Source: Phenylobacterium sp. (GTDB taxonomy: Bacteria > Pseudomonadota > Alphaproteobacteria > Caulobacterales > Caulobacteraceae). From it: DNA of 64,000 bases. Location: NCBI RefSeq assembly GCF_013911965.1, contig NZ_JACESE010000006.1, positions 143,933-207,932 of the forward strand, written 5' to 3'. The first letter of the stretch is position 1; every line of letters starts with the position of its first letter. Under the pieces are notes generated by a model. The model made no database searches. It was not told the origin of the DNA and saw nothing but the letters and a program-made list of their open reading frames with translations. Below are positions 1 through 64,000 of this stretch, piece after piece. Both the position numbers and the translations under genes were made by a program.

Positions 1-705
1 CCAGCTCATGTCGGTGACGTGCAGCAGGCCGTCGATGCCGCCCAGGTCCACGAACGCGCCGTAGTCGGTGATGTTCTTGACCACGCCTTCGCGGACTTCG
101 CCTTCCTGCAGCTGGGCCACCAGCTCGGTGCGCTGCTCGGCGCGGGCTTCTTCCAGGATGGCGCGGCGCGAGACGACGATGTTGCCGCGCGGACGGTCCA
201 TCTTGAGGATGGCGAAGGGCTGTTCCTTGCCCATCAGCGGGCCGACGTCGCGGACCGGACGGATGTCCACCTGGCTGCCCGGCAGGAAGGCCGAGGCGCC
301 GCCGAGGTCGACGGTGAAGCCGCCCTTCACGCGGCCGACGATGGCGCCCATCACCGGCTCGTTCTTGGCGTAGACGCCTTCCAGGCGCGTCCAGGCCTCT
401 TCGCGGCGGGCCTTGTCGCGGCTGATCACCGCTTCGCCCATGGCGTTCTCGACGCGCTCGAGGAAGACCTCGACGGTGTCGCCGGCGGCGACGGTCGGCT
501 TGCCGTCGTCGGTCAGGCCGAATTCCTTCAGCTGGACCCGACCCTCGGTCTTCAGGCCCACGTCGATGATGGCGAAGTCCTTCTCGACGCCCACGACCTT
601 GCCCTGGACGACGGTGCCTTCCATGAAGTCACGACCGCCGAGGGACTCGTCCAGCAGGGCGGCGAAATCGTCGCGCGAGGGGTTCAGGCTCATATCGTCA
701 GCCAT
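1..705 (-). CDS. rpsA: 30S ribosomal protein S1, N-terminal 235 residues (3' end outside window)
   Basis: Ribosomal protein S1 binds mRNA on the small subunit and helps initiation on structured or weak leaders. The visible part has a short N-terminal arm, then S1 RNA-binding repeats at about residues 29-95 and 111-178, and the start of a third repeat at about 199 (GIVKNITDYGAFVDLGG). The reading frame is open to the window edge, so the last repeats and the stop codon are missing here. The ATG at 703-705 gives MADDMSLNPSRDDF, typical of alphaproteobacterial S1. Only a weak A-rich Shine-Dalgarno precedes it. The gene follows cmk on the same strand, the usual order. Confidence 0.96.
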   Translation of the reverse strand, partial: MADDMSLNPSRDDFAALLDESLGGRDFMEGTVVQGKVVGVEKDFAIIDVGLKTEGRVQLKEFGLTDDGKPTVAAGDTVEVFLERVENAMGEAVISRDKARREEAWTRLEGVYAKNEPVMGAIVGRVKGGFTVDLGGASAFLPGSQVDIRPVRDVGPLMGKEQPFAILKMDRPRGNIVVSRRAILEEARAEQRTELVAQLQEGEVREGVVKNITDYGAFVDLGGIDGLLHVTDMSW

Positions 706-891
706 AGTGTTCTTTCGTTCGAATGACGGCGGACGCCCCGGCCGCGAACGGTCCTTGGGCGGAATCCCGACGTCAGGTTAGGGGTTGGACCGAAGGCGCA
801 GGCGATCCCCGCGCGGGATGAATTCGCCCGCAGCCGTACGAGGGAAAGGCGCGGTTGGATTTGCTCGGCCAGGCTCCCGCAGGGGGAACGA

Positions 892-1530
892 TCAGCCGGC
901 GCGCGCCGCCTCGACGATGCGGCGGGCCGCATCGGCGGCTTGGTCTATAGTCATTTCCGAGGTGTCCAGCAAGACGGCGTCGGGGGCCGGCCGCATGGGC
1001 GCGGCCGAACGGCCGGCGTCGCGCTCGTCCCGGCGGCGGATGTCGGCGAGCACCTCGTCCAGGCTGACCGCCTCGCCCTGGCCGGTCAGCTGGCGCCAGC
1101 GGCGCTCGGCGCGGACCTCGGGCTTGGCGGTGACATAGAGCTTGGCCGGCGCCTGGGGACAGATGACCGTGCCCATGTCGCGCCCGTCGAGCACCGCCCC
1201 GCCCGGCTGGGCGGCGAAGTCCCGCTGCAGGGCCAGCAGCACCTCGCGCACCTTCGGGTGGACGGCGACCCGGCTGGCCGCCTCGCCCGCGCCGCGGGTG
1301 CGGAATTCCGGATCGGCGAGCTGGGCCGCGGTGAGGGCGGCGGCCGTCCGGGCGGCGGCGGCCTCGTCGTCGAGATCGCCGCCGGCGCGCTGCAGCAGGA
1401 CCCCGACCGCCCGGTAGAGCAGGCCGGAATCGAGCACCGGCAAGCCGTAGCGGCGCCCGAGCCCGCCGGCGATCGTGCCCTTGCCGGAGGCGGCGGGCCC
1501 GTCGACCGTTATGACGAAGCCCGCGCTCAT
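892..1530 (-). CDS. cmk: Cytidylate kinase
   Basis: Phosphorylates CMP and dCMP with ATP in the cytosol (pyrimidine nucleotide recycling). The 212 residues open with a P-loop GPAASGKGT at about 11-19, followed by [11 protein letters not shown] and the nucleotide-binding [11 protein letters not shown], all standard for the family, and the length is normal. The start codon lies inside the aroA stop region: ATGA is shared, a 4-bp overlap, so translation of cmk is probably coupled to aroA. A gap of 186 bp then leads to rpsA, enough room for a separate rpsA promoter. Confidence 0.96.
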
Positions 1531-2873
1531 GCCGGCGCCAGCCCGGCCGGCCTCAGGTCGCCCCCCAGGCCCTGCATCATTTCGACGAAGCCCGGGAAGC
1601 TGGTGGCGATCATGCCGGGCTCGTCGACGCTGACCGGCGCCTCGGCTGCCAGGCCCAGCACCAGGTGCGACATGGCGATGCGGTGGTCGCCGTGCGTCGT
1701 GACCCGCGCGCCGCCGGCCACGGGATGATTGCCGCGCGAGGTTCCGGCGACGATCAGGCCTTCCGGCTCCTCCTCGACGCCGACGCCGCAGGCGGCGAGG
1801 CCGGCGGCGGTGAGCGCGATGCGGTCGCTTTCCTTGACCCGCATCTCGCCGATGCCGCGCATGACGGTGGGCCCCTCGGCGAAGGCCGCGGCGATGGCGA
1901 GGATGGGGTATTCGTCGATCATGGCCGGCGCCCGCTCGGGCGGAACGACCACGCCGCGCAGGGCCGAATGGCGCGCAGTGACGTCGCCCACCTGGTCGCC
2001 GCCCTCCTCCCGCGCGTTGGAGATGACGAGGTCGGCGCCCATTTCCTGAAGCGTCGTGAAGAGGGCCGCGCGCAGCGGATTGAGCAGCACGCCCTCCACG
2101 GTCACCTCCGAGCCCGGGGTGATCAGGGCCGCCACCAGCGGGAAGGCGGCCGAGGACGGATCGCCCGGAACCTTGACCTGGGCGCCGGTCAGCTTCTGGC
2201 CGCCGGCCACGCGGATGCGGCGCGCCCCGTCGGCGGCGCGTTCGACGCTCACCTCCGCCCCGAAGGCGCGCAGCATGCGCTCGGTATGGTCGCGGGTGGC
2301 TTCGGGCTCGATCACCTCGGCGCCGCCGGCCGCGGAGAGCCCGGCCAGCAGGACGGCCGACTTCACCTGGGCCGAGGGTTCGGGCAGGCGGTAGGCGATG
2401 GTCTTCAGATCACCGCCCCGGAGCGTCAGCGGCAGGCGGCCGCCGGTGCGGCACAGCCAGGCGGCGCCCATCTCGCCCAGCGGCTTGAGCACCCGGTTCA
2501 TGGGCCGGCCGCGGAGAGAGGAATCGCCGGTGAAGGTGGCGCAGAGGGGAAAGCCCGCCGCCGCGCCCATGATCAGCCGCACGCCCGTACCGGCGTTGCC
2601 GCAGTCGACCACGTCCGCCGGCTCGGAAAAGCCGCCCCGGCCCTGCACCCGCCAGCGGCCCTCGCCCAGGCGCTCGACCTGCGCGCCGAAGGCGGCCATG
2701 GCCGCGGCGGTGCGCTTGACGTCCTCGCCCTCCAGAAGGCCCTCGATCTCGGTGGTCCCCGTCGCCAGGGCGCCGAGGATGAGCGACCGGTGGGAAATCG
2801 ACTTGTCGCCGGGGGCGCGCACGCGCCCCCTCAGCGGGCCGCCGCGCGTCGCGGTCAGTCCTGCCGCCGCCAT
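1527..2873 (-). CDS. aroA: 3-phosphoshikimate 1-carboxyvinyltransferase (EPSP synthase)
   Basis: Transfers enolpyruvyl from PEP to shikimate-3-phosphate in aromatic amino acid synthesis. The 448 residues begin [16 protein letters not shown]; an open frame runs further upstream but only as the antisense of the next gene, so the ATG at 2871-2873 is chosen. Visible motifs are [45 protein letters not shown] and [14 protein letters not shown] and SAQ-x-K are class II (CP4-like) signatures. The PEP-loop residue is Gly (NAGTG), where CP4 has Ala, and the fourth class II motif N-x-T-R reads NPLR. It is first in an aroA-cmk-rpsA run. Confidence 0.96.
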
Positions 2874-2993
2874 GGATTTCGAAGCCTCCTCTAAGGCTTG
2901 CCGTTTTTCCGAGGGGGTTTGCTTTTGACAGCCGCCCTGGCCCGTGGCAAGGGAGCCCGCTCTTAAGAAACCGCTCTCCAGGGGATCGCCTAC

Positions 2994-3482
2994 GTGGCCA
3001 ATCCAGAGCTGGGCGCCAAGCAGGTTTGCCCCAATTGCCAGGCCAAGTTCTACGACTTGAACAAGCGCCCGGCTGTCTGCCCGAAGTGTCATACCGAGTT
3101 CGACCCTGACGAGGCGGTTCGCAGCCGCCGCGTGCGTGGTCGCGCCGCGGCGCCGGAACACGAGGCCGAGGACGAGGATCGCGAGGATCAGGTCAAGGGT
3201 CGCGCCGCCGCCGATGACGAGGACGAGGACGAGGAAGTCCGCGCCCCCGAAATCGACGAGGAGGCCGACGACGTCGCCTCGACCGACGATGACGACGACG
3301 ACACCCGCGAACCGGCCGAACGGGCCGGCAAGAAGCACGGTCCGGCGGACGACATCAGCGACTTCGGCGACGACGAGGACCTCGAGGACGACGAGGACGA
3401 AGACGTGCCCTTCCTCGAGGACGAGGAGGAGGATTTCGACGACTCCGAGATCGACGGAATCGGGGAAGACGACGAGGACTAA
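2994..3482 (+). CDS. TIGR02300 (FYDLN) family acidic zinc-ribbon protein
   Basis: A 162-residue protein of a small alphaproteobacterial family with no settled function. Residues 10-38 form a zinc ribbon with two CxxC pairs ([19 protein letters not shown], then PKC) and include the family-defining FYDLN. The rest is a very acidic low-complexity tail rich in Asp and Glu, probably disordered. The start is GTG at 2994, preceded by AGGGG at about 2980. It is divergent from aroA across about 120 bp, which must hold both promoters. The two-CxxC head plus acidic tail could suit a nucleic-acid or chaperone-like role, but that is a guess. Confidence 0.9.
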
Positions 3483-3547
3483 AGGACGCAGAAAAAAGCC
3501 CGAAAATGGTGCTTGATCACGTCCCGACCTTTGACTAGGTTCCGCGC

Positions 3548-3577
3548 CTCTTCGGGCGGCGACCCCCGCCCGAAGAG
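3548..3577 (+). terminator. Hairpin between TIGR02300 gene and tRNA-Ala
   Basis: A perfect 12-bp stem (CTCTTCGGGCGG paired with CCGCCCGAAGAG) with a 6-nt loop. It lacks a clear T-tract. It may end the upstream transcript or serve as a processing site before the tRNA. Confidence 0.5.
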
Positions 3578-3587
3578 CCCAGGACCT

Positions 3588-3663
3588 GGGGCTATAGCTC
3601 AGTTGGTAGAGCGCTTGAATGGCATTCAAGAGGTCAGCGGTTCGACTCCGCTTAGCTCCACCA
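3588..3663 (+). tRNA. tRNA-Ala (anticodon GGC)
   Basis: A complete 76-nt cloverleaf with encoded CCA. The acceptor GGGGCTA pairs with TAGCTCC (one G-T wobble), and the anticodon stem CTTGA/TCAAG encloses loop ATGGCAT, giving anticodon GGC. The T-arm AGCGG-TTCGACT-CCGCT is regular. The 3' half from the anticodon loop onward is duplicated at 31238-31284, so this gene is the integration target of the island and has been kept whole by the duplication. Confidence 0.96.
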
Positions 3664-3665
3664 TG
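3619..3665 (+). repeat. Left attachment-site repeat (attL core)
   Basis: 47 bp, from the anticodon loop of tRNA-Ala to two bases past CCA, identical to 31238-31284. The flanking bases differ on both sides (A versus C before, G versus A after), which fixes the limits. Confidence 0.95.
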
Positions 3666-3666
3666 G

Positions 3667-3702
3667 ACCCCGCCAGTAAACCACTGGCGGGGTTCGCCTT
3701 TT
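3667..3702 (+). terminator. Terminator downstream of tRNA-Ala, carried by the island
   Basis: An 11-bp perfect stem (ACCCCGCCAGT/ACTGGCGGGGT) with loop AAACC and tail TTCGCCTTTTC. The same tail follows a different hairpin after the right att repeat (31287-31321), so the island end supplies a replacement terminator for the tRNA gene. Confidence 0.75.
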
Positions 3703-3756
3703 CTGGAATGTCGCGCCCCTCAATCGAAGTCGGACTGGACTACGGTCGAGCTTTAG

Positions 3757-3774
3757 GTACCACCGAGGTACCAT
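3757..3774. repeat. Candidate integrase/excisionase arm site, left
   Basis: GGTACCACCGAGGTACCA: two GGTACCA units 11 bp apart, about one helical turn. It lies 91 bp inside the left att core. A copy with one mismatch is at 31087-31104. Function is inferred from position and duplication only. Confidence 0.5.
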
Positions 3775-4131
3775 TCGGAGCGTGAACAATCGGGGCGTTT
3801 CGCCGCATCTCCGGCCGTGCCAGCGCTTTTCAAGTTGGAGAGCGAGTCGGCGTCTTCCCCAGACATCGGCGGGCCGCATGGGGCCGCCGCCGGTTCGCGC
3901 CGATCGGCATGTCGGCACGGAGATCATTGGCTTGGCCCGGCTTTGTTGAGGTGGACCGAAAGTTCCGGGCGCTGGCGCCTCGAAGAACGGTGGGTTTTGC
4001 GAGCGAGAGGCAGGCCGCGACGGAGATTGACACGTGGCTCTGGCAATCTCTATCTGAACTCATGGGGTGTGCGATCTCCCCACGAGGCGTCATGCTGAAT
4101 CATCGCGTCCCCTCGAGTATCCGGACGCCGC
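3775..4131. other. Island left-end noncoding stretch upstream of chrB
   Basis: I see no recognisable gene here. Short open frames on both strands match nothing I know. The right part contains the likely chrB promoter (4027-4056). Confidence 0.5.
4027..4056 (+). promoter_or_regulatory. Candidate sigma70-type promoter for the chr operon
   Basis: TTGACA at 4027-4032, then 17-18 bp, then CTATCTG at 4050-4056, about 75 bp before the chrB ATG. Whether ChrB or another regulator binds here cannot be seen. Confidence 0.4.
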
Positions 4132-4947
4132 ATGCCTGCTCTCAACACCATCACATCTGATAAGCTCGGCCGCCTGATCGGCACACCATCCTGCCCAGCG
4201 CTCATAGACCTTCGGCCTGGGCGGCCTGATCTGTTGCCAGGCTCGCTACGGTGCCCTGCCGAGACCGTCGAAGACTGGAGCGGCGCGATCAGCGCCCCCG
4301 CCGTCGTGATCTGCGGCGATGGCGCGGAAGCCAGTCCGGGCGTCGCGGCCTACCTGCGCAGCCGCGGGGTGGAGGCCGAGGTGCTGGAAGGCGGCATCAA
4401 GGCCTGGACAGCGCAGGGTCAGCCGCTGGTCCGCGAATCGGCGCTGCCGCCTCGGGACCGCCTCGGCCGGACCGTGTGGGTGACGCGCGCGCGGCCCAAG
4501 GTCGATCGTATCGCCTGCCCGTGGCTGATCCGTCGCTTTGTCGACCCCGAGGCTCTGATCCTCTACGTCGCGCCAGGCGAGGTCGCGCGTGTCGCCGAGC
4601 AACTGCAGGCGGCGCCGTTCGATGTCGACGGCGTGTTCTGGAGCCATCGCGGTGCGCTTTGCACCTTTGACGTCATGGTCGAGGAGTTTGGGCTTGCGCG
4701 CTTGCCCGGCCTCGGCCGGCTCGCTGAAGTCGTCCGTGGGGCCGACACCGGTCATCCCGAGATCGCGCCCCAGGCGGCAGGGCTTTTGGCAGCCTCCCTG
4801 GGACTTTCGCGCATGTTCAGCAGCGATGAGGAGCAACTCGCCGCGGGCATGCTGCTTTACGACGCCTTCTTCCGCTGGGCCCGCGACGCCTGGGAGGAGA
4901 CCCACACCTGGGAGTCTCACCTTCCCAAGGGGAGAGCGCGCACATGA
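4132..4947 (+). CDS. chrB: Chromate resistance protein ChrB, rhodanese-ChrB fusion
   Basis: ChrB-family proteins are chromate-responsive regulators or accessory factors of the ChrA exporter. This 271-residue form has a rhodanese-like domain at about 1-105, with Cys61 (ICGDG) at the sulfur-carrying position and the motif LEGGIKAW. The ChrB C-terminal domain follows from about 117 (ARPKVDRIACPWLIRRF). The ATG at 4132 gives a plausible start, but no strong Shine-Dalgarno is visible. It overlaps chrA by 4 bp (ATGA), so the two are translated together. It is the first gene of the metal block. A purely enzymatic sulfur-transfer role is also possible. Confidence 0.88.
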   Translation: MPALNTITSDKLGRLIGTPSCPALIDLRPGRPDLLPGSLRCPAETVEDWSGAISAPAVVICGDGAEASPGVAAYLRSRGVEAEVLEGGIKAWTAQGQPLVRESALPPRDRLGRTVWVTRARPKVDRIACPWLIRRFVDPEALILYVAPGEVARVAEQLQAAPFDVDGVFWSHRGALCTFDVMVEEFGLARLPGLGRLAEVVRGADTGHPEIAPQAAGLLAASLGLSRMFSSDEEQLAAGMLLYDAFFRWARDAWEETHTWESHLPKGRART

Positions 4948-6347
4948 GCGCCATGGCTACAGACCCCGGAACCAGTGGCCAGGCTGGCGCCCACGGCATC
5001 CCCTTTCGGGAGGCCGTCGCCGTTTGGGCGCGGATCGCGGCCCTGAGCTTCGGCGGCCCGGCAGGACAGATCGCCGTGATGCATCGCATCCTGGTCGATG
5101 AGAAGCGCTGGATCGGCGAGGAGCGCTTTCTGCACGCGCTCAACTACTGCATGCTCCTGCCGGGGCCCGAGGCCCAGCAGTTGGCCATCTACATCGGCTG
5201 GCTGCTGCACAAGACCAAGGGTGGTCTGGTCGCCGGAACCCTCTTCGTACTGCCCGGCTTTGTCGCCATTCTGGCGCTCAGTTATGTCTACGTCCTGCTC
5301 GAGGACGTCGCCCTCATTGAGGGCCTGTTCTTCGGCCTCAAGGCGGCGGTGCTGGCCGTCGTCCTCCAGGCCGTCGTCCGCGTGGGCTCGCGCGCGCTGA
5401 AGAACAACGTCATGCGCGGCATCGCCGTCGCCGCCTTCGTCGCCATCTTCTTCCTCGACGCGCCGTTTCCGCTGATCGTGCTCATCGCCGCATTGGCCGG
5501 TTACGCCGGCGGGCGCGCGGGCCTGCCGGCCTTCAAGGGCGGGGGCGGACACGGCGCGGCCAAGGGCGAGGTCGTGCATGACCGTGACACCGCGCTCGGC
5601 GAACACCTGCCCGAGCACGCCAAGCCCAACCTTGGATGGTCGCTGCGAATCTCTGGTGCGCTACTGCTTCTCTGGCTCGCCCCGGTCGCTGCCTTGTTCG
5701 TCTTGGCCGGGCCGGATGACGTGTTCACCCGTATCGCCACCTTCTTCAGCCAGATGGCGGTCGTCACCTTCGGCGGCGCCTACGCCGTCCTCGCCTATGT
5801 GGCGCAAGAGGCCGTAGAGACCTTCGGTTGGCTACAGCCCGGCGAAATGCTGGACGGCCTCGGCATGGCCGAGACTACCCCGGGCCCCCTCATCATGGTC
5901 ACCCAGTTCGTCGGCTTTCTGGCGGCGTTCCGCGACGCGACCGGCCTGCCGCCGTTGGTGGCAGCGACCCTCGGCGCCGTCCTGACCACCTGGGTCACCT
6001 TCGTCCCCTGCTTCCTCTGGATCTTCGCCGGCGCCCCGTTTGTAGAGCGCTTGAGAGGTAACGCGGCGCTCTCCTCGGCGTTGACGGCGATCACGGCGGC
6101 CGTCGTTGGCGTAATCCTCAATCTTGCGCTCTGGTTCGCAGTCCACGCGCTCTTCGGTCAAGTCCGGGAAGTCCCCTTCGCCATGGGGGCGTTCAGCGTG
6201 CCGGTGCTCGGCACGCTGAACCTAGCCGCCGCTGTGCTCTCGCTCGGCGCGATCATCGCTATCTTCCGTTTCAAGGCCGGCGTTTTGCCGGTGCTCGGCG
6301 CCTGCGCGGTGCTCGGGGCAATCTACGGATTGGCTCAGCTTGCCTAG
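4944..6347 (+). CDS. chrA: Chromate transporter ChrA (island copy)
   Basis: Inner-membrane CHR-family exporter that removes chromate from the cytoplasm. It is the long-chain form (467 residues) with two homologous CHR domains: the first at about 17-185 with [13 protein letters not shown] and [10 protein letters not shown], the second at about 255-465 with [14 protein letters not shown] and [15 protein letters not shown] hydrophilic loop around 190-225 joins them. Length and motifs are intact. A clearly related second chrA lies just outside the island at 33932-35299, sharing the same motif blocks. A 47-bp gap leads to the superoxide dismutase gene. Confidence 0.94.
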   Translation: MSAMATDPGTSGQAGAHGIPFREAVAVWARIAALSFGGPAGQIAVMHRILVDEKRWIGEERFLHALNYCMLLPGPEAQQLAIYIGWLLHKTKGGLVAGTLFVLPGFVAILALSYVYVLLEDVALIEGLFFGLKAAVLAVVLQAVVRVGSRALKNNVMRGIAVAAFVAIFFLDAPFPLIVLIAALAGYAGGRAGLPAFKGGGGHGAAKGEVVHDRDTALGEHLPEHAKPNLGWSLRISGALLLLWLAPVAALFVLAGPDDVFTRIATFFSQMAVVTFGGAYAVLAYVAQEAVETFGWLQPGEMLDGLGMAETTPGPLIMVTQFVGFLAAFRDATGLPPLVAATLGAVLTTWVTFVPCFLWIFAGAPFVERLRGNAALSSALTAITAAVVGVILNLALWFAVHALFGQVREVPFAMGAFSVPVLGTLNLAAAVLSLGAIIAIFRFKAGVLPVLGACAVLGAIYGLAQLA

Positions 6348-6394
6348 CGGACCGGAGAGAAGAAGCGTCAAAGAACACCATAGTGGAGGTCGAG

Positions 6395-7087
6395 ATGAGC
6401 AACCCTGAACTGGACCGGCGAGCGATGCTGGGCGCGGGCGCCTTGGCGGCCGCCGCGCTGACCGCAGCGCCAGCCAACGCACAGCCGTCAACCGCTGCCG
6501 CCTTTCAGCCCAAGCCCCTGCCGTTCAACCCGGCGGCCGTGCCGGGGCTGTCGGAGAAGCTGCTGCGCAGCCACTTCGACAACAACTACACGGGCGCGGT
6601 TCGCCGGCTCGGGCAGATCGAGGCGCAGCTCTCCGGCCTGACCCCCGCCAGCACGCCCGGCTTTCAGCTGAACGGGCTGAAGCGCGAGGAGCTCATCGCC
6701 TGGAATTCGATGATCCTGCACGAGGTCTATTTCGCGAGCCTTGGCCAGCCAGCCGGGCCATCCGGCGCGCTCGCGACGGCGCTGGAGCGGGATTTCGGCA
6801 GCCACGACCGGTGGGCGGCAGAGTTTGCGTCGACCGGAAAGGCGCTCGGCGGCGGATCCGGCTGGGTGCTGCTGACCTGGAGCCCGCGGGACCGCAGGCT
6901 GGTGAATACCTGGGCGTCCGATCACACCCAGACCCTCGCCGGCGGCGCGCCGTTGCTGGCGCTCGACATGTATGAACACGCCTATCACATGGACTTCGGG
7001 GCCGCGGCCGGCGCCTATGTCGACGCCTTCATGAAGGCGCTCAACTGGCGGAGCGCCAGCGAAGCTTATGCGCGGCTCGCCGCGTGA
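6395..7087 (+). CDS. chrC: Exported Fe/Mn superoxide dismutase (ChrC type)
   Basis: Converts superoxide to peroxide and oxygen; as the third gene after chrB-chrA it matches ChrC of known chromate transposons, where it counters superoxide from Cr(VI) reduction. The 230 residues start with a twin-arginine-like leader (DRRAMLGAGALAAAAL, cleavage near ANA-Q), so export to the periplasm is likely. The four metal ligands are visible as His60 (RSHFDNNY), His109, Asp191 and His195 (DMYEHAYHMD). The ATG at 6395 is preferred over GTG at 6383 because GGAGG at 6386 fits only the former. Metal preference cannot be decided by eye. Confidence 0.88.
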   Translation: MSNPELDRRAMLGAGALAAAALTAAPANAQPSTAAAFQPKPLPFNPAAVPGLSEKLLRSHFDNNYTGAVRRLGQIEAQLSGLTPASTPGFQLNGLKREELIAWNSMILHEVYFASLGQPAGPSGALATALERDFGSHDRWAAEFASTGKALGGGSGWVLLTWSPRDRRLVNTWASDHTQTLAGGAPLLALDMYEHAYHMDFGAAAGAYVDAFMKALNWRSASEAYARLAA

Positions 7088-7109
7088 TGGCGGCCGCCGA
7101 TTGTAGGTC

Positions 7110-7538
7110 ATGACGTTCAGCGGTAAGCAAGGCGTCGTGGTGCAGGTCAGCCGCCTTCTAGCCCGCCTCCTGGGTGTGATGCTTCTCGTGGTCGCGGTGG
7201 CCTCTCCGGCCGTGCCGATGGATGCGCATGCCGCCGCGCACCGGGTCTCCAGCGTCGACGCCACGCACCATCATCATCACGATGCCAGCGGCGCGGTGGT
7301 GGCCGACGACCACCATCATCGTCATGAGTCTGGCGCGCCGGCCGACGACGACAAGGCCGACAGCGACGGCGGCCATCATCACCTGCCCATCGGACAGATC
7401 CTGTTCGAGGTCGCGCCGCCGCCGGCCCATTTCGGCGTGATCATCGCCGCCACCGAAATCAAGCAGACGATCGGCAGCGAACGCGCTCTGCCTGACATCG
7501 CGCCCGCGCCGCCCAACCGACCACCGCGCTCCAGCTGA
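7110..7538 (+). CDS. Small His-rich exported protein, probable metal binder
   Basis: A 142-residue protein with a hydrophobic leader (residues 13-35, ending near DAHA) and a mature part dense in His and Asp, including runs of five and three His. The C-terminal third (GQILFEVAPPPAHFG) is not His-rich. Its place just before the RND efflux genes suggests periplasmic metal sensing, buffering or delivery to the pump, as proposed for CzcI/CzcE-type leaders, but I do not recognise a named family. GTG codons at 7137 and 7140 are alternative starts that would give a shorter leader. Confidence 0.7.
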   Translation: MTFSGKQGVVVQVSRLLARLLGVMLLVVAVASPAVPMDAHAAAHRVSSVDATHHHHHDASGAVVADDHHHRHESGAPADDDKADSDGGHHHLPIGQILFEVAPPPAHFGVIIAATEIKQTIGSERALPDIAPAPPNRPPRSS

Positions 7539-7602
7539 TCGCTCGGCGCCGCGCGCATCCGTGAAGGATGCGCCTGGCGCGCCTTGCTGTCTGGAGCTCA
7601 AC

Positions 7603-8832
7603 ATGCCTTTTCGCCTGCCTGCCGCGCGACTGCGCGGTCTATCCCTCATCCTGCTGACCGCGTGTCCCGCCGCCACGGCGGCGGCGCAGACCGCGCCCGT
7701 GCGCCTCACCGAGGCGCAAGCCATTGAGCGGGCCCTGCGCGACCCGGACTTCTCTGCTGGCGCCGCCGCCCGCATTGATGCGGCGCGGGCCGAGGCCCGC
7801 AGCATCACAAGGTTCGACAACCCGAGCGTCAGCGCCCGGCGCGGCGAGATTTCGGGGCCGGCGCAGGACGAGGTCGAAACAGAGATCGGCCTGGTGCAAC
7901 CCTTCGATCTTGCTGGCCGCCGCTCAGCGCTGCGCGCCGCCGCCGGCGCCGAGGCCAATGCGGTGGAGGCCGAGATGACGCGCAAGGCGCAGGAGCGCCG
8001 CGCAGAGGTTCGCCGCGCCTATGCGGGCTGCGCGGTCGCGACCGAGACGGCGGCCTTGAAACGGACCCTCGTTTCGCGGCTCGCGGCCGCCGAACGGATC
8101 GTCGCGGCCCGCGCGGGCGCCGGCGACACGGCGGTCTATGACCTGCGCCGTGTCCGCGTCGAAGGCCGCAGCGCCGCCGCTGAAGCCGACCTGGCGGAAG
8201 GCGAGGCCGCCTCGGCTTGCACGGCGCTGGAGAGTCTGACCCGCACACCGGGCGCTCGTCCCGAAGGTCCGCCCGTCCCGCCGGCCGCCGCCGCCGTCGC
8301 CAGCGCCTTGCGCAGCGACCTCGCCGCGCGGGAGCAGCGGCTCGAGGCGGCGGATTTCGCGGTGCGCGCGGCGGAGCGATCGCGGATTCCAGAGCTTGAA
8401 GTCGGCCTCGGCTGGCGGCGGCTGGAAGTCGCGGGCCTCGAAGCGAACGGTCCGCAGATCTCCGTCGGCGCGACCATTCCCCTGTTCGATCGCGGCTCGG
8501 CCAGCGTCGCCGCCGCCCGCGCCCGGCAGAAGGCGGAGGCCGCCGAGCTGGCCCTGGCCCGGCGGCGGATCGAAGCGGAAACGGCGGCGGCCCAGGCGCG
8601 ATCAGATGCGGTCGCACGGGCGCTCGCCAGCAGCCGGAGCGCCCGCGATGACGCCGCCCGCCTCGGCCAGATCGCCGAGACGGCCTACGAGGCCGGCGAG
8701 ACCGGCGTCACCGAACTGGTGGACGCCTATCGCGCGGCCCACGACGCGGAACTTTCAACCCTCGAGCTGACGGGGCGGGCCATCCAGGCCGCGATCGAGC
8801 TCGAACTGGCCCAAGGAGGACCTACCCCATGA
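7603..8832 (+). CDS. RND heavy-metal efflux outer membrane factor (CzcC-like, TolC family)
   Basis: Outer membrane channel of a tripartite metal exporter. The 409 residues have a signal peptide (to about AAAQ, residue 29), then two OEP repeats made of long coiled-coil helices, very Ala/Arg-rich. The start at ATG 7603 is supported by GGAG 7-8 bp before; an in-frame GTG at 7561 would add 14 residues ahead of the signal peptide. It ends with ELAQGGPTP and overlaps the next gene by 4 bp (ATGA). Substrate cannot be told from this subunit. Confidence 0.88.
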   Translation: MPFRLPAARLRGLSLILLTACPAATAAAQTAPVRLTEAQAIERALRDPDFSAGAAARIDAARAEARSITRFDNPSVSARRGEISGPAQDEVETEIGLVQPFDLAGRRSALRAAAGAEANAVEAEMTRKAQERRAEVRRAYAGCAVATETAALKRTLVSRLAAAERIVAARAGAGDTAVYDLRRVRVEGRSAAAEADLAEGEAASACTALESLTRTPGARPEGPPVPPAAAAVASALRSDLAAREQRLEAADFAVRAAERSRIPELEVGLGWRRLEVAGLEANGPQISVGATIPLFDRGSASVAAARARQKAEAAELALARRRIEAETAAAQARSDAVARALASSRSARDDAARLGQIAETAYEAGETGVTELVDAYRAAHDAELSTLELTGRAIQAAIELELAQGGPTP

Positions 8833-9086
8833 AGATGCAAACCCTGCTCGCCGTGGCGACCGCAGCCGCCCTCTGCGCCTGCTCGCCGGCGCAAGAGCCC
8901 ACCGAGACCAAGACCGAGCCGGCCGCCGCCGCGGCCCCCGCGACCGATGCGGCCGCGACGCCGGCGGCCGCCGACGCCAAGGCTCACCCCGACGACGATG
9001 CGGCGGCGCCGGCCGCCGACGACCACGCCCACGACGAGAAGGGCGATCACTCCCACGACGGCGAAGACGCCGACCACAAGCACTAG
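8829..9086 (+). CDS. Small His-rich lipoprotein in the efflux operon
   Basis: 85 residues with a lipoprotein signal (lipobox ALCAC, Cys at about 18), an Ala/Pro/Thr-rich linker, and a C-terminal stretch of His, Asp and Glu (DDHAHDEKGDHSHDGEDADHKH in part). It would sit on a membrane facing the periplasm and could bind metal close to the pump. It shares ATGA with the efflux channel gene and ends 10 bp before the adaptor gene, so it is part of the same transcript. I do not know a named family. Confidence 0.75.
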   Translation: MKMQTLLAVATAAALCACSPAQEPTETKTEPAAAAAPATDAAATPAAADAKAHPDDDAAAPAADDHAHDEKGDHSHDGEDADHKH

Positions 9087-9096
9087 AGGATCACCC

Positions 9097-10593
9097 ATGA
9101 AGGCGATGCTTCCTGCCCTGGCGGCGCTTGTCCTGCTCTCGTCGTGCGGCGAACGCGGCGAGCCGGCCGCCGCCCCGCCCGAGGGCGGGACCTTCGCCGT
9201 CACCCACTATGCGCCCACCACCGAACTGGTGGTCGAGTACCGGCCACTGGTGCTCGACCGCCGCCGCCGCTTCGACGCGCACTTCAGCCGCATCGCCGAC
9301 TACCGGGCGATCAGCGAAGGGCAGGCGGTGGTCGAACTGGTCTGGCCGGATGGCCGGATCGACACCGGTTCGGCGCCGGTGTCCGAAATCCCAGGCATCT
9401 TCCGGCCCCTGGTGACGGCGACCCGGACCGGCCAGGCGAGGCTCCGCATCAAGCACGTGGGCGCGCAGGGCGAGAGCGTCCACGACCTGGGCGTCGTCAC
9501 CGTCTATCCGACCAGCGAGGCCGGCGCGAGGGCCGCGCCGCCGCACGAGGAAGCCCCCGGCCGCATCGCCTTCCCCAAGGAAGCGCAATGGAAGGTGCCG
9601 TTCCGGGCCATTCCGGTGACTGACGGCACGGTCGCTCAGGCGATTCCGGTGACCGTTGATGTCCGCCTTGCGCCTAACGCGGAAGCGGTCATCTCCGCGC
9701 CGGTCAGCGGCGTGGTGCGGACGGGCGGGGCGGTGCCGTCGACCGGCATGTCCGTGCGCGCCGGACAGCAGCTCGCCACCATCAGCGCCCAGCTCGGGGG
9801 CGGCGAGGACGTGGCGTCCCTGGACCTTGGCATCGCCGAGGCCCGAATTGCGCTCGATGCGGCGCGGCGCGAGGTCGCGCGCATGCAACGGCTGGTGGAG
9901 GCGGAGGCCGCGCCACAGCGGCGTCTCGACGAAGCGCGGACCGCAGAACGCTTGGCCGCGGCCCAGCTCGACGCGGCCCAGAGGCGGCGCGCCTCGCTTG
10001 GCGGCGGGCCCGGCGTGGCCCTGGTCTCCCCAATCTCCGGGCGCATCCTGCAGTCGTCGCTTGTCCGCGGCGCCTCGGTGCAGGCGGGCGCAGAACTGAT
10101 GCGCATCGGCGATCCAGGCCGTCTCTGGCTTGTCGCCCGCGTTCCCGAGGCGCAGGCCGCGACGCTTGGCGAAGGCGCGGCACTCGAAGTGCTGGTCAAC
10201 GGCCAGCCGCTGCCTCTCGCAGCCACCCGCGTGGCCGACGCTGGTTTCATCGATCCGGCGACGCGGACGGCCGAGGTGATCTTCGCCGCCGGCTCGCCCC
10301 AGCTGCGGCCAGGCCAGCGCGTGCAGGGGCGACTCGCCACCGGCGCGGGTGTGCGCAGCCTCAGCGTCCCGGCCTCGGCGATCCTCAACGAGAACGGCCA
10401 GGACGTTGTCTACGTCCAGGTGTCGGGCGAGGCTTTCGAGCGCCGGCTGGTCCAGCCGACAGTTCGCAGCGGCGACCGCGTCGCGGTTGCCGGCGACCTG
10501 CGGGCCGGCGAGCGGGTAGTCACCATCGGAGCCGCGACCGTGCGCGCCGCCGCCGCCAATCCAGACGCCTTCGGCCACGGCCATGCGCACTAG
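9097..10593 (+). CDS. RND efflux periplasmic adaptor (CzcB-like), lipoprotein
   Basis: Membrane fusion protein linking the inner-membrane pump to the outer channel. The 498 residues begin with a lipobox (LLSSCGERG), followed by an extra N-terminal domain (about 28-160) seen in heavy-metal adaptors, then the barrel-sandwich and coiled-coil region with QLDAAQRRRA and a SPISGRI motif. The beta-barrel and membrane-proximal parts follow. It ends in GHGHAH, a small His cluster that may bind metal. The ATG at 9097 has AGAGGA before it; a longer open frame upstream only overlaps the lipoprotein gene. Confidence 0.9.
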   Translation: MKAMLPALAALVLLSSCGERGEPAAAPPEGGTFAVTHYAPTTELVVEYRPLVLDRRRRFDAHFSRIADYRAISEGQAVVELVWPDGRIDTGSAPVSEIPGIFRPLVTATRTGQARLRIKHVGAQGESVHDLGVVTVYPTSEAGARAAPPHEEAPGRIAFPKEAQWKVPFRAIPVTDGTVAQAIPVTVDVRLAPNAEAVISAPVSGVVRTGGAVPSTGMSVRAGQQLATISAQLGGGEDVASLDLGIAEARIALDAARREVARMQRLVEAEAAPQRRLDEARTAERLAAAQLDAAQRRRASLGGGPGVALVSPISGRILQSSLVRGASVQAGAELMRIGDPGRLWLVARVPEAQAATLGEGAALEVLVNGQPLPLAATRVADAGFIDPATRTAEVIFAAGSPQLRPGQRVQGRLATGAGVRSLSVPASAILNENGQDVVYVQVSGEAFERRLVQPTVRSGDRVAVAGDLRAGERVVTIGAATVRAAAANPDAFGHGHAH

Positions 10594-10602
10594 GGGGCGT
10601 CG

Positions 10603-13600
10603 ATGATCCAGTCCCTTGTTCGCTGGTCGCTGAAGAACCGGCTCGTCGTCTATGCCCTGTCGATCCTGCTGACGCTGGCAGGTCTATACGTCGCCACGCG
10701 GACGCCGGTGGACGTCCTGCCCGACCTGACCGCCCCCAGTGTCCAGGTGGTCGTCGACGCCGGCGGCTACACCCCGAGCGAGGTCGAACAGCTGATCACC
10801 ATTCCGCTGGAGACGGCGCTGAACGGGGCGCCGGGGCTTCGGCGCGTGCGCTCCAATTCCACCACGGGCCTCGCGGTCGTCACCCTGGAGTTCGACTGGG
10901 CGACCAACACCAGCGAGGCGCGGCGCATCGTCAGCGAGCGGCTCGGGTCAGCGGCCAGCGCCCTGCCGGACGACCTGCCACCGCCGATCATGGCCCCCGC
11001 CTCCTCGGTAATGGGCGAGATCATGTTCGTGGCGCTCCGCTCGCCCTCGCATTCGCCGATGGAGGTGAAGAGCGTCGCCGACTGGACCGTCCGCCGAAGG
11101 CTACTGGCCGTTCCCGGCATCGCCGAGGTAATGACCATCGGTGGCGACGAGCGCCAGGTGCAGCTGCTTCTGGACCCCGCGCGGATGAGCGCCCGGGGCG
11201 TCGGCGTCAACGAGGTTATCGCCGCCATGCGGTCGGCCAGCGCCACCCGCTCGGCGGGTGTCGTCGTGCAGAACGGTCAGGAGCTGCTGGTCGAAGGCGT
11301 CGGCCGCGCGACCACCGCCGAGGAGTTCGGCGAGGTGGTAGTGGGCGAGCAGGGCGGCGTTCCCGTACTGGCCCGCGATGTCGGCGATGTCCGCATCGGC
11401 GAGGGGCTGAAGCGAGGAACCGGCGCCTTCAACGGCCGGCCGGCGGTGATCTTCGCCATCCAGAAGCAGCCCAACGCCAACACCCTGGAACTGACCCGCT
11501 CGCTCGATGACGTGTTCGCGGACCTGCAACGCACCTTGCCGCGCGGCATGGTGCTGGAAACCAAGGTCTTCCGCCAGGCGGACTTCATCCAGCGCGCCGT
11601 GGATAATGTCTCACGCGCGCTGGTCGAGGGCCTCATCCTGGTTTCGCTGGTGGTGCTCGTCTTCCTGGCCTCATGGCGGGCGACGCTGGTGACCCTGGCG
11701 GCGATCCCCGTCTCCGTGGTCGCCGCGCTGATCGCGGTGAACGCGGTGGGCGGCACCATCAACACCATGACGCTCGGCGGCATCGCCATCGCGCTGGGCG
11801 TGCTGGTCGACGACGCCATCATCGTCGTCGAGAACATCGTCCGGCGCCTGCGCCTGGAGCGCCTCAAGCCTCCCGCCGAACAGGCGCCGCCCCTGCGCGT
11901 CGTCGGCGATGCTGCGGTGGAGGTGCAGGGGTCCATTGTCTTTGCGACCCTGATCATCCTCCTCGTGTTCCTGCCCCTTTTCGGCCTTACCGGGATCGAG
12001 GGTCGGCTGCTGCAGCCTCTGGCGCTCGCCTATGGGGTCGCGCTGCTGGCGAGCCTCCTCGTCGCCCTGACCCTGACGCCCGTGCTCGGGCTCGATGTCC
12101 TGTCGCGCTCCGAGCGGGCGCTCGGCCCCGAACCGCGCTGGGTGCTCGGCATGAAGGCCCGCTACGGCCGCGCGCTCGACCGCCTGCTTCCCCGCTGGCG
12201 GCTGCTCGCCGGCGTGGCAGGCGCGCTGGTGCTCGTCGCGGGGATCGGCCTGGCGCTCTCGGGCCGCGCCTTCCTGCCGGAGTTCAACGAGGGCAGCCTG
12301 ACGGTGAACGTCACCACCCTGCCGGGGACCTCTCTTGCCGCATCCGATGCCGCCGCCGCGCAGGTCGAGGCGGCGATGCTGGCCCAGCCGGAAATCGCAA
12401 CCACGGCGCGACGCACCGGCCGGGCCCCCGGTGACCCCCATGCCCAGGAGGTGTTCGCCTCTGAGATCGAAGCGACGCTCAAGCCGGGTGGCCGCGATCG
12501 GGAGGCTTTGCTCGCCGCGCTCCGCCAGTCGGTGGGCCAGATCCCGGGCGTGCAGGCCATATACGGCCAGCCCATTTCGCACCGGATCGATCACATCCTC
12601 TCGGGGGCCCGCGCCAACATCGCGGTGAAGGTCTTCGCCCCGGACACGGCGACTCTCAACCGCCTGGCGCAGGAGGTGCAAACCCGCGTGGCGCAAGTGC
12701 CGGGTGCGGTCGACGTGCAGACCGACACCCAGAGCCAGGTGCCCTATCTGCGCCTGCGTTTCCGCCGCGCGGACCTGGCCCTGGCTGGCCTCACGCCGGC
12801 CGAAGCTGCCGACGCGGTGAGCGCCGCCATCGGCGGCGCGCCGGTGGGCAGCCTTGTGGAACGGCCGGTGATCACCGATGTGGTGGTCCGTTACGATCCC
12901 GCCCTCTACGGCGATGGCTCGATGCTCGGCGCGATGCTGCTGTCCACTGATGACGGCCGCCTGATCCCCTTGAGCGCCGTCGCCGACGTGGTCCGCGACC
13001 AGGGACCGAACGCCATCTCGCGCGAAAGCGTCGAGCGGGTGCAACTCGTCCTGGCCAACGTCTCAGGGCGCGACCTCGGGGCGGTGGTGGACGACATCCG
13101 GTCAGCGCTCGCCCCCGTGCGACTCCCGCAGGGCGCGCGCATCGAACTGGGCGGCCAGTTCGAGAGCGCCGCCTCGGCGACCCGCACCTTGCTCGCCCTG
13201 GGGGCCATCGTCCTCGTCGGCATGTTCCTCCTCCTGCGCCAAGCCTTCGGCTCCAGCCGCGATGCGGGCGTGGTCATGCTGAACCTGCCGCTGGCGCTGG
13301 TCGGCGGGGTAGCGGGGCTCTGGCTGATCGGCGGCGTGCTTTCGGTCGCCACCATCATCGGCTTTATCACGCTGTTCGGCATTGCGACCCGCAATGGCGT
13401 CATGCTGATCAGCCACATCAAGCACCTGCGCGAGGTGGAGGGTGTGGTCAACCTGGAGGTGGCTGTGCGCCAGGCGTCCGAAGAGCGCCTCGTGCCGATC
13501 CTGATGACGGCTATCGCCGCTGGCCTCGCCCTCGTCCCGCTGGCGCTCGCCATGGGCCGGCCGGGAAGCGAGATTCAAGCGCCGATGGCGGTGGTCATCC

Positions 13601-13695
13601 TCTGTGGCTTGGCCAGCTCGACGGCGCTCAACATGCTGGTCCTGCCGGCCATCTATCTGCGCGCGGCTCGCGGGCGCAGCGCATCGGAAGCCTGA
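10603..13695 (+). CDS. RND heavy-metal efflux pump (CzcA/CusA family)
   Basis: Inner-membrane proton antiporter that drives metal export through the adaptor and outer channel. The 1030 residues have the usual 12-TM plan with two large periplasmic loops: a first helix at about 11-30, TM4 around 390-410, and the second half after about 530. TM4 reads GGIAIALGVLVDDAIIVVEN, giving Asp403, Asp404 and Glu410. The Asp that CzcA has six residues earlier (the DFG motif) is Ala397 here, as in copper/silver-type pumps, so Co/Zn/Cd specificity should not be assumed. It starts 9 bp after the adaptor gene. Confidence 0.93.
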   Translation: MIQSLVRWSLKNRLVVYALSILLTLAGLYVATRTPVDVLPDLTAPSVQVVVDAGGYTPSEVEQLITIPLETALNGAPGLRRVRSNSTTGLAVVTLEFDWATNTSEARRIVSERLGSAASALPDDLPPPIMAPASSVMGEIMFVALRSPSHSPMEVKSVADWTVRRRLLAVPGIAEVMTIGGDERQVQLLLDPARMSARGVGVNEVIAAMRSASATRSAGVVVQNGQELLVEGVGRATTAEEFGEVVVGEQGGVPVLARDVGDVRIGEGLKRGTGAFNGRPAVIFAIQKQPNANTLELTRSLDDVFADLQRTLPRGMVLETKVFRQADFIQRAVDNVSRALVEGLILVSLVVLVFLASWRATLVTLAAIPVSVVAALIAVNAVGGTINTMTLGGIAIALGVLVDDAIIVVENIVRRLRLERLKPPAEQAPPLRVVGDAAVEVQGSIVFATLIILLVFLPLFGLTGIEGRLLQPLALAYGVALLASLLVALTLTPVLGLDVLSRSERALGPEPRWVLGMKARYGRALDRLLPRWRLLAGVAGALVLVAGIGLALSGRAFLPEFNEGSLTVNVTTLPGTSLAASDAAAAQVEAAMLAQPEIATTARRTGRAPGDPHAQEVFASEIEATLKPGGRDREALLAALRQSVGQIPGVQAIYGQPISHRIDHILSGARANIAVKVFAPDTATLNRLAQEVQTRVAQVPGAVDVQTDTQSQVPYLRLRFRRADLALAGLTPAEAADAVSAAIGGAPVGSLVERPVITDVVVRYDPALYGDGSMLGAMLLSTDDGRLIPLSAVADVVRDQGPNAISRESVERVQLVLANVSGRDLGAVVDDIRSALAPVRLPQGARIELGGQFESAASATRTLLALGAIVLVGMFLLLRQAFGSSRDAGVVMLNLPLALVGGVAGLWLIGGVLSVATIIGFITLFGIATRNGVMLISHIKHLREVEGVVNLEVAVRQASEERLVPILMTAIAAGLALVPLALAMGRPGSEIQAPMAVVILCGLASSTALNMLVLPAIYLRAARGRSASEA

Positions 13696-13697
13696 GC

Positions 13698-14048
13698 ATG
13701 CTCTATCTCCTCCTCAAGGCGGCGACCTCCGGCGTCATCATCGCCCTGGCCTCGGAAGTCGCGCGCCGTTTCTCGGGCTGGGGGGCGCTGATCGCTTCGC
13801 TGCCGCTGGTGTCGATCCTCGGCATGATCTGGTTGTGGCGCGACACCTCGGATCCGCAGCGTCTGGCGGATCATGCCCAGGCGACCTTCTGGTTCGTACT
13901 GCCGAGCCTTCCGATGTTCCTGCTGGTGCCGCTCCTCCTGCGGCGCGGCGTGGGCTTCTGGCCCGCACTTCTAGGCGGATGCGCTTTGACCGTAGTGCTC
14001 TACATCGCGATGACAGCCTTGCTGACGCGAACGGGCGTGAAGCTTTGA
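13698..14048 (+). CDS. DUF3147 family membrane protein
   Basis: A 116-residue inner-membrane protein with about four predicted transmembrane helices (residues 3-22, 27-46, 61-84, 88-110). It matches the DUF3147 pattern (GWGALIASLPLVSILGMIWLW). The family often lies beside metal-efflux genes and its role is unknown. It begins 2 bp after the pump gene stop and is the last gene of the metal block that begins with chrB. Confidence 0.8.
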   Translation: MLYLLLKAATSGVIIALASEVARRFSGWGALIASLPLVSILGMIWLWRDTSDPQRLADHAQATFWFVLPSLPMFLLVPLLLRRGVGFWPALLGGCALTVVLYIAMTALLTRTGVKL

Positions 14049-14099
14049 CCGAAACGACGGCGCCTGACTCCCCGTTTTGGTCGGTCGTGACGCAAGCCG

Positions 14100-15262
14100 T
14101 CAATCACCCTCGTCGCTTCCGGATCTGCTCGGCACTTTGAACGACCCGCTCGTCACTGGGTCCAATGCGTCTGCTTCACTAAGCGCCCAAGCGGCCCATT
14201 TCTGCATGCCGTCTGACACGCCCTCACGCTGGCTCGCGAGGACCTCGGACACAAACCCGCGGATGTCCTGGGCTGACCGCCAAGCCTGCGCTTGGCCAAA
14301 CAGCATCTCGCGGCGCGCCTTCTCCTCCGCAGCGCGCCTCTCGCGCTGACGCCGCTCCGCATCGGCGCGTCGTCGTTCGACTTCAGCCTCCAGCCGCGCC
14401 CGCTCTTCGAGCAGCCATCGGTGGTGGGCAATACAACGGGCGCGATATGTGGCTTCGCCTGCCACGACGGTCTCAAGGGCGATCGCCCCCAACTTGGCTT
14501 CAAGCTTTCCCTCGTCGTCGTCGGCCCAGACTGGGCGGTAGTCGGAAGCCTCCGCTTCTCCGATGACGAGCTTCAGTTCATCGACGGCGTCTGGCCGAAC
14601 GGGCCACTCCCATGACGGGTAGGTTTCGCCGACGGATGATCGAGCGAAAGGCTCAAGTCAGTGTGACCGACGCGCGCACGAATCTCGCGGCCCGTCGGAC
14701 CGGTCACCTCCAGGCTGGCGCCGGCCTTCGAGAGTCCGATCGCCAGACCATTGAGGATGGCGAGGCGCCGTCGCTCGAACGCTCCTGTGAACAGCGGTCG
14801 GTCCCACTCCCATCCGCTCGCGGCGAATTTCTGAGCCCGCCTCGCATCCTTCTCGAGCAGCTTCCGTAGTCCGTCGTGCGGGCTGGTAAGATCCCGGACG
14901 GACTTGACCTTGCCAAGCCGGCGTTCGGCGCGCTTCCGCACACTCTCAAGAGGCTCGGGAAAGTTTGGCGGGTCTGGTACACGCTCCGCCAAGCGGGCTT
15001 CCGGGTCGCTGTTCCATGACCAGCGGTCCCCACCGAACGTGACGTACTCGCTGGCGCCGGGATCTCGCGGAGGGAGCGCCTGGGCTTCCACGCGCTTGCC
15101 GGCCGCGAGCTTCGCCCAGTAGCCACGCTCCGGCACAGGTATGCCGGCTGCGATGCAGTGCTTCTTGAGGCCGACATCGGAAATTCCGAAGCGTTCGGCC
15201 ACGGTTCGCATCGGGTCGGTCCAGACGAGTTTGTGAAGATCTTCGCGCTTAAGGGTCGGCAT
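14100..15262 (-). pseudogene. Frameshifted HTH-like conserved hypothetical protein
   Basis: Two overlapping minus-strand frames read as one protein of about 385 residues. The first (start ATG 15262) begins MPTLKREDLHKLVWTDP and contains an HTH-like segment (TVAERFGISDVGLKKHC) and a PERGYWAKLAAGK motif typical of proteins carried on islands; it closes at 14573. The second frame, open from about 14657 to 14100 without its own good start, continues with VGETYPSWEWP and a charged coiled coil (EERARLEAEVERRRADAERR). A 1-nt change near 14640-14657 would join them. It could be a real mutation or a sequencing error. Function unknown. Confidence 0.65.
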
Positions 15263-15491
15263 GGTGAGCGCTGGGGAGCGTGGAGGTTGTCGCCAAGCTG
15301 CTAGGCCAACTCACCTTGCATTTGCGAGTACCCGCGCAGCCTTGAAGTTCGCTGCGGCGAGCCAAGCTCCTCACGGATAGCTTCGACCCTACGGCGATGG
15401 GCGTCTCGGATGCGCAGGACCGTGCAAGTCCGCCGCAGCGCCGCGTTATACCCTGCGAGGGACATTCAGGCGATGCCTGCTTGCCTTGAGA
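15263..15491. other. Noncoding stretch upstream of the hip operators
   Basis: No gene or clear signal seen. It separates the divergent HTH-like gene from the hipBA operator array. Confidence 0.4.
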
Positions 15492-15494
15492 TTG

Positions 15495-15654
15495 CCCGTT
15501 CGGGAAACTCTCCGCCTTCTGATGTGCGGAATGATTCGAATGCACCGATCGGTAAAGTTTGACCGTTAGAAGGGCTAGACACTTCTAAATGTCCCGATCG
15601 GATAATTTAGCTTGACTTAGCTCACTTGGAAATGCAAATTTCCCGATCGGGAAA
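15495..15654 (+). promoter_or_regulatory. Four phased operator palindromes of hipBA
   Basis: Four palindromes share the core CG-WT-CG flanked by C/G: CCCGTTCGGG (centre 15499.5), ACCGATCGGT (15548.5), TCCCGATCGGAT (15597.5) and TTTCCCGATCGGGAAA (15646.5). The centre distances are 49, 49 and 49 bp. The last ends 3 bp before the hipB ATG. They are probably HipB binding sites for autorepression. Confidence 0.8.
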
Positions 15655-15657
15655 GCC

Positions 15658-15891
15658 ATGACCGCGCCTCTCTCAGATATCGGCCAAGCCGTACGCACCG
15701 CCCGCAGGGGCATGGGCCTGACGCAGCCTGAACTCGCGGCCGCGGCCGGGGTCGGCCTGCGCTTCCTCGTGGAGCTCGAGCGCGGCAAGCCGACTGTGCG
15801 GCTTGACCGGATGCTGGCTGTCCTCGACGCGCTCGGCCTCGAGCTGCAGATCGCGCCGCGCGGCCGCAGTCCTTCCGGCGCTGCCCAATGA
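15658..15891 (+). CDS. hipB: HipB-like antitoxin, XRE-family repressor
   Basis: A 77-residue DNA-binding protein made almost wholly of one HTH_3 domain (residues 8-66, TQPELAAAAGVGLRFLVELERG). HipB antitoxins bind and restrain HipA and repress their own operon. The ATG directly follows the fourth palindrome, so bound HipB would also cover the ribosome site. It overlaps hipA by 4 bp (ATGA). Confidence 0.88.
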   Translation: MTAPLSDIGQAVRTARRGMGLTQPELAAAAGVGLRFLVELERGKPTVRLDRMLAVLDALGLELQIAPRGRSPSGAAQ

Positions 15892-17171
15892 TCAGGTCTC
15901 TGACCGTCTGGTGGGACGGCGCCCGCGTCGGTCTGCTCCGCATCGACGAGAACGGCGACCTGGAGTTCGTCTACGACGGGGCATGGCTGGAGGACGGGAC
16001 GAAGCCTGCCATCTCTATCTCGCTGCCGAAGCGTCCCGGAGCCTTCAGCCGGCGGGAGACGCGGCCCTTCTTCGCGGGCCTCCTGCCCGAGGAGACGCAG
16101 CGGGACGCCGTGGCCCATGCGCTCGGCGTTTCGAGGGCCAATGACTTCCGCCTGCTTGAACGGCTCGGGGGAGACGTCGCCGGCGCGCTCACCCTCTGGC
16201 CCGAGGGGGACCTCCCCCCTGAGCCGCAGGGCGTCGCCGCTACCGAGCCGCTCACCGACGAGACCTTGCTGGAGGTCCTCGCCAGACTTCCGGCGCGGCC
16301 GATGCTTGCCGGGGAGGAAGGCCTGCGCCTCTCCCTCGCCGGCGCCCAGCAGAAGCTCCCAATTGTGCTCGTCAACGGCCGGGTGGCGCTGCCGGCGCCC
16401 GGCCAGCCGAGCACCCACATCCTTAAGCCGGCCATCGAGCGCCTGCCGGGCACGACCGAGAACGAGGCCCTGGCCATGCGCCTCGCCGCCGCCCTAGGCC
16501 TTCGGGTGGCGCCGGTGGAGCCCCGTCGCACCGGCGAGCGGACCTATCTGCTGGTCGAGCGCTACGACCGCGACGTCGGCACCGACGGCTCCATCCGCCG
16601 CCTGCACCAGGAAGACTTTTGCCAAGCCCTGGGCGTCGCCCCGGAGCGGAAGTACGCCTCCGAGGGCGGTCCGATCTTCCGGGACTGCTTCGATCTCCTC
16701 CGCCGCGCCTGCGCCGCGCCCGCGCCTGCGGTGCTGCGCCTCGTCGATGCCGCCATCTTCAACGTGCTCGTCGGCAATGCGGACGCGCACGGTAAGAACT
16801 ACAGCCTCCTCTATTTGGACAGAGGCATCGACTTCGCGCCGCTCTACGACCTGCTCTGCACCGCGGCCTATCCCGACGTGCACGCCAAGCTCGCCATGAA
16901 GGTGGGCAAGCGCTCGACCCTTGAGGAGTTCACGCCCGATACCTGGGACGATTTCGCAAAAGAGATCGGCGTCGGCGCGCCGTTCGTGCGGCGGCGTGCG
17001 GGCGCGATCGCCGGTCTGGCCCTGGAGCGGATTGGTGCGGTCGGGGAGGAGATCGCCGCCATCGGCTTTGGAGGCGAACACCTCGAACGCGCCTCGGTGC
17101 TGATCACCGAGCGGGCTAAGACCCTGGTCGCGCTCGCAGAGGGCCGGCATCTCCCCACCCGCAGGCGCTAG
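15888..17171 (+). CDS. hipA: HipA-like Ser/Thr kinase toxin
   Basis: HipA kinases phosphorylate translation factors (aminoacyl-tRNA synthetases in studied cases) and cause growth arrest. The 427 residues hold the N-terminal couple domain (about 5-110), a kinase N-lobe with SLAGAQQKLPIVL and the Ile/Leu-Lys ATP site in THILKP, and a C-lobe with catalytic VGNADAHGKN near 295-305 and the metal-binding DFAPLYD. All key residues are present, so it looks active. Full-length fused form, with a separate HipB. Confidence 0.9.
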   Translation: MIRSLTVWWDGARVGLLRIDENGDLEFVYDGAWLEDGTKPAISISLPKRPGAFSRRETRPFFAGLLPEETQRDAVAHALGVSRANDFRLLERLGGDVAGALTLWPEGDLPPEPQGVAATEPLTDETLLEVLARLPARPMLAGEEGLRLSLAGAQQKLPIVLVNGRVALPAPGQPSTHILKPAIERLPGTTENEALAMRLAAALGLRVAPVEPRRTGERTYLLVERYDRDVGTDGSIRRLHQEDFCQALGVAPERKYASEGGPIFRDCFDLLRRACAAPAPAVLRLVDAAIFNVLVGNADAHGKNYSLLYLDRGIDFAPLYDLLCTAAYPDVHAKLAMKVGKRSTLEEFTPDTWDDFAKEIGVGAPFVRRRAGAIAGLALERIGAVGEEIAAIGFGGEHLERASVLITERAKTLVALAEGRHLPTRRR

Positions 17172-17174
17172 AGT

Positions 17175-17984
17175 CTACCGCGGGTCTGCAAGCAGCCGAT
17201 CCAGCCGCTCCGACCGCACGCTGTACGGGCGGTTCGTTGCACTCGTTGGATCTTCGTCCGGCTCATCGTCGTAGCGCCATTCCGAACGCCAGGCGGCTGC
17301 GAGCTCCGGGCTTTCCCAGAAGGCGACAAGCCGCGTGTAGATGGCGCGAACCAAAGTCGTCCGCTCGATCCGGATGTCCAGGTCGATGGTGTCGTCGGCC
17401 TCGGCGTCATTGGTGACCACGAACCGCACGGTGGCGCCCTGCGGCTCGAAGATGTGGAAGCTGACGACCACCCCTTCGGTGTCGATCAGGAGCCTCGGCG
17501 CACGACCCGCCGCCACCGCGTCCAGCCAGCTCGTGAGAGATGGGAATGGATCGAACACAGTGCTTGCCGAGAAGCTCACGGTCTGAGCGCCGGCGGCGAT
17601 GGTCACCGGCAGCCAGCCGATGTGTGGGACCTCGAGGTCGAAGCTGAGACCATCGACCGATTTCGGCTTGCCCGGCAGCGGCGCAAGCGGCTCATCCGGC
17701 GCCCGCCATCGCCCGATCGACGCATCGAAAACCCAATCGTGCCCGGCGCCCGACCAGATGTCGGGACCAAGGAGCTCCTGCAGACCCGACGGCGGGTCGC
17801 GCATAAGAACCGTCATCACCTCGCGGATCTCCGCCGGGGCGATGGCGGCCTCAGCCAGCGCCTGACGAAGCTCTTGCTCCCCGCCTCCGAGGAGCATCAT
17901 CCTCCAGCCCACCAGTTCGGTTTCCCGAACGGCGAAGTAGCGCACGGCGGACCTTGGAAGCTCGAAACCCCGCTGGTCAGCCAT
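17175..17984 (-). CDS. Uncharacterised protein, 269 residues
   Basis: I do not recognise a family. The protein begins MADQRGFELPRSAVRYFAVRE. It has no signal peptide or membrane segment and is acidic, with aromatic-rich beta-like stretches in the second half (FDPFPSLTSWLDAV, VVVSFHIFEPQG), somewhat like bacterial immunity or SUKH-type scaffolds. It overlaps the upstream 68-residue gene by 8 bp, so the two form a small operon. Its stop faces the hipA stop 3 bp away. Confidence 0.65.
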   Translation of the reverse strand: MADQRGFELPRSAVRYFAVRETELVGWRMMLLGGGEQELRQALAEAAIAPAEIREVMTVLMRDPPSGLQELLGPDIWSGAGHDWVFDASIGRWRAPDEPLAPLPGKPKSVDGLSFDLEVPHIGWLPVTIAAGAQTVSFSASTVFDPFPSLTSWLDAVAAGRAPRLLIDTEGVVVSFHIFEPQGATVRFVVTNDAEADDTIDLDIRIERTTLVRAIYTRLVAFWESPELAAAWRSEWRYDDEPDEDPTSATNRPYSVRSERLDRLLADPR

Positions 17985-18183
17985 CAGGACTATCCGTCGC
18001 GAGGTTGGCCGCATGCCGCGCCCGCGCTTCGGCCACCGCCGCCTCATAGTCCCGTTCCGCCGCCATGCGACCAAGCAGGCCGGCGATCTCCAGCGCTTTC
18101 TCCCAGGCCTCCGCTGCTTCCTCGGGCGTGCCCGGCTCGATGATCTCGACCTCGCCGTTCGGTCCCAGGCGCGCGATGGCCAT
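17977..18183 (-). CDS. Small uncharacterised protein, 68 residues
   Basis: Sequence starts MAIARLGPNGEVEII and continues as an Ala/Glu-rich helix (EEAAEAWEKALEIAGLLGRM). The ATG at 18183 is favoured because a strong GGGGGAG lies 6-7 bp before it. The 8-bp overlap with the following 269-residue gene implies translational coupling. No family recognised; the size and arrangement would suit a partner or regulator of the larger protein. Confidence 0.55.
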   Translation of the reverse strand: MAIARLGPNGEVEIIEPGTPEEAAEAWEKALEIAGLLGRMAAERDYEAAVAEARARHAANLATDSPDG

Positions 18184-18412
18184 GCTCGTCTCCCCCAAAC
18201 CTGCTCGCATCCATCGTGGCTTGCGGGCAACAATGACGCCAGCCCCCCTCGTCGAAGGCGCGTCCCGCCTTGACCGCCGCGCCCGTCAGGCACAGCTTCG
18301 TGGCTCGACAATCATCCGAGCTCCGACAACCTGACCTGCACACCCCGCCAGCCTCCGGCTGAGCGGGCGCTTTCGTTTGCGCGGAGCTCCCCGGTCAGAA
18401 GGAGAGGCCCGC

Positions 18413-19219
18413 ATGCGTAAGGACATGGCGAAGGTTATCGTTGAGCGCCCGCGCAAGATCGACAGCTATCGGCGGCGCGGACGCTACGTGGACGACGAGC
18501 TTCTGCCCAAGGCGATCGGCCTGCGCCGCCATGTGCAGGAGGCTGGCGGCTACAAGATGCTCAACGAGAACCTGGCCCCGCTGCAGCGCTATCTCTCGCG
18601 TCAGGTCGGCCGGCCCTGGAACAAGATCTACGCCGAGATCGCCGAGCACCTGAAGCCCACCAGCACCGTGCAGCAGCATGTGCGCGATCACCTGAAGGAT
18701 TTCGTGCAACTCCATCCTTCCGAGGACGTGCGTCAGTACCCCTGGAGCCGTCGGCCGTGGTTCCAGCCCTTCTACGTCGATCGGCGGGACGGTCTCCTCA
18801 AGCGGACGGATAGGCTAGCCTGGGCGAAGGCGTTCGCGGCCCGCCCGTCTCCGTCGAAAGCTGCCGACGTCATGCCGCTCGACGACAACCGCGAGCTGCG
18901 TCGCCTCGGCGGCTTGTGGTTCGAGGTGAGGCTCGCGCCGCTTCCCGAACCCGAATATCGCGCGGTCACGCGCAGCGTCTCCAGCCACGGAAAGCCGCCG
19001 CGCGAAGCCTCCCTTCGGCAGCTCGTCACGCCCGCCGTGCACGACGCCGTCACGGGCGCGGCCGTCTGTGCGGGTCCGGAACTCGATGAGCCACGGGCAT
19101 GGGAGGCCTACCGCAAGGCGCACACCAGGAGGCTCTATGCGGTCGCCAAGCGCCAGGTCTCCCGGGCTGAGCTCCGCCGTTACGGTCTGACCAACGACCC
19201 CGCCGGGGAGCCGAGCTGA
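18413..19219 (+). CDS. Conserved hypothetical protein of mobile elements (MRKDMAKVIVERPR type)
   Basis: A 268-residue basic protein with the start signature MRKDMAKVIVERPR, which I recall as a recurring hypothetical in island and planctomycete-like contexts; no function is known to me. Basic and aromatic segments (KMLNENLAPLQRYLSRQVGRPWNKIYAEI, shown in part) suggest nucleic acid contact. The ATG at 18413 has GGAGAGG 7 bp before it. It is convergent with the LuxR gene, with stops 2 bp apart. Confidence 0.6.
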   Translation: MRKDMAKVIVERPRKIDSYRRRGRYVDDELLPKAIGLRRHVQEAGGYKMLNENLAPLQRYLSRQVGRPWNKIYAEIAEHLKPTSTVQQHVRDHLKDFVQLHPSEDVRQYPWSRRPWFQPFYVDRRDGLLKRTDRLAWAKAFAARPSPSKAADVMPLDDNRELRRLGGLWFEVRLAPLPEPEYRAVTRSVSSHGKPPREASLRQLVTPAVHDAVTGAAVCAGPELDEPRAWEAYRKAHTRRLYAVAKRQVSRAELRRYGLTNDPAGEPS

Positions 19220-19221
19220 GG

Positions 19222-19944
19222 TCAGGCGAGCCAGCCCCTTTCCCAAGCCTCCGACGCTGCCACCGCCCGTTTGGGCGTATTCAGCAGCCCCTTGGCCTTC
19301 TCCAGGTGGTTGTGAACGGTCCGCGCCGAGATGCCGAGCAGCACGCCGATCTCGGCGTCCGTCTTGCCCGCCCGCACCCAGCGCAGGCATTCGGCCTGCC
19401 GCGGGGAGAGGGGACTCGGGAGCGGCGGGTTGAAGCCATCGACGATCTCGCGCCCGCGCAGCACGAAGTAGGTCCCCGCCAGATAGAGGGCGCCGCGCAC
19501 CTCCGGGCACAGGTCCATCGCCGGCCCGCTGAAGGCCCCGGTAAGCACGGCCCCATCCGTGTCGCGAACCGGCACCACGAAGCCTTCGCGGCAGCCGGTG
19601 TGCTCGAAACAGGCGCCCATAACCGCCTCGGCCCCACGCGTCCTGTACTCAGCGAGCGCTTCTGACCAGGCGAAGGGCCGCGCCGACCCCAGCAGCTGCT
19701 TCACCGCCGGATCGTCCTCCCAATAGGCGTTGCGAACGTAGTGGCGGCCCCACTCGCGCCACCGCTCGCCCACAAGCACCCTGGGATTGATCGGCTGCCC
19801 GGGCACGTGGATCAGGTTGGCGGACAGGCAGGAGACCCCGAACGGCTCCAGCCGCACCTTCAGATCCTCTGCCAGAGCATCCGCATCATCGATCCCGTCG
19901 ATCTGAGCGACAAACTCCAGAACCCGTACAACTTCACTTCGCAT
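19222..19944 (-). CDS. LuxR-family regulator with autoinducer-binding domain (orphan)
   Basis: A 240-residue transcription factor with an N-terminal autoinducer-binding domain (about 15-160; YVRNAYWEDDPAVKQLL and PFAWSEA) and a C-terminal GerE helix-turn-helix (about 175-232; LSPRQAECLRWVRAGKTDAE). The aromatic/Asp pattern of acyl-homoserine lactone pockets is partly visible. No luxI-type synthase is present in the window, so it is a solo that may sense signals from elsewhere in the genome or from neighbours. TraR-like control of island transfer is a reasonable guess from its place beside the relaxase. Confidence 0.82.
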   Translation of the reverse strand: MRSEVVRVLEFVAQIDGIDDADALAEDLKVRLEPFGVSCLSANLIHVPGQPINPRVLVGERWREWGRHYVRNAYWEDDPAVKQLLGSARPFAWSEALAEYRTRGAEAVMGACFEHTGCREGFVVPVRDTDGAVLTGAFSGPAMDLCPEVRGALYLAGTYFVLRGREIVDGFNPPLPSPLSPRQAECLRWVRAGKTDAEIGVLLGISARTVHNHLEKAKGLLNTPKRAVAASEAWERGWLA

Positions 19945-20035
19945 GCGGCCCTCGAAACGCTAAGCGCGTGCCGCCACCCCAACGCAACCCATACTTGATC
20001 TTCGAACAATGGGGCGCGTTTTGGGCAAACGCTGT

Positions 20036-21280
20036 TCAGAGGCCGCGCTCCGCCGTGGAGCGGCCAAGCCCGAGGATCTGCGCGCCCTTGGGTCCGGGCA
20101 TGAGCTCCACCTGGGCGCCAAGCTTCGGGGACGACCGGCCAAATGCCAGCCGCGCGTAGTGCTCGGTCCCGGCTCTGTCCCGGACGATGACGTAGGCCGC
20201 GCCGCCCAGCTCGTCGTGCGAGCCGCTCCGCACGACCCGCCCGCGCACCTTCTGGTCGCCAAGCTGCTGCACATTGCGCGCCCCCTCGAGCCGGCGCTGG
20301 TTCAGGGTCCGGATGACATCCTGCCGGATCTGCAGCGTCCGCAGCTTCACCTCGAGGTCCGCCGCTAGCCGATATCGGTGCCCGAAAGGCGACGCGAGGC
20401 CGAGCTTCTCCAGGTGCCGCAGCCGGCCGCGGGTCAGGGCCGCCCAGGCGTCGCTGCGTCCGACGCCATCGTCCACCAGGCCGTCCTGATCGGCCGCCGC
20501 CAGCAGCCTTCGGTCGAAGCCGGTAAAGCGGTCGACCCCCGTCTCCTTCCAGATGCGCCGCTCGGCCTCTGCCCGGCTGAGATCCCCCAGCCGCTCCTGC
20601 GCCACCTCCTGCGCCCGCGCCCTGAAGCCGTAGCCGATGTAGTCCCGCGGGATAACCAGGTCGCGGCCGTCGTCCCGCTTACCGCGGACCAGCACATGCG
20701 CATGCGGCTGGTCGGTGTCGAAGTGGCAGGTCCCAATCCACGCCAGCCCCGGCTCGCCAAGGTCGGCCGACACCCGCGCCATCACCTCCCCGACGTAGCC
20801 CTTCAGGTCGTCGATGCGGTCGCCGTGCTCGGGCGAAATGATGAAGCGGAAGTGGTGCCGGTCTGCACCCCAGCCGCCGGTCCTCTCGACAGCATTGAGG
20901 CCTTCGGCGTCCCGATCAAAGAACTCCGGCCTCGCCCCCTCGACGCCGGCGCCGCTCCGCCCGAGATAGGCCACGTGCCGCGCCAGAGCCGCGCCGCGGA
21001 CTGCGCCCTTGCCCTTATGCCGGCAGACCAGCGCCTTGACGATCACCCGCTGCCGGACGTCCAGCCGGAAGGCCCGGCCGGAGCGTCCCTGCGCCGCCTT
21101 GAGCACCCCTGAACGATCCCCGAGAGCGAACAGCCGCGACGCGGCCAGCCGCTGGTAGAGCGCCGTCCGGACGCCCTGCCGATCCCGCTTCATGGACCGT
21201 GGAAGCCGAACGCGCGGCCCTTCCTCCTCGCGGCCGTTCGCCCCTGAAAGCCGGGCCTCTATCGCCTGTCTGACGAGCAT
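20036..21280 (-). CDS. Relaxase with DUF3363-type C-terminal region
   Basis: Nicks at an origin of transfer to begin mobilization. The 414 residues contain Tyr105 in RHVAYLGRS as the likely nicking tyrosine, RHHFRFIISPEHG at 141-153, and the metal triad H-x-D-x-x-x-P-H-x-H with His186, His193 and His195 (CHFDTDQPHAHVLVRG). A DUF3363-like region follows, with GRVVRSGSHDELGG near 347. Relatives are usually longer by my recollection, so this may be a shortened but motif-complete version. GGAGAGG precedes the ATG by about 8 bp. Confidence 0.82.
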   Translation of the reverse strand: MLVRQAIEARLSGANGREEEGPRVRLPRSMKRDRQGVRTALYQRLAASRLFALGDRSGVLKAAQGRSGRAFRLDVRQRVIVKALVCRHKGKGAVRGAALARHVAYLGRSGAGVEGARPEFFDRDAEGLNAVERTGGWGADRHHFRFIISPEHGDRIDDLKGYVGEVMARVSADLGEPGLAWIGTCHFDTDQPHAHVLVRGKRDDGRDLVIPRDYIGYGFRARAQEVAQERLGDLSRAEAERRIWKETGVDRFTGFDRRLLAAADQDGLVDDGVGRSDAWAALTRGRLRHLEKLGLASPFGHRYRLAADLEVKLRTLQIRQDVIRTLNQRRLEGARNVQQLGDQKVRGRVVRSGSHDELGGAAYVIVRDRAGTEHYARLAFGRSSPKLGAQVELMPGPKGAQILGLGRSTAERGL

Positions 21281-21547
21281 CGCAGGCCTCTCCTGCTGCT
21301 GATCCAGCCGGCTCGCAGGCGTAACTCAACGAAAGTCGCAGATCGGCGGCGTCGCGCCAGCAAGCCGCTGACAGCGTAGAAGAAAAACGCCCCGCGAACA
21401 TCCTCCTTTTATCTTGCCCTAAGCAAGAAAACAGAGATTTCCGCCGCTGCTCATCTATTCAGATCAACAGCCATCAACACGCGACAACATTCAAAAGCAT
21501 GACGCGAGTCGGCCGCCGCGAGCAGTGGCTCCATCCGACAAAAAGAA
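21281..21547. other. Noncoding stretch upstream of the relaxase gene
   Basis: About 270 bp with an AT-richer patch (21410-21500) unlike its surroundings. No gene seen. Its place just upstream of the relaxase makes it a candidate for the origin of transfer, but I cannot point to a nick site. Confidence 0.35.
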
Positions 21548-21579
21548 AGCCCCGCCCGGCTGGGGAGCCGAACGGGGCT
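21548..21579 (-). terminator. Rho-independent terminator of the DUF2493 gene
   Basis: 14-bp stem with two mismatches (AGCCCCGTTCGGCT paired with AGCCGGGCGGGGCT), 4-nt loop, and TTTCTTTTTG on the minus strand. It lies 22 bp after the stop at 21601. Confidence 0.75.
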
Positions 21580-21600
21580 GAAGATCAGGCTTTGAAGACC

Positions 21601-22533
21601 TCAGTGAGGACGCTGACGGATGGCCATGTGCCGCAGCCCCTGGGCCGCCGCCTGCTGCGCCATGTTGAGCGCCGGCCCGAACGGCTTCGACCCGTCCGCC
21701 CGCGCGTCGTCCAGCGAGTGGCTCAGGGTCAGGCAGCAGGCCGGCTGTAGCGCCAGAAGCTCGTCGTTCGCCCGGAACGGCGCCGCCTTCCCATGCCGCT
21801 CGAAGTCAGCCTTCGCCAGCACGAGCTTCACGCCCTTCTGCCGCGCCCAGCGGATGGCGAGCTTCTCCGCGCCCTTCGCTCCGGTGGTGGCTAAGGCCAT
21901 GTCCGGCCACTGCGCCTTGGCCCAGTTCAGGGCGTCGAAGATGCGGTTCGCATCCGCCGCCGTGTCAGCCATCGGCGCCGCCCGGAAGGCGACGATCGGA
22001 CCGCCCGGGTCCTGCTCGGCCCTGCGCCGCGCTTCGATCCCCCGCAGCGCCTGCTTGGCCTCCAATTGCGCCGCCGTCAGGTGCGTGCCGCGCCGGCTTC
22101 CACGCCAGGCCGTCCAGACGTCGCCGGTCTGGGTGGTGTAGAGTTCCGAGGCGGCGTCGCGGATCAGCTCCGCCGCCATCTGAGCCACGTCCGCCGAGCG
22201 CGCCTTCAGCGTCGCCTCCTGCAGCTCGGTATCCGCAAGCTCGGACCCGTCGAAGTCCCGCTCCAGCACCCGCATGCGGTCCCGCGCCCGGTCCGCCTCA
22301 CGCTCGATCCGGCCCGCCGCGGAATGGAAGGCGCCGATCAGGCTCTCGGCCAGGATCGCCTGGACGTCCTCCAGCGCGGTCTCGCCGACCACATCCAACA
22401 GCTCGGTCATCATCGCCTGCCCGAGCTGGACGAGCGCCGCTTCCGTCGGATGCGGACGCGCATCCTCGATGCCAGCGGCCATCACGTCGAACGCGGTATC
22501 GCCGGAATTGAAGGCATGCAGGGAGAAGGTCAT
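21601..22533 (-). CDS. DUF2493 (SLOG-like) protein
   Basis: A 310-residue cytosolic protein. The N-terminal half is helical and charged, and the C-terminal part (about 195-285) matches DUF2493, a Rossmann-like SLOG domain thought to bind nucleotide-derived ligands (GAKGAEKLAIRWARQKGVKLVLAK). The family is common on alphaproteobacterial islands and its function there is unknown. The ATG has AAGGAG 7 bp before it and a terminator follows the stop, so it is likely a single-gene transcript. Confidence 0.75.
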   Translation of the reverse strand: MTFSLHAFNSGDTAFDVMAAGIEDARPHPTEAALVQLGQAMMTELLDVVGETALEDVQAILAESLIGAFHSAAGRIEREADRARDRMRVLERDFDGSELADTELQEATLKARSADVAQMAAELIRDAASELYTTQTGDVWTAWRGSRRGTHLTAAQLEAKQALRGIEARRRAEQDPGGPIVAFRAAPMADTAADANRIFDALNWAKAQWPDMALATTGAKGAEKLAIRWARQKGVKLVLAKADFERHGKAAPFRANDELLALQPACCLTLSHSLDDARADGSKPFGPALNMAQQAAAQGLRHMAIRQRPH

Positions 22534-22869
22534 GGGAAGCTCCTTTGAGCGAAGAAGCCGTGCGCCCTATGCGCAACGACCCTCTCCCCGCCCACGTCGG
22601 GCCCCGGGATGTCACCGGAGCGGAGCCGAAGGCGCAGCGCAGGGGAACGGCCGCCTGGCCGTTGACATCCAGGGTGACGTGACAGGATCGGAGGTCGTTG
22701 TGTGGGGGCATTGCGCCCGCCAAAGGCGGGCGCTCCGTCCGGCGCGCCCCTCGCGCCGGGACGGACGAACGATCAGGCGCCGCGGTCTGTTCGACGGCGT
22801 AGGCGCCGTCGCACCTGGGAGGTGTCCGCACGCGATTGGACGGGGCCCAACACCCAGGGCCGTCTTCAC
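22534..22869. other. Structured noncoding region between DUF2493 and E2-like genes
   Basis: No gene recognised. Two adjacent hairpins stand out: GCGCCCGCC-AAA-GGCGGGCGC at 22713-22733 (perfect 9-bp stem, 3-nt loop) and TCCGTCCGGCGCG...CGCGCCGGGACGGA at 22734-22765 (13-14 bp with one bulge). They may be a terminator pair for the gene on the right, a leader for DUF2493, or part of a transfer origin. Confidence 0.5.
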
Positions 22870-23766
22870 TCAGCGAAGTTGGAGATGCACCTCTTCTATA
22901 GGCGGAAGCGGTGTGCCCCTATCCAGAGACCGGACGACGGATTCCGGTGGGCGACGACTCGCAAACCCGCCATCGACGTGGCGCAGGAAGAGCGAGGCCA
23001 AAGCGATGAAGTTGGCCTTCTGATCCGAAGGGCCGCAACAGTCTGCATATCGCCGGCTCTCCGAGCCGCAGCCGCAGAGTTCATCGGGTCGGCATTCGAC
23101 CCGCCTGTAATACGCCTGAAGGTGAGGGTGGCCGTGAAGGAGCGCATACTGCTTGCCCGGCCACCGGCCAAGATGAGCTAGATGCAGGTGCCTCAGCGCC
23201 CAGACCGTATAAAGGTCGAGTAGAGTTCGCAGATCGCCGCCTTCGTCCCACGCGTGATCGTCAGCGGAAAAGGCGCAGATCGAACCGTCCTGGAAGTTCG
23301 TGTGGCGGGGACCGATCCACACGGGACCGTCGGCGCCGCGCCAATACGCCCAGCCGCGGACGCCCGCGCCAGGTCGATCAGGCAGGGCGACGAGGAACGT
23401 GACTCTGTGGGGGAGTCCGGTGAGCACCAAGCTGTCCGCCACAAGCCACGTTCCCTTCTCGTCGGGGTGTAGCTGCGCCGAAGGGTAAGCCTCCTTCAGG
23501 CAAGCGGCCTGGCCCACGTAAGCGGCGCGAAGATCTGTGCTGCCGATCCGTGGTGGGGAACGGGGCGGCCGTGGTCGATCGGCTGCCCCTTGCCGTCGGG
23601 CGGTCCTTTGCCGTGGTCCGGCTGAGGGTCTTGGCGGGGTCGATCCTGCATCACCGATGTCCTTTTCTTGCAGAAGGTTGAGGCCGAGGCTGACGACGCC
23701 TCGGTTGTGCACACGGAGCGGGCGCTGCTCGTCGAGCGCTTGGCCCAGTTCCCGCAGCACAGACAT
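22870..23766 (-). CDS. Possible E2-like (ubiquitin-conjugating fold) protein with C-terminal SEC-C zinc motif
   Basis: About 298 residues from ATG 23766; an open frame runs back to a TTG at 23859, so the start is uncertain. The middle (about 95-200) resembles prokaryotic E2-like domains: beta strands, a WAYWRGADGP turn, then RHTNFQDGSICAFS with Cys164 at the place of the E2 catalytic Cys, and a following Trp and long helix (LLDLYTVWALRHLHL). The SEC-C zinc motif C-x-C-x9-C-C is clear at Cys231, 233, 243 and 244. Residues 35-75 are Pro/Arg-rich and probably disordered. It is divergent from the XRE-ImmA-like gene. SEC-C is firm; E2 is inference. Confidence 0.55.
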   Translation of the reverse strand: MSVLRELGQALDEQRPLRVHNRGVVSLGLNLLQEKDIGDAGSTPPRPSAGPRQRTARRQGAADRPRPPRSPPRIGSTDLRAAYVGQAACLKEAYPSAQLHPDEKGTWLVADSLVLTGLPHRVTFLVALPDRPGAGVRGWAYWRGADGPVWIGPRHTNFQDGSICAFSADDHAWDEGGDLRTLLDLYTVWALRHLHLAHLGRWPGKQYALLHGHPHLQAYYRRVECRPDELCGCGSESRRYADCCGPSDQKANFIALASLFLRHVDGGFASRRPPESVVRSLDRGTPLPPIEEVHLQLR

Positions 23767-23883
23767 CACCTCAGGTGCTAAGGGCTCTTCCTTCGGTGTC
23801 TGAGCTGTGCGAATCTGTGTCACCAGCACAGCTTCGGGCGCCGACCCGGAGTGTGTCAAGGCGTGTCGTTCGCACAGAGCATT

Positions 23884-24825
23884 ATGGCATCATTCGAAGA
23901 CCAGCTGATCCAGGCGATGAAGCGCAAGCGCGAGGCCGAGGGCTTGAGCATTCGCGCGCTTTCCGCCGCCATCGGGATCAGCTTCTCCACCCTGGCCCGT
24001 ATCGAAAGGGGAGAGGGGCAGCCCGACAACAACTCCAAGATCAGGCTGTTGGAATGGCTGGGAGCCGACGCGGAAGCCGCCGGCCTAGGCTTCGAGAACG
24101 TCGCGCTTGTGCACTTCCGCGCAGCGAAGAACGTTCAGTCCACGACGGTGCGTACTTTGCTGAAGGCGGCGGATTGCCTCCGCCGCACGCTCGGCGGCCA
24201 CAACGCGCACCGCCCTGCCGACGAGGTCGGCGACGGCGCGTCCGAAGCGGTGTCGCTTTCGAAGGAAGAACTTGAGCAGACCGCGGAGCGATTTCGCGCG
24301 GATCTCGGCCTCGCGCCGGACCAGCCATTGGACAGCCTGCGCATCAAGGTGGAGGGCGTAACTGTCGTCGGGGCAAGCGTGTCCGACAGCCTTGAGCCGA
24401 GCCTTAAGGCCGCCCTGCTCGGTGGCTTGAGTGGAGAGTGGTCCGCGATGAGCGTACCGCTGGATGCCGACCACGATGAATGGGCCGTCCTGCTTAACGA
24501 CAGCCATACTGTTGAACGGCAGCGCGTGACCGTCCTCGAAGAGTTCTGGCACATCCTGTTAGGGCATAAGCTTACCAAAATCTCTCGCGTGGCCGAAGCC
24601 TACGGGCGGACTTACGACAGCGCCGAAGAGCACGACGCCTACTACTGTGCCTCAGCGACTCTTCTGCCGAGAGCGGCTGTGGCGGGCGCTGTCGCCGAAA
24701 AGCAGACATCAGCGCAGATCGCGGCAAGATTCGGCACCTCGCCAGAGCTCGTCGACTACCGGATCAAGCGCCTCGGCCTCTGGCGCGAGCACGTAGGAAA
24801 GCAGGTTCAGCTCGCACCGGAATAA
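23884..24825 (+). CDS. XRE helix-turn-helix protein with degenerate ImmA/IrrE-like domain
   Basis: 313 residues. An HTH_3 domain at about 5-62 (SIRALSAAIGISFSTLARIERG) is followed by a linker and an ImmA/IrrE-like metallopeptidase region (about 150-285). The zinc motif HExxH reads E219-E220-F-W-H223, then LLGH, so the first His ligand is Glu. The later helix EEHDAYYCASATLLP matches the family. The protein could be a sensor or regulator with weak or no protease activity. ATG 23884 is chosen over GTG 23851 because the HTH begins at once. It is divergent from the E2-like gene. Confidence 0.7.
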   Translation: MASFEDQLIQAMKRKREAEGLSIRALSAAIGISFSTLARIERGEGQPDNNSKIRLLEWLGADAEAAGLGFENVALVHFRAAKNVQSTTVRTLLKAADCLRRTLGGHNAHRPADEVGDGASEAVSLSKEELEQTAERFRADLGLAPDQPLDSLRIKVEGVTVVGASVSDSLEPSLKAALLGGLSGEWSAMSVPLDADHDEWAVLLNDSHTVERQRVTVLEEFWHILLGHKLTKISRVAEAYGRTYDSAEEHDAYYCASATLLPRAAVAGAVAEKQTSAQIAARFGTSPELVDYRIKRLGLWREHVGKQVQLAPE

Positions 24826-24988
24826 ACGCGCCCCCGCGTGAGGGATCGTCACCCGAAGGGCGGAGACCCGGCACGGGGCTCCGGGAGCCGCGCCAGCGGC
24901 GAGTAGAGCCCGACCCGGCCGTCAGGCCGGGGCACGCCCGTCGCTCGCTATTCCAGCGGCAAGGCGAGCATCTCCCACCGACCCTGGA
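24826..24988. other. Hairpin-rich intergenic element after the XRE-ImmA-like gene
   Basis: GC-rich, with nested short hairpins: GGCTC-CGG-GAGCC near 24876 and CCCGGCC-GTCA-GGCCGGG at 24914-24931. The layout resembles a conserved noncoding block I recall from rhizobial and sphingomonad islands, but I cannot confirm that. It lies in a convergent gap and could act as a terminator. Confidence 0.4.
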
Positions 24989-25519
24989 TTAGCCGGCATC
25001 CCCCATCGCTTCGAGCTCGATGGTGCGCCGCACCGTCGCATCGAGAATGCAGCCTCCGCTGTTGAGAATATCCATCGTGCCGCCGCTCTGGCTCTCGGAG
25101 GCGCACTTCGTGTCCCGGAACTTGATCCAGGCGCGCTGGGCGTCCCGGAGCTTCTGCCGCGGCGCCTCTTCAAGTCCGCGCATCACCTGCTGGTAGGCGG
25201 CGTTCAACTTGCCGTCCTGCACTTCGATCTCCGCCGAAGTGCAGTCGGCCATCGCCACGGTCACGCCTTGCGCGGCCTCACCAGTGCTCATGCACGCGTC
25301 GTATGCCGGGGAGTAGCGCGCCTCCACGGACGAGGCGTCGGCCGCAGGGGCCACTGACGGGGCAGCTGCCTGAGCCGCTGGCGGCTGAGGCGCCGGCGCT
25401 GCGGCTATGGTGGTATCGACGGCTCCGGCGTTCGTGGCGGCCTTGTCTGCTGAGCGGTCACAGCCAGCCAGGACAGCGACCGCAGCGAAGGCAGTCGCAA
25501 TGAGAAGCATATGGCGCAT
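24989..25519 (-). CDS. LprI-like (DUF1311) lipoprotein
   Basis: A 176-residue lipoprotein (lipobox LAGC, Cys at about 20) with an Ala/Pro linker, then an LprI/DUF1311-type domain from about 70 (YDACMSTGEAAQGVTVAMADC, later QRAWIKFRDTKC). LprI family members inhibit lysozyme in mycobacteria, though most are unstudied. The four-plus Cys of the mature domain suggest disulfides in the periplasm. The start at 25519 is supported by GGGGGAG, and only 5 bp separate it from the upstream lipoprotein gene. A much longer open frame upstream is an antisense shadow. Confidence 0.75.
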   Translation of the reverse strand: MRHMLLIATAFAAVAVLAGCDRSADKAATNAGAVDTTIAAAPAPQPPAAQAAAPSVAPAADASSVEARYSPAYDACMSTGEAAQGVTVAMADCTSAEIEVQDGKLNAAYQQVMRGLEEAPRQKLRDAQRAWIKFRDTKCASESQSGGTMDILNSGGCILDATVRRTIELEAMGDAG

Positions 25520-25524
25520 GATTT

Positions 25525-26325
25525 CTACTCCCCCCGCCAGCCTTCCGGGAGCGACTCCAGCTCCGCGGGCTTGGCCCAGGCTATGTGATAGATGCCGCCG
25601 GGCTGCGGCTCTCCGATGGTCGTGATGCTCAGAACGCGCCGATCGGGCGCGATCCAATAGACGGTGCAGAAGCCCATGCCGGTGCCGGAGCAGGTTTCGA
25701 CCTCCGGCAGGTCCGTATCGGCTTCGCAGTCGAGATACTCGCCAGAGGCCATTTCCTGAGCACAGACCCGCCGTGGCTCGGATGCCGCCTTGGCGGGCCG
25801 GTAGCCGAGGGCGAGAAGCTCCGTGCGGGCCCGCCAGTAGCTGTCGGACAGCTTCGGCGCATCGGCGGGCGGCGCCGGCGGGATTGAGGGAAGGCCACGG
25901 GCCGTCGGGGGATACGAGATGGACGTGACGCGCGGCGGGGCGCCCTCGGTGTCCACGACGACGTAATGACGCCACCCTTCGGCATCGGTCTCCAGAAACA
26001 GCCCCGAGCAGGCGCCGGTCGCGGGATCACAATCCAGCTCAGGGTACTGCGCGTCTGGGCGCTCGGGCTTGTCCGACGCGATCACCAGACCGCGCCGCAG
26101 CAGGTCCGCTCTCGCCGCGACATAGTCGGCCGGCACGCCTGGAAACTGCGAATCGGCGACGACGCCGGATGCGGCGCCGGCGCGGCTTATCACCGTCGTG
26201 TCGACAGGCTGCTCAGACTCGGGCGGCTTACGTCCGTCGCAGGCGCTGACGATCAGCGCCGCGCTCAAAGCAAGACTGAGCGCGGAGGTGCGCTGGCCGC
26301 ACCTCTCCAGGTTCACCGGTCGCAC
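25525..26325 (-). CDS. Uncharacterised lipoprotein with internal duplication
   Basis: 266 residues from a GTG at 26325 (GTG at 26316 also possible). The lipobox is IVSAC (Cys about 29). The mature part holds two related units: YVAARADLLRRGL followed by ELDCDPATGACSG, and YWRARTELLALGY followed by YLDCEADTDLP. Each unit has a helix, paired Cys and a beta segment with VDTEGAPPRVTSI or APDRRVLSITTI. The mature start CDGRK and the later VDTTV echo the next lipoprotein (CDRSA, VDTTI). It begins 2 bp after the membrane protein stop. Function unknown. Confidence 0.65.
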   Translation of the reverse strand: MRPVNLERCGQRTSALSLALSAALIVSACDGRKPPESEQPVDTTVISRAGAASGVVADSQFPGVPADYVAARADLLRRGLVIASDKPERPDAQYPELDCDPATGACSGLFLETDAEGWRHYVVVDTEGAPPRVTSISYPPTARGLPSIPPAPPADAPKLSDSYWRARTELLALGYRPAKAASEPRRVCAQEMASGEYLDCEADTDLPEVETCSGTGMGFCTVYWIAPDRRVLSITTIGEPQPGGIYHIAWAKPAELESLPEGWRGE

Positions 26326-26327
26326 CG

Positions 26328-27035
26328 TCAGGCCGACGCAGGCGAGGACCCGCCAGCCCCTGGCGTGCGGTCCACCATCTGCACAAGCCGAAGGTTCCGC
26401 TCGATCTTCACGAAGATGAAGCAGAACACGATCAGGAGGAAGACGAGCAGGGCCACGGCCGCCACCGCGATCGCCTGCAGCGCAGCGGCGTTGTCGGCGG
26501 CCTTCTTGGCGGCCTGCGCCTCGACGTTCGACTGGAATTTCTGGTCGTGCCAGTTCAGCAGCTCATTGATCTGATCCATCTGGAGCGGACTGCCCTTCGA
26601 CACGACCAGCTGTTCCATGAGCCGCTTGAGGCTGGCCCCGTAGGCACTCTGATATTCGTAAGGCAGGGCGTCGTGCCGCTCCATCAGCACGCGGGTCGCG
26701 CCGTTCACGTCGAGGTCCTCGCCGAGGCGCTCCTTGTCGTAGCGGGCCAGAAGCGCAACCGCCTCCTTGATGCTTTGTGGCGTTTCCGGCTGGGCGGCCG
26801 TTGGCGGGGCCGCTGCTGTTTCGATGCCTTCCGCGCGCTTCTCGCTGACGAATTCCGACAGGCTTCCGCCGGTCGTCTGCTGCTGCTGCGAAGCGCCGCC
26901 GAGCTGCTGCATGAGCAGCGGCGCTGACCGCACGCAGCCAAACACGACGATCACCAGCGCGATCGTTGCTGCAGCCAGAATGATGACTCTTAAAATCGAG
27001 AGATAGAATCCCTCGATGCGCGAAAGCAGCGCCAT
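26328..27035 (-). CDS. Uncharacterised two-helix membrane protein
   Basis: 235 residues with one transmembrane helix near the N-terminus (about 13-36) and another near 188-212. Between them is a roughly 150-residue hydrophilic region with a Gln-rich start (ASQQQQTTGG) and long helices, and the C-terminal tail is short and basic. It is probably inner membrane with the middle part in the periplasm. GGGGGGA precedes the ATG by 5 bp. It is the first of three genes (27035 to 24989) whose other members are lipoproteins, so an envelope function is likely. No family recognised. Confidence 0.6.
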   Translation of the reverse strand: MALLSRIEGFYLSILRVIILAAATIALVIVVFGCVRSAPLLMQQLGGASQQQQTTGGSLSEFVSEKRAEGIETAAAPPTAAQPETPQSIKEAVALLARYDKERLGEDLDVNGATRVLMERHDALPYEYQSAYGASLKRLMEQLVVSKGSPLQMDQINELLNWHDQKFQSNVEAQAAKKAADNAAALQAIAVAAVALLVFLLIVFCFIFVKIERNLRLVQMVDRTPGAGGSSPASA

Positions 27036-27144
27036 GTAATCCCCCCTTCCCGATGACGACTTGTCTCGGGCCCCACGACATTCAACCAGAACGAGCTGCG
27101 CCTTGGCAATCCTACTTCCAGCAGGCCGACAGGTGAGCGCAAAT

Positions 27145-27171
27145 GGCCCCGCCGGCGAAGCCGACGGGGCC
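27145..27171 (-). terminator. Terminator of the ssb operon
   Basis: GGCCCCGTCGGC-TTC-GCCGGCGGGGCC on the minus strand, a 12-bp stem with one mismatch and a 3-nt loop, 22 bp after the ssb stop. The following T-tract is weak (CATTTG). Confidence 0.6.
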
Positions 27172-27193
27172 GAACTCGATGTGTCGAAGAGCT

Positions 27194-27595
27194 TTAGAAC
27201 GGGATTTCGTCGTCGAGGTCGAACTGCGGTTCGGGCGCTTGCTCCCGGGGCGCGTCCGCCTCGTCCCGCCGGGTCTTGATGCGCATGTCGCGCACCACCA
27301 GCCGCAGGTCGAAATGCGTGAGCCCGTCCCGGCCAGTCCAGGTGACGTTCTCGACATGGCCCTGCACCACGACACGGCTCCCCTTCTTGGCGAATGGCGC
27401 GATGTAGTTCTCCGCCGTCGCTTCGTTGAAGCAGACGCAGTTGAAGCCGGTGGTGCGCTCCCCCGGCTGGCCGTCCCCGCGTCGGAAGCGGGTCGTCTCG
27501 ATGAGGCGGAAGCTCGCCCGCTTCGCGCCTGAGCCCTGAGCCGACAGAATGGACGGATCGGCGGCCAGATAGCCCTCTACGATCACGGATTGCAT
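27194..27595 (-). CDS. ssb: Single-stranded DNA-binding protein (island copy)
   Basis: Binds single-stranded DNA during island transfer or repair. The 133 residues form an OB-fold (about 1-105; MQSVIVEGYLAADP, GSRVVVQGHVENVTW) and a short tail ending DLDDEIPF, the acidic tip that recruits DNA-processing partners. The linker is shorter than in chromosomal SSBs, and the sequence differs enough to mark it as an island version. The site AAGGAG 7 bp before the ATG is the same as that of the next upstream gene. Confidence 0.88.
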   Translation of the reverse strand: MQSVIVEGYLAADPSILSAQGSGAKRASFRLIETTRFRRGDGQPGERTTGFNCVCFNEATAENYIAPFAKKGSRVVVQGHVENVTWTGRDGLTHFDLRLVVRDMRIKTRRDEADAPREQAPEPQFDLDDEIPF

Positions 27596-27626
27596 GACAG
27601 TCTCCTTGTTCTCGTGGGGTTGAAGT

Positions 27627-27974
27627 TCAGGCCGCTTCGGCCTCGGTTTCCGCCAGCCGGTCGGACGCCCAGTCGAGGACCGTGAGCCGGTTCACCACCA
27701 GCTCCTTGGCGGTGCGCTCGCCCCCGTCCCGGGCCTGGTAGCGGTTGTCGACGAAGGCGCCGACCACCACCACCTCGCAGCCCATCGCCAGCCCCTCGGC
27801 GATGACGCGCTCGTTGAGCCCCCTGGCCCAGCTCACGCAGTTGACCCCCACCACGCGCGGCTTGCCGGCCGCATCCCGGCCGCGGTTCTCCAGCAGCCGG
27901 AACACCGCTTTGCCGAAGTCGTCGGTCACCTGCGGGTCGGCCGCCAGGCGGCCTGCGAACACCACGTTCTGCAT
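27627..27974 (-). CDS. Second SSB-like OB-fold protein without acidic tip
   Basis: 115 residues with the pattern of an SSB OB-fold (MQNVVFAGRLAADPQ, VNCVSWARGLNERV, GCEVVVVGAFVDNRYQARDG). It ends ETEAEAA and lacks the DDxIPF tip, so it may bind DNA without recruiting the usual partners, or form mixed tetramers with the adjacent SSB. ATG 27974 is preferred to 27989 because AAGGAG lies 6 bp before it; the upstream ATG lies within that ribosome site. Confidence 0.7.
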   Translation of the reverse strand: MQNVVFAGRLAADPQVTDDFGKAVFRLLENRGRDAAGKPRVVGVNCVSWARGLNERVIAEGLAMGCEVVVVGAFVDNRYQARDGGERTAKELVVNRLTVLDWASDRLAETEAEAA

Positions 27975-27975
27975 G

Positions 27976-28122
27976 TCAGTCTCCTTCATCCCTGAAGCCG
28001 CCGGGAGCCTGCCTCCCAGCCCCGCTTCGCCCGGCGGAGCCCTCCCTTCGTCCTCTCCCCCGATGCCCGCGGCCGCCCGGGACGGCGACCAGGACGCGAG
28101 GCGGCAGCGGCACGGTGGTCAT
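27976..28122 (-). CDS. Candidate 48-residue basic small protein
   Basis: A short frame, MTTVPLPPRVLVAVPGG then an Arg/Gly-rich tail. Support: AGGAGG 5 bp before the ATG; ATGA overlap with the DUF7007 stop upstream; and its own stop lies inside the ribosome site of the next SSB-like gene. This arrangement points to coupled translation, either as a true small protein or as a device that carries ribosomes to the SSB-like start. No family recognised. Confidence 0.45.
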   Translation of the reverse strand: MTTVPLPPRVLVAVPGGRGHRGRGRREGSAGRSGAGRQAPGGFRDEGD

Positions 28123-28508
28123 CGGCCCTCCTGATGGCCGATGGCCTCGGCCAGGGCAGGATCGGCAGGAACCCCGAGCAGGGCGGCATGGGCGCGGTGG
28201 TAGGTCCACGCGGTGCGGCGCGCGGCTTCACGCAGGCGCTCGCCACGGCCGGGCTCGGCTTCGAACCGGTGGAGCCCCAGCGCCAGGTAGGGGATCGCCC
28301 AGTCGCAGTCCTCCTCGAACCAGCCGCCCTGGCTGTAGGCGGTGCTCCGGAGGGGCAGCGGGATCTCGGAGAGGGCCCGACCCGAGACGCGGATGCCCCC
28401 ATGCGACGGCGTGGAGACGAGGACGGCGTCCGGACCGAGCGGGGTGGCGGACTGTACGAGGCCCCACGGCGAGTACGCGCCCACCGTGGGCGGGAAGGGA
28501 TAGGACAT
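28119..28508 (-). CDS. DUF7007-like domain protein
   Basis: 129 residues from ATG 28508. The pattern YSPWGLVQSATPLGPDAV, STPSHGGIRVS and GGWFEEDCDWAIPYLAL matches the DUF7007 family, which is frequent on alphaproteobacterial plasmids and islands and has no assigned function. It heads a coupled run: this gene, the 48-residue frame, the SSB-like gene and ssb. A 77-bp gap separates it from the helicase fragment upstream. Confidence 0.65.
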   Translation of the reverse strand: MSYPFPPTVGAYSPWGLVQSATPLGPDAVLVSTPSHGGIRVSGRALSEIPLPLRSTAYSQGGWFEEDCDWAIPYLALGLHRFEAEPGRGERLREAARRTAWTYHRAHAALLGVPADPALAEAIGHQEGR

Positions 28509-28585
28509 GGCGGGCTCCTGCGCCGAGCGGGACCCATTCCCGCCCGGCTCGCCCGCGACTTCCCTTCCTCCGCCCTGGTCCGCCC

Positions 28586-29581
28586 TCAGGCGGCCTCCGC
28601 CGGAGAGATCACCTGCTGCACCGGGTGGCGTCCCAGGACGGCCGCCAGGACCGCCGGGGGCTCCAGGGGCACGAAGACCCTTGGCGTGTAGGCGATGATC
28701 TCCACGAAGCAGCCGAGCCCCTGCAGCGCGGCGCGCTGGGCGCCTGCGCCGACGAGCTCCAGGCGCCAGCGGTCCATCACCCGTGCGCGCCGCAGCCACA
28801 GGCCGCCGGCAAGCGACAGCTCGACGCCGCGCTTCACCACCTCGGCGGCTGTCGCGGCGGGGTCGGCCGCGAACGCGGCGGCCGCATCCGTCAGGCCGAG
28901 CGAGGCCTTGAGCTGCAGGGCCAGTGTCGGATCGAGGACGCGTCCCAGCCACCGGCGGCCGTCGGGCCCCTTGATCCGCCGGACCTGCGCGCCGCGTGCG
29001 GGCAGGCGGCCCCAGATCGGCAGCAGGAGGCCGGTCACCAGGACCAGCTCCCGCGTCCGCCAGGGATCCGTCGCCTCCAGCTCCGCCTGCCACGCCCCGC
29101 GCCAGGCGCCCGCCTCGGCCGGCGCCCAGGCGCTCTCGGCGAACGCCGCCTCGGCGACCAGGGTGCTTCGCTCGGGCCGGACCAGCCGCACGGCGGGGGC
29201 GAGGCGGTCGTCTTCCCCCAGCAGGGTCAGCCCGTGCTCCACCAGGGCGGCGCGGCCGGTCCGCTCGTTGAGCACCAAGGCCGCCGCCGGGCCGAGCGCC
29301 TCGGCCCGTGCGAGCGCGGCCTCCAGCGACATGAGCTCCCGCCGGGTTTTAAGCCGGAAGTGCAGGAGCCGCGTCTCCGCCCCGGACCTCGGGTCGGTCC
29401 GCACCACCTCTTCGCTGGCGAGCTCGAGCTGCTCGGCGACGACGTCCTCGATGCCGCGCTCGAGCTCGCCGCTGGCGCCGGCGCGCTCGAGCACACCTGC
29501 AAGGATGGAGTCCAGGTCGCGGAAGAGGGTGTTCTGGTCGGCGATGCGCAGGGCCAGCAGCCGGTTGAGGAACGTGTTCAT
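28586..29581 (-). pseudogene. C-terminal fragment of a strawberry-notch-like helicase/methylase
   Basis: About 331 residues from NTFLNRLLALRIADQN through TRLLHFRLKTRREL, LVLNERTGRAAL and VTGLLLPIWGRLP. These match the C-terminal region of the large (over 1000-residue) island proteins that join a methylase-like and a strawberry-notch helicase domain. All the ATP-binding and methylase parts are absent: upstream of 29581 only about 150 bp of unrelated sequence remains before the integrase gene. A start at ATG 29581 would be internal to the full protein. It is probably the remnant of a deletion; a residual function is possible but not shown. Confidence 0.6.
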
Positions 29582-29737
29582 CGGGGGCAGGTCGTCGGGT
29601 TCGCGGAGGCTTCCCCCGTCCCTGCGGGCGCTTGAGGGTGAGTTTGCCGCGTCCACCTAGTCCGCCTCCGTAACGAACAAGCCAGCAGACTGAGCAGTGG
29701 CACGGCGCCGGCGACGTGGCGTTCGCGAGGATGCGGT

Positions 29738-31069
29738 TCAGAACCTCATGGCCTGGGAGAGCCGATCCGCGGTCCGGTTCGCCACCTGCTTGATCGGATC
29801 GTCGCTGAGGTGGGCGTAGATCTCCGTGGTCCGCGCCTGCTTGTGCCCGAGCACCTTGCCCACCATGAACAGCGAGGCGCCGTCGGCGATGGCGAAGCTC
29901 GCAAAACTGTGCCGCAGGTCATGCAGCCGCACGTCGGCCAGGGTTGGAACATCGTCCGGATGCTCGCCGGCCTCTTGAGCTCGCTTGCGCGCTATAGCGT
30001 CCGCCCGCAGGCGCACCTTCTCCCAATGGTGGCCCAGGCCGATGTAGTGGCCTTCGCCCTTCATCGCCGGCAGCACGTAGGGTGACCGCCGCTTCGGCTC
30101 GGGACGTTCGCCCGAGTTGTGGCCCCGCATGTCGGGCTCGGGCCGTCCGGCCTCCCAGCGCCGCTTCAGCAGCGCCACCGCCGCATCGGCCAGCGGCACG
30201 ACCTTGGCGCCGGTCTTCGAGTCCGGCAGCCGCAGGCAACTCTTGCGCCAGTCGACCCAGGCCCACTCCAGGGTCAGGATTTCGCTCTTCCGGCAGCCGG
30301 TGAGCATCAGGAGGCGCACGGCGTCGGCCATCACCTCCATCCGCGGATCCTCCCGCTCGAACTCGGCGATGGCTTCGCTGAAGCAGGCCACCTCCTTCTC
30401 GGACAAGTAGCGCTCCCGCCGGTTGATCTTGAAGGCCTTCACCGTCTTCGTCGGGTTATGGCTCACGCGGCCGGTCTCGATGCCCCACTGGTAGCAGGCG
30501 CCCAGCACCGCCACGGCCATCGAGGCGATGCGCTTGCCGCCCTTCACCACCGAGCGGCGGCGCGGCCCGGTCTTCTCGTTGCGGGCCGTCTTTCCGCGCG
30601 AGATGTCGAGCTGCATGGTGGCGATGTCCACCTTCGTCACCTCCCGCGCCAGCATCCGGCCGATCAGCGGCTTGACGTGGTTCCTGAAGAGCCCGCGGTC
30701 GGTGTCCCAGCTCGACTGCTTCTTCTCCGGCTTCAGCGCCGGCCCCAGCTCAAGGTAGAGGTCGGCGAGCTCGGCGACGCTCAGGGCCTGGCGCTCCTCG
30801 GCCTTGGCCTCCTGCGGGTCGACGCCGTCGCGCAGGCCCTTCAGGAGATCCTTCGCCCGCTCGCGCGCCTCCTTCACGCCATAGCCCACCCGCAGGGCGC
30901 CCATGGTGTGCTTGCGCTTCTTGCCACCGCGCCGGTACATCAGGATGAAGCTCTTGGAGCCGGTGCGCTGCACGCGGACCCCAAGGCCGATCACCTCGCT
31001 GTCCCAAACCACGTATTCGCGGTCCTGCGGCTGCAGCGCCTCGACGGATTTTTCAGTCAGTTTCGGCAT
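29738..31069 (-). CDS. int: Tyrosine recombinase (tRNA-Ala island integrase)
   Basis: Catalyses site-specific insertion at and excision from the tRNA-Ala 3' end. The 443 residues begin MPKLTEKSVEALQPQD with the DUF4102 arm-binding domain (about 1-95), then a core-binding domain (about 105-215) and the catalytic domain with Arg in TGCRKSEIL, His-x-x-Arg in LHDLRHSFAS and the nucleophile Tyr in TTEIYAHL. All catalytic residues are present, so it looks functional. ATG 31069 is chosen because DUF4102 begins at once. The gene lies 168 bp inside the right att repeat and reads away from it. Confidence 0.93.
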   Translation of the reverse strand: MPKLTEKSVEALQPQDREYVVWDSEVIGLGVRVQRTGSKSFILMYRRGGKKRKHTMGALRVGYGVKEARERAKDLLKGLRDGVDPQEAKAEERQALSVAELADLYLELGPALKPEKKQSSWDTDRGLFRNHVKPLIGRMLAREVTKVDIATMQLDISRGKTARNEKTGPRRRSVVKGGKRIASMAVAVLGACYQWGIETGRVSHNPTKTVKAFKINRRERYLSEKEVACFSEAIAEFEREDPRMEVMADAVRLLMLTGCRKSEILTLEWAWVDWRKSCLRLPDSKTGAKVVPLADAAVALLKRRWEAGRPEPDMRGHNSGERPEPKRRSPYVLPAMKGEGHYIGLGHHWEKVRLRADAIARKRAQEAGEHPDDVPTLADVRLHDLRHSFASFAIADGASLFMVGKVLGHKQARTTEIYAHLSDDPIKQVANRTADRLSQAMRF

Positions 31070-31086
31070 CGACGGGCTCGTTTTGC

Positions 31087-31104
31087 GGTACCACCCAGGT
31101 ACCA
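31087..31104. repeat. Candidate integrase/excisionase arm site, right
   Basis: GGTACCACCCAGGTACCA, 17 of 18 bases identical to 3757-3774. It lies just upstream of the int start, where it could also autoregulate int, and 133 bp from the right att core. Confidence 0.5.
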
Positions 31105-31237
31105 AACGGCGCGATTTCCGCCGCTTTTCGCCTGGGCTCACACTGTCGCTAAAACTCGCCCTTTCTTCAACTCCGACAATGACTTAGGAACGGATTGAAC
31201 AGGCGTGGAAAGACCTGAAAAACACCCCCCGGGGCAC

Positions 31238-31284
31238 ATGGCATTCAAGAGGTCAGCGGTTCGACTCCGCTTAGCTCCACCATG
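31238..31284 (+). repeat. Right attachment-site repeat (attR core)
   Basis: The 47-bp copy of the tRNA-Ala 3' half. The 5' half of the tRNA is absent here, so this is a tRNA fragment and not a functional gene. Confidence 0.95.
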
Positions 31285-31286
31285 AG

Positions 31287-31321
31287 GGCCCGCCGGTGAC
31301 GCCGGCGGGCCTTCGCCTTTT
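31287..31321 (+). terminator. Ancestral tRNA-Ala terminator, displaced by the island
   Basis: 10-bp perfect stem (GGCCCGCCGG/CCGGCGGGCC), 5-nt loop, then TTCGCCTTTT. It sits directly after the right att repeat where the tRNA terminator would have been before integration. Confidence 0.7.
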
Positions 31322-31433
31322 CCGGGTCCAGCCGATCCGAGACCAGGGCGTCAGCGTGACCGCCTAGACCCTGGGCGCCGGTCTGCGGGCACCAGGCCGG
31401 CGTCGGCCGTCATCCCGGCCTCCGCCGGCGGCT

Positions 31434-31934
31434 CTATTGCGGACCTGAGCCGTCCCTGCCCGCTTTGGACCCGAGTTCTTCGGCGAGCACGTCCATCACG
31501 GCGCCCCACTGACCAATCGCCTCAGCCCCCAAGCGGTTCACCGCAGCGGCGAAGACGGCCCGTTGCGGCTCCGTGAGCTGGGCTTCAAGCGCTCGTCCGG
31601 CCTCAGTGAGGCTCACCCGTCGCAGGCGCCGGTTCTCCTCGTCCGTCGTCGACTGGATGAGATCGCGATCGAGCAGCTCACGCATGGTCTTGTGCAGCGC
31701 TTGCAGGCTGACCCCGAGGAACCCCGCCACGGCGCCTGTCGGGAGGCCGGGCTGACGGGCCACCACCCACAGCACCCGTTGATGCGCGCGCCCCAGTCCC
31801 CGCTCGGCGAGCAACCGGTCGGCCTGCTCGACCAGCCCGCGGAACACCAGATGGGTGCGCTCGAGACAGTGGTCGAGCTCATCGGCGTTCAGAACGCACT
31901 GATCTATCAACCGGGTTGACAAGTTCTCCTCCAT
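31434..31934 (-). CDS. MarR-family repressor
   Basis: A 166-residue winged-helix regulator (HTH at about 55-115; VAGFLGVSLQALHKTMREL, then a wing DEENRRLRRVSLT). It is divergent from an SDR and aldo/keto reductase pair, with a palindrome in the 51-bp gap, so it probably represses those genes and itself and is released by a small ligand or oxidant. A second palindrome (31907-31919) lies inside the proposed start region; a TTG at 31920-31922 with GGAGG 6 bp before it is an alternative start. Confidence 0.82.
   Translation of the reverse strand: MEENLSTRLIDQCVLNADELDHCLERTHLVFRGLVEQADRLLAERGLGRAHQRVLWVVARQPGLPTGAVAGFLGVSLQALHKTMRELLDRDLIQSTTDEENRRLRRVSLTEAGRALEAQLTEPQRAVFAAAVNRLGAEAIGQWGAVMDVLAEELGSKAGRDGSGPQ
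31907..31919. promoter_or_regulatory. Second MarR operator candidate
   Basis: TCAACCGGGTTGA, an inverted repeat with the same TCAAC/GTTGA arms as the main site, 40 bp centre to centre from it. Confidence 0.5.
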
Positions 31935-31945
31935 GATGGGAATAT

Positions 31946-31960
31946 ATCAACATCGTTGAT
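31946..31960. promoter_or_regulatory. MarR operator in the divergent promoter
   Basis: ATCAAC-ATC-GTTGAT, a perfect 6-bp inverted repeat with a 3-nt centre, in the 51-bp gap between the MarR gene and the SDR gene. Confidence 0.6.
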
Positions 31961-31985
31961 CTGTTAAACGAATGGAGTTTCGACG

Positions 31986-32894
31986 ATGGCCTCCAGCGAT
32001 CTGAAGGGCAAGACGGTCCTCCTGACCGGGGCATCCGGGGGCGTGGGCTGGGAAGCCGCTCGCCTGCTGGGATCGCGCGGCGCGCGAATCGGGCTGGCGG
32101 CCCGGCGGACGGAGCGCCTGCAGGCGCTGGCCGACGAGATCGTGGCCTCGGGCGGTGCGCGCCCCGTGGTGCTGGCCGCAGATCTCGGCCGTCGGGGCGA
32201 GGCGAGCCTTCTCGCCGCCCGGGCGCAGGAGGCGCTGGGGGACATCGACGTCCTGATCAACGCCGCGGGCGGGGCGCTTCAGGCCCTGACCTGGATCGCG
32301 GGGGATCGCGACGAGGCGCGTGATCTCATGGAGACGAACCTGTGGTCGCCCCTGGCCCTCGCCGCGGCGCTCGCCCCCCGGATGCTGGCGCGCGGCTCGG
32401 GCATGATCGTGAACGTGGGTTCGATGGCGCGGGTCTCGCCGTTCCCGCACCTCGGCCACTACGCGGCCTCGCGCGCCGCGATCTCCGCCGCAACCCTCGT
32501 GATGCAGATGGAGCTCGCCCCCCGGGGCATACGCGTCCTGGAATTCGCCCTGGGGCCGGTCGACAGCCCGGCCTCGCGCGAGACCCGCCAGCTGAAGGGG
32601 TCCGAACGCTGGCTGAACGGCCCGCCGAAACCCAGCACGGTCGGGGCGGCGGCGGCCGCCCTGGTCGCGGCCGTCGCGGATCAGCAGGCGGGCGTGGTCT
32701 ACCATCCTGACGTCTTCAAATGGATCGACCGGTTTCCGGCCCTGGGGCGGCGGTTCGCCAAACGCCTCGCCCGCGGCGCCGATCTCGACGACCGCGCCGT
32801 CCGGGTGGCCGGATCGGGCGGAGACGCCTCCATGCGGCGTCTCCACGAGGAATGGACCGTCGAGCGAGGGGCCAGCCGGCCGGTGGCGTCGTGA
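31986..32894 (+). CDS. Short-chain dehydrogenase/reductase with Arg at the catalytic Lys
   Basis: A 302-residue Rossmann enzyme with the cofactor loop TGASGGVG (about 15-22), NAAGG (about 91-95), a Ser in VNVGSMARVS and Tyr159 in HYAASRAA. The usual Tyr-x-x-x-Lys reads Tyr159-x-x-x-Arg163, so the Lys that lowers the Tyr pKa is replaced. The C-terminal 50 residues are basic and extend past the fold. It is controlled by the divergent MarR gene and overlaps the aldo/keto reductase gene by 4 bp. Substrate unknown. Confidence 0.85.
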   Translation: MASSDLKGKTVLLTGASGGVGWEAARLLGSRGARIGLAARRTERLQALADEIVASGGARPVVLAADLGRRGEASLLAARAQEALGDIDVLINAAGGALQALTWIAGDRDEARDLMETNLWSPLALAAALAPRMLARGSGMIVNVGSMARVSPFPHLGHYAASRAAISAATLVMQMELAPRGIRVLEFALGPVDSPASRETRQLKGSERWLNGPPKPSTVGAAAAALVAAVADQQAGVVYHPDVFKWIDRFPALGRRFAKRLARGADLDDRAVRVAGSGGDASMRRLHEEWTVERGASRPVAS

Positions 32895-33871
32895 GGCGTC
32901 GGCGACTGGGCTCCACCGGTCTGCAGGTCTCGGAGGTCTGCCTGGGGGCCATGACCTTCGGCGCAGCCGCCCCGCGCGACGAAGCCGCCAGAATTCTCGA
33001 CGTCTTCACCGATCACGGCGGCGACTTCATCGATACGGCCGTCAACTATGCGGGCGGGGCGAGCGAGGAGGTGCTCGGCGAGCTGCTTCACGGGCGGCGC
33101 GACCGATATGTCTTGGCCACGAAGTACAGCGGCCTGCTTGCGGCCGATGACGTACGATCCGGCGGCAACAGCGCCCGCAGCCTGAGGCTCTCCTTGGAGA
33201 CCAGCCTGCGGCGCCTGCGCACCGACCATGTCGACCTCTACTGGGTGCATTTCTGGGATCAAGTCACGCCGCTCGAGGAAATCGTGCGCGCCCTCGACGA
33301 TGCGGTGACGAGCGGCAAGGTGCTCTACGTCGGAATCTCCAACACGCCGGCCTGGGCGGTCGCCCGCGCGGCGACCCAGGCCGAACTGCAGGACCGGGCG
33401 CGCTTTCAGGCGATCCAGGTCGAATACAATCTCACAGAGCGGTCGGTCGAACGTGAGCTCGTTCCCATGAGCCGGGCCCTGGGGATGAGCGTCGTCGCCT
33501 GGGGCCCCCTCGCCGGAGGTTTGCTGACGGGCAAGTACGCGCTGGCCCCGACCGACCAGCAGGTTCGCCTGCAGTCTGGAGACAGGCGGTTCTCACCGCG
33601 CAATCAGTCGCTGGTCGACGAGCTGCTCACGATCTCCCGGGAGCTTGGCGCCTCGCCCGCCGCCATCGCTTTCAAGTGGCTCCTGGACCGTCCGGCGCGT
33701 CCCATACCGATCGCCGGCGCACGCAATGCTCCGCAGCTGCAGGAGCAACTCGCAGGCCTTGACCTCCAACTGCCGGACGACCTTCGCGAGCGACTGGATC
33801 GCGCCAGCGAGATCCCGCTCGGCTATCCGCATGACTTCATCGAGCGCCTGCTGATGAATCGGCGGTTCTGA
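32891..33871 (+). CDS. Aldo/keto reductase
   Basis: A 326-residue NADPH-dependent TIM-barrel reductase. The catalytic tetrad is visible: Asp and Tyr in FIDTAVNYAGG, Lys in VLATKYSG, His in LYWVHFWDQ. The GTG start at 32891 shares GTGA with the SDR stop; a longer upstream frame only overlaps the SDR gene. The SDR-AKR-MarR arrangement suggests a unit for detoxifying carbonyls or quinones, induced by a ligand of MarR. Confidence 0.88.
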   Translation: MRRRRLGSTGLQVSEVCLGAMTFGAAAPRDEAARILDVFTDHGGDFIDTAVNYAGGASEEVLGELLHGRRDRYVLATKYSGLLAADDVRSGGNSARSLRLSLETSLRRLRTDHVDLYWVHFWDQVTPLEEIVRALDDAVTSGKVLYVGISNTPAWAVARAATQAELQDRARFQAIQVEYNLTERSVERELVPMSRALGMSVVAWGPLAGGLLTGKYALAPTDQQVRLQSGDRRFSPRNQSLVDELLTISRELGASPAAIAFKWLLDRPARPIPIAGARNAPQLQEQLAGLDLQLPDDLRERLDRASEIPLGYPHDFIERLLMNRRF

Positions 33872-33931
33872 GCGCGTCTGGGCCTCGTGATCGCCAGGGC
33901 CTTTTCCGGCGCCTGGCGGACGCCTCGGCCG

Positions 33932-35299
33932 TCAGGCCAGGCCTGCGAGGTGGGCGAGCGTGCCCGCCGCCGCCGCGCCGCCGATCAGCGGCAGGACGCC
34001 CAGGCGCAGGCGCCAGGCCGCGAGCCCCGAGGCGGCCACGAGAACGAGGCTGACCGGCTGGAGCGAGGCCAGCCGCGGCGCATCGAGGCTGAGGGGGCCG
34101 ATCGCGAAGGTCCCGACGTCGGAGAAGAGCACGCGCGCCCCGAACCAGAGGGCGAGGTTGAGGATCACCCCCACCACCGCCGCGCTGACGGCCGAGAGCG
34201 CCGCCGACAGGGCTCGGACCCGGCGCAGGGCCTCGACATAGGGCGCGCCCAGGAAGATCCACAGGAAGCAGGGCGTGAAGGTCACCCAGGTGGTGAGGGC
34301 CGCGCCGATCACGCCCGCCAGAAGAGGCGGAAGCCCGGTTTCGCCTCGGAAGGCGGCGAGAAAGCCGACGAACTGGGTGACCATGATCAGCGGACCGGGG
34401 GTGGTCTCGGCCAGGCCCAGGCCGTCGATCATCTCGCCGGGCGAAAGCCAGCCGTGCGTCTCCACGGCCGCCTGCGCCACATAGGCGAGCACCGCATAGG
34501 CCCCGCCGAAGGTGACCACGGCCAGCTTGCTGAAGAAGACCGCGATCTGCGTGAAGACGTGGTCCCAGCCCAGGCCGAGGCCGAGCGCGAGCACCGGCGC
34601 CAGCCACAGAACCAGGAGCACGGCTGAGATCCGCAGCGCCCAGCCGAGCCGCGGCCGGGCGTGGTCGGGCGCCCCTTCCCCCGGGACCCTCTCGGCGTCG
34701 GAGGCCTCGGCGCCGTGAGCAGAACCGCCGACGCCGGGATCCAGACGCGCGGCGAGCAGGCCGGTCAGGGCGGCCGCCAGGACGATCAGCGGGAAGGGGG
34801 CGGAAAAGGCGTAGATCGCCAGAAAGGCCGCCGCGGCCAGGGCCCGGGCGAGCCCCGTGCGCAGCGTGCGTCCCCCGAGCCGGATGAGCGCCTGGACGAC
34901 CACCACCAGAACGGCCGCCTTGAGCCCGAAGAAGAGGGCCTCGACCACCGGCAGATCGCCATAGAGGACGTAGAGCCCGCTGAGCGCCAGGATGGAGACG
35001 GCGCCCGGCAGGATGAAGAGCAGGCCCGCGGCCAGGCCGCCCGCCGTGCGGTGCATGAGCCAGCCGAGATAGGTGGCCAGTTGCTGGGCCTCCGGTCCCG
35101 GCAGCAGCATGCAGAAGTTGAGCGCGTGCAGGAACCGGCGCTCGCCGATCCAGCGCTTCTCGTCCACGAGGATGCGGTGCATCACCGCGATCTGGCCGGC
35201 CGGGCCGCCGAAGCTGAGCAGGGCGACGCGGGCCCAGACGCGCAGCGCCTCTCCGAAGGAGACGCCGTGAGCCGGGACGGGCGGGCGCTCTGCGGTCAC
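33932..35299 (-). CDS. chrA: Chromate transporter ChrA (chromosomal copy)
   Basis: A 455-residue two-domain CHR exporter. Domain 1 has [13 protein letters not shown] and [18 protein letters not shown]; domain 2 has [14 protein letters not shown] and [14 protein letters not shown]. These blocks are nearly the same as in the island ChrA (4944-6347), while the central loop differs. The GTG at 35299 has GGAGAAA before it; a longer open frame upstream reads through noncoding sequence. No chrB accompanies it, and it is divergent from the SulP permease gene across about 240 bp. Confidence 0.92.
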
Positions 35300-35540
35300 G
35301 GGGTTTCTCCGGCGGGGCGGGAGCCGCAATCTCGACGCAAGGCCGCGCCGCCACAAGCCCGCGCCGTCGCCTGCGGTTGCATCGCCGCGCCGGGACTGGC
35401 ATAGCCGCGCCTTCGAACGGACCCGGCCCCGCCCGGGTGGCTCGGCCGGGCGCCTATCCCCCGGACAACCGACGGTCGCGACGCCCCCGCTGTGCGCAGG
35501 GGGCGCGCCGGCCGCCTCTGTGACATCGAAATCCCCAAGT

Positions 35541-37025
35541 ATGAACCTGCTGGCTTCCCTGCGGCGCGAGTGGCTCGCCAATCCGCGCGGCGACATCCTG
35601 GCCGGAATCGTGGTGGCGCTCGCCCTGATCCCCGAGGCGATCGGCTTCTCGGTGATCGCCGGCGTCGACCCGAAGGTCGGGCTCTACGCGTCCTTCTCCA
35701 TCGCCGTGATCATCGCCTTCACGGGCGGCCGGCCGGGCATGATCTCCGCCGCCACGGCGGCCATCGCCCTGCTCGTCGGCGACCTCGTGCGCGACCATGG
35801 GGTGGAGTACCTGTTCGCCGCCACCGTCCTGATGGGCGTGATCCAGATCCTGGCCGGCCTCGCCCGTCTGGGCGGGCTGATGCGCTACGTCTCGCGCTCG
35901 GTGATCACCGGCTTCGTCAACGCGCTCGCCATCCTCATCTTCATGGCCCAGCTCCCGGAGCTGACGGGGGTGGGCTGGCAGACCTACGCCATGGTCGCCG
36001 CGGGCCTGGCCATCATCTACCTCTTCCCGCGCCTGACGCGGGCCGTGCCCTCGCCGCTGATCGCCATCCTCGCGCTCTCGGCCCTGGCCGTCTGGATGGG
36101 CCTGGACGTCCGGCGGGTGGGCGACCTGGGCGAACTGCCGGAGGCCCTTCCCTTCCTCCACTTGCCGCAGGTCCCGCTCAACCTGGAGACCCTGCAGATC
36201 ATCCTGCCCTATTCGATCACCATGGCCGCCGTCGGCCTGATCGAGAGCCTGCTGACCGCCACCATCATCGACGACCTGACCGACACCGGCTCGGACAAGA
36301 ACCGGGAGTGCCGCGGCCAGGGGATCGCCAATCTCGCGACCGGCTTCCTGGGCGGCATGGGCGGCTGCGCCATGATCGGCCAGTCGGTGATCAACGTGAA
36401 GTCGGGCGGCCGCACCCGCCTGTCGGCCCTGGTCGCCGGGGCCTTCCTGCTCTTCCTGATCGTCGTCCTGGGGCCCTGGGTCGCACAGATCCCGATGGCC
36501 GCCCTGGTCGCGGTGATGATCATGGTCGCCATCGGCACCTTCAGCTGGAGCTCGATCCGCAATCTGCGCGTCCATCCCTGGTCGTCGTCGGTGGTGATGG
36601 TCTCGACCGTCGTCGTGGTGGTCGCCACCCACGATCTGGCGCGCGGCGTGCTGGTCGGCGTGCTGCTGAGCGGCATCTTCTTCGCCCGCAAGGTGGCCCG
36701 CATCGTCGCGGTGCGGAGCACGCTCAGCGAGGACGGGCGCACCCGCGCCTATGACGTGGAGGGCCAGATCTTCTTCGCCTCCGCCGAGACCTTCGCCGCG
36801 GCCTTCGACTTCAAAGAGGTCATCGAGAAGGTGGTCATCGACGTCTCCCGGGCCCACTTCTGGGACATCTCCGCCGTCGGCGCGCTGGATCGGGCCGTGC
36901 TCAAGTTCCGGCGTGAGGGAACCGAGGTCGAGATCGTCGGCCTCAATGCGGCCAGCGCGACCATGGTCGATCGCTTCGCCCTGCACGACAAGGACGGCGC
37001 CGAGGCCGGGCTCGGCGCGCACTGA
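35541..37025 (+). CDS. SulP/SLC26-family anion permease with STAS domain
   Basis: Inner-membrane anion transporter; family members carry sulfate, bicarbonate or dicarboxylates. The 494 residues hold the transport domain (about 12-390; [32 protein letters not shown]) with roughly 12-14 membrane spans and a cytosolic STAS domain (about 410-485; [12 protein letters not shown]). GTG 35520 is an alternative start adding seven residues. 13 bp lead to the universal stress protein gene, so the two are likely cotranscribed. Substrate not decided; proximity to the chromate exporter would fit sulfate. Confidence 0.88.
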
Positions 37026-37038
37026 GGAGGAACCCGCC

Positions 37039-37893
37039 ATGACCAAGGTGCTCTGCGCCATCGACGCCTCGACCTATGGCCCCAGCCTCTGTGACCACGC
37101 CGCCTGGTTCGCCGTGCGGATGGGCGCCGGGGTGGACGTGCTGCACGTGCTCGACCGCGGCGAGACGGGCGCAGGTCCCGGCCTCGACCTCTCCGGCAGC
37201 GTCGGCCTGGGGGCCAGCGAAGCCCTGCTCGAGCAGCTGGCCAAGGCCGACGAGGTCCGGGCGCAGGCCGCCCAGGCCCACGGCCGCGCCATGCTGGAGG
37301 GCGCCGCCCGGCGGCTGAACGAGGCCGGCGTGGCCGAGGTCGGCCTGATCCACCGGCACGGCGAGGTGGCGCAGACCATCATCGAACTGGAGCCCGGCTT
37401 CGACCTCGTCGTGATCGGCAAGCGCGGCGAGAGCCACAACTTCGCCGAGGGGCATCTGGGCTCCAAGGTCGAGCGCGTGGTCCGCGGCAGCGTCCGGCCC
37501 GTTCTGGTGGCGCCGCGGGTCTTCATGCCCATCGCGCGGGCCGTGGTCGCCTTCGACGGCGGGACCAGCGCGACGCGGGCGCTCGACCACGTCCTGCAGA
37601 ACCCCGCCTTCGACGGCCTGCCGGTCACCGTCGCCATCGTCGGCGCGCCAGGCGCCCCGCGCGACGAGCGGGTCGCCGCCGCGAGGGCGCGCCTGACCGG
37701 CCGGCCCGGGGCCGAGGTGAAGGCGCTGGAGGGCGAGGTGGAGGCCGCGCTCAAGGGCGAGCTGCGCCAGGGGGCGGGCGACCTGCTGGTCATGGGCGCC
37801 TACGGGCACTCGCGCATCCGCGAACTGATCGTGGGCTCGACCACCACCGCCATGGTGCGCACCGGCAAGGTCCCGGTCCTTCTGTTCCGCTAG
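37039..37893 (+). CDS. Tandem universal stress protein (UspA family)
   Basis: 284 residues made of two Usp domains. The first (about 1-155) ends with the nucleotide-binding pattern VVIGKRGES...GSKVERVVRGSVRPVLV; the second (about 165-284) is more diverged with VMGAYGHSRIRELIVGSTT. Both keep the Gly-rich ATP-binding G-x9-G-S/T motif. The ATG has GAGGAGG before it. Tandem forms act in stress survival in the cytosol; specific role unknown. Confidence 0.88.
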   Translation: MTKVLCAIDASTYGPSLCDHAAWFAVRMGAGVDVLHVLDRGETGAGPGLDLSGSVGLGASEALLEQLAKADEVRAQAAQAHGRAMLEGAARRLNEAGVAEVGLIHRHGEVAQTIIELEPGFDLVVIGKRGESHNFAEGHLGSKVERVVRGSVRPVLVAPRVFMPIARAVVAFDGGTSATRALDHVLQNPAFDGLPVTVAIVGAPGAPRDERVAAARARLTGRPGAEVKALEGEVEAALKGELRQGAGDLLVMGAYGHSRIRELIVGSTTTAMVRTGKVPVLLFR

Positions 37894-37910
37894 CCGCCGC
37901 CGCGGCCGTA

Positions 37911-37938
37911 TTGAAACGGGGCCTTGGCCTCGCCAAAT
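37911..37938 (+). promoter_or_regulatory. Candidate heat-shock promoter of the Hsp20 gene
   Basis: TTGAAA at 37911-37916, 16 bp, then CCAAAT at 37933, about 80 bp before the Hsp20 ATG. It resembles alphaproteobacterial sigma32 promoters only in part; the -10 is weak. Confidence 0.3.
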
Positions 37939-38016
37939 AGAGGACAACCGAAGGGTCTGCGCCGTCTTCCGGGCAGGTCCTTTGGGGAGTCGCTTGATGG
38001 TGAGGACTCAACAGCT

Positions 38017-38436
38017 ATGAGCCGGTCGATCGTTTTCGACAGCCCCTTCCTGCTCGGTTTCGAGCACACCCGCGCCCTGGCCGAGCGCGCCGCCAAGGCG
38101 GCCGCCGAGGCCTATCCCCCCTACAATGTGGAGGATCGCGGCGAGGGCCGCCTGCGCATCACGCTTGCGGTGGCCGGGTTCACGCCCGACCAACTGCAGG
38201 TGACGGTCGAGGACCGCCAACTGGTGGTCGCCGGGCGGCGGGACGACGAACGCAAGGCCGAGGACGCCTATCTGCACCGCGGCATCGCCGCGCGCGGCTT
38301 CCTCCGCAGCTTCGTCCTGGCCGACGGCATGATCGTCGAGGGCGCCAGCCTGGAACACGGGCTGCTGCACATCGACCTCGCCCGGCCGGAGCCCGAGACC
38401 TCCGTCAAGACGATCCCCATCCGGTCGGCGGGCTGA
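38017..38436 (+). CDS. Small heat-shock protein, Hsp20 family
   Basis: A 139-residue holdase chaperone that keeps unfolding proteins soluble. The alpha-crystallin domain spans about 32-125 (YPPYNVEDRGEGRLRITLAV, LVVAGRRDDERKAEDAYLHRGIAARGF). Start at ATG 38017. The leader of about 120 nt is long enough for a thermosensor such as ROSE, but I cannot fold it reliably. It is paired with a DUF1150 gene, the usual alphaproteobacterial arrangement. Confidence 0.9.
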   Translation: MSRSIVFDSPFLLGFEHTRALAERAAKAAAEAYPPYNVEDRGEGRLRITLAVAGFTPDQLQVTVEDRQLVVAGRRDDERKAEDAYLHRGIAARGFLRSFVLADGMIVEGASLEHGLLHIDLARPEPETSVKTIPIRSAG

Positions 38437-38555
38437 GACGCCACGCCGAAGCCGGAATCCCTGCTGGCCGGCCCGTCGGGCGGTCAGGTCTGCGCCGCGC
38501 CATCGGCTGAACCGGCGATGGTCCGGCGCGTTGCGAATGTACGGAGGTGGTCATC

Positions 38556-38807
38556 ATGACGCCGATTTTGTCGACTGAAGCCTTTGCGGCCCTGGGCGCG
38601 CCGGACCTCGTCTATGTCCGGCCGGTCAAGGCCGCTGAAATCCTCGCCAGCGTTCCGACGCAGACCGCGACGCTGGAGCTCGATCCCGAGCAGACCCTGT
38701 ACGCGGTGCACCGCGCCGACGGCGAGAGGCTTGCGGTTCTGACCGACCGCGACGCGGCGATGGCCGCCGCCCTGGCGCACGAACTGGCGCCGGTCTCGGT
38801 GCACTGA
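38556..38807 (+). CDS. DUF1150 family protein
   Basis: 83 residues (MTPILSTEAFAALGAPDLVYV, RPVKAAEIL). The family is found beside Hsp20 genes in alphaproteobacteria and its function is unknown. GGAGG at 38543-38547 places the start at ATG 38556 rather than GTG 38547. A hairpin terminator follows. Confidence 0.8.
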   Translation: MTPILSTEAFAALGAPDLVYVRPVKAAEILASVPTQTATLELDPEQTLYAVHRADGERLAVLTDRDAAMAAALAHELAPVSVH

Positions 38808-38825
38808 GCTGTTGAGGCGCCGCCT

Positions 38826-38843
38826 GGCGGGCTCTCGCCCGCC
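38826..38843. terminator. Two-way hairpin terminator between DUF1150 and ptsN
   Basis: GGCGGGC-TCTC-GCCCGCC, a perfect 7-bp stem with a 4-nt loop in a convergent gap of 57 bp. No T-tract is evident. Confidence 0.45.
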
Positions 38844-38864
38844 GGGCCGCCACAGCGCCGACGC

Positions 38865-39329
38865 CTAGGCCGCCGAGGGCGTCGCTTCCTGGACAAGCAG
38901 AGCGTAGAGCGCGTCCTGGCTGCGCGCCTGGCGCAGGTGTTCGCGCAGGTCGGCGCTGCGCAGCATCCGCGACACCCGGGCCAGGGCCCGCAGATGCTCG
39001 GTGCCGGCTTCCGGCGGGGCCAGCAGCGCGAAAATCAGGTCCACCGGCTGGTCGTCGATGGCGTCGAACTCCACCGGCTGCTCCACCCGCAGGAACACGC
39101 CGTGAATGCGATCCAGCCCCTCGACGCGGGCGTGCGGGGCGGCCACGCCGTGGCCGATCCCCGTGGAGCCGGCGTTCTCGCGCTCGGTCAGGGCGTCGAG
39201 CACCAGGCTGGCGTCCAGCCCGAAGTTGCGCGCGGCGATCTCGGCCACGTGGGCCAGGATCTGGCGCTTGTCGGTCGCGCTCACACGCAACGCAATGGCG
39301 CTGCGATCCAGGATATCGCCGATCTGCAT
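38865..39329 (-). CDS. ptsN: PTS IIA-like nitrogen-regulatory protein EIIA-Ntr
   Basis: A 154-residue phosphate acceptor of the nitrogen PTS, which tunes potassium transport, stress responses and carbon-nitrogen balance through its phosphorylation state. The active His lies in GVAAPHARVEGL (about residue 66), preceded by the conserved STGIGHG. Normal length. It lies downstream of hpf on the same strand with a 76-bp gap. Confidence 0.92.
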   Translation of the reverse strand: MQIGDILDRSAIALRVSATDKRQILAHVAEIAARNFGLDASLVLDALTERENAGSTGIGHGVAAPHARVEGLDRIHGVFLRVEQPVEFDAIDDQPVDLIFALLAPPEAGTEHLRALARVSRMLRSADLREHLRQARSQDALYALLVQEATPSAA

Positions 39330-39405
39330 GCTTGCTTCGGAACGCCTGTTCTTACGGATCCGAACGCAATGAGACCGGCGAAACGCGAATTTGGCGGCGC
39401 CGCCC

Positions 39406-40041
39406 TCAGGCCGCGCCGTCAGCTCCGTTCCCGTTCACCGATTTCGTACGCTCGGGGTCAATCCAGCCGATATTCCCATCGGGCCGGCGATATACCACGG
39501 ACAATCCGCCGTGGGCGGCGTTCCTAAACACGATTGTTTGAGTCCCCGTCAAGTCCAACTCCATGACCGCCATGGAAACGGTCATCGTGCGGATGGGCTT
39601 TTCGGTCTCGGCGATGACCATGGCCGAGGGGGCGCCGTCGCCGGGGCCCTCGTCCTCGCCCTCCCAGTCGGACTCGTCCTCGCCCTCAGGGGCGCGCAGG
39701 ACGTAGTAGGAGGCGGTCTCCGCCTGCTTGGCGAGCGCCTGCTGGTGGTGATCCTTCAGCCGGCGCTTATAGCGCCGGACACGGGTCTCCATCTTCTGCA
39801 GGGCGGAATCGAACGCCGAGTGGGCGTCCGAGCCCAGGCCATTGCTCTGCAGCTGCTGGCCGGAGGCGAGGGTGACCTGGCAGTCGACCTTGAAGGCGTG
39901 GCCTTCCCGGCTGACCACCACGTCGGCGCCGCCGCCGTCGCGATCGATATATTTGCCAATGCTGCTGGTGAGTTCGTCTGAGACCCGCACTCGCAGGGCC
40001 TCTCCGACATCGACATGCTTGCCGGTGACTTGGACTTGCAT
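39406..40041 (-). CDS. hpf: Ribosome hibernation promoting factor, long form
   Basis: Binds the 30S decoding region in slow growth and promotes 100S ribosome dimers. The 211 residues have an N-terminal S30AE domain (about 1-100; MQVQVTGKHVDVGEALRVRV), an acidic linker (EDESDWEGEDEGPGDG) and the C-terminal dimerisation domain (about 150-205; TVSMAVMELDLTGTQTIVFRNA). The C-terminal domain marks the long form, which dimerises ribosomes by itself. Confidence 0.93.
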   Translation of the reverse strand: MQVQVTGKHVDVGEALRVRVSDELTSSIGKYIDRDGGGADVVVSREGHAFKVDCQVTLASGQQLQSNGLGSDAHSAFDSALQKMETRVRRYKRRLKDHHQQALAKQAETASYYVLRAPEGEDESDWEGEDEGPGDGAPSAMVIAETEKPIRTMTVSMAVMELDLTGTQTIVFRNAAHGGLSVVYRRPDGNIGWIDPERTKSVNGNGADGAA

Positions 40042-40081
40042 GCCCCATGAACGCGCCGCGCCCGGGATGGTGTCAAGTCCG

Positions 40082-40705
40082 TCAGAACCCCGAAACGACG
40101 GACACGATTCCCCTGTGGATAATCCCGGCCGCCAGGGCCAGGACGCCGAAGCTGATCGCCGCCAGGACGTAGCCCAGCAGGGCCAGCAGACCGTCGCGCT
40201 GGATCAGGGCGATGGCGAAGACGCTGATGGTCGCCGCCGGCAGCAGGTTGCCGCCCAGCAGGGGCAGCATCAGGATGAAGGCGAGCAGGGTGCAGACCGC
40301 GCCGATCATGCGATCGCCCACCGGTCCGAACAGGAAGGTCAGGCGCGCGCTCGAGACGTGCTCGATCCGGCGCACCACGGGCAGCAGGCGCTGAAACCCG
40401 CCGCGGAGGGCGCGCATGTCGAAGGGACGTTCCCGCCAGCCTTGCGGCATCCAGGGCGTGGAGACCCCGGCCGCCAGCTGAGGCGTGAAGAGGACCAGCG
40501 GCGCGCCGAGGAAGGTGGACGCGCCCGGCGGCAGGGGCAGCAGGTTCGGGGCGGCGAAGACGAACAACAGCGCCCCGAAGGCGCGTCGCCCGAAGCGGGT
40601 GAGCAGTTCGCCCAGGGTCTCCGAGGCGTGGGATTCGTCGCACAGGTCCTGCAGGATCTCCGACAGGCTCAGGCGATGTTCCGGGTCGGGCGGCGGCTCG
40701 CTCAT
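40082..40705 (-). CDS. ExoD-family exopolysaccharide synthesis protein
   Basis: A 207-residue membrane protein with the ExoD pattern (LLTRFGRRAFGALLFVFAAPNLLPLPPG, shown in shortened form as FGALLFVFAAPNLLP) and about four to five hydrophobic segments. ExoD was first linked to rhizobial exopolysaccharide synthesis and alkaline tolerance; its biochemical role is unclear. ATG 40705 is preferred; the much longer upstream frame is antisense to the asd region. It sits between hpf and rpoN. Confidence 0.8.
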   Translation of the reverse strand: MSEPPPDPEHRLSLSEILQDLCDESHASETLGELLTRFGRRAFGALLFVFAAPNLLPLPPGASTFLGAPLVLFTPQLAAGVSTPWMPQGWRERPFDMRALRGGFQRLLPVVRRIEHVSSARLTFLFGPVGDRMIGAVCTLLAFILMLPLLGGNLLPAATISVFAIALIQRDGLLALLGYVLAAISFGVLALAAGIIHRGIVSVVSGF

Positions 40706-40979
40706 CGCGTCCCCTATGAACGGCGGGGCGCTCGGCTGCAATCGCGCCGCGGCGACAGCGGCTTTACTTTGGGGCGCATTGGGCCTATCGGGCGGCCCAT
40801 GCTGCATCTGGCCGCCATGACCATGATTATTAAAACCGCCGCGCCTCGGGGCGCGGGGGTTCGGTCGTGGCTGCGCGCAGCCGCCTGACGATCCCTCGCA
40901 CGACCCCGCCGGACGGTAGGGGTCGAACGGTCGCCAGACACGCCCCGCCTCCGGCTCCTCGCCAGCCCCGGAGGCCCCC

Positions 40980-42056
40980 ATGTCGCTTTCCTCGCCCGAC
41001 GTCCTCGACCGCCCCGCCGCAAGGCCGGCGCGCCGGCCCCTCACCGTCGCCATCGTCGGCGCCACCGGCGCGGTGGGCGCCGAGCTGATCGCCTGCCTGG
41101 AACGGCGCGGCTTTCCGGTCGGGGAGCTTCGCCTGCTCGCCTCGCCGCGATCGGCCGGCCAGACACTGTCCTTCCGCGGCGCGCCGGTCACCGTGCAGGC
41201 GCTCGACGAGGACAGCTTCGACGGCGTCGACCTCGCCCTCTTCTCGGCCGGCGCCTCGGTCTCCCGCCGCTATGCGCCCGCGGCCCAGGCGGCCGGCGCC
41301 TGGGTGGTCGACAACTCCTCGGCCTTCCGCATGGACGAGGCGACGCCCCTGGTGGTGCCGGAGGTCAACGCCTGGCGTCTGGACGAAGCGCCGGGGCGGC
41401 TGATCGCCAACCCCAACTGCGTGGCCGCCATCGCCGCCGTCGCCCTGCAGCCCCTGCATGCGCGCCGGCTGGTGGTGCGGATCATCGGCGCGACCTATCA
41501 GGCCGCCTCCGGCGCCGGCGCGGCGGCCATGGAGGAGCTGCGCGCGTCCACCGCAGCGGCCCTGGCGGGCGAGGCCTTCACGCCGCAGGTCCTGGCCCAT
41601 CCCTACGCCTTCAACCTCTTCAGCCACGACGCCGCGGTCGATCCGGAGACGGGCTATAACGGCGAGGAGCTGAAGGTGATCGCCGAGCTTCGCCGCCTGC
41701 TCGCCTCGCCCGAGCTGCCGGCCAGCTTCACCTGCATCCGCGTGCCGGTCCTGCGCGCCCACGCCATGGCCCTCACCGTGCGCTTCGCCGAGCCGGTCAG
41801 CGTGGCCGAGGCGCGCGCCTGGCTGGCCGAAGCGCCGGGCGTGCGGCTGGTGGACGACGTCGCGGGCAATCACTTCCCGATGCCCAGCGAGGCGAGCGGC
41901 GCCGACGAGGTTCTGGTCGGCCGCATCCGCACCGACCTGTCGGACCCGTCGAGACGGAGCCTGTCGCTCTTCGTCGCCGGCGATCAGTTGTTGAAAGGCG
42001 CGGCCCTCAACGCCGTCCAGATCGCCGAGGCCCTGGTGCGGACGGGAGCGCTCTGA
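40980..42056 (+). CDS. asd: Aspartate-semialdehyde dehydrogenase
   Basis: Reduces aspartyl phosphate to aspartate semialdehyde in lysine, threonine and methionine synthesis and peptidoglycan precursor supply. The 358 residues include a Rossmann loop GATGAVGAEL, DNSSAFR, the active Cys in ANPNCVAA (about residue 145), and HFPMPSEA. The leader of 274 bp upstream contains no recognised gene. Cys is followed by Val-Ala rather than the common Ser-Thr, a mild deviation. It stands alone on the plus strand between minus-strand genes. Confidence 0.93.
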   Translation: MSLSSPDVLDRPAARPARRPLTVAIVGATGAVGAELIACLERRGFPVGELRLLASPRSAGQTLSFRGAPVTVQALDEDSFDGVDLALFSAGASVSRRYAPAAQAAGAWVVDNSSAFRMDEATPLVVPEVNAWRLDEAPGRLIANPNCVAAIAAVALQPLHARRLVVRIIGATYQAASGAGAAAMEELRASTAAALAGEAFTPQVLAHPYAFNLFSHDAAVDPETGYNGEELKVIAELRRLLASPELPASFTCIRVPVLRAHAMALTVRFAEPVSVAEARAWLAEAPGVRLVDDVAGNHFPMPSEASGADEVLVGRIRTDLSDPSRRSLSLFVAGDQLLKGAALNAVQIAEALVRTGAL

Positions 42057-42080
42057 GCTCAGGGCCGCGTCAGAGGCCGG

Positions 42081-42160
42081 AAGACCCCCTCCGGCCCTCC
42101 GGGCCACCTCCCCCTGAAGAAGGGGGAGCTGGCGCGAAGCGCCTGCGGGGGTCTTCGGCC
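42081..42160. repeat. Modular intergenic inverted repeat, copy A (short form)
   Basis: About 80 bp in the convergent gap between asd and rpoN. It has the outer arms CCCCCTCCGGCCCTCCGGGC... and ...GCGGGGGTCTTCGG and one inner hairpin (TCCCCCT/AGGGGGA). It lacks the central segment of copies B and C. Confidence 0.8.
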
Positions 42161-42176
42161 TCGGGCGTGCGCCGCC

Positions 42177-43685
42177 TCAGACGGCTTCCTTCAGCATCCG
42201 CCGGCGTTCGACGGAGGACGGGATGCGCATGGCCTCCCGGTACTTGGCGACCGTGCGGCGGGCGATGTCGACGCCGGCCTCCTTGAGGATCTCCACGATC
42301 GCGTCGTCGGAGTGAACCTCGGCGCCGGACTGCTCGGCCTCGATGAGCTGGCGGATCTTGTGCCGCACGCTCTCGGCCGAGTGAGCCTCGCCGCCGGCCG
42401 TGGAGGCGATGGCCGAGGTGAAGAAGAACTTCAGCTCGAACAGGCCCCTGGGCGTGGCCACATACTTGTTGGAGGTCACACGGCTGACGGTGGATTCGTG
42501 CATGCCGATGGCCTCGGCCACGGTCTTCAGGTTCAGCGGCCGCAGGTGCTCGACGCCGAAGGCGAAGAAGCCGTCCTGCTGGCGCACGATCTCGCTGGCC
42601 ACCTTCAGGATCGTCTTGGCGCGCTGGTCGAGGCTGCGGACCAGCCAGTTGGCGCTGGCCAGGCAGTCGGCGACGAAGACCTTGTCCTGGTCGCTGCGGG
42701 CGCCGCCGGCGATGCGGGCGTGGTAGCGCTGGTCCACCAGCAGGCGCGGCAGGGTGTCGGTGTTGAGCTCCACCAGCCAGACGCCCCCCGGGCCTTCGCG
42801 CACGAAGACGTCGGGGGCCACCGGCTGGGCCGGCTCGCCGCCGAAAGCCGCGCCCGGACGCGGGGTCAGCGCCCGAAGCTCGGCGACCATGTCGCGCAGA
42901 TCCTCGTCGTCGACGCCGCAGGCGCGCTTCAGCCCCGCCATGTCGCGGCGGGCGAGCAGGTCGAGATTGTCGAGCAGGGCGGCCATGGCCGGGTCGTAGC
43001 GGTTCTTGTCCTGCAGCTGCAGGCGCAGGCATTCGGGCACGCTGCGGGCGAAGACGCCGACCGGCTCCAGGGTCTGCAGCTGCGCCAGCACGGCCTCGAC
43101 GCGGGCGGACTCGCAGCCCAGGCGCTCGGCGGTTTCGGCCAGGTCGAGCCGCAGGTAGCCGCCCTCGTCGACGCCGTCGATCAGCACCCTGGCGATCGCC
43201 TGGTCGGCCGCGGCGAGGCCCAGCAGGGCCGCCTGGTCCTCCAGATGTTCGTGCAGGGTCTTCTGGTGGGCCGCCAGGCTGTCATAGCCCTCGCCGTCGC
43301 CTTCGAAGCTTCCGCCCTTGCCGGCGCGCGACCAGTCGACGGCGCCGCCGGCTTCGCCGGCCTCCGGCGCGTCTCCGGTGGCCCGTTCGCCGGGCGAGAC
43401 CTCGTCGTGGCTGACGTCCAGGTCCGACTGGGCCGAGCCGGCGGACACCTCGTCCAGGGCGGACTCCGCCCGCGCCTCGCCGGCGCCGTCGTCCCCGTCG
43501 GGAGCCGATTCGGCCGCGGCTTCGGTCTCTTCGCGCTGCAGCAGCGGATTGCGCTCGAGCTCGCCCTCGACGAAGGCTTCCAGCTCGAGGTTGGAGAGCT
43601 GCAGCAGCTTGATGGCCTGCTGCAGCTGGGGCGTGATGACCAGCCCCTGCCCCTGCCGGATCTCGAGTCGCGCGCTGAGCGCCAA
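42177..43685 (-). CDS. rpoN: RNA polymerase sigma-54 factor
   Basis: Directs transcription from -24/-12 promoters with enhancer-binding proteins (in Caulobacter relatives: flagellar and stalk genes, nitrogen). The 502 residues show region I (LEIRQGQGLVITPQLQQAIK, split here as LVITPQLQQAIKLLQLSN), an acidic region II, the core-binding domain, and the RpoN box ARRTVAKYREAMRIPSS near the C-terminus. I place the start at TTG 43685: it has AGGAGG 7 bp before it and matches the family N-terminus (x-ALSxRLExRQ). Upstream codons add unrelated sequence. Confidence 0.93.
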   Translation of the reverse strand: MALSARLEIRQGQGLVITPQLQQAIKLLQLSNLELEAFVEGELERNPLLQREETEAAAESAPDGDDGAGEARAESALDEVSAGSAQSDLDVSHDEVSPGERATGDAPEAGEAGGAVDWSRAGKGGSFEGDGEGYDSLAAHQKTLHEHLEDQAALLGLAAADQAIARVLIDGVDEGGYLRLDLAETAERLGCESARVEAVLAQLQTLEPVGVFARSVPECLRLQLQDKNRYDPAMAALLDNLDLLARRDMAGLKRACGVDDEDLRDMVAELRALTPRPGAAFGGEPAQPVAPDVFVREGPGGVWLVELNTDTLPRLLVDQRYHARIAGGARSDQDKVFVADCLASANWLVRSLDQRAKTILKVASEIVRQQDGFFAFGVEHLRPLNLKTVAEAIGMHESTVSRVTSNKYVATPRGLFELKFFFTSAIASTAGGEAHSAESVRHKIRQLIEAEQSGAEVHSDDAIVEILKEAGVDIARRTVAKYREAMRIPSSVERRRMLKEAV

Positions 43686-43857
43686 GGTCAGCCCTCCTGG
43701 CCTGCTTCTTGCTGGCAAGGCTAGAGGGCCATCCCCCACCGATTGGTTAACCGCAGCGAGATCGTCTGCGACCAAGCGTCCGTGGTTCCTGGGACGGGCG
43801 CCGGCGTGCTAGTCGCCTCCTCCGAAAAGAGACGAGACGTCCACAGGAGAACGCCGC

Positions 43858-45144
43858 ATGTCCGACCAGCCCAAGCTGCGCCCGGAAACCCTGGTCATCC
43901 ACGCCGGGGCCCAGCCCGATCCGGTGACCAAGGCCCGCGTCACCCCCATCTATCAGACCACCTCCTACGTCTTCGATGACGCCGACCACGCCGCGGCCCT
44001 GTTCAACCTGGAAGCCCCCGGCAACATCTACTCGCGCCTGGGCAATCCCACCGCCGGCGTGCTCGAGGCGCGCCTGGCCGAGCTGGAAGGCGGCGCGGCG
44101 GCGCTGGCCGTGGCCAGCGGCCATGCGGCGCAGCTGCTCGTCTTCCACACCCTGCTGGAGCCCGGCTGCAACATCGTGGCCTCGCGCAAGCTCTACGGCG
44201 GTTCGATCACCCAGCTCAGCCAGAGCTTCAAGCGCATGGGCTGGGGCGTGACCTTCGTCGAGGAGATGGAGCCCTCGGCCTTCGCCGCGGCCATCGACGA
44301 CAAGACCCGCGCCGTCTTCATCGAATCCGTCGCCAATCCGGGCGGCGTGGTGATGGACATCGCCGGCATCGCGCAGGCCGCCCATGCCGCCGGCGTGCCG
44401 CTCGTCGTCGACAACACGCTGGCCACCCCCTACCTCTGCCGGCCCCTGGATCACGGCGCCGACATCGTCGTCCATTCGCTGACCAAGTTCCTCGGGGGCC
44501 ACGGCAACTCCATCGGCGGCGCCATCGTCGACGGCGGCCGATTCGACTGGGCCGCCAGCGGCCGCTGGGCCAATCTCAGCGCGCCGAACCCGGCCTATCA
44601 CGGCAAGGTCTTCACCGAGGCCTTCGGTCCCGCGGCCTTCATCGTCGCCTGCCGAGCGGTGGGCCTGCGCGACCTGGGCCCCGCCATCTCGCCGTTCAAC
44701 GCCTTCATGATCCTGACCGGCATCGAGACGCTGGCCCTGCGCATGGAGCGCCACTGCGAGAACGCGCTGAAGGTGGCGCAATGGCTGAAGGCGCACCCGA
44801 AGGTCGCCTGGGTCTCCTACGCCGGCCTGGCCGACGATCCCAACCACGCCCGCGCCCAGCGCTACACGCCCAAGGGCCCCGGCGCGGTCTTCACGTTCGG
44901 GCTGAAGGGCGGCTTCGAAGCCGGCGTGAAGCTGGTCGGCGGGCTGAAGCTCTTCTCCCACCTGGCCAATATCGGCGACACCCGCAGCCTGGTGATCCAC
45001 CCGGCGTCGACCACGCACCGCCAGCTGGAGGAGGCCGATCAGATCGGCGCCGGGGCGGGCCCCGACGTGGTCCGCCTGTCGGTGGGGCTGGAGCACATCG
45101 ACGACATCCTCGCCGACCTGGAGCAGGCCCTGGCGGGGGTTTGA
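43858..45144 (+). CDS. metY: O-acetylhomoserine sulfhydrylase
   Basis: PLP enzyme that makes homocysteine from O-acetylhomoserine and sulfide in methionine synthesis. The 428 residues carry YSRLGNPT (about 60), the Tyr/Gly PLP contacts, and the PLP Lys in HSLTKFLGGHG (about 209). Length fits MetY rather than the shorter MetZ. GGAGA lies 8 bp before the ATG. A modular repeat follows the stop. Confidence 0.92.
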   Translation: MSDQPKLRPETLVIHAGAQPDPVTKARVTPIYQTTSYVFDDADHAAALFNLEAPGNIYSRLGNPTAGVLEARLAELEGGAAALAVASGHAAQLLVFHTLLEPGCNIVASRKLYGGSITQLSQSFKRMGWGVTFVEEMEPSAFAAAIDDKTRAVFIESVANPGGVVMDIAGIAQAAHAAGVPLVVDNTLATPYLCRPLDHGADIVVHSLTKFLGGHGNSIGGAIVDGGRFDWAASGRWANLSAPNPAYHGKVFTEAFGPAAFIVACRAVGLRDLGPAISPFNAFMILTGIETLALRMERHCENALKVAQWLKAHPKVAWVSYAGLADDPNHARAQRYTPKGPGAVFTFGLKGGFEAGVKLVGGLKLFSHLANIGDTRSLVIHPASTTHRQLEEADQIGAGAGPDVVRLSVGLEHIDDILADLEQALAGV

Positions 45145-45154
45145 GCGGAGAGGC

Positions 45155-45278
45155 CGCTCTCCCCCTCCGGCCCTCCGGGCCACCTCCCCCTCGACGAGGG
45201 GGAGGATCTGGGCTGTGGACGAAGATGCTCCCCCCCCCAGGGGGAGCTGTCACCGAAGGTGACTGAGGGGGTTTCGGC
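45155..45278. repeat. Modular intergenic inverted repeat, copy B (long form)
   Basis: About 124 bp between metY and lptB, convergent. Composite of an outer arm CCCCCTCCGGCCCTCCGGGC, two hairpins of CCCCCT/AGGGGG type, a shared centre ending GACGAAGATGCTCCCCC, and the end GAGGGGGTTTCGGCT. It is the same element as copy C in reverse orientation. Confidence 0.85.
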
Positions 45279-46043
<765 letters not shown>

Positions 46044-46055
46044 GCGCGAACGCTC

Positions 46056-46625
46056 CTACCGCTTGGCGGCAGGCTGGCCCTGCGTGCGGTTGGGATAGAA
46101 GACGCCGCGCACGCGGCCCGTCGGCGCGGGGGTCTCCATGCGCGCCTGGCCGGTGTTGACGTTGATGACCAGCCGCTCGCCGCGCAGGACGTTCAGCCCC
46201 TGGGCGGCGACCACGTCGCCGGTCATGGTGATGGTCTCGCTGGCCGCGTCATAGACGGCGGCGTTGGCCCGCACCCGCTGCTGGGGCGTCACATAGTAGA
46301 CCGAGCCCTCGGCCTCCATGCTCTGCAGGTCGCCGCAGCTGGCCTGACCGGCCCCCTGCCGCACCGAGCGGCTGGGCGCGTACTTGATGCGCAGCACGTC
46401 GGCCCGCAGCCGCGAGTTGTCCTGCAGCGCCTCGGCCGAGCCGCGCCAGATGGCCAGGCACTGGGCGTTGAGCACCTCGAGCTCATCGGCGGTGATGTCG
46501 ACGGGCGCGTCGGAATTGCCGGCCAGCTGGGCTCCGGCCGGGGCGGCGCTCCCCATGGCCGTCAGGGCGACCAGGGCGGCGGCGACGGCGCCTGCGCGAC
46601 GGATCATCATATCAATCGACCTCAT
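46056..46625 (-). CDS. lptA: Lipopolysaccharide transport periplasmic protein LptA
   Basis: Forms the periplasmic bridge that carries LPS to LptDE. The 189 residues have a signal peptide (to about PAGAQ) and an OstA-like beta-jellyroll (ITADELEVLNAQCLAIWRG, ...ITMTGDVVAAQGLNVLRGERLVINVNTG in shortened form). ATGs at 46625 and 46610 are both possible starts; the former lies 16 bp after the lptC stop. A Cys pair in the centre (AQC, QASCGD) is unusual for the family and may form a disulfide. Confidence 0.88.
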   Translation of the reverse strand: MRSIDMMIRRAGAVAAALVALTAMGSAAPAGAQLAGNSDAPVDITADELEVLNAQCLAIWRGSAEALQDNSRLRADVLRIKYAPSRSVRQGAGQASCGDLQSMEAEGSVYYVTPQQRVRANAAVYDAASETITMTGDVVAAQGLNVLRGERLVINVNTGQARMETPAPTGRVRGVFYPNRTQGQPAAKR

Positions 46626-46641
46626 ACCTGCGCTCGCCCGC

Positions 46642-47268
46642 TCAGTTCGGCTGGATACGGCCCCGGACGCCGCCCTTGAAGACCATCCGTTCGCCCTTGT
46701 CGTACACGCCATAGGACTTCGCGGTGATTTCTCCAAGCGGTCCGGCCCCGGTGATCAGGCCCTCGCCCTCCAGCACGCCGGTGGCGGTGTCGAAGGTGGC
46801 GGCGGCCGTCTCGAAGGCGGCTTCCTGATCGTTCAGCCGAACGCCGCCCTGCAACTTAAGGAGGCCATCCTCCTCATGATAGACCCCTGAGGCCGCCGAC
46901 AGGCGGATCGGGCTCGGCCCGTCCTCGTCCAGCACCAGGGCCGGACGATCCATGATGACGCGCTGATAGTCGTCCTCGGCGCGCACGGCGCTGGCCGCCG
47001 TAATCACGAAGCTGCGGCCCTGGTCGTCGCGGCCCAGGAAGCGGGGATTCACCAGGCGGATCGGCGCATCCTCCTCCGGCGCCGCCTGATCGGCGCCGAC
47101 GACGCTGCGATAGACGACGGTCCCCACCAGACCCAGCACGATGGCCGCGATCAGGGCCGGCAGGATCACCCGGAGCCGGCGGATCAGCACCGAGCGGCGA
47201 CGCCAGCGGGTCATCGCCTCCGTGTGGGCCGGATGGCCGAAGGACCGGTCTGGGGCGAGCGCCGTCAT
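46642..47268 (-). CDS. lptC: LPS export protein LptC
   Basis: Single-pass inner-membrane protein that passes LPS from LptBFG to LptA. The 208 residues have a basic N-terminus, one transmembrane helix (about 37-58, LPALIAAIVLGLVGTVVY) and a periplasmic jellyroll (FLGRDDQGRSFVITAASAV and later KSYGVYDKGERMVFKGGVRG, shown in part). ATG 47268 starts 7 bp after the rnd stop; MTRWRRRS at about 47214 is an alternative. Confidence 0.88.
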   Translation of the reverse strand: MTALAPDRSFGHPAHTEAMTRWRRRSVLIRRLRVILPALIAAIVLGLVGTVVYRSVVGADQAAPEEDAPIRLVNPRFLGRDDQGRSFVITAASAVRAEDDYQRVIMDRPALVLDEDGPSPIRLSAASGVYHEEDGLLKLQGGVRLNDQEAAFETAAATFDTATGVLEGEGLITGAGPLGEITAKSYGVYDKGERMVFKGGVRGRIQPN

Positions 47269-47275
47269 CGGGCGC

Positions 47276-47893
47276 TCACGAATGGGCGAAGATGTCGGCC
47301 TCCTCCCAGCCGGCCACGTCGAGCAGGGCGCGGTGGGGCAGGAAGTCGAAACAGGCCTGGGCCAGGGCGTCACGGCCCTCGCGGGCCAGCATGTCGTTCA
47401 GGCGGGCGCGAATGGCGTGCAGGTGGAGGACGTCGGAGGCCGCATAGGCGATCTGTTCTTCGCTGAGCGTCTGCGCGCCCCAGTCGGAACTCTGCTGGGC
47501 CTTGGACAGGTCGACGCCGGCGCACTCCTTGGCCACGTCCTTCAGCCCGTGCCGGTCGGTGTAGGTGCGGGCCAGCTTGGAGGCGATCTTGGTGCAGTAG
47601 ACGGGCGCGGTCATCACCCCCAGATGGAGATGGAACATGGCGATGTCGAACCGCCCGAAGTGGAAGATCTTCAGGATCGTCGGGTCCGTCAGCACCCGCT
47701 TCAGGTTCGGCGCGTCATAGGTTGCGCGGTCGAGCTGGACGAGATGGGCGTCGCCGTCGCCGGCCGACAGCTGCACGACGCACAGCGGATCTCGGCCGAG
47801 CTGCAACCCCATGGTCTCGGAATCGACCGCCACGGCGGCCGCGCCTTCGAACAGGCCGGCGGGCAGATCGCCCTTGTGAAGGAAATTGGCCAA
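47276..47893 (-). CDS. rnd: Ribonuclease D, short form
   Basis: A 205-residue DEDD-type 3'-5' exonuclease for tRNA and small RNA trimming. Motifs are DSETMGL (Exo I), HFGRFDIAM (Exo II) and AYAASDVLHL (Exo III, with Tyr). HRDC domains are absent, so it is the short alphaproteobacterial type. It lies about 100 bp downstream of tRNA-Leu on the same strand, so transcripts may run from the tRNA into rnd and the lpt genes. Confidence 0.9.
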   Translation of the reverse strand: MANFLHKGDLPAGLFEGAAAVAVDSETMGLQLGRDPLCVVQLSAGDGDAHLVQLDRATYDAPNLKRVLTDPTILKIFHFGRFDIAMFHLHLGVMTAPVYCTKIASKLARTYTDRHGLKDVAKECAGVDLSKAQQSSDWGAQTLSEEQIAYAASDVLHLHAIRARLNDMLAREGRDALAQACFDFLPHRALLDVAGWEEADIFAHS

Positions 47894-47991
47894 GGTCCGT
47901 TCGCTCCGCGAGAGGACGCGGCCCGAGGCCGCGTACAGTCTGATACTCTACGGGGGAACGAAAGACGACCACCCCGCGACAACAGAGGGGG

Positions 47992-48078
<87 letters not shown>

Positions 48079-48228
48079 CCGGTCCGTCGGATCGGGAGGC
48101 GATCTACTAGGGAAAAGCCTTCCGGGCGTCAACGGACCTTTTTGCATCGCCTGCGAGTCGCATTGCGGCGCAGGGCCGCATCGTCTATCCGGGCGGCTTC
48201 TGGAGCTTTGGAAACAGCGGGCCGGGCC

Positions 48229-49230
48229 ATGCAGGATCTCGTCACCGTCTTCGGCGGATCGGGCTTTGTGGGGACACAGGTGGTGCGGGCGCTCGCCCGG
48301 GCGGGCCTGCGGGTCCGGGTCGCCGTTCGGCGGACCAATGTGGCCGAGGGACTTCGCCTGCTGGGCGACGTCGGCCAGATCCAGATCGTCCAGGCCAACA
48401 TCCGCAATCCGGAGTCCGTCGCCCGCGCCCTGGAGGGCGCGCAAGCCTGCGTGAACCTGGTGGGCGTGCTCTACGAGGCCGGGCGCCAGAAGTTCGCCAG
48501 CCTCCACGCCATGGGCGCGCGCAACGTGGCCGAGGCGGCCCGCGCGGCCGGGGTGACGCGGCTGGTGCAGATGTCGGCCATCGGCGCCGACGCGCAGAGC
48601 GAGTCCAAGTACGCCCGCACCAAGGCCGAAGGCGAGGCGGCCGTGCGCGAGATCTTCCCGGACGCCGTGATCATTCGCCCCTCCATCGTCTTCGGGCCGG
48701 AGGACGACTTCTTCAACCGCTTCGCGCGGATGGCGACCCTCTCGCCCGCCCTGCCGCTGATCGGCGGCGGCAAGACGCGGTTCCAGCCCGTCTATGTGGG
48801 CGACGTCGCCCAGGCGATCGCCCGCGCCTTGCGCGATCCGGCCTGTGCGGGCCAGACCTACGAGCTCGGCGGTCCGGCCGTGCTGACCTTCCGCGAGCTC
48901 ATGGAGCTGGTGCTGGAGGAGACCCAGCGCCGCCGCTTCCTGGTTCCCCTGCCCTTCGCGGTCGCCCGCGCCATCGGCGGCGTCGGCGACCTGATCGCCG
49001 CCACGCCGGTCCCGCCGCCGCTGACCACCGATCAGGTGGCCCAGCTCAAGCGCGACAACGTGGCCAATCCCGACCTGCCGGGGCTCGAGGCGCTGGGGAT
49101 CCGCCCCACGGCCATCGAGGCGGTCCTGCCCTCCTATCTCTACCGCTACCGTCTGGGCGGCCAGTTCGCCGAGCCGCCCGAGAACAATCCCGCCGCTCAG
49201 GTCGACGAGTCCGGCCGCACCCCGGCGTAG
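48229..49230 (+). CDS. NDUFA9-like NAD(P)-binding protein
   Basis: A 333-residue atypical SDR of the complex I NDUFA9 subunit family: Rossmann loop FGGSGFVGTQ at 9-18, VNLVGVLYEAGRQKF, and IGGGKTRFQPVYVGDVA. In alphaproteobacteria it may assist complex I or quinone-related functions; direct evidence here is only homology. ATG 48229 is chosen because the Rossmann strand follows at once. Its last 34 bp overlap the end of the convergent HTH-citrate synthase gene. Confidence 0.85.
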   Translation: MQDLVTVFGGSGFVGTQVVRALARAGLRVRVAVRRTNVAEGLRLLGDVGQIQIVQANIRNPESVARALEGAQACVNLVGVLYEAGRQKFASLHAMGARNVAEAARAAGVTRLVQMSAIGADAQSESKYARTKAEGEAAVREIFPDAVIIRPSIVFGPEDDFFNRFARMATLSPALPLIGGGKTRFQPVYVGDVAQAIARALRDPACAGQTYELGGPAVLTFRELMELVLEETQRRRFLVPLPFAVARAIGGVGDLIAATPVPPPLTTDQVAQLKRDNVANPDLPGLEALGIRPTAIEAVLPSYLYRYRLGGQFAEPPENNPAAQVDESGRTPA

Positions 49231-50381
49231 CGGGCGCGGGGCCGGATCAGGTCGCCGGTCTGCACCTGCTCGATGGCGTGAGCGATCCAGCCCGCGCAGC
49301 GGGCCACCGCGAACAGGGCGAAGGGCGCATCCTGCGGCAGGGCCAGCCGCTCGGCCAGGGCGACGAGCGCGAAATCCACATTCGGCGCCTTGCCGGTCGC
49401 GCCCTCGACGGCGGCGCGCAGGCGGGCCAGTTCAGGCGGCGGCTCGAACCGCGCCAGCAGGGCGCCTGCGCGCGGATCACCCTCCGGATAGAGCGGATGA
49501 CCGAAGCCCGGCAGGGTCCGGTCCTGGGCGAGCCGCGCGGCGATGGCCGCCTCTGCGCCCTGCTCGGCGGCCTCGGCCGCCAGGCTGCGAAGCGCCGCCG
49601 CCGCCCCGCCGTGCCGGGGCCCTGACAGGGCGGCCAGGCCCGCGAGCGCGCCGGCGGCGAGCGAGGCGCCGGTGGAGGCCGCCACCCGCGCGGCAAAGGT
49701 CGAGGCGTTGAGCTCATGGTCGGCCAGCAGGACGAGCGCCCGGCGGAGCAGGTCGGCGCCCGGTCCGCCCCCGGCGCCCGCCGCCGGGCCGCTCGTCGCA
49801 CACCCCCAGGCGAGCGCCAGGCGCACATGGATCGGCCCGCTGCCCGCCGCGCCGGCGACAGCGTCCGCCAGCACGTCCAGCAGGGTCGCCGCCTCCGCCG
49901 CCAGCGCCAGGGGGTGGCGGCCCAGCGCCGGCCCGTCGGATCCGGCCCGGGCGGCCAGCGCCAGGAAGGCGCGGGCGCGCATGTCCGGCGCCGTCGGCGG
50001 AGCGCCGCGGGCGTCGCGCTTCAGCGCCGCCCCGTGGCCGCCGCGCAGCAGGCGGGCCGTCGCCTCCAGGGTCTCGGTGTCGGACAGCTCGACCGCGTCG
50101 CGCCCCCGATAGTAGAGCCGCCCGCCCTCCACCGTGGTGATCGCCGACTCCAGAACCGGCTCGCCCCAGGCGATGGCCCCGGCCGCCACCTGGGACGCCT
50201 TGCGGCTGCGCGTCTTGCGCTCGGCCAGGAGGCCGATCTCCGAGGCGCGATAGAGGCTGCGCCGCGGGTCGGCCGGGTCGGGCCGCGTCGAGAGCCGACC
50301 CCGGCTGACATAGGCGTAGAGGGTCTGCGGCCGCACCCCCAGCCGCGCCCGGGCCTCCTCGGCCCCGATCCAGTCGGACAT
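49197..50381 (-). CDS. Citrate synthase-like protein with N-terminal helix-turn-helix
   Basis: 394 residues. An excisionase/MerR-like HTH at about 1-55 (SDWIGAEEARARLGVRPQTL, YAYVSRGRL) is joined to a citrate synthase-like domain (about 75-385). Residues that line the citrate synthase active site are largely kept: His in LADHELNAS, His in SGPRHGGA, GFGHPLYPEGDPR and Asp in NVDFALV. It could be a DNA-binding sensor of citrate-cycle metabolites, an enzyme, or both. It is divergent from a plain citrate synthase gene with a palindrome between them, which suggests it controls that gene. Confidence 0.82.
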   Translation of the reverse strand: MSDWIGAEEARARLGVRPQTLYAYVSRGRLSTRPDPADPRRSLYRASEIGLLAERKTRSRKASQVAAGAIAWGEPVLESAITTVEGGRLYYRGRDAVELSDTETLEATARLLRGGHGAALKRDARGAPPTAPDMRARAFLALAARAGSDGPALGRHPLALAAEAATLLDVLADAVAGAAGSGPIHVRLALAWGCATSGPAAGAGGGPGADLLRRALVLLADHELNASTFAARVAASTGASLAAGALAGLAALSGPRHGGAAAALRSLAAEAAEQGAEAAIAARLAQDRTLPGFGHPLYPEGDPRAGALLARFEPPPELARLRAAVEGATGKAPNVDFALVALAERLALPQDAPFALFAVARCAGWIAHAIEQVQTGDLIRPRARYAGVRPDSST

Positions 50382-50390
50382 AGATTGATT

Positions 50391-50404
50391 ATCTTGATCA
50401 AGAT
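50391..50404. promoter_or_regulatory. Palindrome in the divergent citrate synthase promoter region
   Basis: ATCTTGATCAAGAT, perfect over 14 bp, 10 bp upstream of the HTH-citrate synthase start and 58 bp from the citrate synthase start. It is the best candidate site for the HTH fusion protein. Confidence 0.55.
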
Positions 50405-50461
50405 TGACGGTGCGAGCCTCGCCGCTGAGATCGCGGAAAGCAAGTCCGATTGGAGGTTCCC

Positions 50462-51565
50462 ATGACTGAGGTCCAAGCCTTTCCCGACGGCCTCGAAGGC
50501 GTCGTGGCCGCCCACACCGTGCTGTCGGAGGTGGATGGCCAGGCCGGGCGGCTGATCATCCGCGGCCGCTCGCTGGACGATCTGGCGGGCCGCGCCCGGT
50601 TCGAGGATCTGGTCGCCCTGCTCTTCGACGGCTTCTTCGCGGACCTGCCGGCCGACCTGACCCAGGCGCTGGGCCAGGCCCGCGCGGAAGTCTTCGCCGA
50701 GGCGGCCTATCTGGACGACCGCCTCGCCGCCCGCGATCCGGTGGAGGCCGTCCGCGCGCTCACCGCCCGTCTGGCCGACGGCGACGATCTTCCCACCGCC
50801 CTGCGCCTGCTGGCCGCGCCGGCGGTCTTCACGCCGGCGGTCGTCCGCGCCCAGGCGGGGAAGGCGCCCGTCGCCCCCGACCCGTCCCTGCCGCACGCGG
50901 CCGACATCCTGCGCATGCTGCGGGACGCCGCGCCCGCCCAGGCGGAGATCGACGGCCTGGACGCCTATCTGGTGACGGTCAGCGACCACGGGCTGAACGC
51001 CTCGACCTTCGCCGCCCGGGTCGTCGCCTCCACCCGCGCCGGCCTGACCTCGGCCGTCCTGGCCGGGATCAGCGCGCTCAAGGGCCCGCTGCACGGAGGC
51101 GCGCCCGGCCCGGTGATCGAAATGCTGGACGGCATCGGATCCCCGCAGAACGCCCGCCCCTGGATCGAGGCGGCGCTCGCCCGCGGCGAACGGCTGATGG
51201 GCTTCGGCCACCGCATCTACCGCGTGCGCGACCCGCGCGCCGACGCCCTGAAGGGGCCGGTCCGGGCGCTGGCCGCCGCCGGCGCCGGCCAGGCGGGCCG
51301 CGTCGAGTTCGCCGAGGCCGTGGAGGCCGCGGCTCTGGCCATCCTGAAGGACCACAAGCCCGACCGGCCGCTGGACACCAATGTGGAATTCTACACCGCC
51401 CTGCTGCTGGAGGCGCTCGCCTTCCCGCCCTCGGCCTTCACCTGCGTCTTCGCCATGGGCCGCACCGCCGGGTGGCTGGCGCACGCCCGCGAACAGCTGG
51501 CGGGCGGCCGCCTGATCCGGCCGCAGTCGGTCTATGTGGGCCCCGAACCGCGTCAGGCGGCTTGA
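50462..51565 (+). CDS. Citrate synthase / 2-methylcitrate synthase family enzyme
   Basis: 367 residues with the complete catalytic set: SDHGLNASTF (His), KGPLHGGA (His), MGFGHRIYRVRDPR and TNVEFYTAL. Here the position of the usual catalytic Asp (NVDF) reads NVEF, a Glu, so the base differs from most citrate synthases. GGAGG lies 7 bp before ATG 50462. It could make citrate or methylcitrate; no prp genes are near. Confidence 0.88.
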   Translation: MTEVQAFPDGLEGVVAAHTVLSEVDGQAGRLIIRGRSLDDLAGRARFEDLVALLFDGFFADLPADLTQALGQARAEVFAEAAYLDDRLAARDPVEAVRALTARLADGDDLPTALRLLAAPAVFTPAVVRAQAGKAPVAPDPSLPHAADILRMLRDAAPAQAEIDGLDAYLVTVSDHGLNASTFAARVVASTRAGLTSAVLAGISALKGPLHGGAPGPVIEMLDGIGSPQNARPWIEAALARGERLMGFGHRIYRVRDPRADALKGPVRALAAAGAGQAGRVEFAEAVEAAALAILKDHKPDRPLDTNVEFYTALLLEALAFPPSAFTCVFAMGRTAGWLAHAREQLAGGRLIRPQSVYVGPEPRQAA

Positions 51566-51625
51566 GCGGCCGGGTGCGAGTCGTTCGCTCTTAAGCTCGG
51601 GCGGGCGGCGGGCTAGGTTCGCGCC

Positions 51626-52603
51626 ATGACCGCCGCGCCGCACAACCTGCCCCTGGCCGAGGCCGCCGCCCTGACCCGGCGGATCACCCTGCTTTCGGTG
51701 GCCACGGCGAGCCTGCTTGTGGCGATCAAGGCCGCGGCCTGGCTGGCCAGCGGTTCGGTGGCCCTGCTGGCCTCCATGGCCGATTCGGGCCTCGACCTCG
51801 TCGCCTCGCTGGCCACCTTCTTCGCCGTCCGCTACGCGACCGTCCCGCCCGACGCCGAGCACCGTTTCGGCCACGGCAAGGCCGAGGCCTTCGCCAGCCT
51901 GATGCAGGCCGGCCTGGTCTTCGCCTCGGCCGCCCTCGTCACGCGCGAGGCGATCGCCCGGTTCCTCGACCCGCAGCCGGTCGAACAGGGCGGCTGGGCC
52001 ATGGCGGTGATGGCCGGCTCCATCCTGGTCACCGGCGGCCTCGTCTACGCCCAGAGCCAGGTGCTGAAGAAGACCACCTCGGTCGCCGTGGCCGGGGACC
52101 GGGCGCACTACTTCTCCGACCTCGCCTCCAATCTCGCCGCCCTGCTCGGCATCGCCGGGGCGGCGCTCGCCGGCCTGACCTGGCTCGATCCCGTGGCGGG
52201 CCTCGTCGTCGCCGCCCTGCTGGTCTGGGCGGCCATCGGCGTGTTCCGCGAGGCGGCCAACCAGCTCATGGACCACGAACTGCCGGACGCCGAGCGCGCC
52301 GAGATCCGCCGCCTCGCCCTGGACGACCCGCGCGTGATGAACGTCCACCAGCTGCGCACCCGCGCCTCCGGGCCCTATGTCCACATGCAGATGCACATGG
52401 AGCTGGACCCCGACCTGACCCTCGAGGCGGCCCACCGGGTGATCGTCGAGGCGGAGCGGCGGCTGCTGACCGCCTTCCCCGCCGCCGACATCCTGATCCA
52501 CGCCGATCCGCGCGGCCGGGCCGAGCCCCACGGCGGCGCCTTCGGCGAGACGCGGCCGGACGACGCAGAGCGCTCAAATCGGGCCCCAGACCCGGCACCG
52601 TAA
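51626..52603 (+). CDS. Cation diffusion facilitator, FieF-like
   Basis: A 325-residue inner-membrane Zn/Fe exporter. Six transmembrane helices with site A ligands Asp-x-x-x-Asp in ADSGLDLVAS (TM2) and His-x-x-x-Asp in AHYFSDLASN (TM5), the DDHD set of zinc/iron types. The cytosolic domain from about 215 has HQLRTRASGPYVHMQMHMEL with His ligands. The C-terminal 25 residues are extra and polar. Confidence 0.9.
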   Translation: MTAAPHNLPLAEAAALTRRITLLSVATASLLVAIKAAAWLASGSVALLASMADSGLDLVASLATFFAVRYATVPPDAEHRFGHGKAEAFASLMQAGLVFASAALVTREAIARFLDPQPVEQGGWAMAVMAGSILVTGGLVYAQSQVLKKTTSVAVAGDRAHYFSDLASNLAALLGIAGAALAGLTWLDPVAGLVVAALLVWAAIGVFREAANQLMDHELPDAERAEIRRLALDDPRVMNVHQLRTRASGPYVHMQMHMELDPDLTLEAAHRVIVEAERRLLTAFPAADILIHADPRGRAEPHGGAFGETRPDDAERSNRAPDPAP

Positions 52604-52675
52604 ACGCGCCCTTAAGGCCGGCCGGCGCCTAAGTAAGCGCCAACGATTCGGCCGCTCCGGCGGCGAGATGCGGCC

Positions 52676-53362
52676 ATGAGCGTCGAACGCACCCTCTATC
52701 ACTTCCCGCTCGACCCAGCCTCGCGGCAGGTGCGCCTGGCGCTGGGCGAAAAGCGCCTGCCCTTCGAGGACAAGGTCGTCCGCTATTGGGAGCAGCCGGA
52801 GGAACTGGCCGCCCTCAACCCCTCGGGCCTGACGCCGGTGCTGGTCGAGGACGGGCCCGACGGCCGCCTCGTCCTGTGCGAGAACCGGGCGATCCTGGAT
52901 CATCTGGAAGAGCGCTATCCCGAGCCGGCCCTGCTCGGGCGCGAGCCCGCCGACCGCGCCGAGGCCCGGCGCCTGCTGCAGTGGTTCGACCGCAAGTTCG
53001 ACTACGAGGTCGGCTCCTTCCTGCTGCACGAGAAGATGGAGAAGCGGCTTCTGCGCCTGGGCGCGCCCGAACTCGCCGCCCTGCGCCGCGGCCGAGAGGC
53101 GCTGAGGGCGCACATGTCCTATCTCGAGCATCTGCTGGCCGAGCGGGACTGGCTGGCGGGACGCCGCCTCAGCCTGGCCGATTTCGCCGGCGCGGCGCAC
53201 CTGTCGGTCATCGACTATTTCGGCGACGTGCCCTGGCGCGACTACCCGGCGGTCAAGACGTGGTACATGACGGTGAAGTCCCGGCCCTGTTTCCGGCCGC
53301 TGCTCGCCGATCGCTGGCCGGGGCTCGCGCCCGCTGGCCATTATGACGACCTCGATTTCTGA
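52676..53362 (+). CDS. Glutathione S-transferase family protein
   Basis: 228 residues with an N-terminal thioredoxin fold ([43 protein letters not shown]) and an all-helical C-terminal domain with [12 protein letters not shown]. Substrate unknown. It overlaps queG by 20 bp in another frame, so translation is likely coupled. Confidence 0.88.
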
Positions 53363-54482
53363 TCCCTCGACGCCCGAAGACCTGATCCGCCGCGAGGCCC
53401 TGGCGCTCGGCTTCGACGACTGCCGCTTCGCGCGTGCGGACCGGCCGTGGGCGGCGGGCGAGCGGCTGTTCGACTTCATCGCAGAAGGCCGCCACGGCCA
53501 GATGAGCTGGATGGAGACCACCGCCGAACGCCGCGCCCATCCCCAGGCCATGTGGGCCGGCGCCCGCTCGGCGGTCCTGCTCGGCGTGAACTACGGACCG
53601 GAAGCCGATCCTCGGGCGGTCCTGAGCCAGGCCGACCGCGGGGCGATCTCGGTCTACGCCCAAGGCTCCGACTATCACGACCTGATCAAGAAGCGGCTGA
53701 AGCGTCTGGCGAGCTGGATGGTCCAGACTTTCGGCGGCGAGGTGAAGGTCTTCGTCGACACGGCCCCCCTGCTGGAGAAGCCGCTGGCGGAGGCGTCCGG
53801 CCTCGGCTGGCAGGGCAAGCACACCAACCTCGTCTCGCGTCAGTTCGGCTCCTGGCTCTTCATCGGCTCGGTCCTGACCTCGCTGGAGCTTGCGCCGGAC
53901 GCTGCGGGCGAGGACGCCTGCGGGTCCTGCCGCGCCTGCCAGGACGCCTGCCCGACGGACGCCTTCCCCGCGCCCTATCAGCTCGATGCGCGCCGCTGCA
54001 TCTCCTACCTGACCATCGAGCTCGCCGGCCCGATCCCCCGCGAATTCCGCCAGAGCCTCGGCAACCGCATCTATGGCTGCGACGACTGCCTGGCCGTCTG
54101 CCCCTGGAACAAGTTCGCCCAAACCGCCCGGGAGACGCAGCTGCAGGCGCGCGCGGCGCTTCAGGCGCCGCGCCTGGAGGACCTGGCCCGCCTCGATGAC
54201 GCCGCCTTCCGGGCCCTCTTCACCAAGAGCGCGGTCAAGCGCCTGGGCCGCGACCGCTTCGTGCGCAACGTGCTCTACGCCGTCGGCAACAGCGGCGAAC
54301 CGGGGCTGGTCGATGTTGTGCGTGAACGGCTGAGTGACGCGGCGCCGGTCGTCAGGGGCGCCGCGGTCTGGGCGCTGTCGCAGCTCCTGCCAGCCGACGC
54401 CTTTTCCGCCGAACGGGCCCTGGCCCTGCTGGGGGAGGCGGACGAGACGGTGCGGGGGGAGTGGGCCTTGCAGGCCGACTGA
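53343..54482 (+). CDS. queG: Epoxyqueuosine reductase
   Basis: Cobalamin and iron-sulfur enzyme for the last step of queuosine synthesis in tRNA wobble positions. The 379 residues contain the first 4Fe-4S set [12 protein letters not shown] (about 198-209) and the second C...[10 protein letters not shown] (about 245-257), then a HEAT-like C-terminal region. Length normal. Cotranscribed with the GST gene. A modular repeat follows. Confidence 0.94.
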
Positions 54483-54494
54483 CGGGCCGCACAG

Positions 54495-54632
54495 CCGAAA
54501 ACCCCCTTTAGGCGCTACACGCCAGCTCCCCCTGCAAGGGGGAGCATCTTCGTGCGGGGCGCTTCAAAGCCGCTGAGCAGATCCTCCCCCTCCGTGGAGG
54601 GGGAGGTGGCCCGGAGGGCCGGAGGGGGCCGG
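54495..54632. repeat. Modular intergenic inverted repeat, copy C (long form)
   Basis: About 138 bp in the convergent gap between queG and the crotonase gene. Read on the minus strand it matches copy B: outer arm, hairpin of CCCCCT/AGGGGG type, GAGGATCTG, a variable stretch, GACGAAGATGCTCCCCCT-like centre (here CACGAAGATG), second hairpin, and the GGGGGTTTTCGGCT end. Confidence 0.85.
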
Positions 54633-54655
54633 CGCGCCAGCGCCGGATCCGCCCC

Positions 54656-55474
54656 TCAGTCGGCGAAGGCCGGCGCCCGCTTCTCCATATTGGCCATCAC
54701 GCTTTCCTTCTGGTTCGCCGATCCGATGAGGGCGCCCTGCTCGGCGCTTTCGGCCAGCAGGATGTCGTGCTGGCTGGCGGGGGTTTCGGCCAGTTCGATC
54801 AGCCGCTTGGCGCCGCGGATGGCGGTCGGGCTCTTGCCGGCGATCTCGGCGGCGAACGCCAGGGCCTCGGCCCGCGGGTCGGCGCAGACGCGGGTGGCGA
54901 AGCCCAGCCGCAGGGCCTCCTCGCCCTCGAAGATGCGGCCCGAATAGGTCAGTTCCCGGATCACGTCGCCGCGGGCCAGGTGGCGCATCAGGACCATGCC
55001 GCCCATGTCCGGCACCAGGCCCCACTTGATCTCCATCACCGCCATGCGGGCGTCCGGCGCGACGAAGCGCATGTCCGGGGCCAGCGCCAGCTGGAAGCCG
55101 CCGCCGAAGGCCACGCCGTGGACGGCGGCGATCACCGGCACGGGCTGTTCGCGCCAGACCATGACGGCGTGCTGGGCGCGGTTGGAGCCGCCGGGCGTGC
55201 GCTTGGGCGTCAGCAGCGTCCCGCTGTCGGCCGTCTCGGGCTTACGCTCGCCCGAGGCCATGGCGGCGAAGGAGCCCATGTCGAGCCCGGCGCAGAAGGC
55301 GCGGCCCTCGCCCGACAGCACGACCGCGCGGACGCCCTTGGTGGTCTTCAGCGCCTCGCCCGTCTCGATCAGGGCCGAGAACATGGCGTCGTCCAGCGCA
55401 TTCATCTTGTCCGTGCGGACCATGCGGACGTCGGCCACCCCGTCCTTGATGTCCACCTTCACCCGATCGTTCAT
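54656..55474 (-). CDS. Crotonase/enoyl-CoA hydratase family protein
   Basis: 272 residues with a crotonase fold: oxyanion-hole segments SGEGRAFCAGLDMGSF and AAVHGVAFGGGFQLAL, and the Asp/Glu region around MAVMEIKWGLVPDMGG. The second catalytic acid is Asp in VPDMGG rather than the Glu pair of true hydratases, so it may be an isomerase or another crotonase. ATG 55474 has GGAGG 8 bp before it. Last gene after rfbC and tesB. Confidence 0.87.
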   Translation of the reverse strand: MNDRVKVDIKDGVADVRMVRTDKMNALDDAMFSALIETGEALKTTKGVRAVVLSGEGRAFCAGLDMGSFAAMASGERKPETADSGTLLTPKRTPGGSNRAQHAVMVWREQPVPVIAAVHGVAFGGGFQLALAPDMRFVAPDARMAVMEIKWGLVPDMGGMVLMRHLARGDVIRELTYSGRIFEGEEALRLGFATRVCADPRAEALAFAAEIAGKSPTAIRGAKRLIELAETPASQHDILLAESAEQGALIGSANQKESVMANMEKRAPAFAD

Positions 55475-55533
55475 GAGCATGTCCTCCCGTCCGTCCCGGC
55501 TTGCCGCCGGCGTCTGCGGAAGACTGTCACGGA

Positions 55534-56370
55534 TCAGCCGGCCGGGCGATGGCGGATCAGGGCCTCCTGCGTCGCCGAGGCGACCAGCCGCCCCTGCCGA
55601 TCGAAGATGGAGCCGCGGTTGAAGCCCCGCCCGCCCGAGGCCGAGGGGCTGTCCTGGACGTAGAGGTGCCAGTCGGAGAAGTCGCTCGGCCGGTGGAACC
55701 ACAGGGCGTGGTCGAGGCTGGCCACCTGCAGCTCGCCGTGCGGGACCGGGTGGGGGCGCAGGCTGGCGTCCAGCAGGCTCATGTCGGAGCCGTAGGCCAG
55801 GGCGCACTGGTTGACGGCGACGTCGGTCCCGACCGACTGGCGGGCCCTGAACCAGACATTGTAGAGCGGGGCCATGGCTTCCGTCTGGCCATGGCGCTGC
55901 GGGTCGATGGGGCGGACCTCCACCGGCCACTCGCGGTCGCGCGGCGGCACGCCGTCGGCCTCGCGCAGCTGCTCCTCGTTCAGCAGGTCTTCCGGCGGCG
56001 GCGCGGCCGGCGCCTCGTCCTGGTGCTCGAAGCCCTCCTCCGGGACCTGGAACGAGGCGGCCAGATTGAAGATCTGCTTGCCGTTCTGAATGGCGACGAC
56101 CCGGCGGACGGAGAAGGAGCCGCCGTCGCGGGCCCGGTCCACCTGAAAGAGGATCGGCATGGACGGGTCGCCCGGCCGGATGAAATAGGCGTGCATGGAG
56201 TGGCAGAGTCGCCCCTCGATGGTGCGATAGGCCGCCGTCAGCGCCTGGGCCACCACCTGGCCGCCATAGATGCGGCGGCCTTCACGGGCCGGCGTAAAGC
56301 CCCGGTAGAGATCGAGGTCGATCTGCTCCAGGTTCAGGATGTCGACCAGTTCGTTGTCGGTTTCCGTCAT
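55534..56370 (-). CDS. tesB: Acyl-CoA thioesterase II
   Basis: 278 residues with two hot-dog domains (about 10-115 and 165-275). Motifs: RIYGGQVVAQAL, HSMHAYFIRPGDP and, in the second half, SLDHALWFHRPSDFSDW with the catalytic Asp. Hydrolyses acyl-CoA to fatty acid and CoA in the cytosol. The start ATG shares one base with the rfbC stop. Confidence 0.9.
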   Translation of the reverse strand: MTETDNELVDILNLEQIDLDLYRGFTPAREGRRIYGGQVVAQALTAAYRTIEGRLCHSMHAYFIRPGDPSMPILFQVDRARDGGSFSVRRVVAIQNGKQIFNLAASFQVPEEGFEHQDEAPAAPPPEDLLNEEQLREADGVPPRDREWPVEVRPIDPQRHGQTEAMAPLYNVWFRARQSVGTDVAVNQCALAYGSDMSLLDASLRPHPVPHGELQVASLDHALWFHRPSDFSDWHLYVQDSPSASGGRGFNRGSIFDRQGRLVASATQEALIRHRPAG

Positions 56371-56927
56371 CAGAAGCTCGCTTCCGGCATGTCCTTCAGG
56401 CGCGGCAGCGCCTTGTCCTTCTCCGAGGTGACAGCCTCGTCCGCCGCCACCGGCCAGTCGATGGCCAGGTCCGGATCGTTCCAGATCACCCCGCCCTCGC
56501 ACTGCGGCGCATAGAGGCCGTCGACCTTGTAGAACAGCTCGCAGTCGTCGGTCAGCGTGCAGTAGCCATGGGCGAATCCGCGCGGCACGAACAGCTGCTC
56601 GCCGCCCTCGGCGGTCAGCTTCGCGCCGACCCACCGGCCGAAGGTGGCCGAGCCCTGGCGCACGTCGACCGCCACGTCGTAGATGGCGCCCTTCAGCACC
56701 CGGACCAGCTTGGCCTGGGCGTGGGGGGCGGTCTGGAAGTGCAGGCCCCGCACCGTGCCCGTCTTCGCATTGTAGGCCTGGTTGTCCTGTACGAAGTCGC
56801 AGTCGATCCCGGCGCCCGCCAGGCTCTTCCGGCTCCAGGTCTCGGCGAACCAGCCGCGCGCATCGCCATGGCGCTTGGGCGTGATAAGCAGGACCTCGGG
56901 CAGGGCGAGCGGGACGATGCTGGTCAT
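56370..56927 (-). CDS. rfbC: dTDP-4-dehydrorhamnose 3,5-epimerase
   Basis: A 185-residue cupin epimerase of dTDP-L-rhamnose synthesis. Catalytic His in VRGLHFQ (about 60), with FVPRGFAHGYC and the Tyr/Asp region YKVDGLYAP present. The other rhamnose genes (rfbA, rfbB, rfbD) are not in the window, so it is a detached member; the divergent glycosyltransferase may use related sugars. Confidence 0.92.
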   Translation of the reverse strand: MTSIVPLALPEVLLITPKRHGDARGWFAETWSRKSLAGAGIDCDFVQDNQAYNAKTGTVRGLHFQTAPHAQAKLVRVLKGAIYDVAVDVRQGSATFGRWVGAKLTAEGGEQLFVPRGFAHGYCTLTDDCELFYKVDGLYAPQCEGGVIWNDPDLAIDWPVAADEAVTSEKDKALPRLKDMPEASF

Positions 56928-56963
56928 GGAACTCTACGGGCAGTGATTGGAGCGCGCCCCCGC

Positions 56964-58001
56964 ATGGACGACCTCTCCGGCGAAGACAAGGCGCCGCCGG
57001 CCCTCAGCGTGGTGATCGTGGCCTACAACAGCGCCGCGACGCTTTCGCGATGCGTCGAGGGCCTCGCGCATCAGACCCTGCGCGACTTCGAGCTGCTGAT
57101 CGTCGACAACGACTCGCCCCAGGGCGAGGCCGCGCCGGCCGCCGAAGGCCACGCCTTCGCCCGCCTTGTCCGCGCCGGCGGCAACCTCGGCTTCGCCGGC
57201 GGGGTGAACCTGGGCGCGCGGGAGGCCCGCGGCCGCTGGCTCGTCCTGCTCAATCCCGACGCCTATCCGGACGTCCGCTGGCTCGAAGCCCTCGCCGAAG
57301 CCGCGCGGCGCCACCCGAAGGTGCGCGCCTTCACCTCCCGTCAGGTCATGGCCGAGGATCCGAGCCTGCTGGACGGCCTGGGCGACGTGATGTCGGCGCC
57401 GGCCATCCCCTATCGCGGCGGATATCTTTCGCCCGATCCCGGCGACACGCCCGAGGGCGAGGTCTTCTCGCCCTGCGGGGCGGCGATGATGGTCGACCGC
57501 CGGCTCTTCCTCGACCTCGGCGGCCTGGACGAAAGCTTCTTCTGTTACTGCGAGGACGTGGATTTCGGCTATCGCCTGCAGCTCGCCGGCGAGCCGACCC
57601 TGCTGGTCCCCTCGGCGGTCGTCCGCCACGAGGGGTCGGCCTCCTCGGGCGGGCCGAAGTCGGAGTTCGCCGTCTTCCACGGCGTGCGCAACCGCTTCTG
57701 GGTGCTGGTCAAGGACACGCCGGCCCTGCTCTTGCCGGTCGTCCTGCCGCTGCACCTGGCGGCCTTCGCGCTCGTCTCCCTGAGGCCCCAGAACCGGCCC
57801 CTGCTCGGCGTCACCTGGCGGGCCTTCAAGGCGGCGCTGGCCGGCCTGCCGGCCCAGCTGAAGAGCCGCCGCGCCGTTCAGAGGGCGCGCAAGGCCCGGG
57901 CGCTCGACATCGCCCGCGCCATGACCTGGAACCCGAAGGACCTGTCGGGCCGCCGTCCCGTCATTCGCCCCTTGCGGCCCAGTCGACGAGGCGCGCCATG
58001 A
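56964..58001 (+). CDS. Family 2 glycosyltransferase, rhamnosyltransferase-like
   Basis: 345 residues with a GT-A fold: SVVIVAYNSAATLSRCVEG, VDNDSPQGE, NLGFAGGVNLGAREARG, NPDAYPD (the DxD-like metal site) and FCYCEDVDFGYRL. The pattern is of rhamnosyl or similar transferases for surface polysaccharide. A hydrophobic segment near 255-280 may touch the membrane. It overlaps the end of the convergent argE gene by 41 bp. Confidence 0.87.
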   Translation: MDDLSGEDKAPPALSVVIVAYNSAATLSRCVEGLAHQTLRDFELLIVDNDSPQGEAAPAAEGHAFARLVRAGGNLGFAGGVNLGAREARGRWLVLLNPDAYPDVRWLEALAEAARRHPKVRAFTSRQVMAEDPSLLDGLGDVMSAPAIPYRGGYLSPDPGDTPEGEVFSPCGAAMMVDRRLFLDLGGLDESFFCYCEDVDFGYRLQLAGEPTLLVPSAVVRHEGSASSGGPKSEFAVFHGVRNRFWVLVKDTPALLLPVVLPLHLAAFALVSLRPQNRPLLGVTWRAFKAALAGLPAQLKSRRAVQRARKARALDIARAMTWNPKDLSGRRPVIRPLRPSRRGAP

Positions 58002-59139
58002 AGGCCGCGCCCCGCTCCATCTGGGACATCTCCACGAACTCGTCGGGCTGGTGGGCCTGGTCGATGGAGCCCGGGCCGCAGATGACGGTGGAGAAGCCCG
58101 CCTCCTGGAACTGACCGGCCTCGGCGGCGAAGGCGACCACGCGCGCGGGGCCGTTGTCGCCGGCCAGGCGCCGGGCGAAGGCCTCGGCCGCCCCGTCCTT
58201 TTCCGGCGCCAGCGGCGGGGTGTGCGAGCGGCGGACGACGCTGACGCCGGCCCGGGGGAACTGGGCCTTCAGGGCGGCGTCCATCTGCCGGCAGTCCTCG
58301 AAGAAGGGCTCCAGCACCGCCATCGGGTCGACGCCGGGGGGCGCGCGAAGGTCGAAGAAGAAGACGCACTCGCGGGCCAGGATGTTGACCGCCGTGCCGC
58401 CGTTCACCTGGCCGACCGTGAGGGTCGCGTGCTTGGGCGTGAAGGGCGAGGCGGGGTCGGCCTCGCGCTCCAGCTGTTCGGACAGGTCGCAGAGCCGGCC
58501 CATCAGACGGATGGCCGCCATATTGGCCGAGACCCCGAGCTGGGTCTGGCTGGAATGGGCCTCGTGACCGTTCACCGTCACCTTGAAGGTGGTGATGCCC
58601 TTATGGCCGCTGACCGCCTCCATGTTGGTCGGCTCGCCCACGACCACCAGGGCCGGGCGCGGCAGTTCTGCGGCGATCACCTTGATCATGTCCGGCGCGC
58701 CCAGGCAGCCCACCTCCTCGTCATAGGAGAAGGCCAGGTGCACCGGCTTCTGCGGACCGGCCGCCAGGAGATCGGGCACGGCGGCCAGCGCCAGGGCCAG
58801 GAAGCCCTTCATGTCACAGGTCCCGCGCCCGTAGAGCCGGCCGTCCCGCGGCGTGACCTTGAAGGGGTCGGAGGTCCAGGGCTGGCCGTCCACCGGCACC
58901 ACGTCGGTGTGGCCCGACAGGACGACGCCGCCGGGAATGTCCGGCCCGATGGTGGCGATCAGGTTGGACTTGGTCCCCTCGGCGTTGGGCACGCGCCGGT
59001 GAGGCGCGCCGTGGCCGTCGAGATAGGCCTCCACCCACGAGATCAGCTCGAGGTTGGAAAGGCGCGAGGTGGTGTCGAAGGCGACGAGCCGCTCGAGCAG
59101 TTCGAGCGCGCGGGGCGTCAGGGTCTGGGCGGATGACAT
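57961..59139 (-). CDS. argE: Acetylornithine deacetylase
   Basis: A 392-residue M20 zinc hydrolase of arginine synthesis. Metal ligands in LSGHTDVVPVDG (His, Asp), GRGTCDMKG (Asp) and SYDEEVGCLGA (Glu pair), and the dimer domain with GHEAHSSQTQLG. ArgE fits better than DapE or a general peptidase by motif, but substrate is inferred. Confidence 0.9.
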   Translation of the reverse strand: MSSAQTLTPRALELLERLVAFDTTSRLSNLELISWVEAYLDGHGAPHRRVPNAEGTKSNLIATIGPDIPGGVVLSGHTDVVPVDGQPWTSDPFKVTPRDGRLYGRGTCDMKGFLALALAAVPDLLAAGPQKPVHLAFSYDEEVGCLGAPDMIKVIAAELPRPALVVVGEPTNMEAVSGHKGITTFKVTVNGHEAHSSQTQLGVSANMAAIRLMGRLCDLSEQLEREADPASPFTPKHATLTVGQVNGGTAVNILARECVFFFDLRAPPGVDPMAVLEPFFEDCRQMDAALKAQFPRAGVSVVRRSHTPPLAPEKDGAAEAFARRLAGDNGPARVVAFAAEAGQFQEAGFSTVICGPGSIDQAHQPDEFVEMSQMERGAAFMARLVDWAARGE

Positions 59140-59346
59140 CGCCGCCAGCCTAGACCCGGCGGACCAAAGGCTCCACCCCGAGCATCGCTGCGATGCGCCG
59201 ACTCGCAGGGCCGCCCGATTCCCGACCAGACGCGCCGCGCCCGCGGTCGTCCGCCGCTCCCCGCTCCGGTCGCGTCCGCGCCTTCATGCGACATTAAGTG
59301 GCGCGGCTCATGGATGGCGTCCGCCAGGAGCAGAGGGGGCCGGGCG

Positions 59347-61089
59347 ATGCGGGACGGACACAGGCGAACAGTCGATCTGGAGCTTTCCACCGGCGCGCGG
59401 TGGCTGGAGGTCGTGGGATTCCGCCAGCGGGACGCGAAATACATCCTGCCGCTCACGGTCTTGGCCGCCGTCGGATCCCTCATCTGGCTGGCCTGGTGGA
59501 TCTCCGCCGTCTGGCTCGCGGTCAACATGACGAGCCAGATCCTCAACCTGCTCCTCTGCCGGCGCATGGGGCGGCTCAAGCAGCCCGAGCCGCGGCACGA
59601 GCTGTTCCTGGCGGCCTTCACGGGCGTGGAGACGGTTCTTTACGCCACATTGCCGGCGGCCCTGCTGCTCGACGGGACGCCCGGCGCGGCCGTCGCCGCC
59701 ATGTCGATCATCGGGGCCATCGCCCTCAGCGCCGCTTCGGAGATCCCCCTCTCCCGCCGGATCGGCTTCGCGGCGCTCGGCGCCAGCGCGGCGGTCACGG
59801 CCGCGGCCATCCTGTTCAGCGCCCCTCAGGTGGGCGCCTTGCACGTGGCGGTCACCCTGGCGGCCGTGGCGAGCATGTACGTTTATGTGGTCGAGGCCGC
59901 CTTTCACCGGGAGGCCATCGAGACCCGCCTGGCCGAGGCCGTCGCCCACGCCCGCGCCAAGGAGGCCGAGGCCGAAGCGGCCAACGCCGCCAAGAGCGCC
60001 TTCCTCGCCACCATGAGCCACGAGATCCGCACGCCGCTGAACGGCGTGCTGGGCATGGCCCAGGCCATGGCCCGCGACGAGCTGAAGCCCGCCCAGGCCG
60101 AGCGTCTGGCCATCATCCGCCAGTCGGGCGAGACGCTGATCGGCCTGCTGAACAACGTGCTGGACCTCTCGAAGATCGAGGCCGGCCAGATGTCCATCGA
60201 GGCCATTCCCTTCGACCTGGTGGATCTGCTCGAATCCACCTGCGCCGCCTTCGTAACGCTCGCCGCCGAGAAGGATCTGAGCCTCGAACTCCACATCGAG
60301 GGCGCCGCCGACGGCCTGTTCGAGGGCGACCCGACCCGGCTGCGCCAGGTGGTCTCCAACCTCGTCTCCAATGCGGTGAAGTTCACCGAGCGCGGCGGCG
60401 TCTCCGTCGCGGCCGAGCTTCGCCCCGAGGGCCTGGCCATCCGCGTGGCCGACACCGGCCCGGGCATGGACGCCGAGCAGAAGGCGCGGCTCTTCTCGCG
60501 CTTCGCCCAGCTGGAGGCCTCCATCACCCGCCGCTATGGCGGCACAGGGCTGGGCCTGGCCATTTCGCACGAACTGGCGGGGCTGATGGGCGGTGGGCTC
60601 GGCGTCGAGAGCGAACCCGGCGAAGGCTCCGTCTTCCTGCTCGCCCTGCCCCTGCCGCGCCTGGGGGACCGCCCCGAAGCCCCGCCCGAGGATCCGTCGC
60701 ACCAGGCGGGGGTCCTGTCGCATCTGCGCGTGCTGGCCGCCGAGGACAACGCGGTCAACCAGGTGGTCCTGAAGGCCCTGCTGGCGCCGCTGGGCGTCGA
60801 TCCCGTGATGGTCGGCGACGGCGCCGAGGCGGTGGTCGCCTGGGAGACCGGCGACTGGGATCTGATCCTGATGGACGTGCGAATGCCGGTGATGGACGGG
60901 CTCTCCGCCACCCGCGAGATCCGCGCCCGGGAAAAGGCGCAGAGCCGGCGGCGCACCCGGATCATCGGCCTCACCGCCGACGCCATGGCCCATCAGGTGG
61001 ACGAACTGCTCGCGGCCGGCATGGACGCCCACGTCGCCAAGCCGATCGAGGTCGAGCGCCTCTATGAGGCCCTGGAGGCGGTCGCCTAG
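59347..61089 (+). CDS. Hybrid sensor histidine kinase with receiver domain
   Basis: 580 residues. An N-terminal membrane region with about six helices (30-185), a coiled linker, HisKA with His225 in MSHEIRTPLNG, HATPase (N box NLVSNAVKFT, G1 DTGPGMD, G2 GGTGLGLAI) and a receiver domain with Asp510 in LMDVRMPVMDG. No separate periplasmic sensor is seen, so it may sense a membrane state. No cognate regulator lies next to it. ATG 59347 has AGGGGG before it. Overlaps the next convergent gene by 4 bp. Confidence 0.92.
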   Translation: MRDGHRRTVDLELSTGARWLEVVGFRQRDAKYILPLTVLAAVGSLIWLAWWISAVWLAVNMTSQILNLLLCRRMGRLKQPEPRHELFLAAFTGVETVLYATLPAALLLDGTPGAAVAAMSIIGAIALSAASEIPLSRRIGFAALGASAAVTAAAILFSAPQVGALHVAVTLAAVASMYVYVVEAAFHREAIETRLAEAVAHARAKEAEAEAANAAKSAFLATMSHEIRTPLNGVLGMAQAMARDELKPAQAERLAIIRQSGETLIGLLNNVLDLSKIEAGQMSIEAIPFDLVDLLESTCAAFVTLAAEKDLSLELHIEGAADGLFEGDPTRLRQVVSNLVSNAVKFTERGGVSVAAELRPEGLAIRVADTGPGMDAEQKARLFSRFAQLEASITRRYGGTGLGLAISHELAGLMGGGLGVESEPGEGSVFLLALPLPRLGDRPEAPPEDPSHQAGVLSHLRVLAAEDNAVNQVVLKALLAPLGVDPVMVGDGAEAVVAWETGDWDLILMDVRMPVMDGLSATREIRAREKAQSRRRTRIIGLTADAMAHQVDELLAAGMDAHVAKPIEVERLYEALEAVA

Positions 61090-61730
61090 TTCGTCGCGGG
61101 CAGCGGCGGACGAGAGAGGCCCCGGAGTTCCCCGGCGGCCTGACGCACGATCTGCCAGCCGCCGGCGATCGCCAGGCTTGCCATGACGCCGGCGACAATC
61201 AGATCCGGCCAGGCCGTGCCGGTCCCGAACACCCCGGCCGCGGCGGCCACGACGGCGACATTGCCGATGGCGTCGTTGCGCGAGCAGATCCAAACCGAAC
61301 GCATGTTGGCGTCGCCCTCGCGGAAGGCGAACAGCATCGCCGCCACGGCCAAGTTGGCGACCAGCGCCGCCACTCCGACGACGCCCATGGTGGCGGCCTC
61401 CGGCACGCCCCCGGCCAGGGCCCGCCAGGCGATGGCGGCGGCGACGGCCAAGCCCAATACGGCGAGGGACAGCCCCTTGGCCAGGGCCGCGCGCGCCCGC
61501 CAGGCGAGGCCCAGGCCGGCGACGGCGAGGCTGATGGCGTAGTTCGCCGCGTCCCCCAGGAAGTCGAGGGCGTCGGCCTGCAGGGCGACCGAACCCGCGT
61601 GGAGACCGGCCGCCACCTCTGCGACGAACATGCCGGCGTTCACCGCCAAGGCGATCCACAGCGCGCGCCGCCACTTTGGGCTGTTCGCCGGCTGGGCCGA
61701 ACATCCGTCGCCTGAACAGCAACCCGCCAT
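61086..61730 (-). CDS. CDF-type cation transporter with N-terminal Cys cluster, no C-terminal domain
   Basis: A 214-residue membrane protein with six helices. It starts MAGCCSGDGCS, a Cys cluster that may catch metal. Site A reads DALDFLGDAANY and SRNDAIGNVA, so one His is replaced by Asn, and the usual cytosolic domain is absent. The promoter has the stretched-spacer form used by MerR activators, with the MerR gene divergent. Probably exports a divalent heavy metal such as Cd, Pb, Co or Zn. Confidence 0.85.
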   Translation of the reverse strand: MAGCCSGDGCSAQPANSPKWRRALWIALAVNAGMFVAEVAAGLHAGSVALQADALDFLGDAANYAISLAVAGLGLAWRARAALAKGLSLAVLGLAVAAAIAWRALAGGVPEAATMGVVGVAALVANLAVAAMLFAFREGDANMRSVWICSRNDAIGNVAVVAAAAGVFGTGTAWPDLIVAGVMASLAIAGGWQIVRQAAGELRGLSRPPLPATN

Positions 61731-61773
61731 CGGGGAATCTCCTGCAAAACGTCTGACGGCGCCCTATCTGGAC

Positions 61774-61790
61774 CCTGTAGTCACTACAGG
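61774..61790 (-). promoter_or_regulatory. MerR-type operator within the cation transporter promoter
   Basis: CCTGTAGT-C-ACTACAGG, perfect 8+8 bp around one central base, lying between TTGAGC (-35, minus strand, 61795-61790) and CAGATA (about 19 bp further). The long spacer is the hallmark of MerR-activated metal promoters. Confidence 0.8.
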
Positions 61791-61815
61791 CTCAAGGCCC
61801 TGCGGGAGATTTTCC

Positions 61816-62220
61816 ATGCGCGACATGACCATCGGCGACCTGGCCCGGCGAACGGGCGCCAAGGTGGAGACCGTGCGCTACTACGAAAAGGCCGGTCTGC
61901 TGCCGGCGCCGGCGCGGACGGCCGGCAACTACCGGGCCTATGAGCCGGCGCATCTGGCGCGGCTGAGCTTCGTGCTGCGTGCGCGGAGACTGGGATTCTC
62001 GCTGGATCAGGTCCGGGAACTGCTGGGTCTGGCGGACGACCGGGAGCGGCCCTGCGACGCCGTCGACGCCATCGCCCGCGCCCACCTCGTCGAGGTCGAG
62101 CAGAAGATCGCCGAACTGACCCGCCTGCGCGATGAGCTCTCCAGCGTCATCGGACGCTGCCGGAGCGGCGTCGTCGCCGACTGCCGCATCATCGAGAGTT
62201 TGGCGGCCGAGCCGGCCTAG
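61816..62220 (+). CDS. MerR-family metal-responsive activator (CadR/PbrR/ZntR group)
   Basis: 134 residues: an N-terminal winged HTH (MTIGDLARRTGAKVETVRYY, EKAGLLP), a long dimer helix and metal-binding Cys at PCDAVDA (about 77), GRCRSG (about 114) and ADCRI (about 121), the pattern of CadR/PbrR/ZntR. It should twist the operator at 61774-61790 and turn on the cation transporter. ATG 61825 is an alternative start. Its last 4 bp overlap the convergent FKBP gene. Confidence 0.9.
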   Translation: MRDMTIGDLARRTGAKVETVRYYEKAGLLPAPARTAGNYRAYEPAHLARLSFVLRARRLGFSLDQVRELLGLADDRERPCDAVDAIARAHLVEVEQKIAELTRLRDELSSVIGRCRSGVVADCRIIESLAAEPA

Positions 62221-62705
62221 CCGAGCTGAACGCGACCGGGGCCGGGCAGGACGTCGATCAGCTCGATACGGAAGATCAGGACCGAGTTGGGCGGAATGGG
62301 CCCCTGGCCGCTTTCGCCGTAGCCCATTTCAGGCGGCACATAGACGATCCACTCGTCGCCCGGCTTCATCTTCTGCAGCACCTCGATCCAGGCCGGGATG
62401 AGGCCCGCCAGCGGCATGGCCGCGGGCACGCCGCGCTCGTAGGACGAATCGAAGACTTCGCCGTCGGCCAGCTTGCCCTCGTAGTGGACCTTGACCTCGT
62501 CGGCCTCCTGCGGGCTCAGGCCGCCCTCAGGGCCGGAACGGACGACCTCGTACTGCACGCCCGAGGGCAGGGTGACGACGCCCTCCCGCTTGGCGTTCTT
62601 CTCCATGAAGGCCTTGGCCTCCGCGGCGGAGTCGGCGGCGTTCCCCCCGGAGCAGGCGGCGAGGGCGAGAGCGGCGGCGAGGCCGAGGAAGAGACGGCGG
62701 CGCAT
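62217..62705 (-). CDS. FKBP-type peptidyl-prolyl isomerase lipoprotein
   Basis: 162 residues: lipobox LAACSGG (Cys about 18), a short helix, then an FKBP domain (about 60-155) with VHYEGKLADGEVFDSSYERG, PLAGLIPAWIEVLQKMKPGD (in part) and YVPPEMGYGE. Assists folding in the periplasm while anchored to a membrane. ATG 62705 starts the signal peptide. Confidence 0.92.
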   Translation of the reverse strand: MRRRLFLGLAAALALAACSGGNAADSAAEAKAFMEKNAKREGVVTLPSGVQYEVVRSGPEGGLSPQEADEVKVHYEGKLADGEVFDSSYERGVPAAMPLAGLIPAWIEVLQKMKPGDEWIVYVPPEMGYGESGQGPIPPNSVLIFRIELIDVLPGPGRVQLG

Positions 62706-62739
62706 GGGGGAGCCTCCTGAGGCGGGCGCGCGGCTGGGA

Positions 62740-63948
62740 TCAGACGGCGCGCGGCGGATAGCCCTGCTCGCGCAGGGCGTCCATGATTTCCTGGGTGTGC
62801 TGGGCGTCGCGGGTCTCGATCATGATGTCGAACTCCGCCCCCTTGGCCGGGACGTCGAGCGCCAGCCGGTTGTGGGCCACCTCGACGATGTTGGCGCCCA
62901 TCTGGCCGATGATGGCCGAGACGTTGGCCAGGAGACCCGGGCGGTCGTCGCCGATGATGCGCAGGGAAACCAGACGCTGGTCGCGCACCAGTTCGCGGGT
63001 CAGCACCGAGGCCAGCAGGCGCGTGTCGATATTGCCGCCGGTGATGATCAGGCCGCACTTCTTGCCGCGGAACCGCTCGGGATAGGCCAGCAGTCCGGCC
63101 AGGGCCGCCGCCCCGGCGCCTTCGGCCACCGTCTTCTCGACATTGCAATAGAGGGCCACGGCGCGTTCGAAGAAGGGCTCCTCGACCAGCAGCACGTCGT
63201 CGATCAGGGGCCGGGCCACGCCGTAGCTGACGTCGCCCACCTGCTTGACCGCGATGCCCTCGGCGATGGTCGCGCCCCCGGTGCCGCTGGCGCCGTTCAC
63301 GCCGCGCATGCGGGCGGTGAAGGAGGGGTACATGGCCGGCTCCAGCCCGACGATGCGGATGTCCGGACGGATGTGCTTGGCCGCCGTGGCGCAGCCGGCG
63401 ATCAGGCCGCCGCCGCCGATGGGGATGGGCAGGACGTCCAGGTCGGGCACGTCCTCCAGCATCTCCAGGGCCACCGTCCCCTGGCCGGCCATGACGTCCA
63501 GGTCATTGAAGGGATGGACGAAAACCAGGTCGCGCTCGTCGCACAGCTTGCGCGCATGGGCCGAGGCGTCGTCGTAGCCGTCGCCCTCCAGCACCACCTC
63601 GGCGCCGAAGGCCCGGGTCTGCTGCACCTTCACGAAGGGGGTCGAGCGCGGCATGACGATGGTGACCGGAATGCCCAGCCGCGCGGCGTGATAGGCCAGG
63701 CCCTGGCTGTGATTGCCGGCCGAGGCGGCGATCACGCCGCGCGTCTTCTCGGCCTCGGTGAGCTGCAGCAGCTTGTTCAGCGCGCCGCGCTCCTTGTAGG
63801 CGGCGGTGAACTGCAGGTTCTCGAACTTCACCCAGACTTCCGCGCCGGTGATCTCCGACAGGGTCCGCGACAGGCGGCAGGGCGTGCGCTCCACTTGGCC
63901 GTTCAGCCGTTCGGCGGCGGCGCGGATGTCATCGATGGCGAGGGTCAT
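62740..63948 (-). CDS. ilvA: Threonine ammonia-lyase with ACT domain
   Basis: A 402-residue PLP enzyme that turns threonine into 2-oxobutanoate, the first step to isoleucine. PLP Lys in AAYKERGALNK (about 53), SAGNHSQGLAYHA, a Gly-rich phosphate loop PIGGGGLIAG, and a single C-terminal ACT domain (about 328-402; LRIIGDDRPGLLANVSAIIG) for effector binding. ATG 63948 is chosen because ten codons upstream read through the hairpin. Confidence 0.93.
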   Translation of the reverse strand: MTLAIDDIRAAAERLNGQVERTPCRLSRTLSEITGAEVWVKFENLQFTAAYKERGALNKLLQLTEAEKTRGVIAASAGNHSQGLAYHAARLGIPVTIVMPRSTPFVKVQQTRAFGAEVVLEGDGYDDASAHARKLCDERDLVFVHPFNDLDVMAGQGTVALEMLEDVPDLDVLPIPIGGGGLIAGCATAAKHIRPDIRIVGLEPAMYPSFTARMRGVNGASGTGGATIAEGIAVKQVGDVSYGVARPLIDDVLLVEEPFFERAVALYCNVEKTVAEGAGAAALAGLLAYPERFRGKKCGLIITGGNIDTRLLASVLTRELVRDQRLVSLRIIGDDRPGLLANVSAIIGQMGANIVEVAHNRLALDVPAKGAEFDIMIETRDAQHTQEIMDALREQGYPPRAV

Positions 63949-63959
63949 GAAGTTCGGCG

Positions 63960-64000
63960 GTCCGGGGAGGCCGCCCATGTGGCGGGCGGCCTCCCCGGAC
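63960..64000. other. Perfect 17-bp hairpin just upstream of ilvA
   Basis: GTCCGGGGAGGCCGCCC at 63960-63976 pairs fully with 63984-64000 around a 7-nt loop. It ends 11 bp before the ilvA ATG. No T-tract follows on either side within view. It may be an upstream terminator or a leader structure for ilvA. Confidence 0.6.

Follow-up and report, generated by a model that had tools for sequence, protein, structure and literature searches.

Why do four palindromes stand at exactly equal distances in front of hipB in the 64-kb stretch of DNA analysed here (hereafter the window), and do they act as independent operators or as parts of one assembly? The silencing of the toxin HipA on its own promoter bears on persister cell formation, and one HipA–HipB promoter assembly is known, that of E. 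coli. We found that the operators keep their distance to about 1 bp throughout one lineage that spans multiple phyla, and that lineages differ from one another in a few discrete steps.

The hipBA operon and its operators

The gene hipB (15658..15891, + strand) encodes an XRE helix-turn-helix protein of 77 aa of the Y4mF family, annotated as antitoxin and repressor (PF01381, TIGR03070). It scored 81.4 bits with TIGR03070, the NCBI Y4mF antitoxin model, the cut-off of which is 71.65, and was also above the PF01381 cut-off. The XRE/Cro-like antitoxin gene comes first, and it overlaps by 4 bp with hipA (15888..17171, + strand), which encodes a serine/threonine kinase toxin of 427 aa with the HipA N-terminal domain and the catalytic residues. 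By these sequence features the locus is a hipBA toxin–antitoxin operon of the Y4mF type, for which toxicity, neutralisation and autorepression are predicted. The nearest named system is Y4mE/Y4mF of rhizobial plasmids, i.e. the window HipB passes the Y4mF model, and HipA is about 57–63% identical to several plasmid-borne relatives.

Four palindromes, to which no strand is assigned, lie upstream of hipB as putative operators. From distal to proximal they are operator 4 (15492..15507, TTGCCCGTTCGGGAAA, centre 15499.5), operator 3 (15541..15556, TGCACCGATCGGTAAA, centre 15548.5), operator 2 (15590..15605, TGTCCCGATCGGATAA, centre 15597.5), and operator 1 (15639..15654, TTTCCCGATCGGGAAA, centre 15646.5), the last of which is a perfect palindrome of 16 bp that ends 3 bp 5′ of the hipB ATG (15658). 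A first-pass annotation had given the same four centres and a uniform distance of 49 bp, and reading of the sequence confirmed all three spacings. Its consensus, C-CGATCG-G, was too loose a description: the core common to the four sites is CCGWTCGG, and operator 1 is the only one of them that fits the strict form CNCGATCGNG.

Pairs of CCGWTCGG 49 bp apart, with at most one mismatch, gave six strand-matches at three places in the 64-kb window, all of them at the array, compared with a mean of 0.05 and a maximum of 2 in shuffled controls. The core singly is in mild excess in the window (23 strand-matches versus 15.5 expected) and thus not rare, so that the evidence for the array lies in clustering and spacing. 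In the whole genome to which the window belongs, a pair pattern with free spacing yielded 31 strand-matches versus three for the reversed control, and the pairs chained into four sites at the window array only. The 49-bp array is not a product of chance.

Operators 2 and 1 probably flank the core promoter. A putative −35 element, TTGACT (15612..15617, + strand), can be read between these two operators, at the same position as in the relatives described below, and a putative weak −10 element, CAAATT (15635..15640, + strand; three of six matches to TATAAT), would follow after a 17-bp spacer and abut operator 1. A consensus promoter scan of the window array found no promoter.

Multiple HipB operators are already known from E. 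coli, Caulobacter crescentus, and Legionella. For E. coli, the available part of PMC3376134 describes a hipBA promoter with four operators, cooperative binding, and a bend of 70 degrees, and that of PMC7029023 describes HipA dimerisation inside operator complexes. The E. coli K-12 sites (PDB 4yg7 and others) are of the type TATCC-N8-GGATA and are spaced 28/39/28 bp, in contrast to the CCGWTCGG-cored sites at 49/49/49 bp in the window. Three operator sites each have been described for C. crescentus hipBA1 and hipBA2 (PMC8545095, available part), and their intervals were remarked on (PMC7029023, available part). Legionella HipBST resembles the window in having evenly spaced operators, three in number, which were bound by HipB in gel shifts, and intermediate occupancy was raised as a possibility, in contrast to the cooperativity in E. 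coli (PMC10653801, available part). However, its sites of 18 nt are separated by gaps of 53 bp (by arithmetic about 71 bp from centre to centre, versus 49 bp in the window), the motif is different, and the toxin is split into two genes. In the HipB, antitoxin-operator, and Y4mF literature (articles without their supplements), we found no report of a conserved distance of 49–50 bp or of discrete spacing classes. As far as the literature was searched, two results described below are new, namely that this step is conserved to 1 bp in different phyla and that discrete spacing classes go with HipA lineage.

Conservation of the spacing among relatives

We define a 49–50 bp hipBA operator class by at least two CCGNNCGG palindromes that are 48–51 bp apart and 5′ of hipB; the window belongs to it. 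Relatives were gathered from 100 related genomes (30 loci), from genome contigs (the best 80 of 570 loci, picked by likeness to the window family), and from 21 viral contigs. The motif scan covered 122 loci with at least 300 bp of upstream DNA, or 117 after identical 300-bp upstream regions had been dropped. Ninety of these 117 non-identical loci encode a HipA at least 45% identical to that of the window and are termed the window family, in which close kin are still included.

In the window family, 143 of 153 adjacent spacings are 48–51 bp, with 3, 84, 52, and 4 intervals of 48, 49, 50, and 51 bp, respectively. The ten others are 17, 30, 33, 64, 65, 97, 99, 99, 148, and 265 bp, and the values of 97, 99, 99, and 148 bp are close to two or three steps. 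None of the 153 intervals is longer or shorter by one helical turn. Conserved sites without conserved spacing, which the first-pass annotation had named as a refuting outcome, are therefore not what the relatives show. By the motif or the motif-free method (see below), an interval of 48–51 bp is present in 84 of the 90 loci. Three consecutive sites at this distance occur in 62 of the 90. The six loci lacking such an interval are L084 and L110 (less than 400 bp of upstream DNA), L053 and L096 (double steps), and L074 and L091 (a single site). Among the 90 loci, three sites are commonest (57 loci), followed by two (17 loci); one site and four sites occur in 6 loci each, no site in 3, and five sites in 1, counts that vary with the motif threshold.

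The first-pass annotation had further stressed that the first and the fourth site (147 bp, 14 turns) face the same side of the helix. This relation does not hold as a general geometry, because most arrays have three sites (58 of 77, versus four arrays with four sites, including the window) and because many intervals are 50 bp long (52 versus 84 of 49 bp). No concealed further site was found 49–50 bp upstream of the 77 arrays, save in five that the strict motif had counted as two-site arrays. In two Gemmatimonadota loci (L073 and L076), an extra palindrome falls outside the 49–51 bp register; it lies towards hipB, 64–65 bp from the array site closest to it.

Among named loci, 64 of 73 have an interval of 48–51 bp by the motif scan, and they belong to eight of the nine phyla represented: Pseudomonadota (43 of 49), Acidobacteriota (6 of 6), Gemmatimonadota (5 of 5), Myxococcota (4 of 5), Verrucomicrobiota (3 of 4), and Chloroflexota, Kiritimatiellota, and Lentisphaerota (1 of 1 each), but not Omnitrophota (0 of 1); phyla with a single bin lend weak support because most records are metagenome bins. 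The other 27 loci, with HipA less than 45% identical or not detected, include 18 without a site by the window motif; the seven adjacent spacings in this group are one of 49 bp and six of 50 bp.

We also compared the linkers with the sites. For the 84 intervals of 49 bp, the mean linker identity between loci is 32%, versus 77% for the first sites, and the two linkers of one locus are 34% identical (62 pairs). The spacing is thus conserved independently of the linker sequence.

Spacing classes among HipA loci

A motif-free search for repeated palindrome pairs covered 288 of 293 assembled HipA loci, with copies kept; Pfam searches of 150 and 321 genomes supplied 174 of the 293, taken from part of the matches listed. 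A significant operator pair was detected at 174 of the 288 loci. For comparison, the control regions were significant in one of 170 hipA coding stretches and in four of 156 stretches further upstream. Since no significant pair was detected at 114 of the 288 loci, regular arrays are not a demonstrated property of every hipBA. The method gave 164 of 176 spacings at 48–51 bp for the window family.

Significant spacings cluster near 27, 30–31, 40, and 49–50 bp. Outside the window family (90 loci), 162 of 188 spacings fall into four classes, i.e. 26–28 bp (74), 30–31 bp (10), 39–41 bp (17), and 48–51 bp (61). This set includes L146, a copy of the window with three 49-bp intervals, and L148 with ten 27-bp intervals; without these two, the fraction is 149 of 175. 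L148 (G156:C32) has eleven palindromic operators at an exact period of 27 bp upstream of hipA, the longest array among the scanned loci.

In 147 of 177 cases (68 of 93 outside the window family), an interval differs from the next by no more than 1 bp, compared with a mean of 76.5 and a maximum of 102 of 177 after resampling from the pooled spacings. The exceptions include symmetric paired layouts of the form a/b/a, among them that of E. coli: 28/39/28 (L031), 41/59/41 (L290), 41/91/41 (L179), 31/35/31 (L254), and 31/43/31 (L027).

On a FastTree phylogeny of 161 HipA sequences, the four classes require seven changes, compared with a least possible number of three and a mean of 50.2 after shuffling; the tree is a quick one with 45 of 161 rows partial, flagged long branches, and few independent lineages. 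By the tree alone, spacing class follows HipA phylogeny. A count of lineages by clustering of HipA N-termini was discarded, as one single-linkage cluster of 179 loci mixes 27-bp and 49–50-bp loci; 16 of the 32 clusters have a usable spacing, with modes of 26, 30, 31, 40, 41, 49, 50, and 72 bp.

A search blind to protein was made in 385 genomes of the class with three copies of CCCGNNCGGG and free gaps of 24 to 54. This pattern matched in nine genomes. Among the matches listed, three are non-repeat arrays, with spacings of 49/50 bp (G861), 49/49/49 bp (G841), and 50/50 bp (G899), and each of them lies 5′ of a hipB and a hipA (HipB 44–51%, HipA 40–52% identical). The window array itself was missed by the strict pattern of three CCCGNNCGGG. 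The listed matches in the other six genomes look, by eye, like repeats: a 56-bp tandem repeat in one, and in five (G704, G724, G742, G798, and G799) CRISPR-like arrays whose unit is 61 bp long and whose GC-rich repeats contain CCCGCGCGGG or CCCGCACGGG.

Interpretation of the fixed spacing

The first-pass annotation had proposed that the sites are not independent and form a higher-order HipBA–DNA assembly, and this is the best reading of the 143 family intervals in range. In its specific form, to which we assign a probability of about 70%, the window array would be a rigid, autoregulatory HipA–HipB nucleoprotein array in which HipA bridges neighbouring operators, as a variant of the E. coli assembly. 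One HipB dimer would sit on each palindrome and carry up to two HipA molecules; HipA molecules on neighbouring operators would touch in one fixed geometry, which would hold the spacing at 49–50 bp. The promoter region would thereby become a rigid array in which repression of the operon is cooperative and masked HipA is kept in reserve. A filled array would be expected to block RNA polymerase, given that the core promoter is probably enclosed by operators 2 and 1. HipA rather than HipB is the candidate bridge, because the approximately 33 bp between the 16-bp sites look too far for dimers of the 77-aa HipB. The contacts are taken to be rigid, because the family spacing deviates by about a single base pair, but not by a turn of the helix. 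In a crude rod model with bends of 70 degrees, neighbouring centres lie about 167 Å apart at 49 bp, a value that by itself is not a test.

If the looping or wrapping suggested by the first-pass annotation depended on helical face alone, spacings altered by one turn should be tolerated. Their absence from the family argues against this and suggests a contact of fixed length, with length constrained as well as phase. The same absence weakens the proposal that HipB dimers alone, or a helically phased wrap of HipB-bent DNA, cooperate without HipA, which would then be a passenger. This proposal draws on two loci without a detected hipA beside the hipB relative: L013 has a pair of sites spaced by 50 bp, with no hipA recognised over about 1.5 kb, and L012, where hipB is a remnant with matches in two frames, has kept a 49-bp spacing. 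Both may be relics, and they still show the spacing without HipA. By arithmetic, the commonest spacings of 27–28 and 49–50 bp also correspond to n + 0.6–0.8 turn at 10.5 bp per turn. However, 31 and 41 bp are near whole turns, the clustering of phases is not specific to this helical repeat (0.776 at 10.5 bp versus 0.818 at 11.0 bp), and the distance between neighbouring sites speaks against contacts of HipB alone. We therefore consider it unlikely that HipB acts without HipA. A single phase rule (n + about 0.7 turn) for E. coli (28/39 bp), the window family (49–50 bp), and Legionella (71 bp) is not claimed, because the observed spacings have phases between 0.57 (27 bp) and 0.95 (31 bp) at 10.5 bp per turn, because of the stronger clustering at 11.0 bp, and because independent lineages are few. 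It is possible that a repressor–repressor contact via bent DNA, or a third protein, takes the place of the HipA bridge.

The spacing could also be dictated by promoter geometry, with operator 1 over the −10 region and operator 2 just 5′ of the −35 element. In the proximal intervals of 62 three-site arrays, TTGA[CT] occurs 25 times, and 15 of the occurrences are at −34/−35 from the centre of operator 1, which agrees with this view. The distal intervals contain ten occurrences, three at −35 and the others scattered, and the strict TTGAC is found 14 times in the proximal intervals (ten at −34/−35) versus four times in the distal ones, with no position in common. Yet the second interval, without a clustered TTGAC, is as tight as the proximal one (62 of 64 versus 75 of 81 in the window family at 48–51 bp), and other hipBA clades with the same kinds of genes have spacings of about 27 or 40 bp. 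An origin of the spacing in promoter geometry is therefore quite improbable. The exactly equal spacings in the window would in addition be compatible with recent tandem duplication of a 49-bp unit, in which case the regularity would be a relic of copying; this explanation is close to refuted by linkers that are scarcely more alike within a locus than between loci and far less alike than the sites, and by the survival of the spacing where HipB is only about 40–60% identical.

We also compared the residues equivalent to E. coli HipA P86 and D88, which we take to be high-persister positions. In the 49-bp class they are mostly D (68 of 94) and A (67 of 94), different from the P and D of E. coli K-12; in the 27-bp class they are P (10 of 19) and D (11 of 19). 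The equivalent of G22 is G in 87 of 94 and 13 of 19 sequences, respectively. Because the 49-bp class has not retained the E. coli interface residues P86 and D88, its contact, if real, is not that of E. coli in detail. The differences fit another contact surface, but they may be no more than a clade signal.

Extended to all clades, the hipBA promoter spacing might be a clade-specific ruler for toxin–toxin contact, with one step per HipA lineage, and long arrays may store toxin; we offer this generalisation tentatively, at somewhat less than even odds. If it is true, DNA spacing (about 27, 30–31, 40, and 49–50 bp) would predict the geometry of HipA–HipA contacts, and long arrays, with up to eleven operators (L148), may be toxin stores beyond mere repression. 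The question of which HipA surfaces meet could be addressed with linker insertions and with structures of 27-bp versus 49-bp arrays.

As a separate observation, the genome of the window contains a second hipBA (L164, G000:C4:116600-117838) with TATG-N10-CATA sites 54 bp apart. Its kin L017, L020, and L021 have four sites at 27/27/27 bp, so that both spacing classes seem to occur together in one genome.
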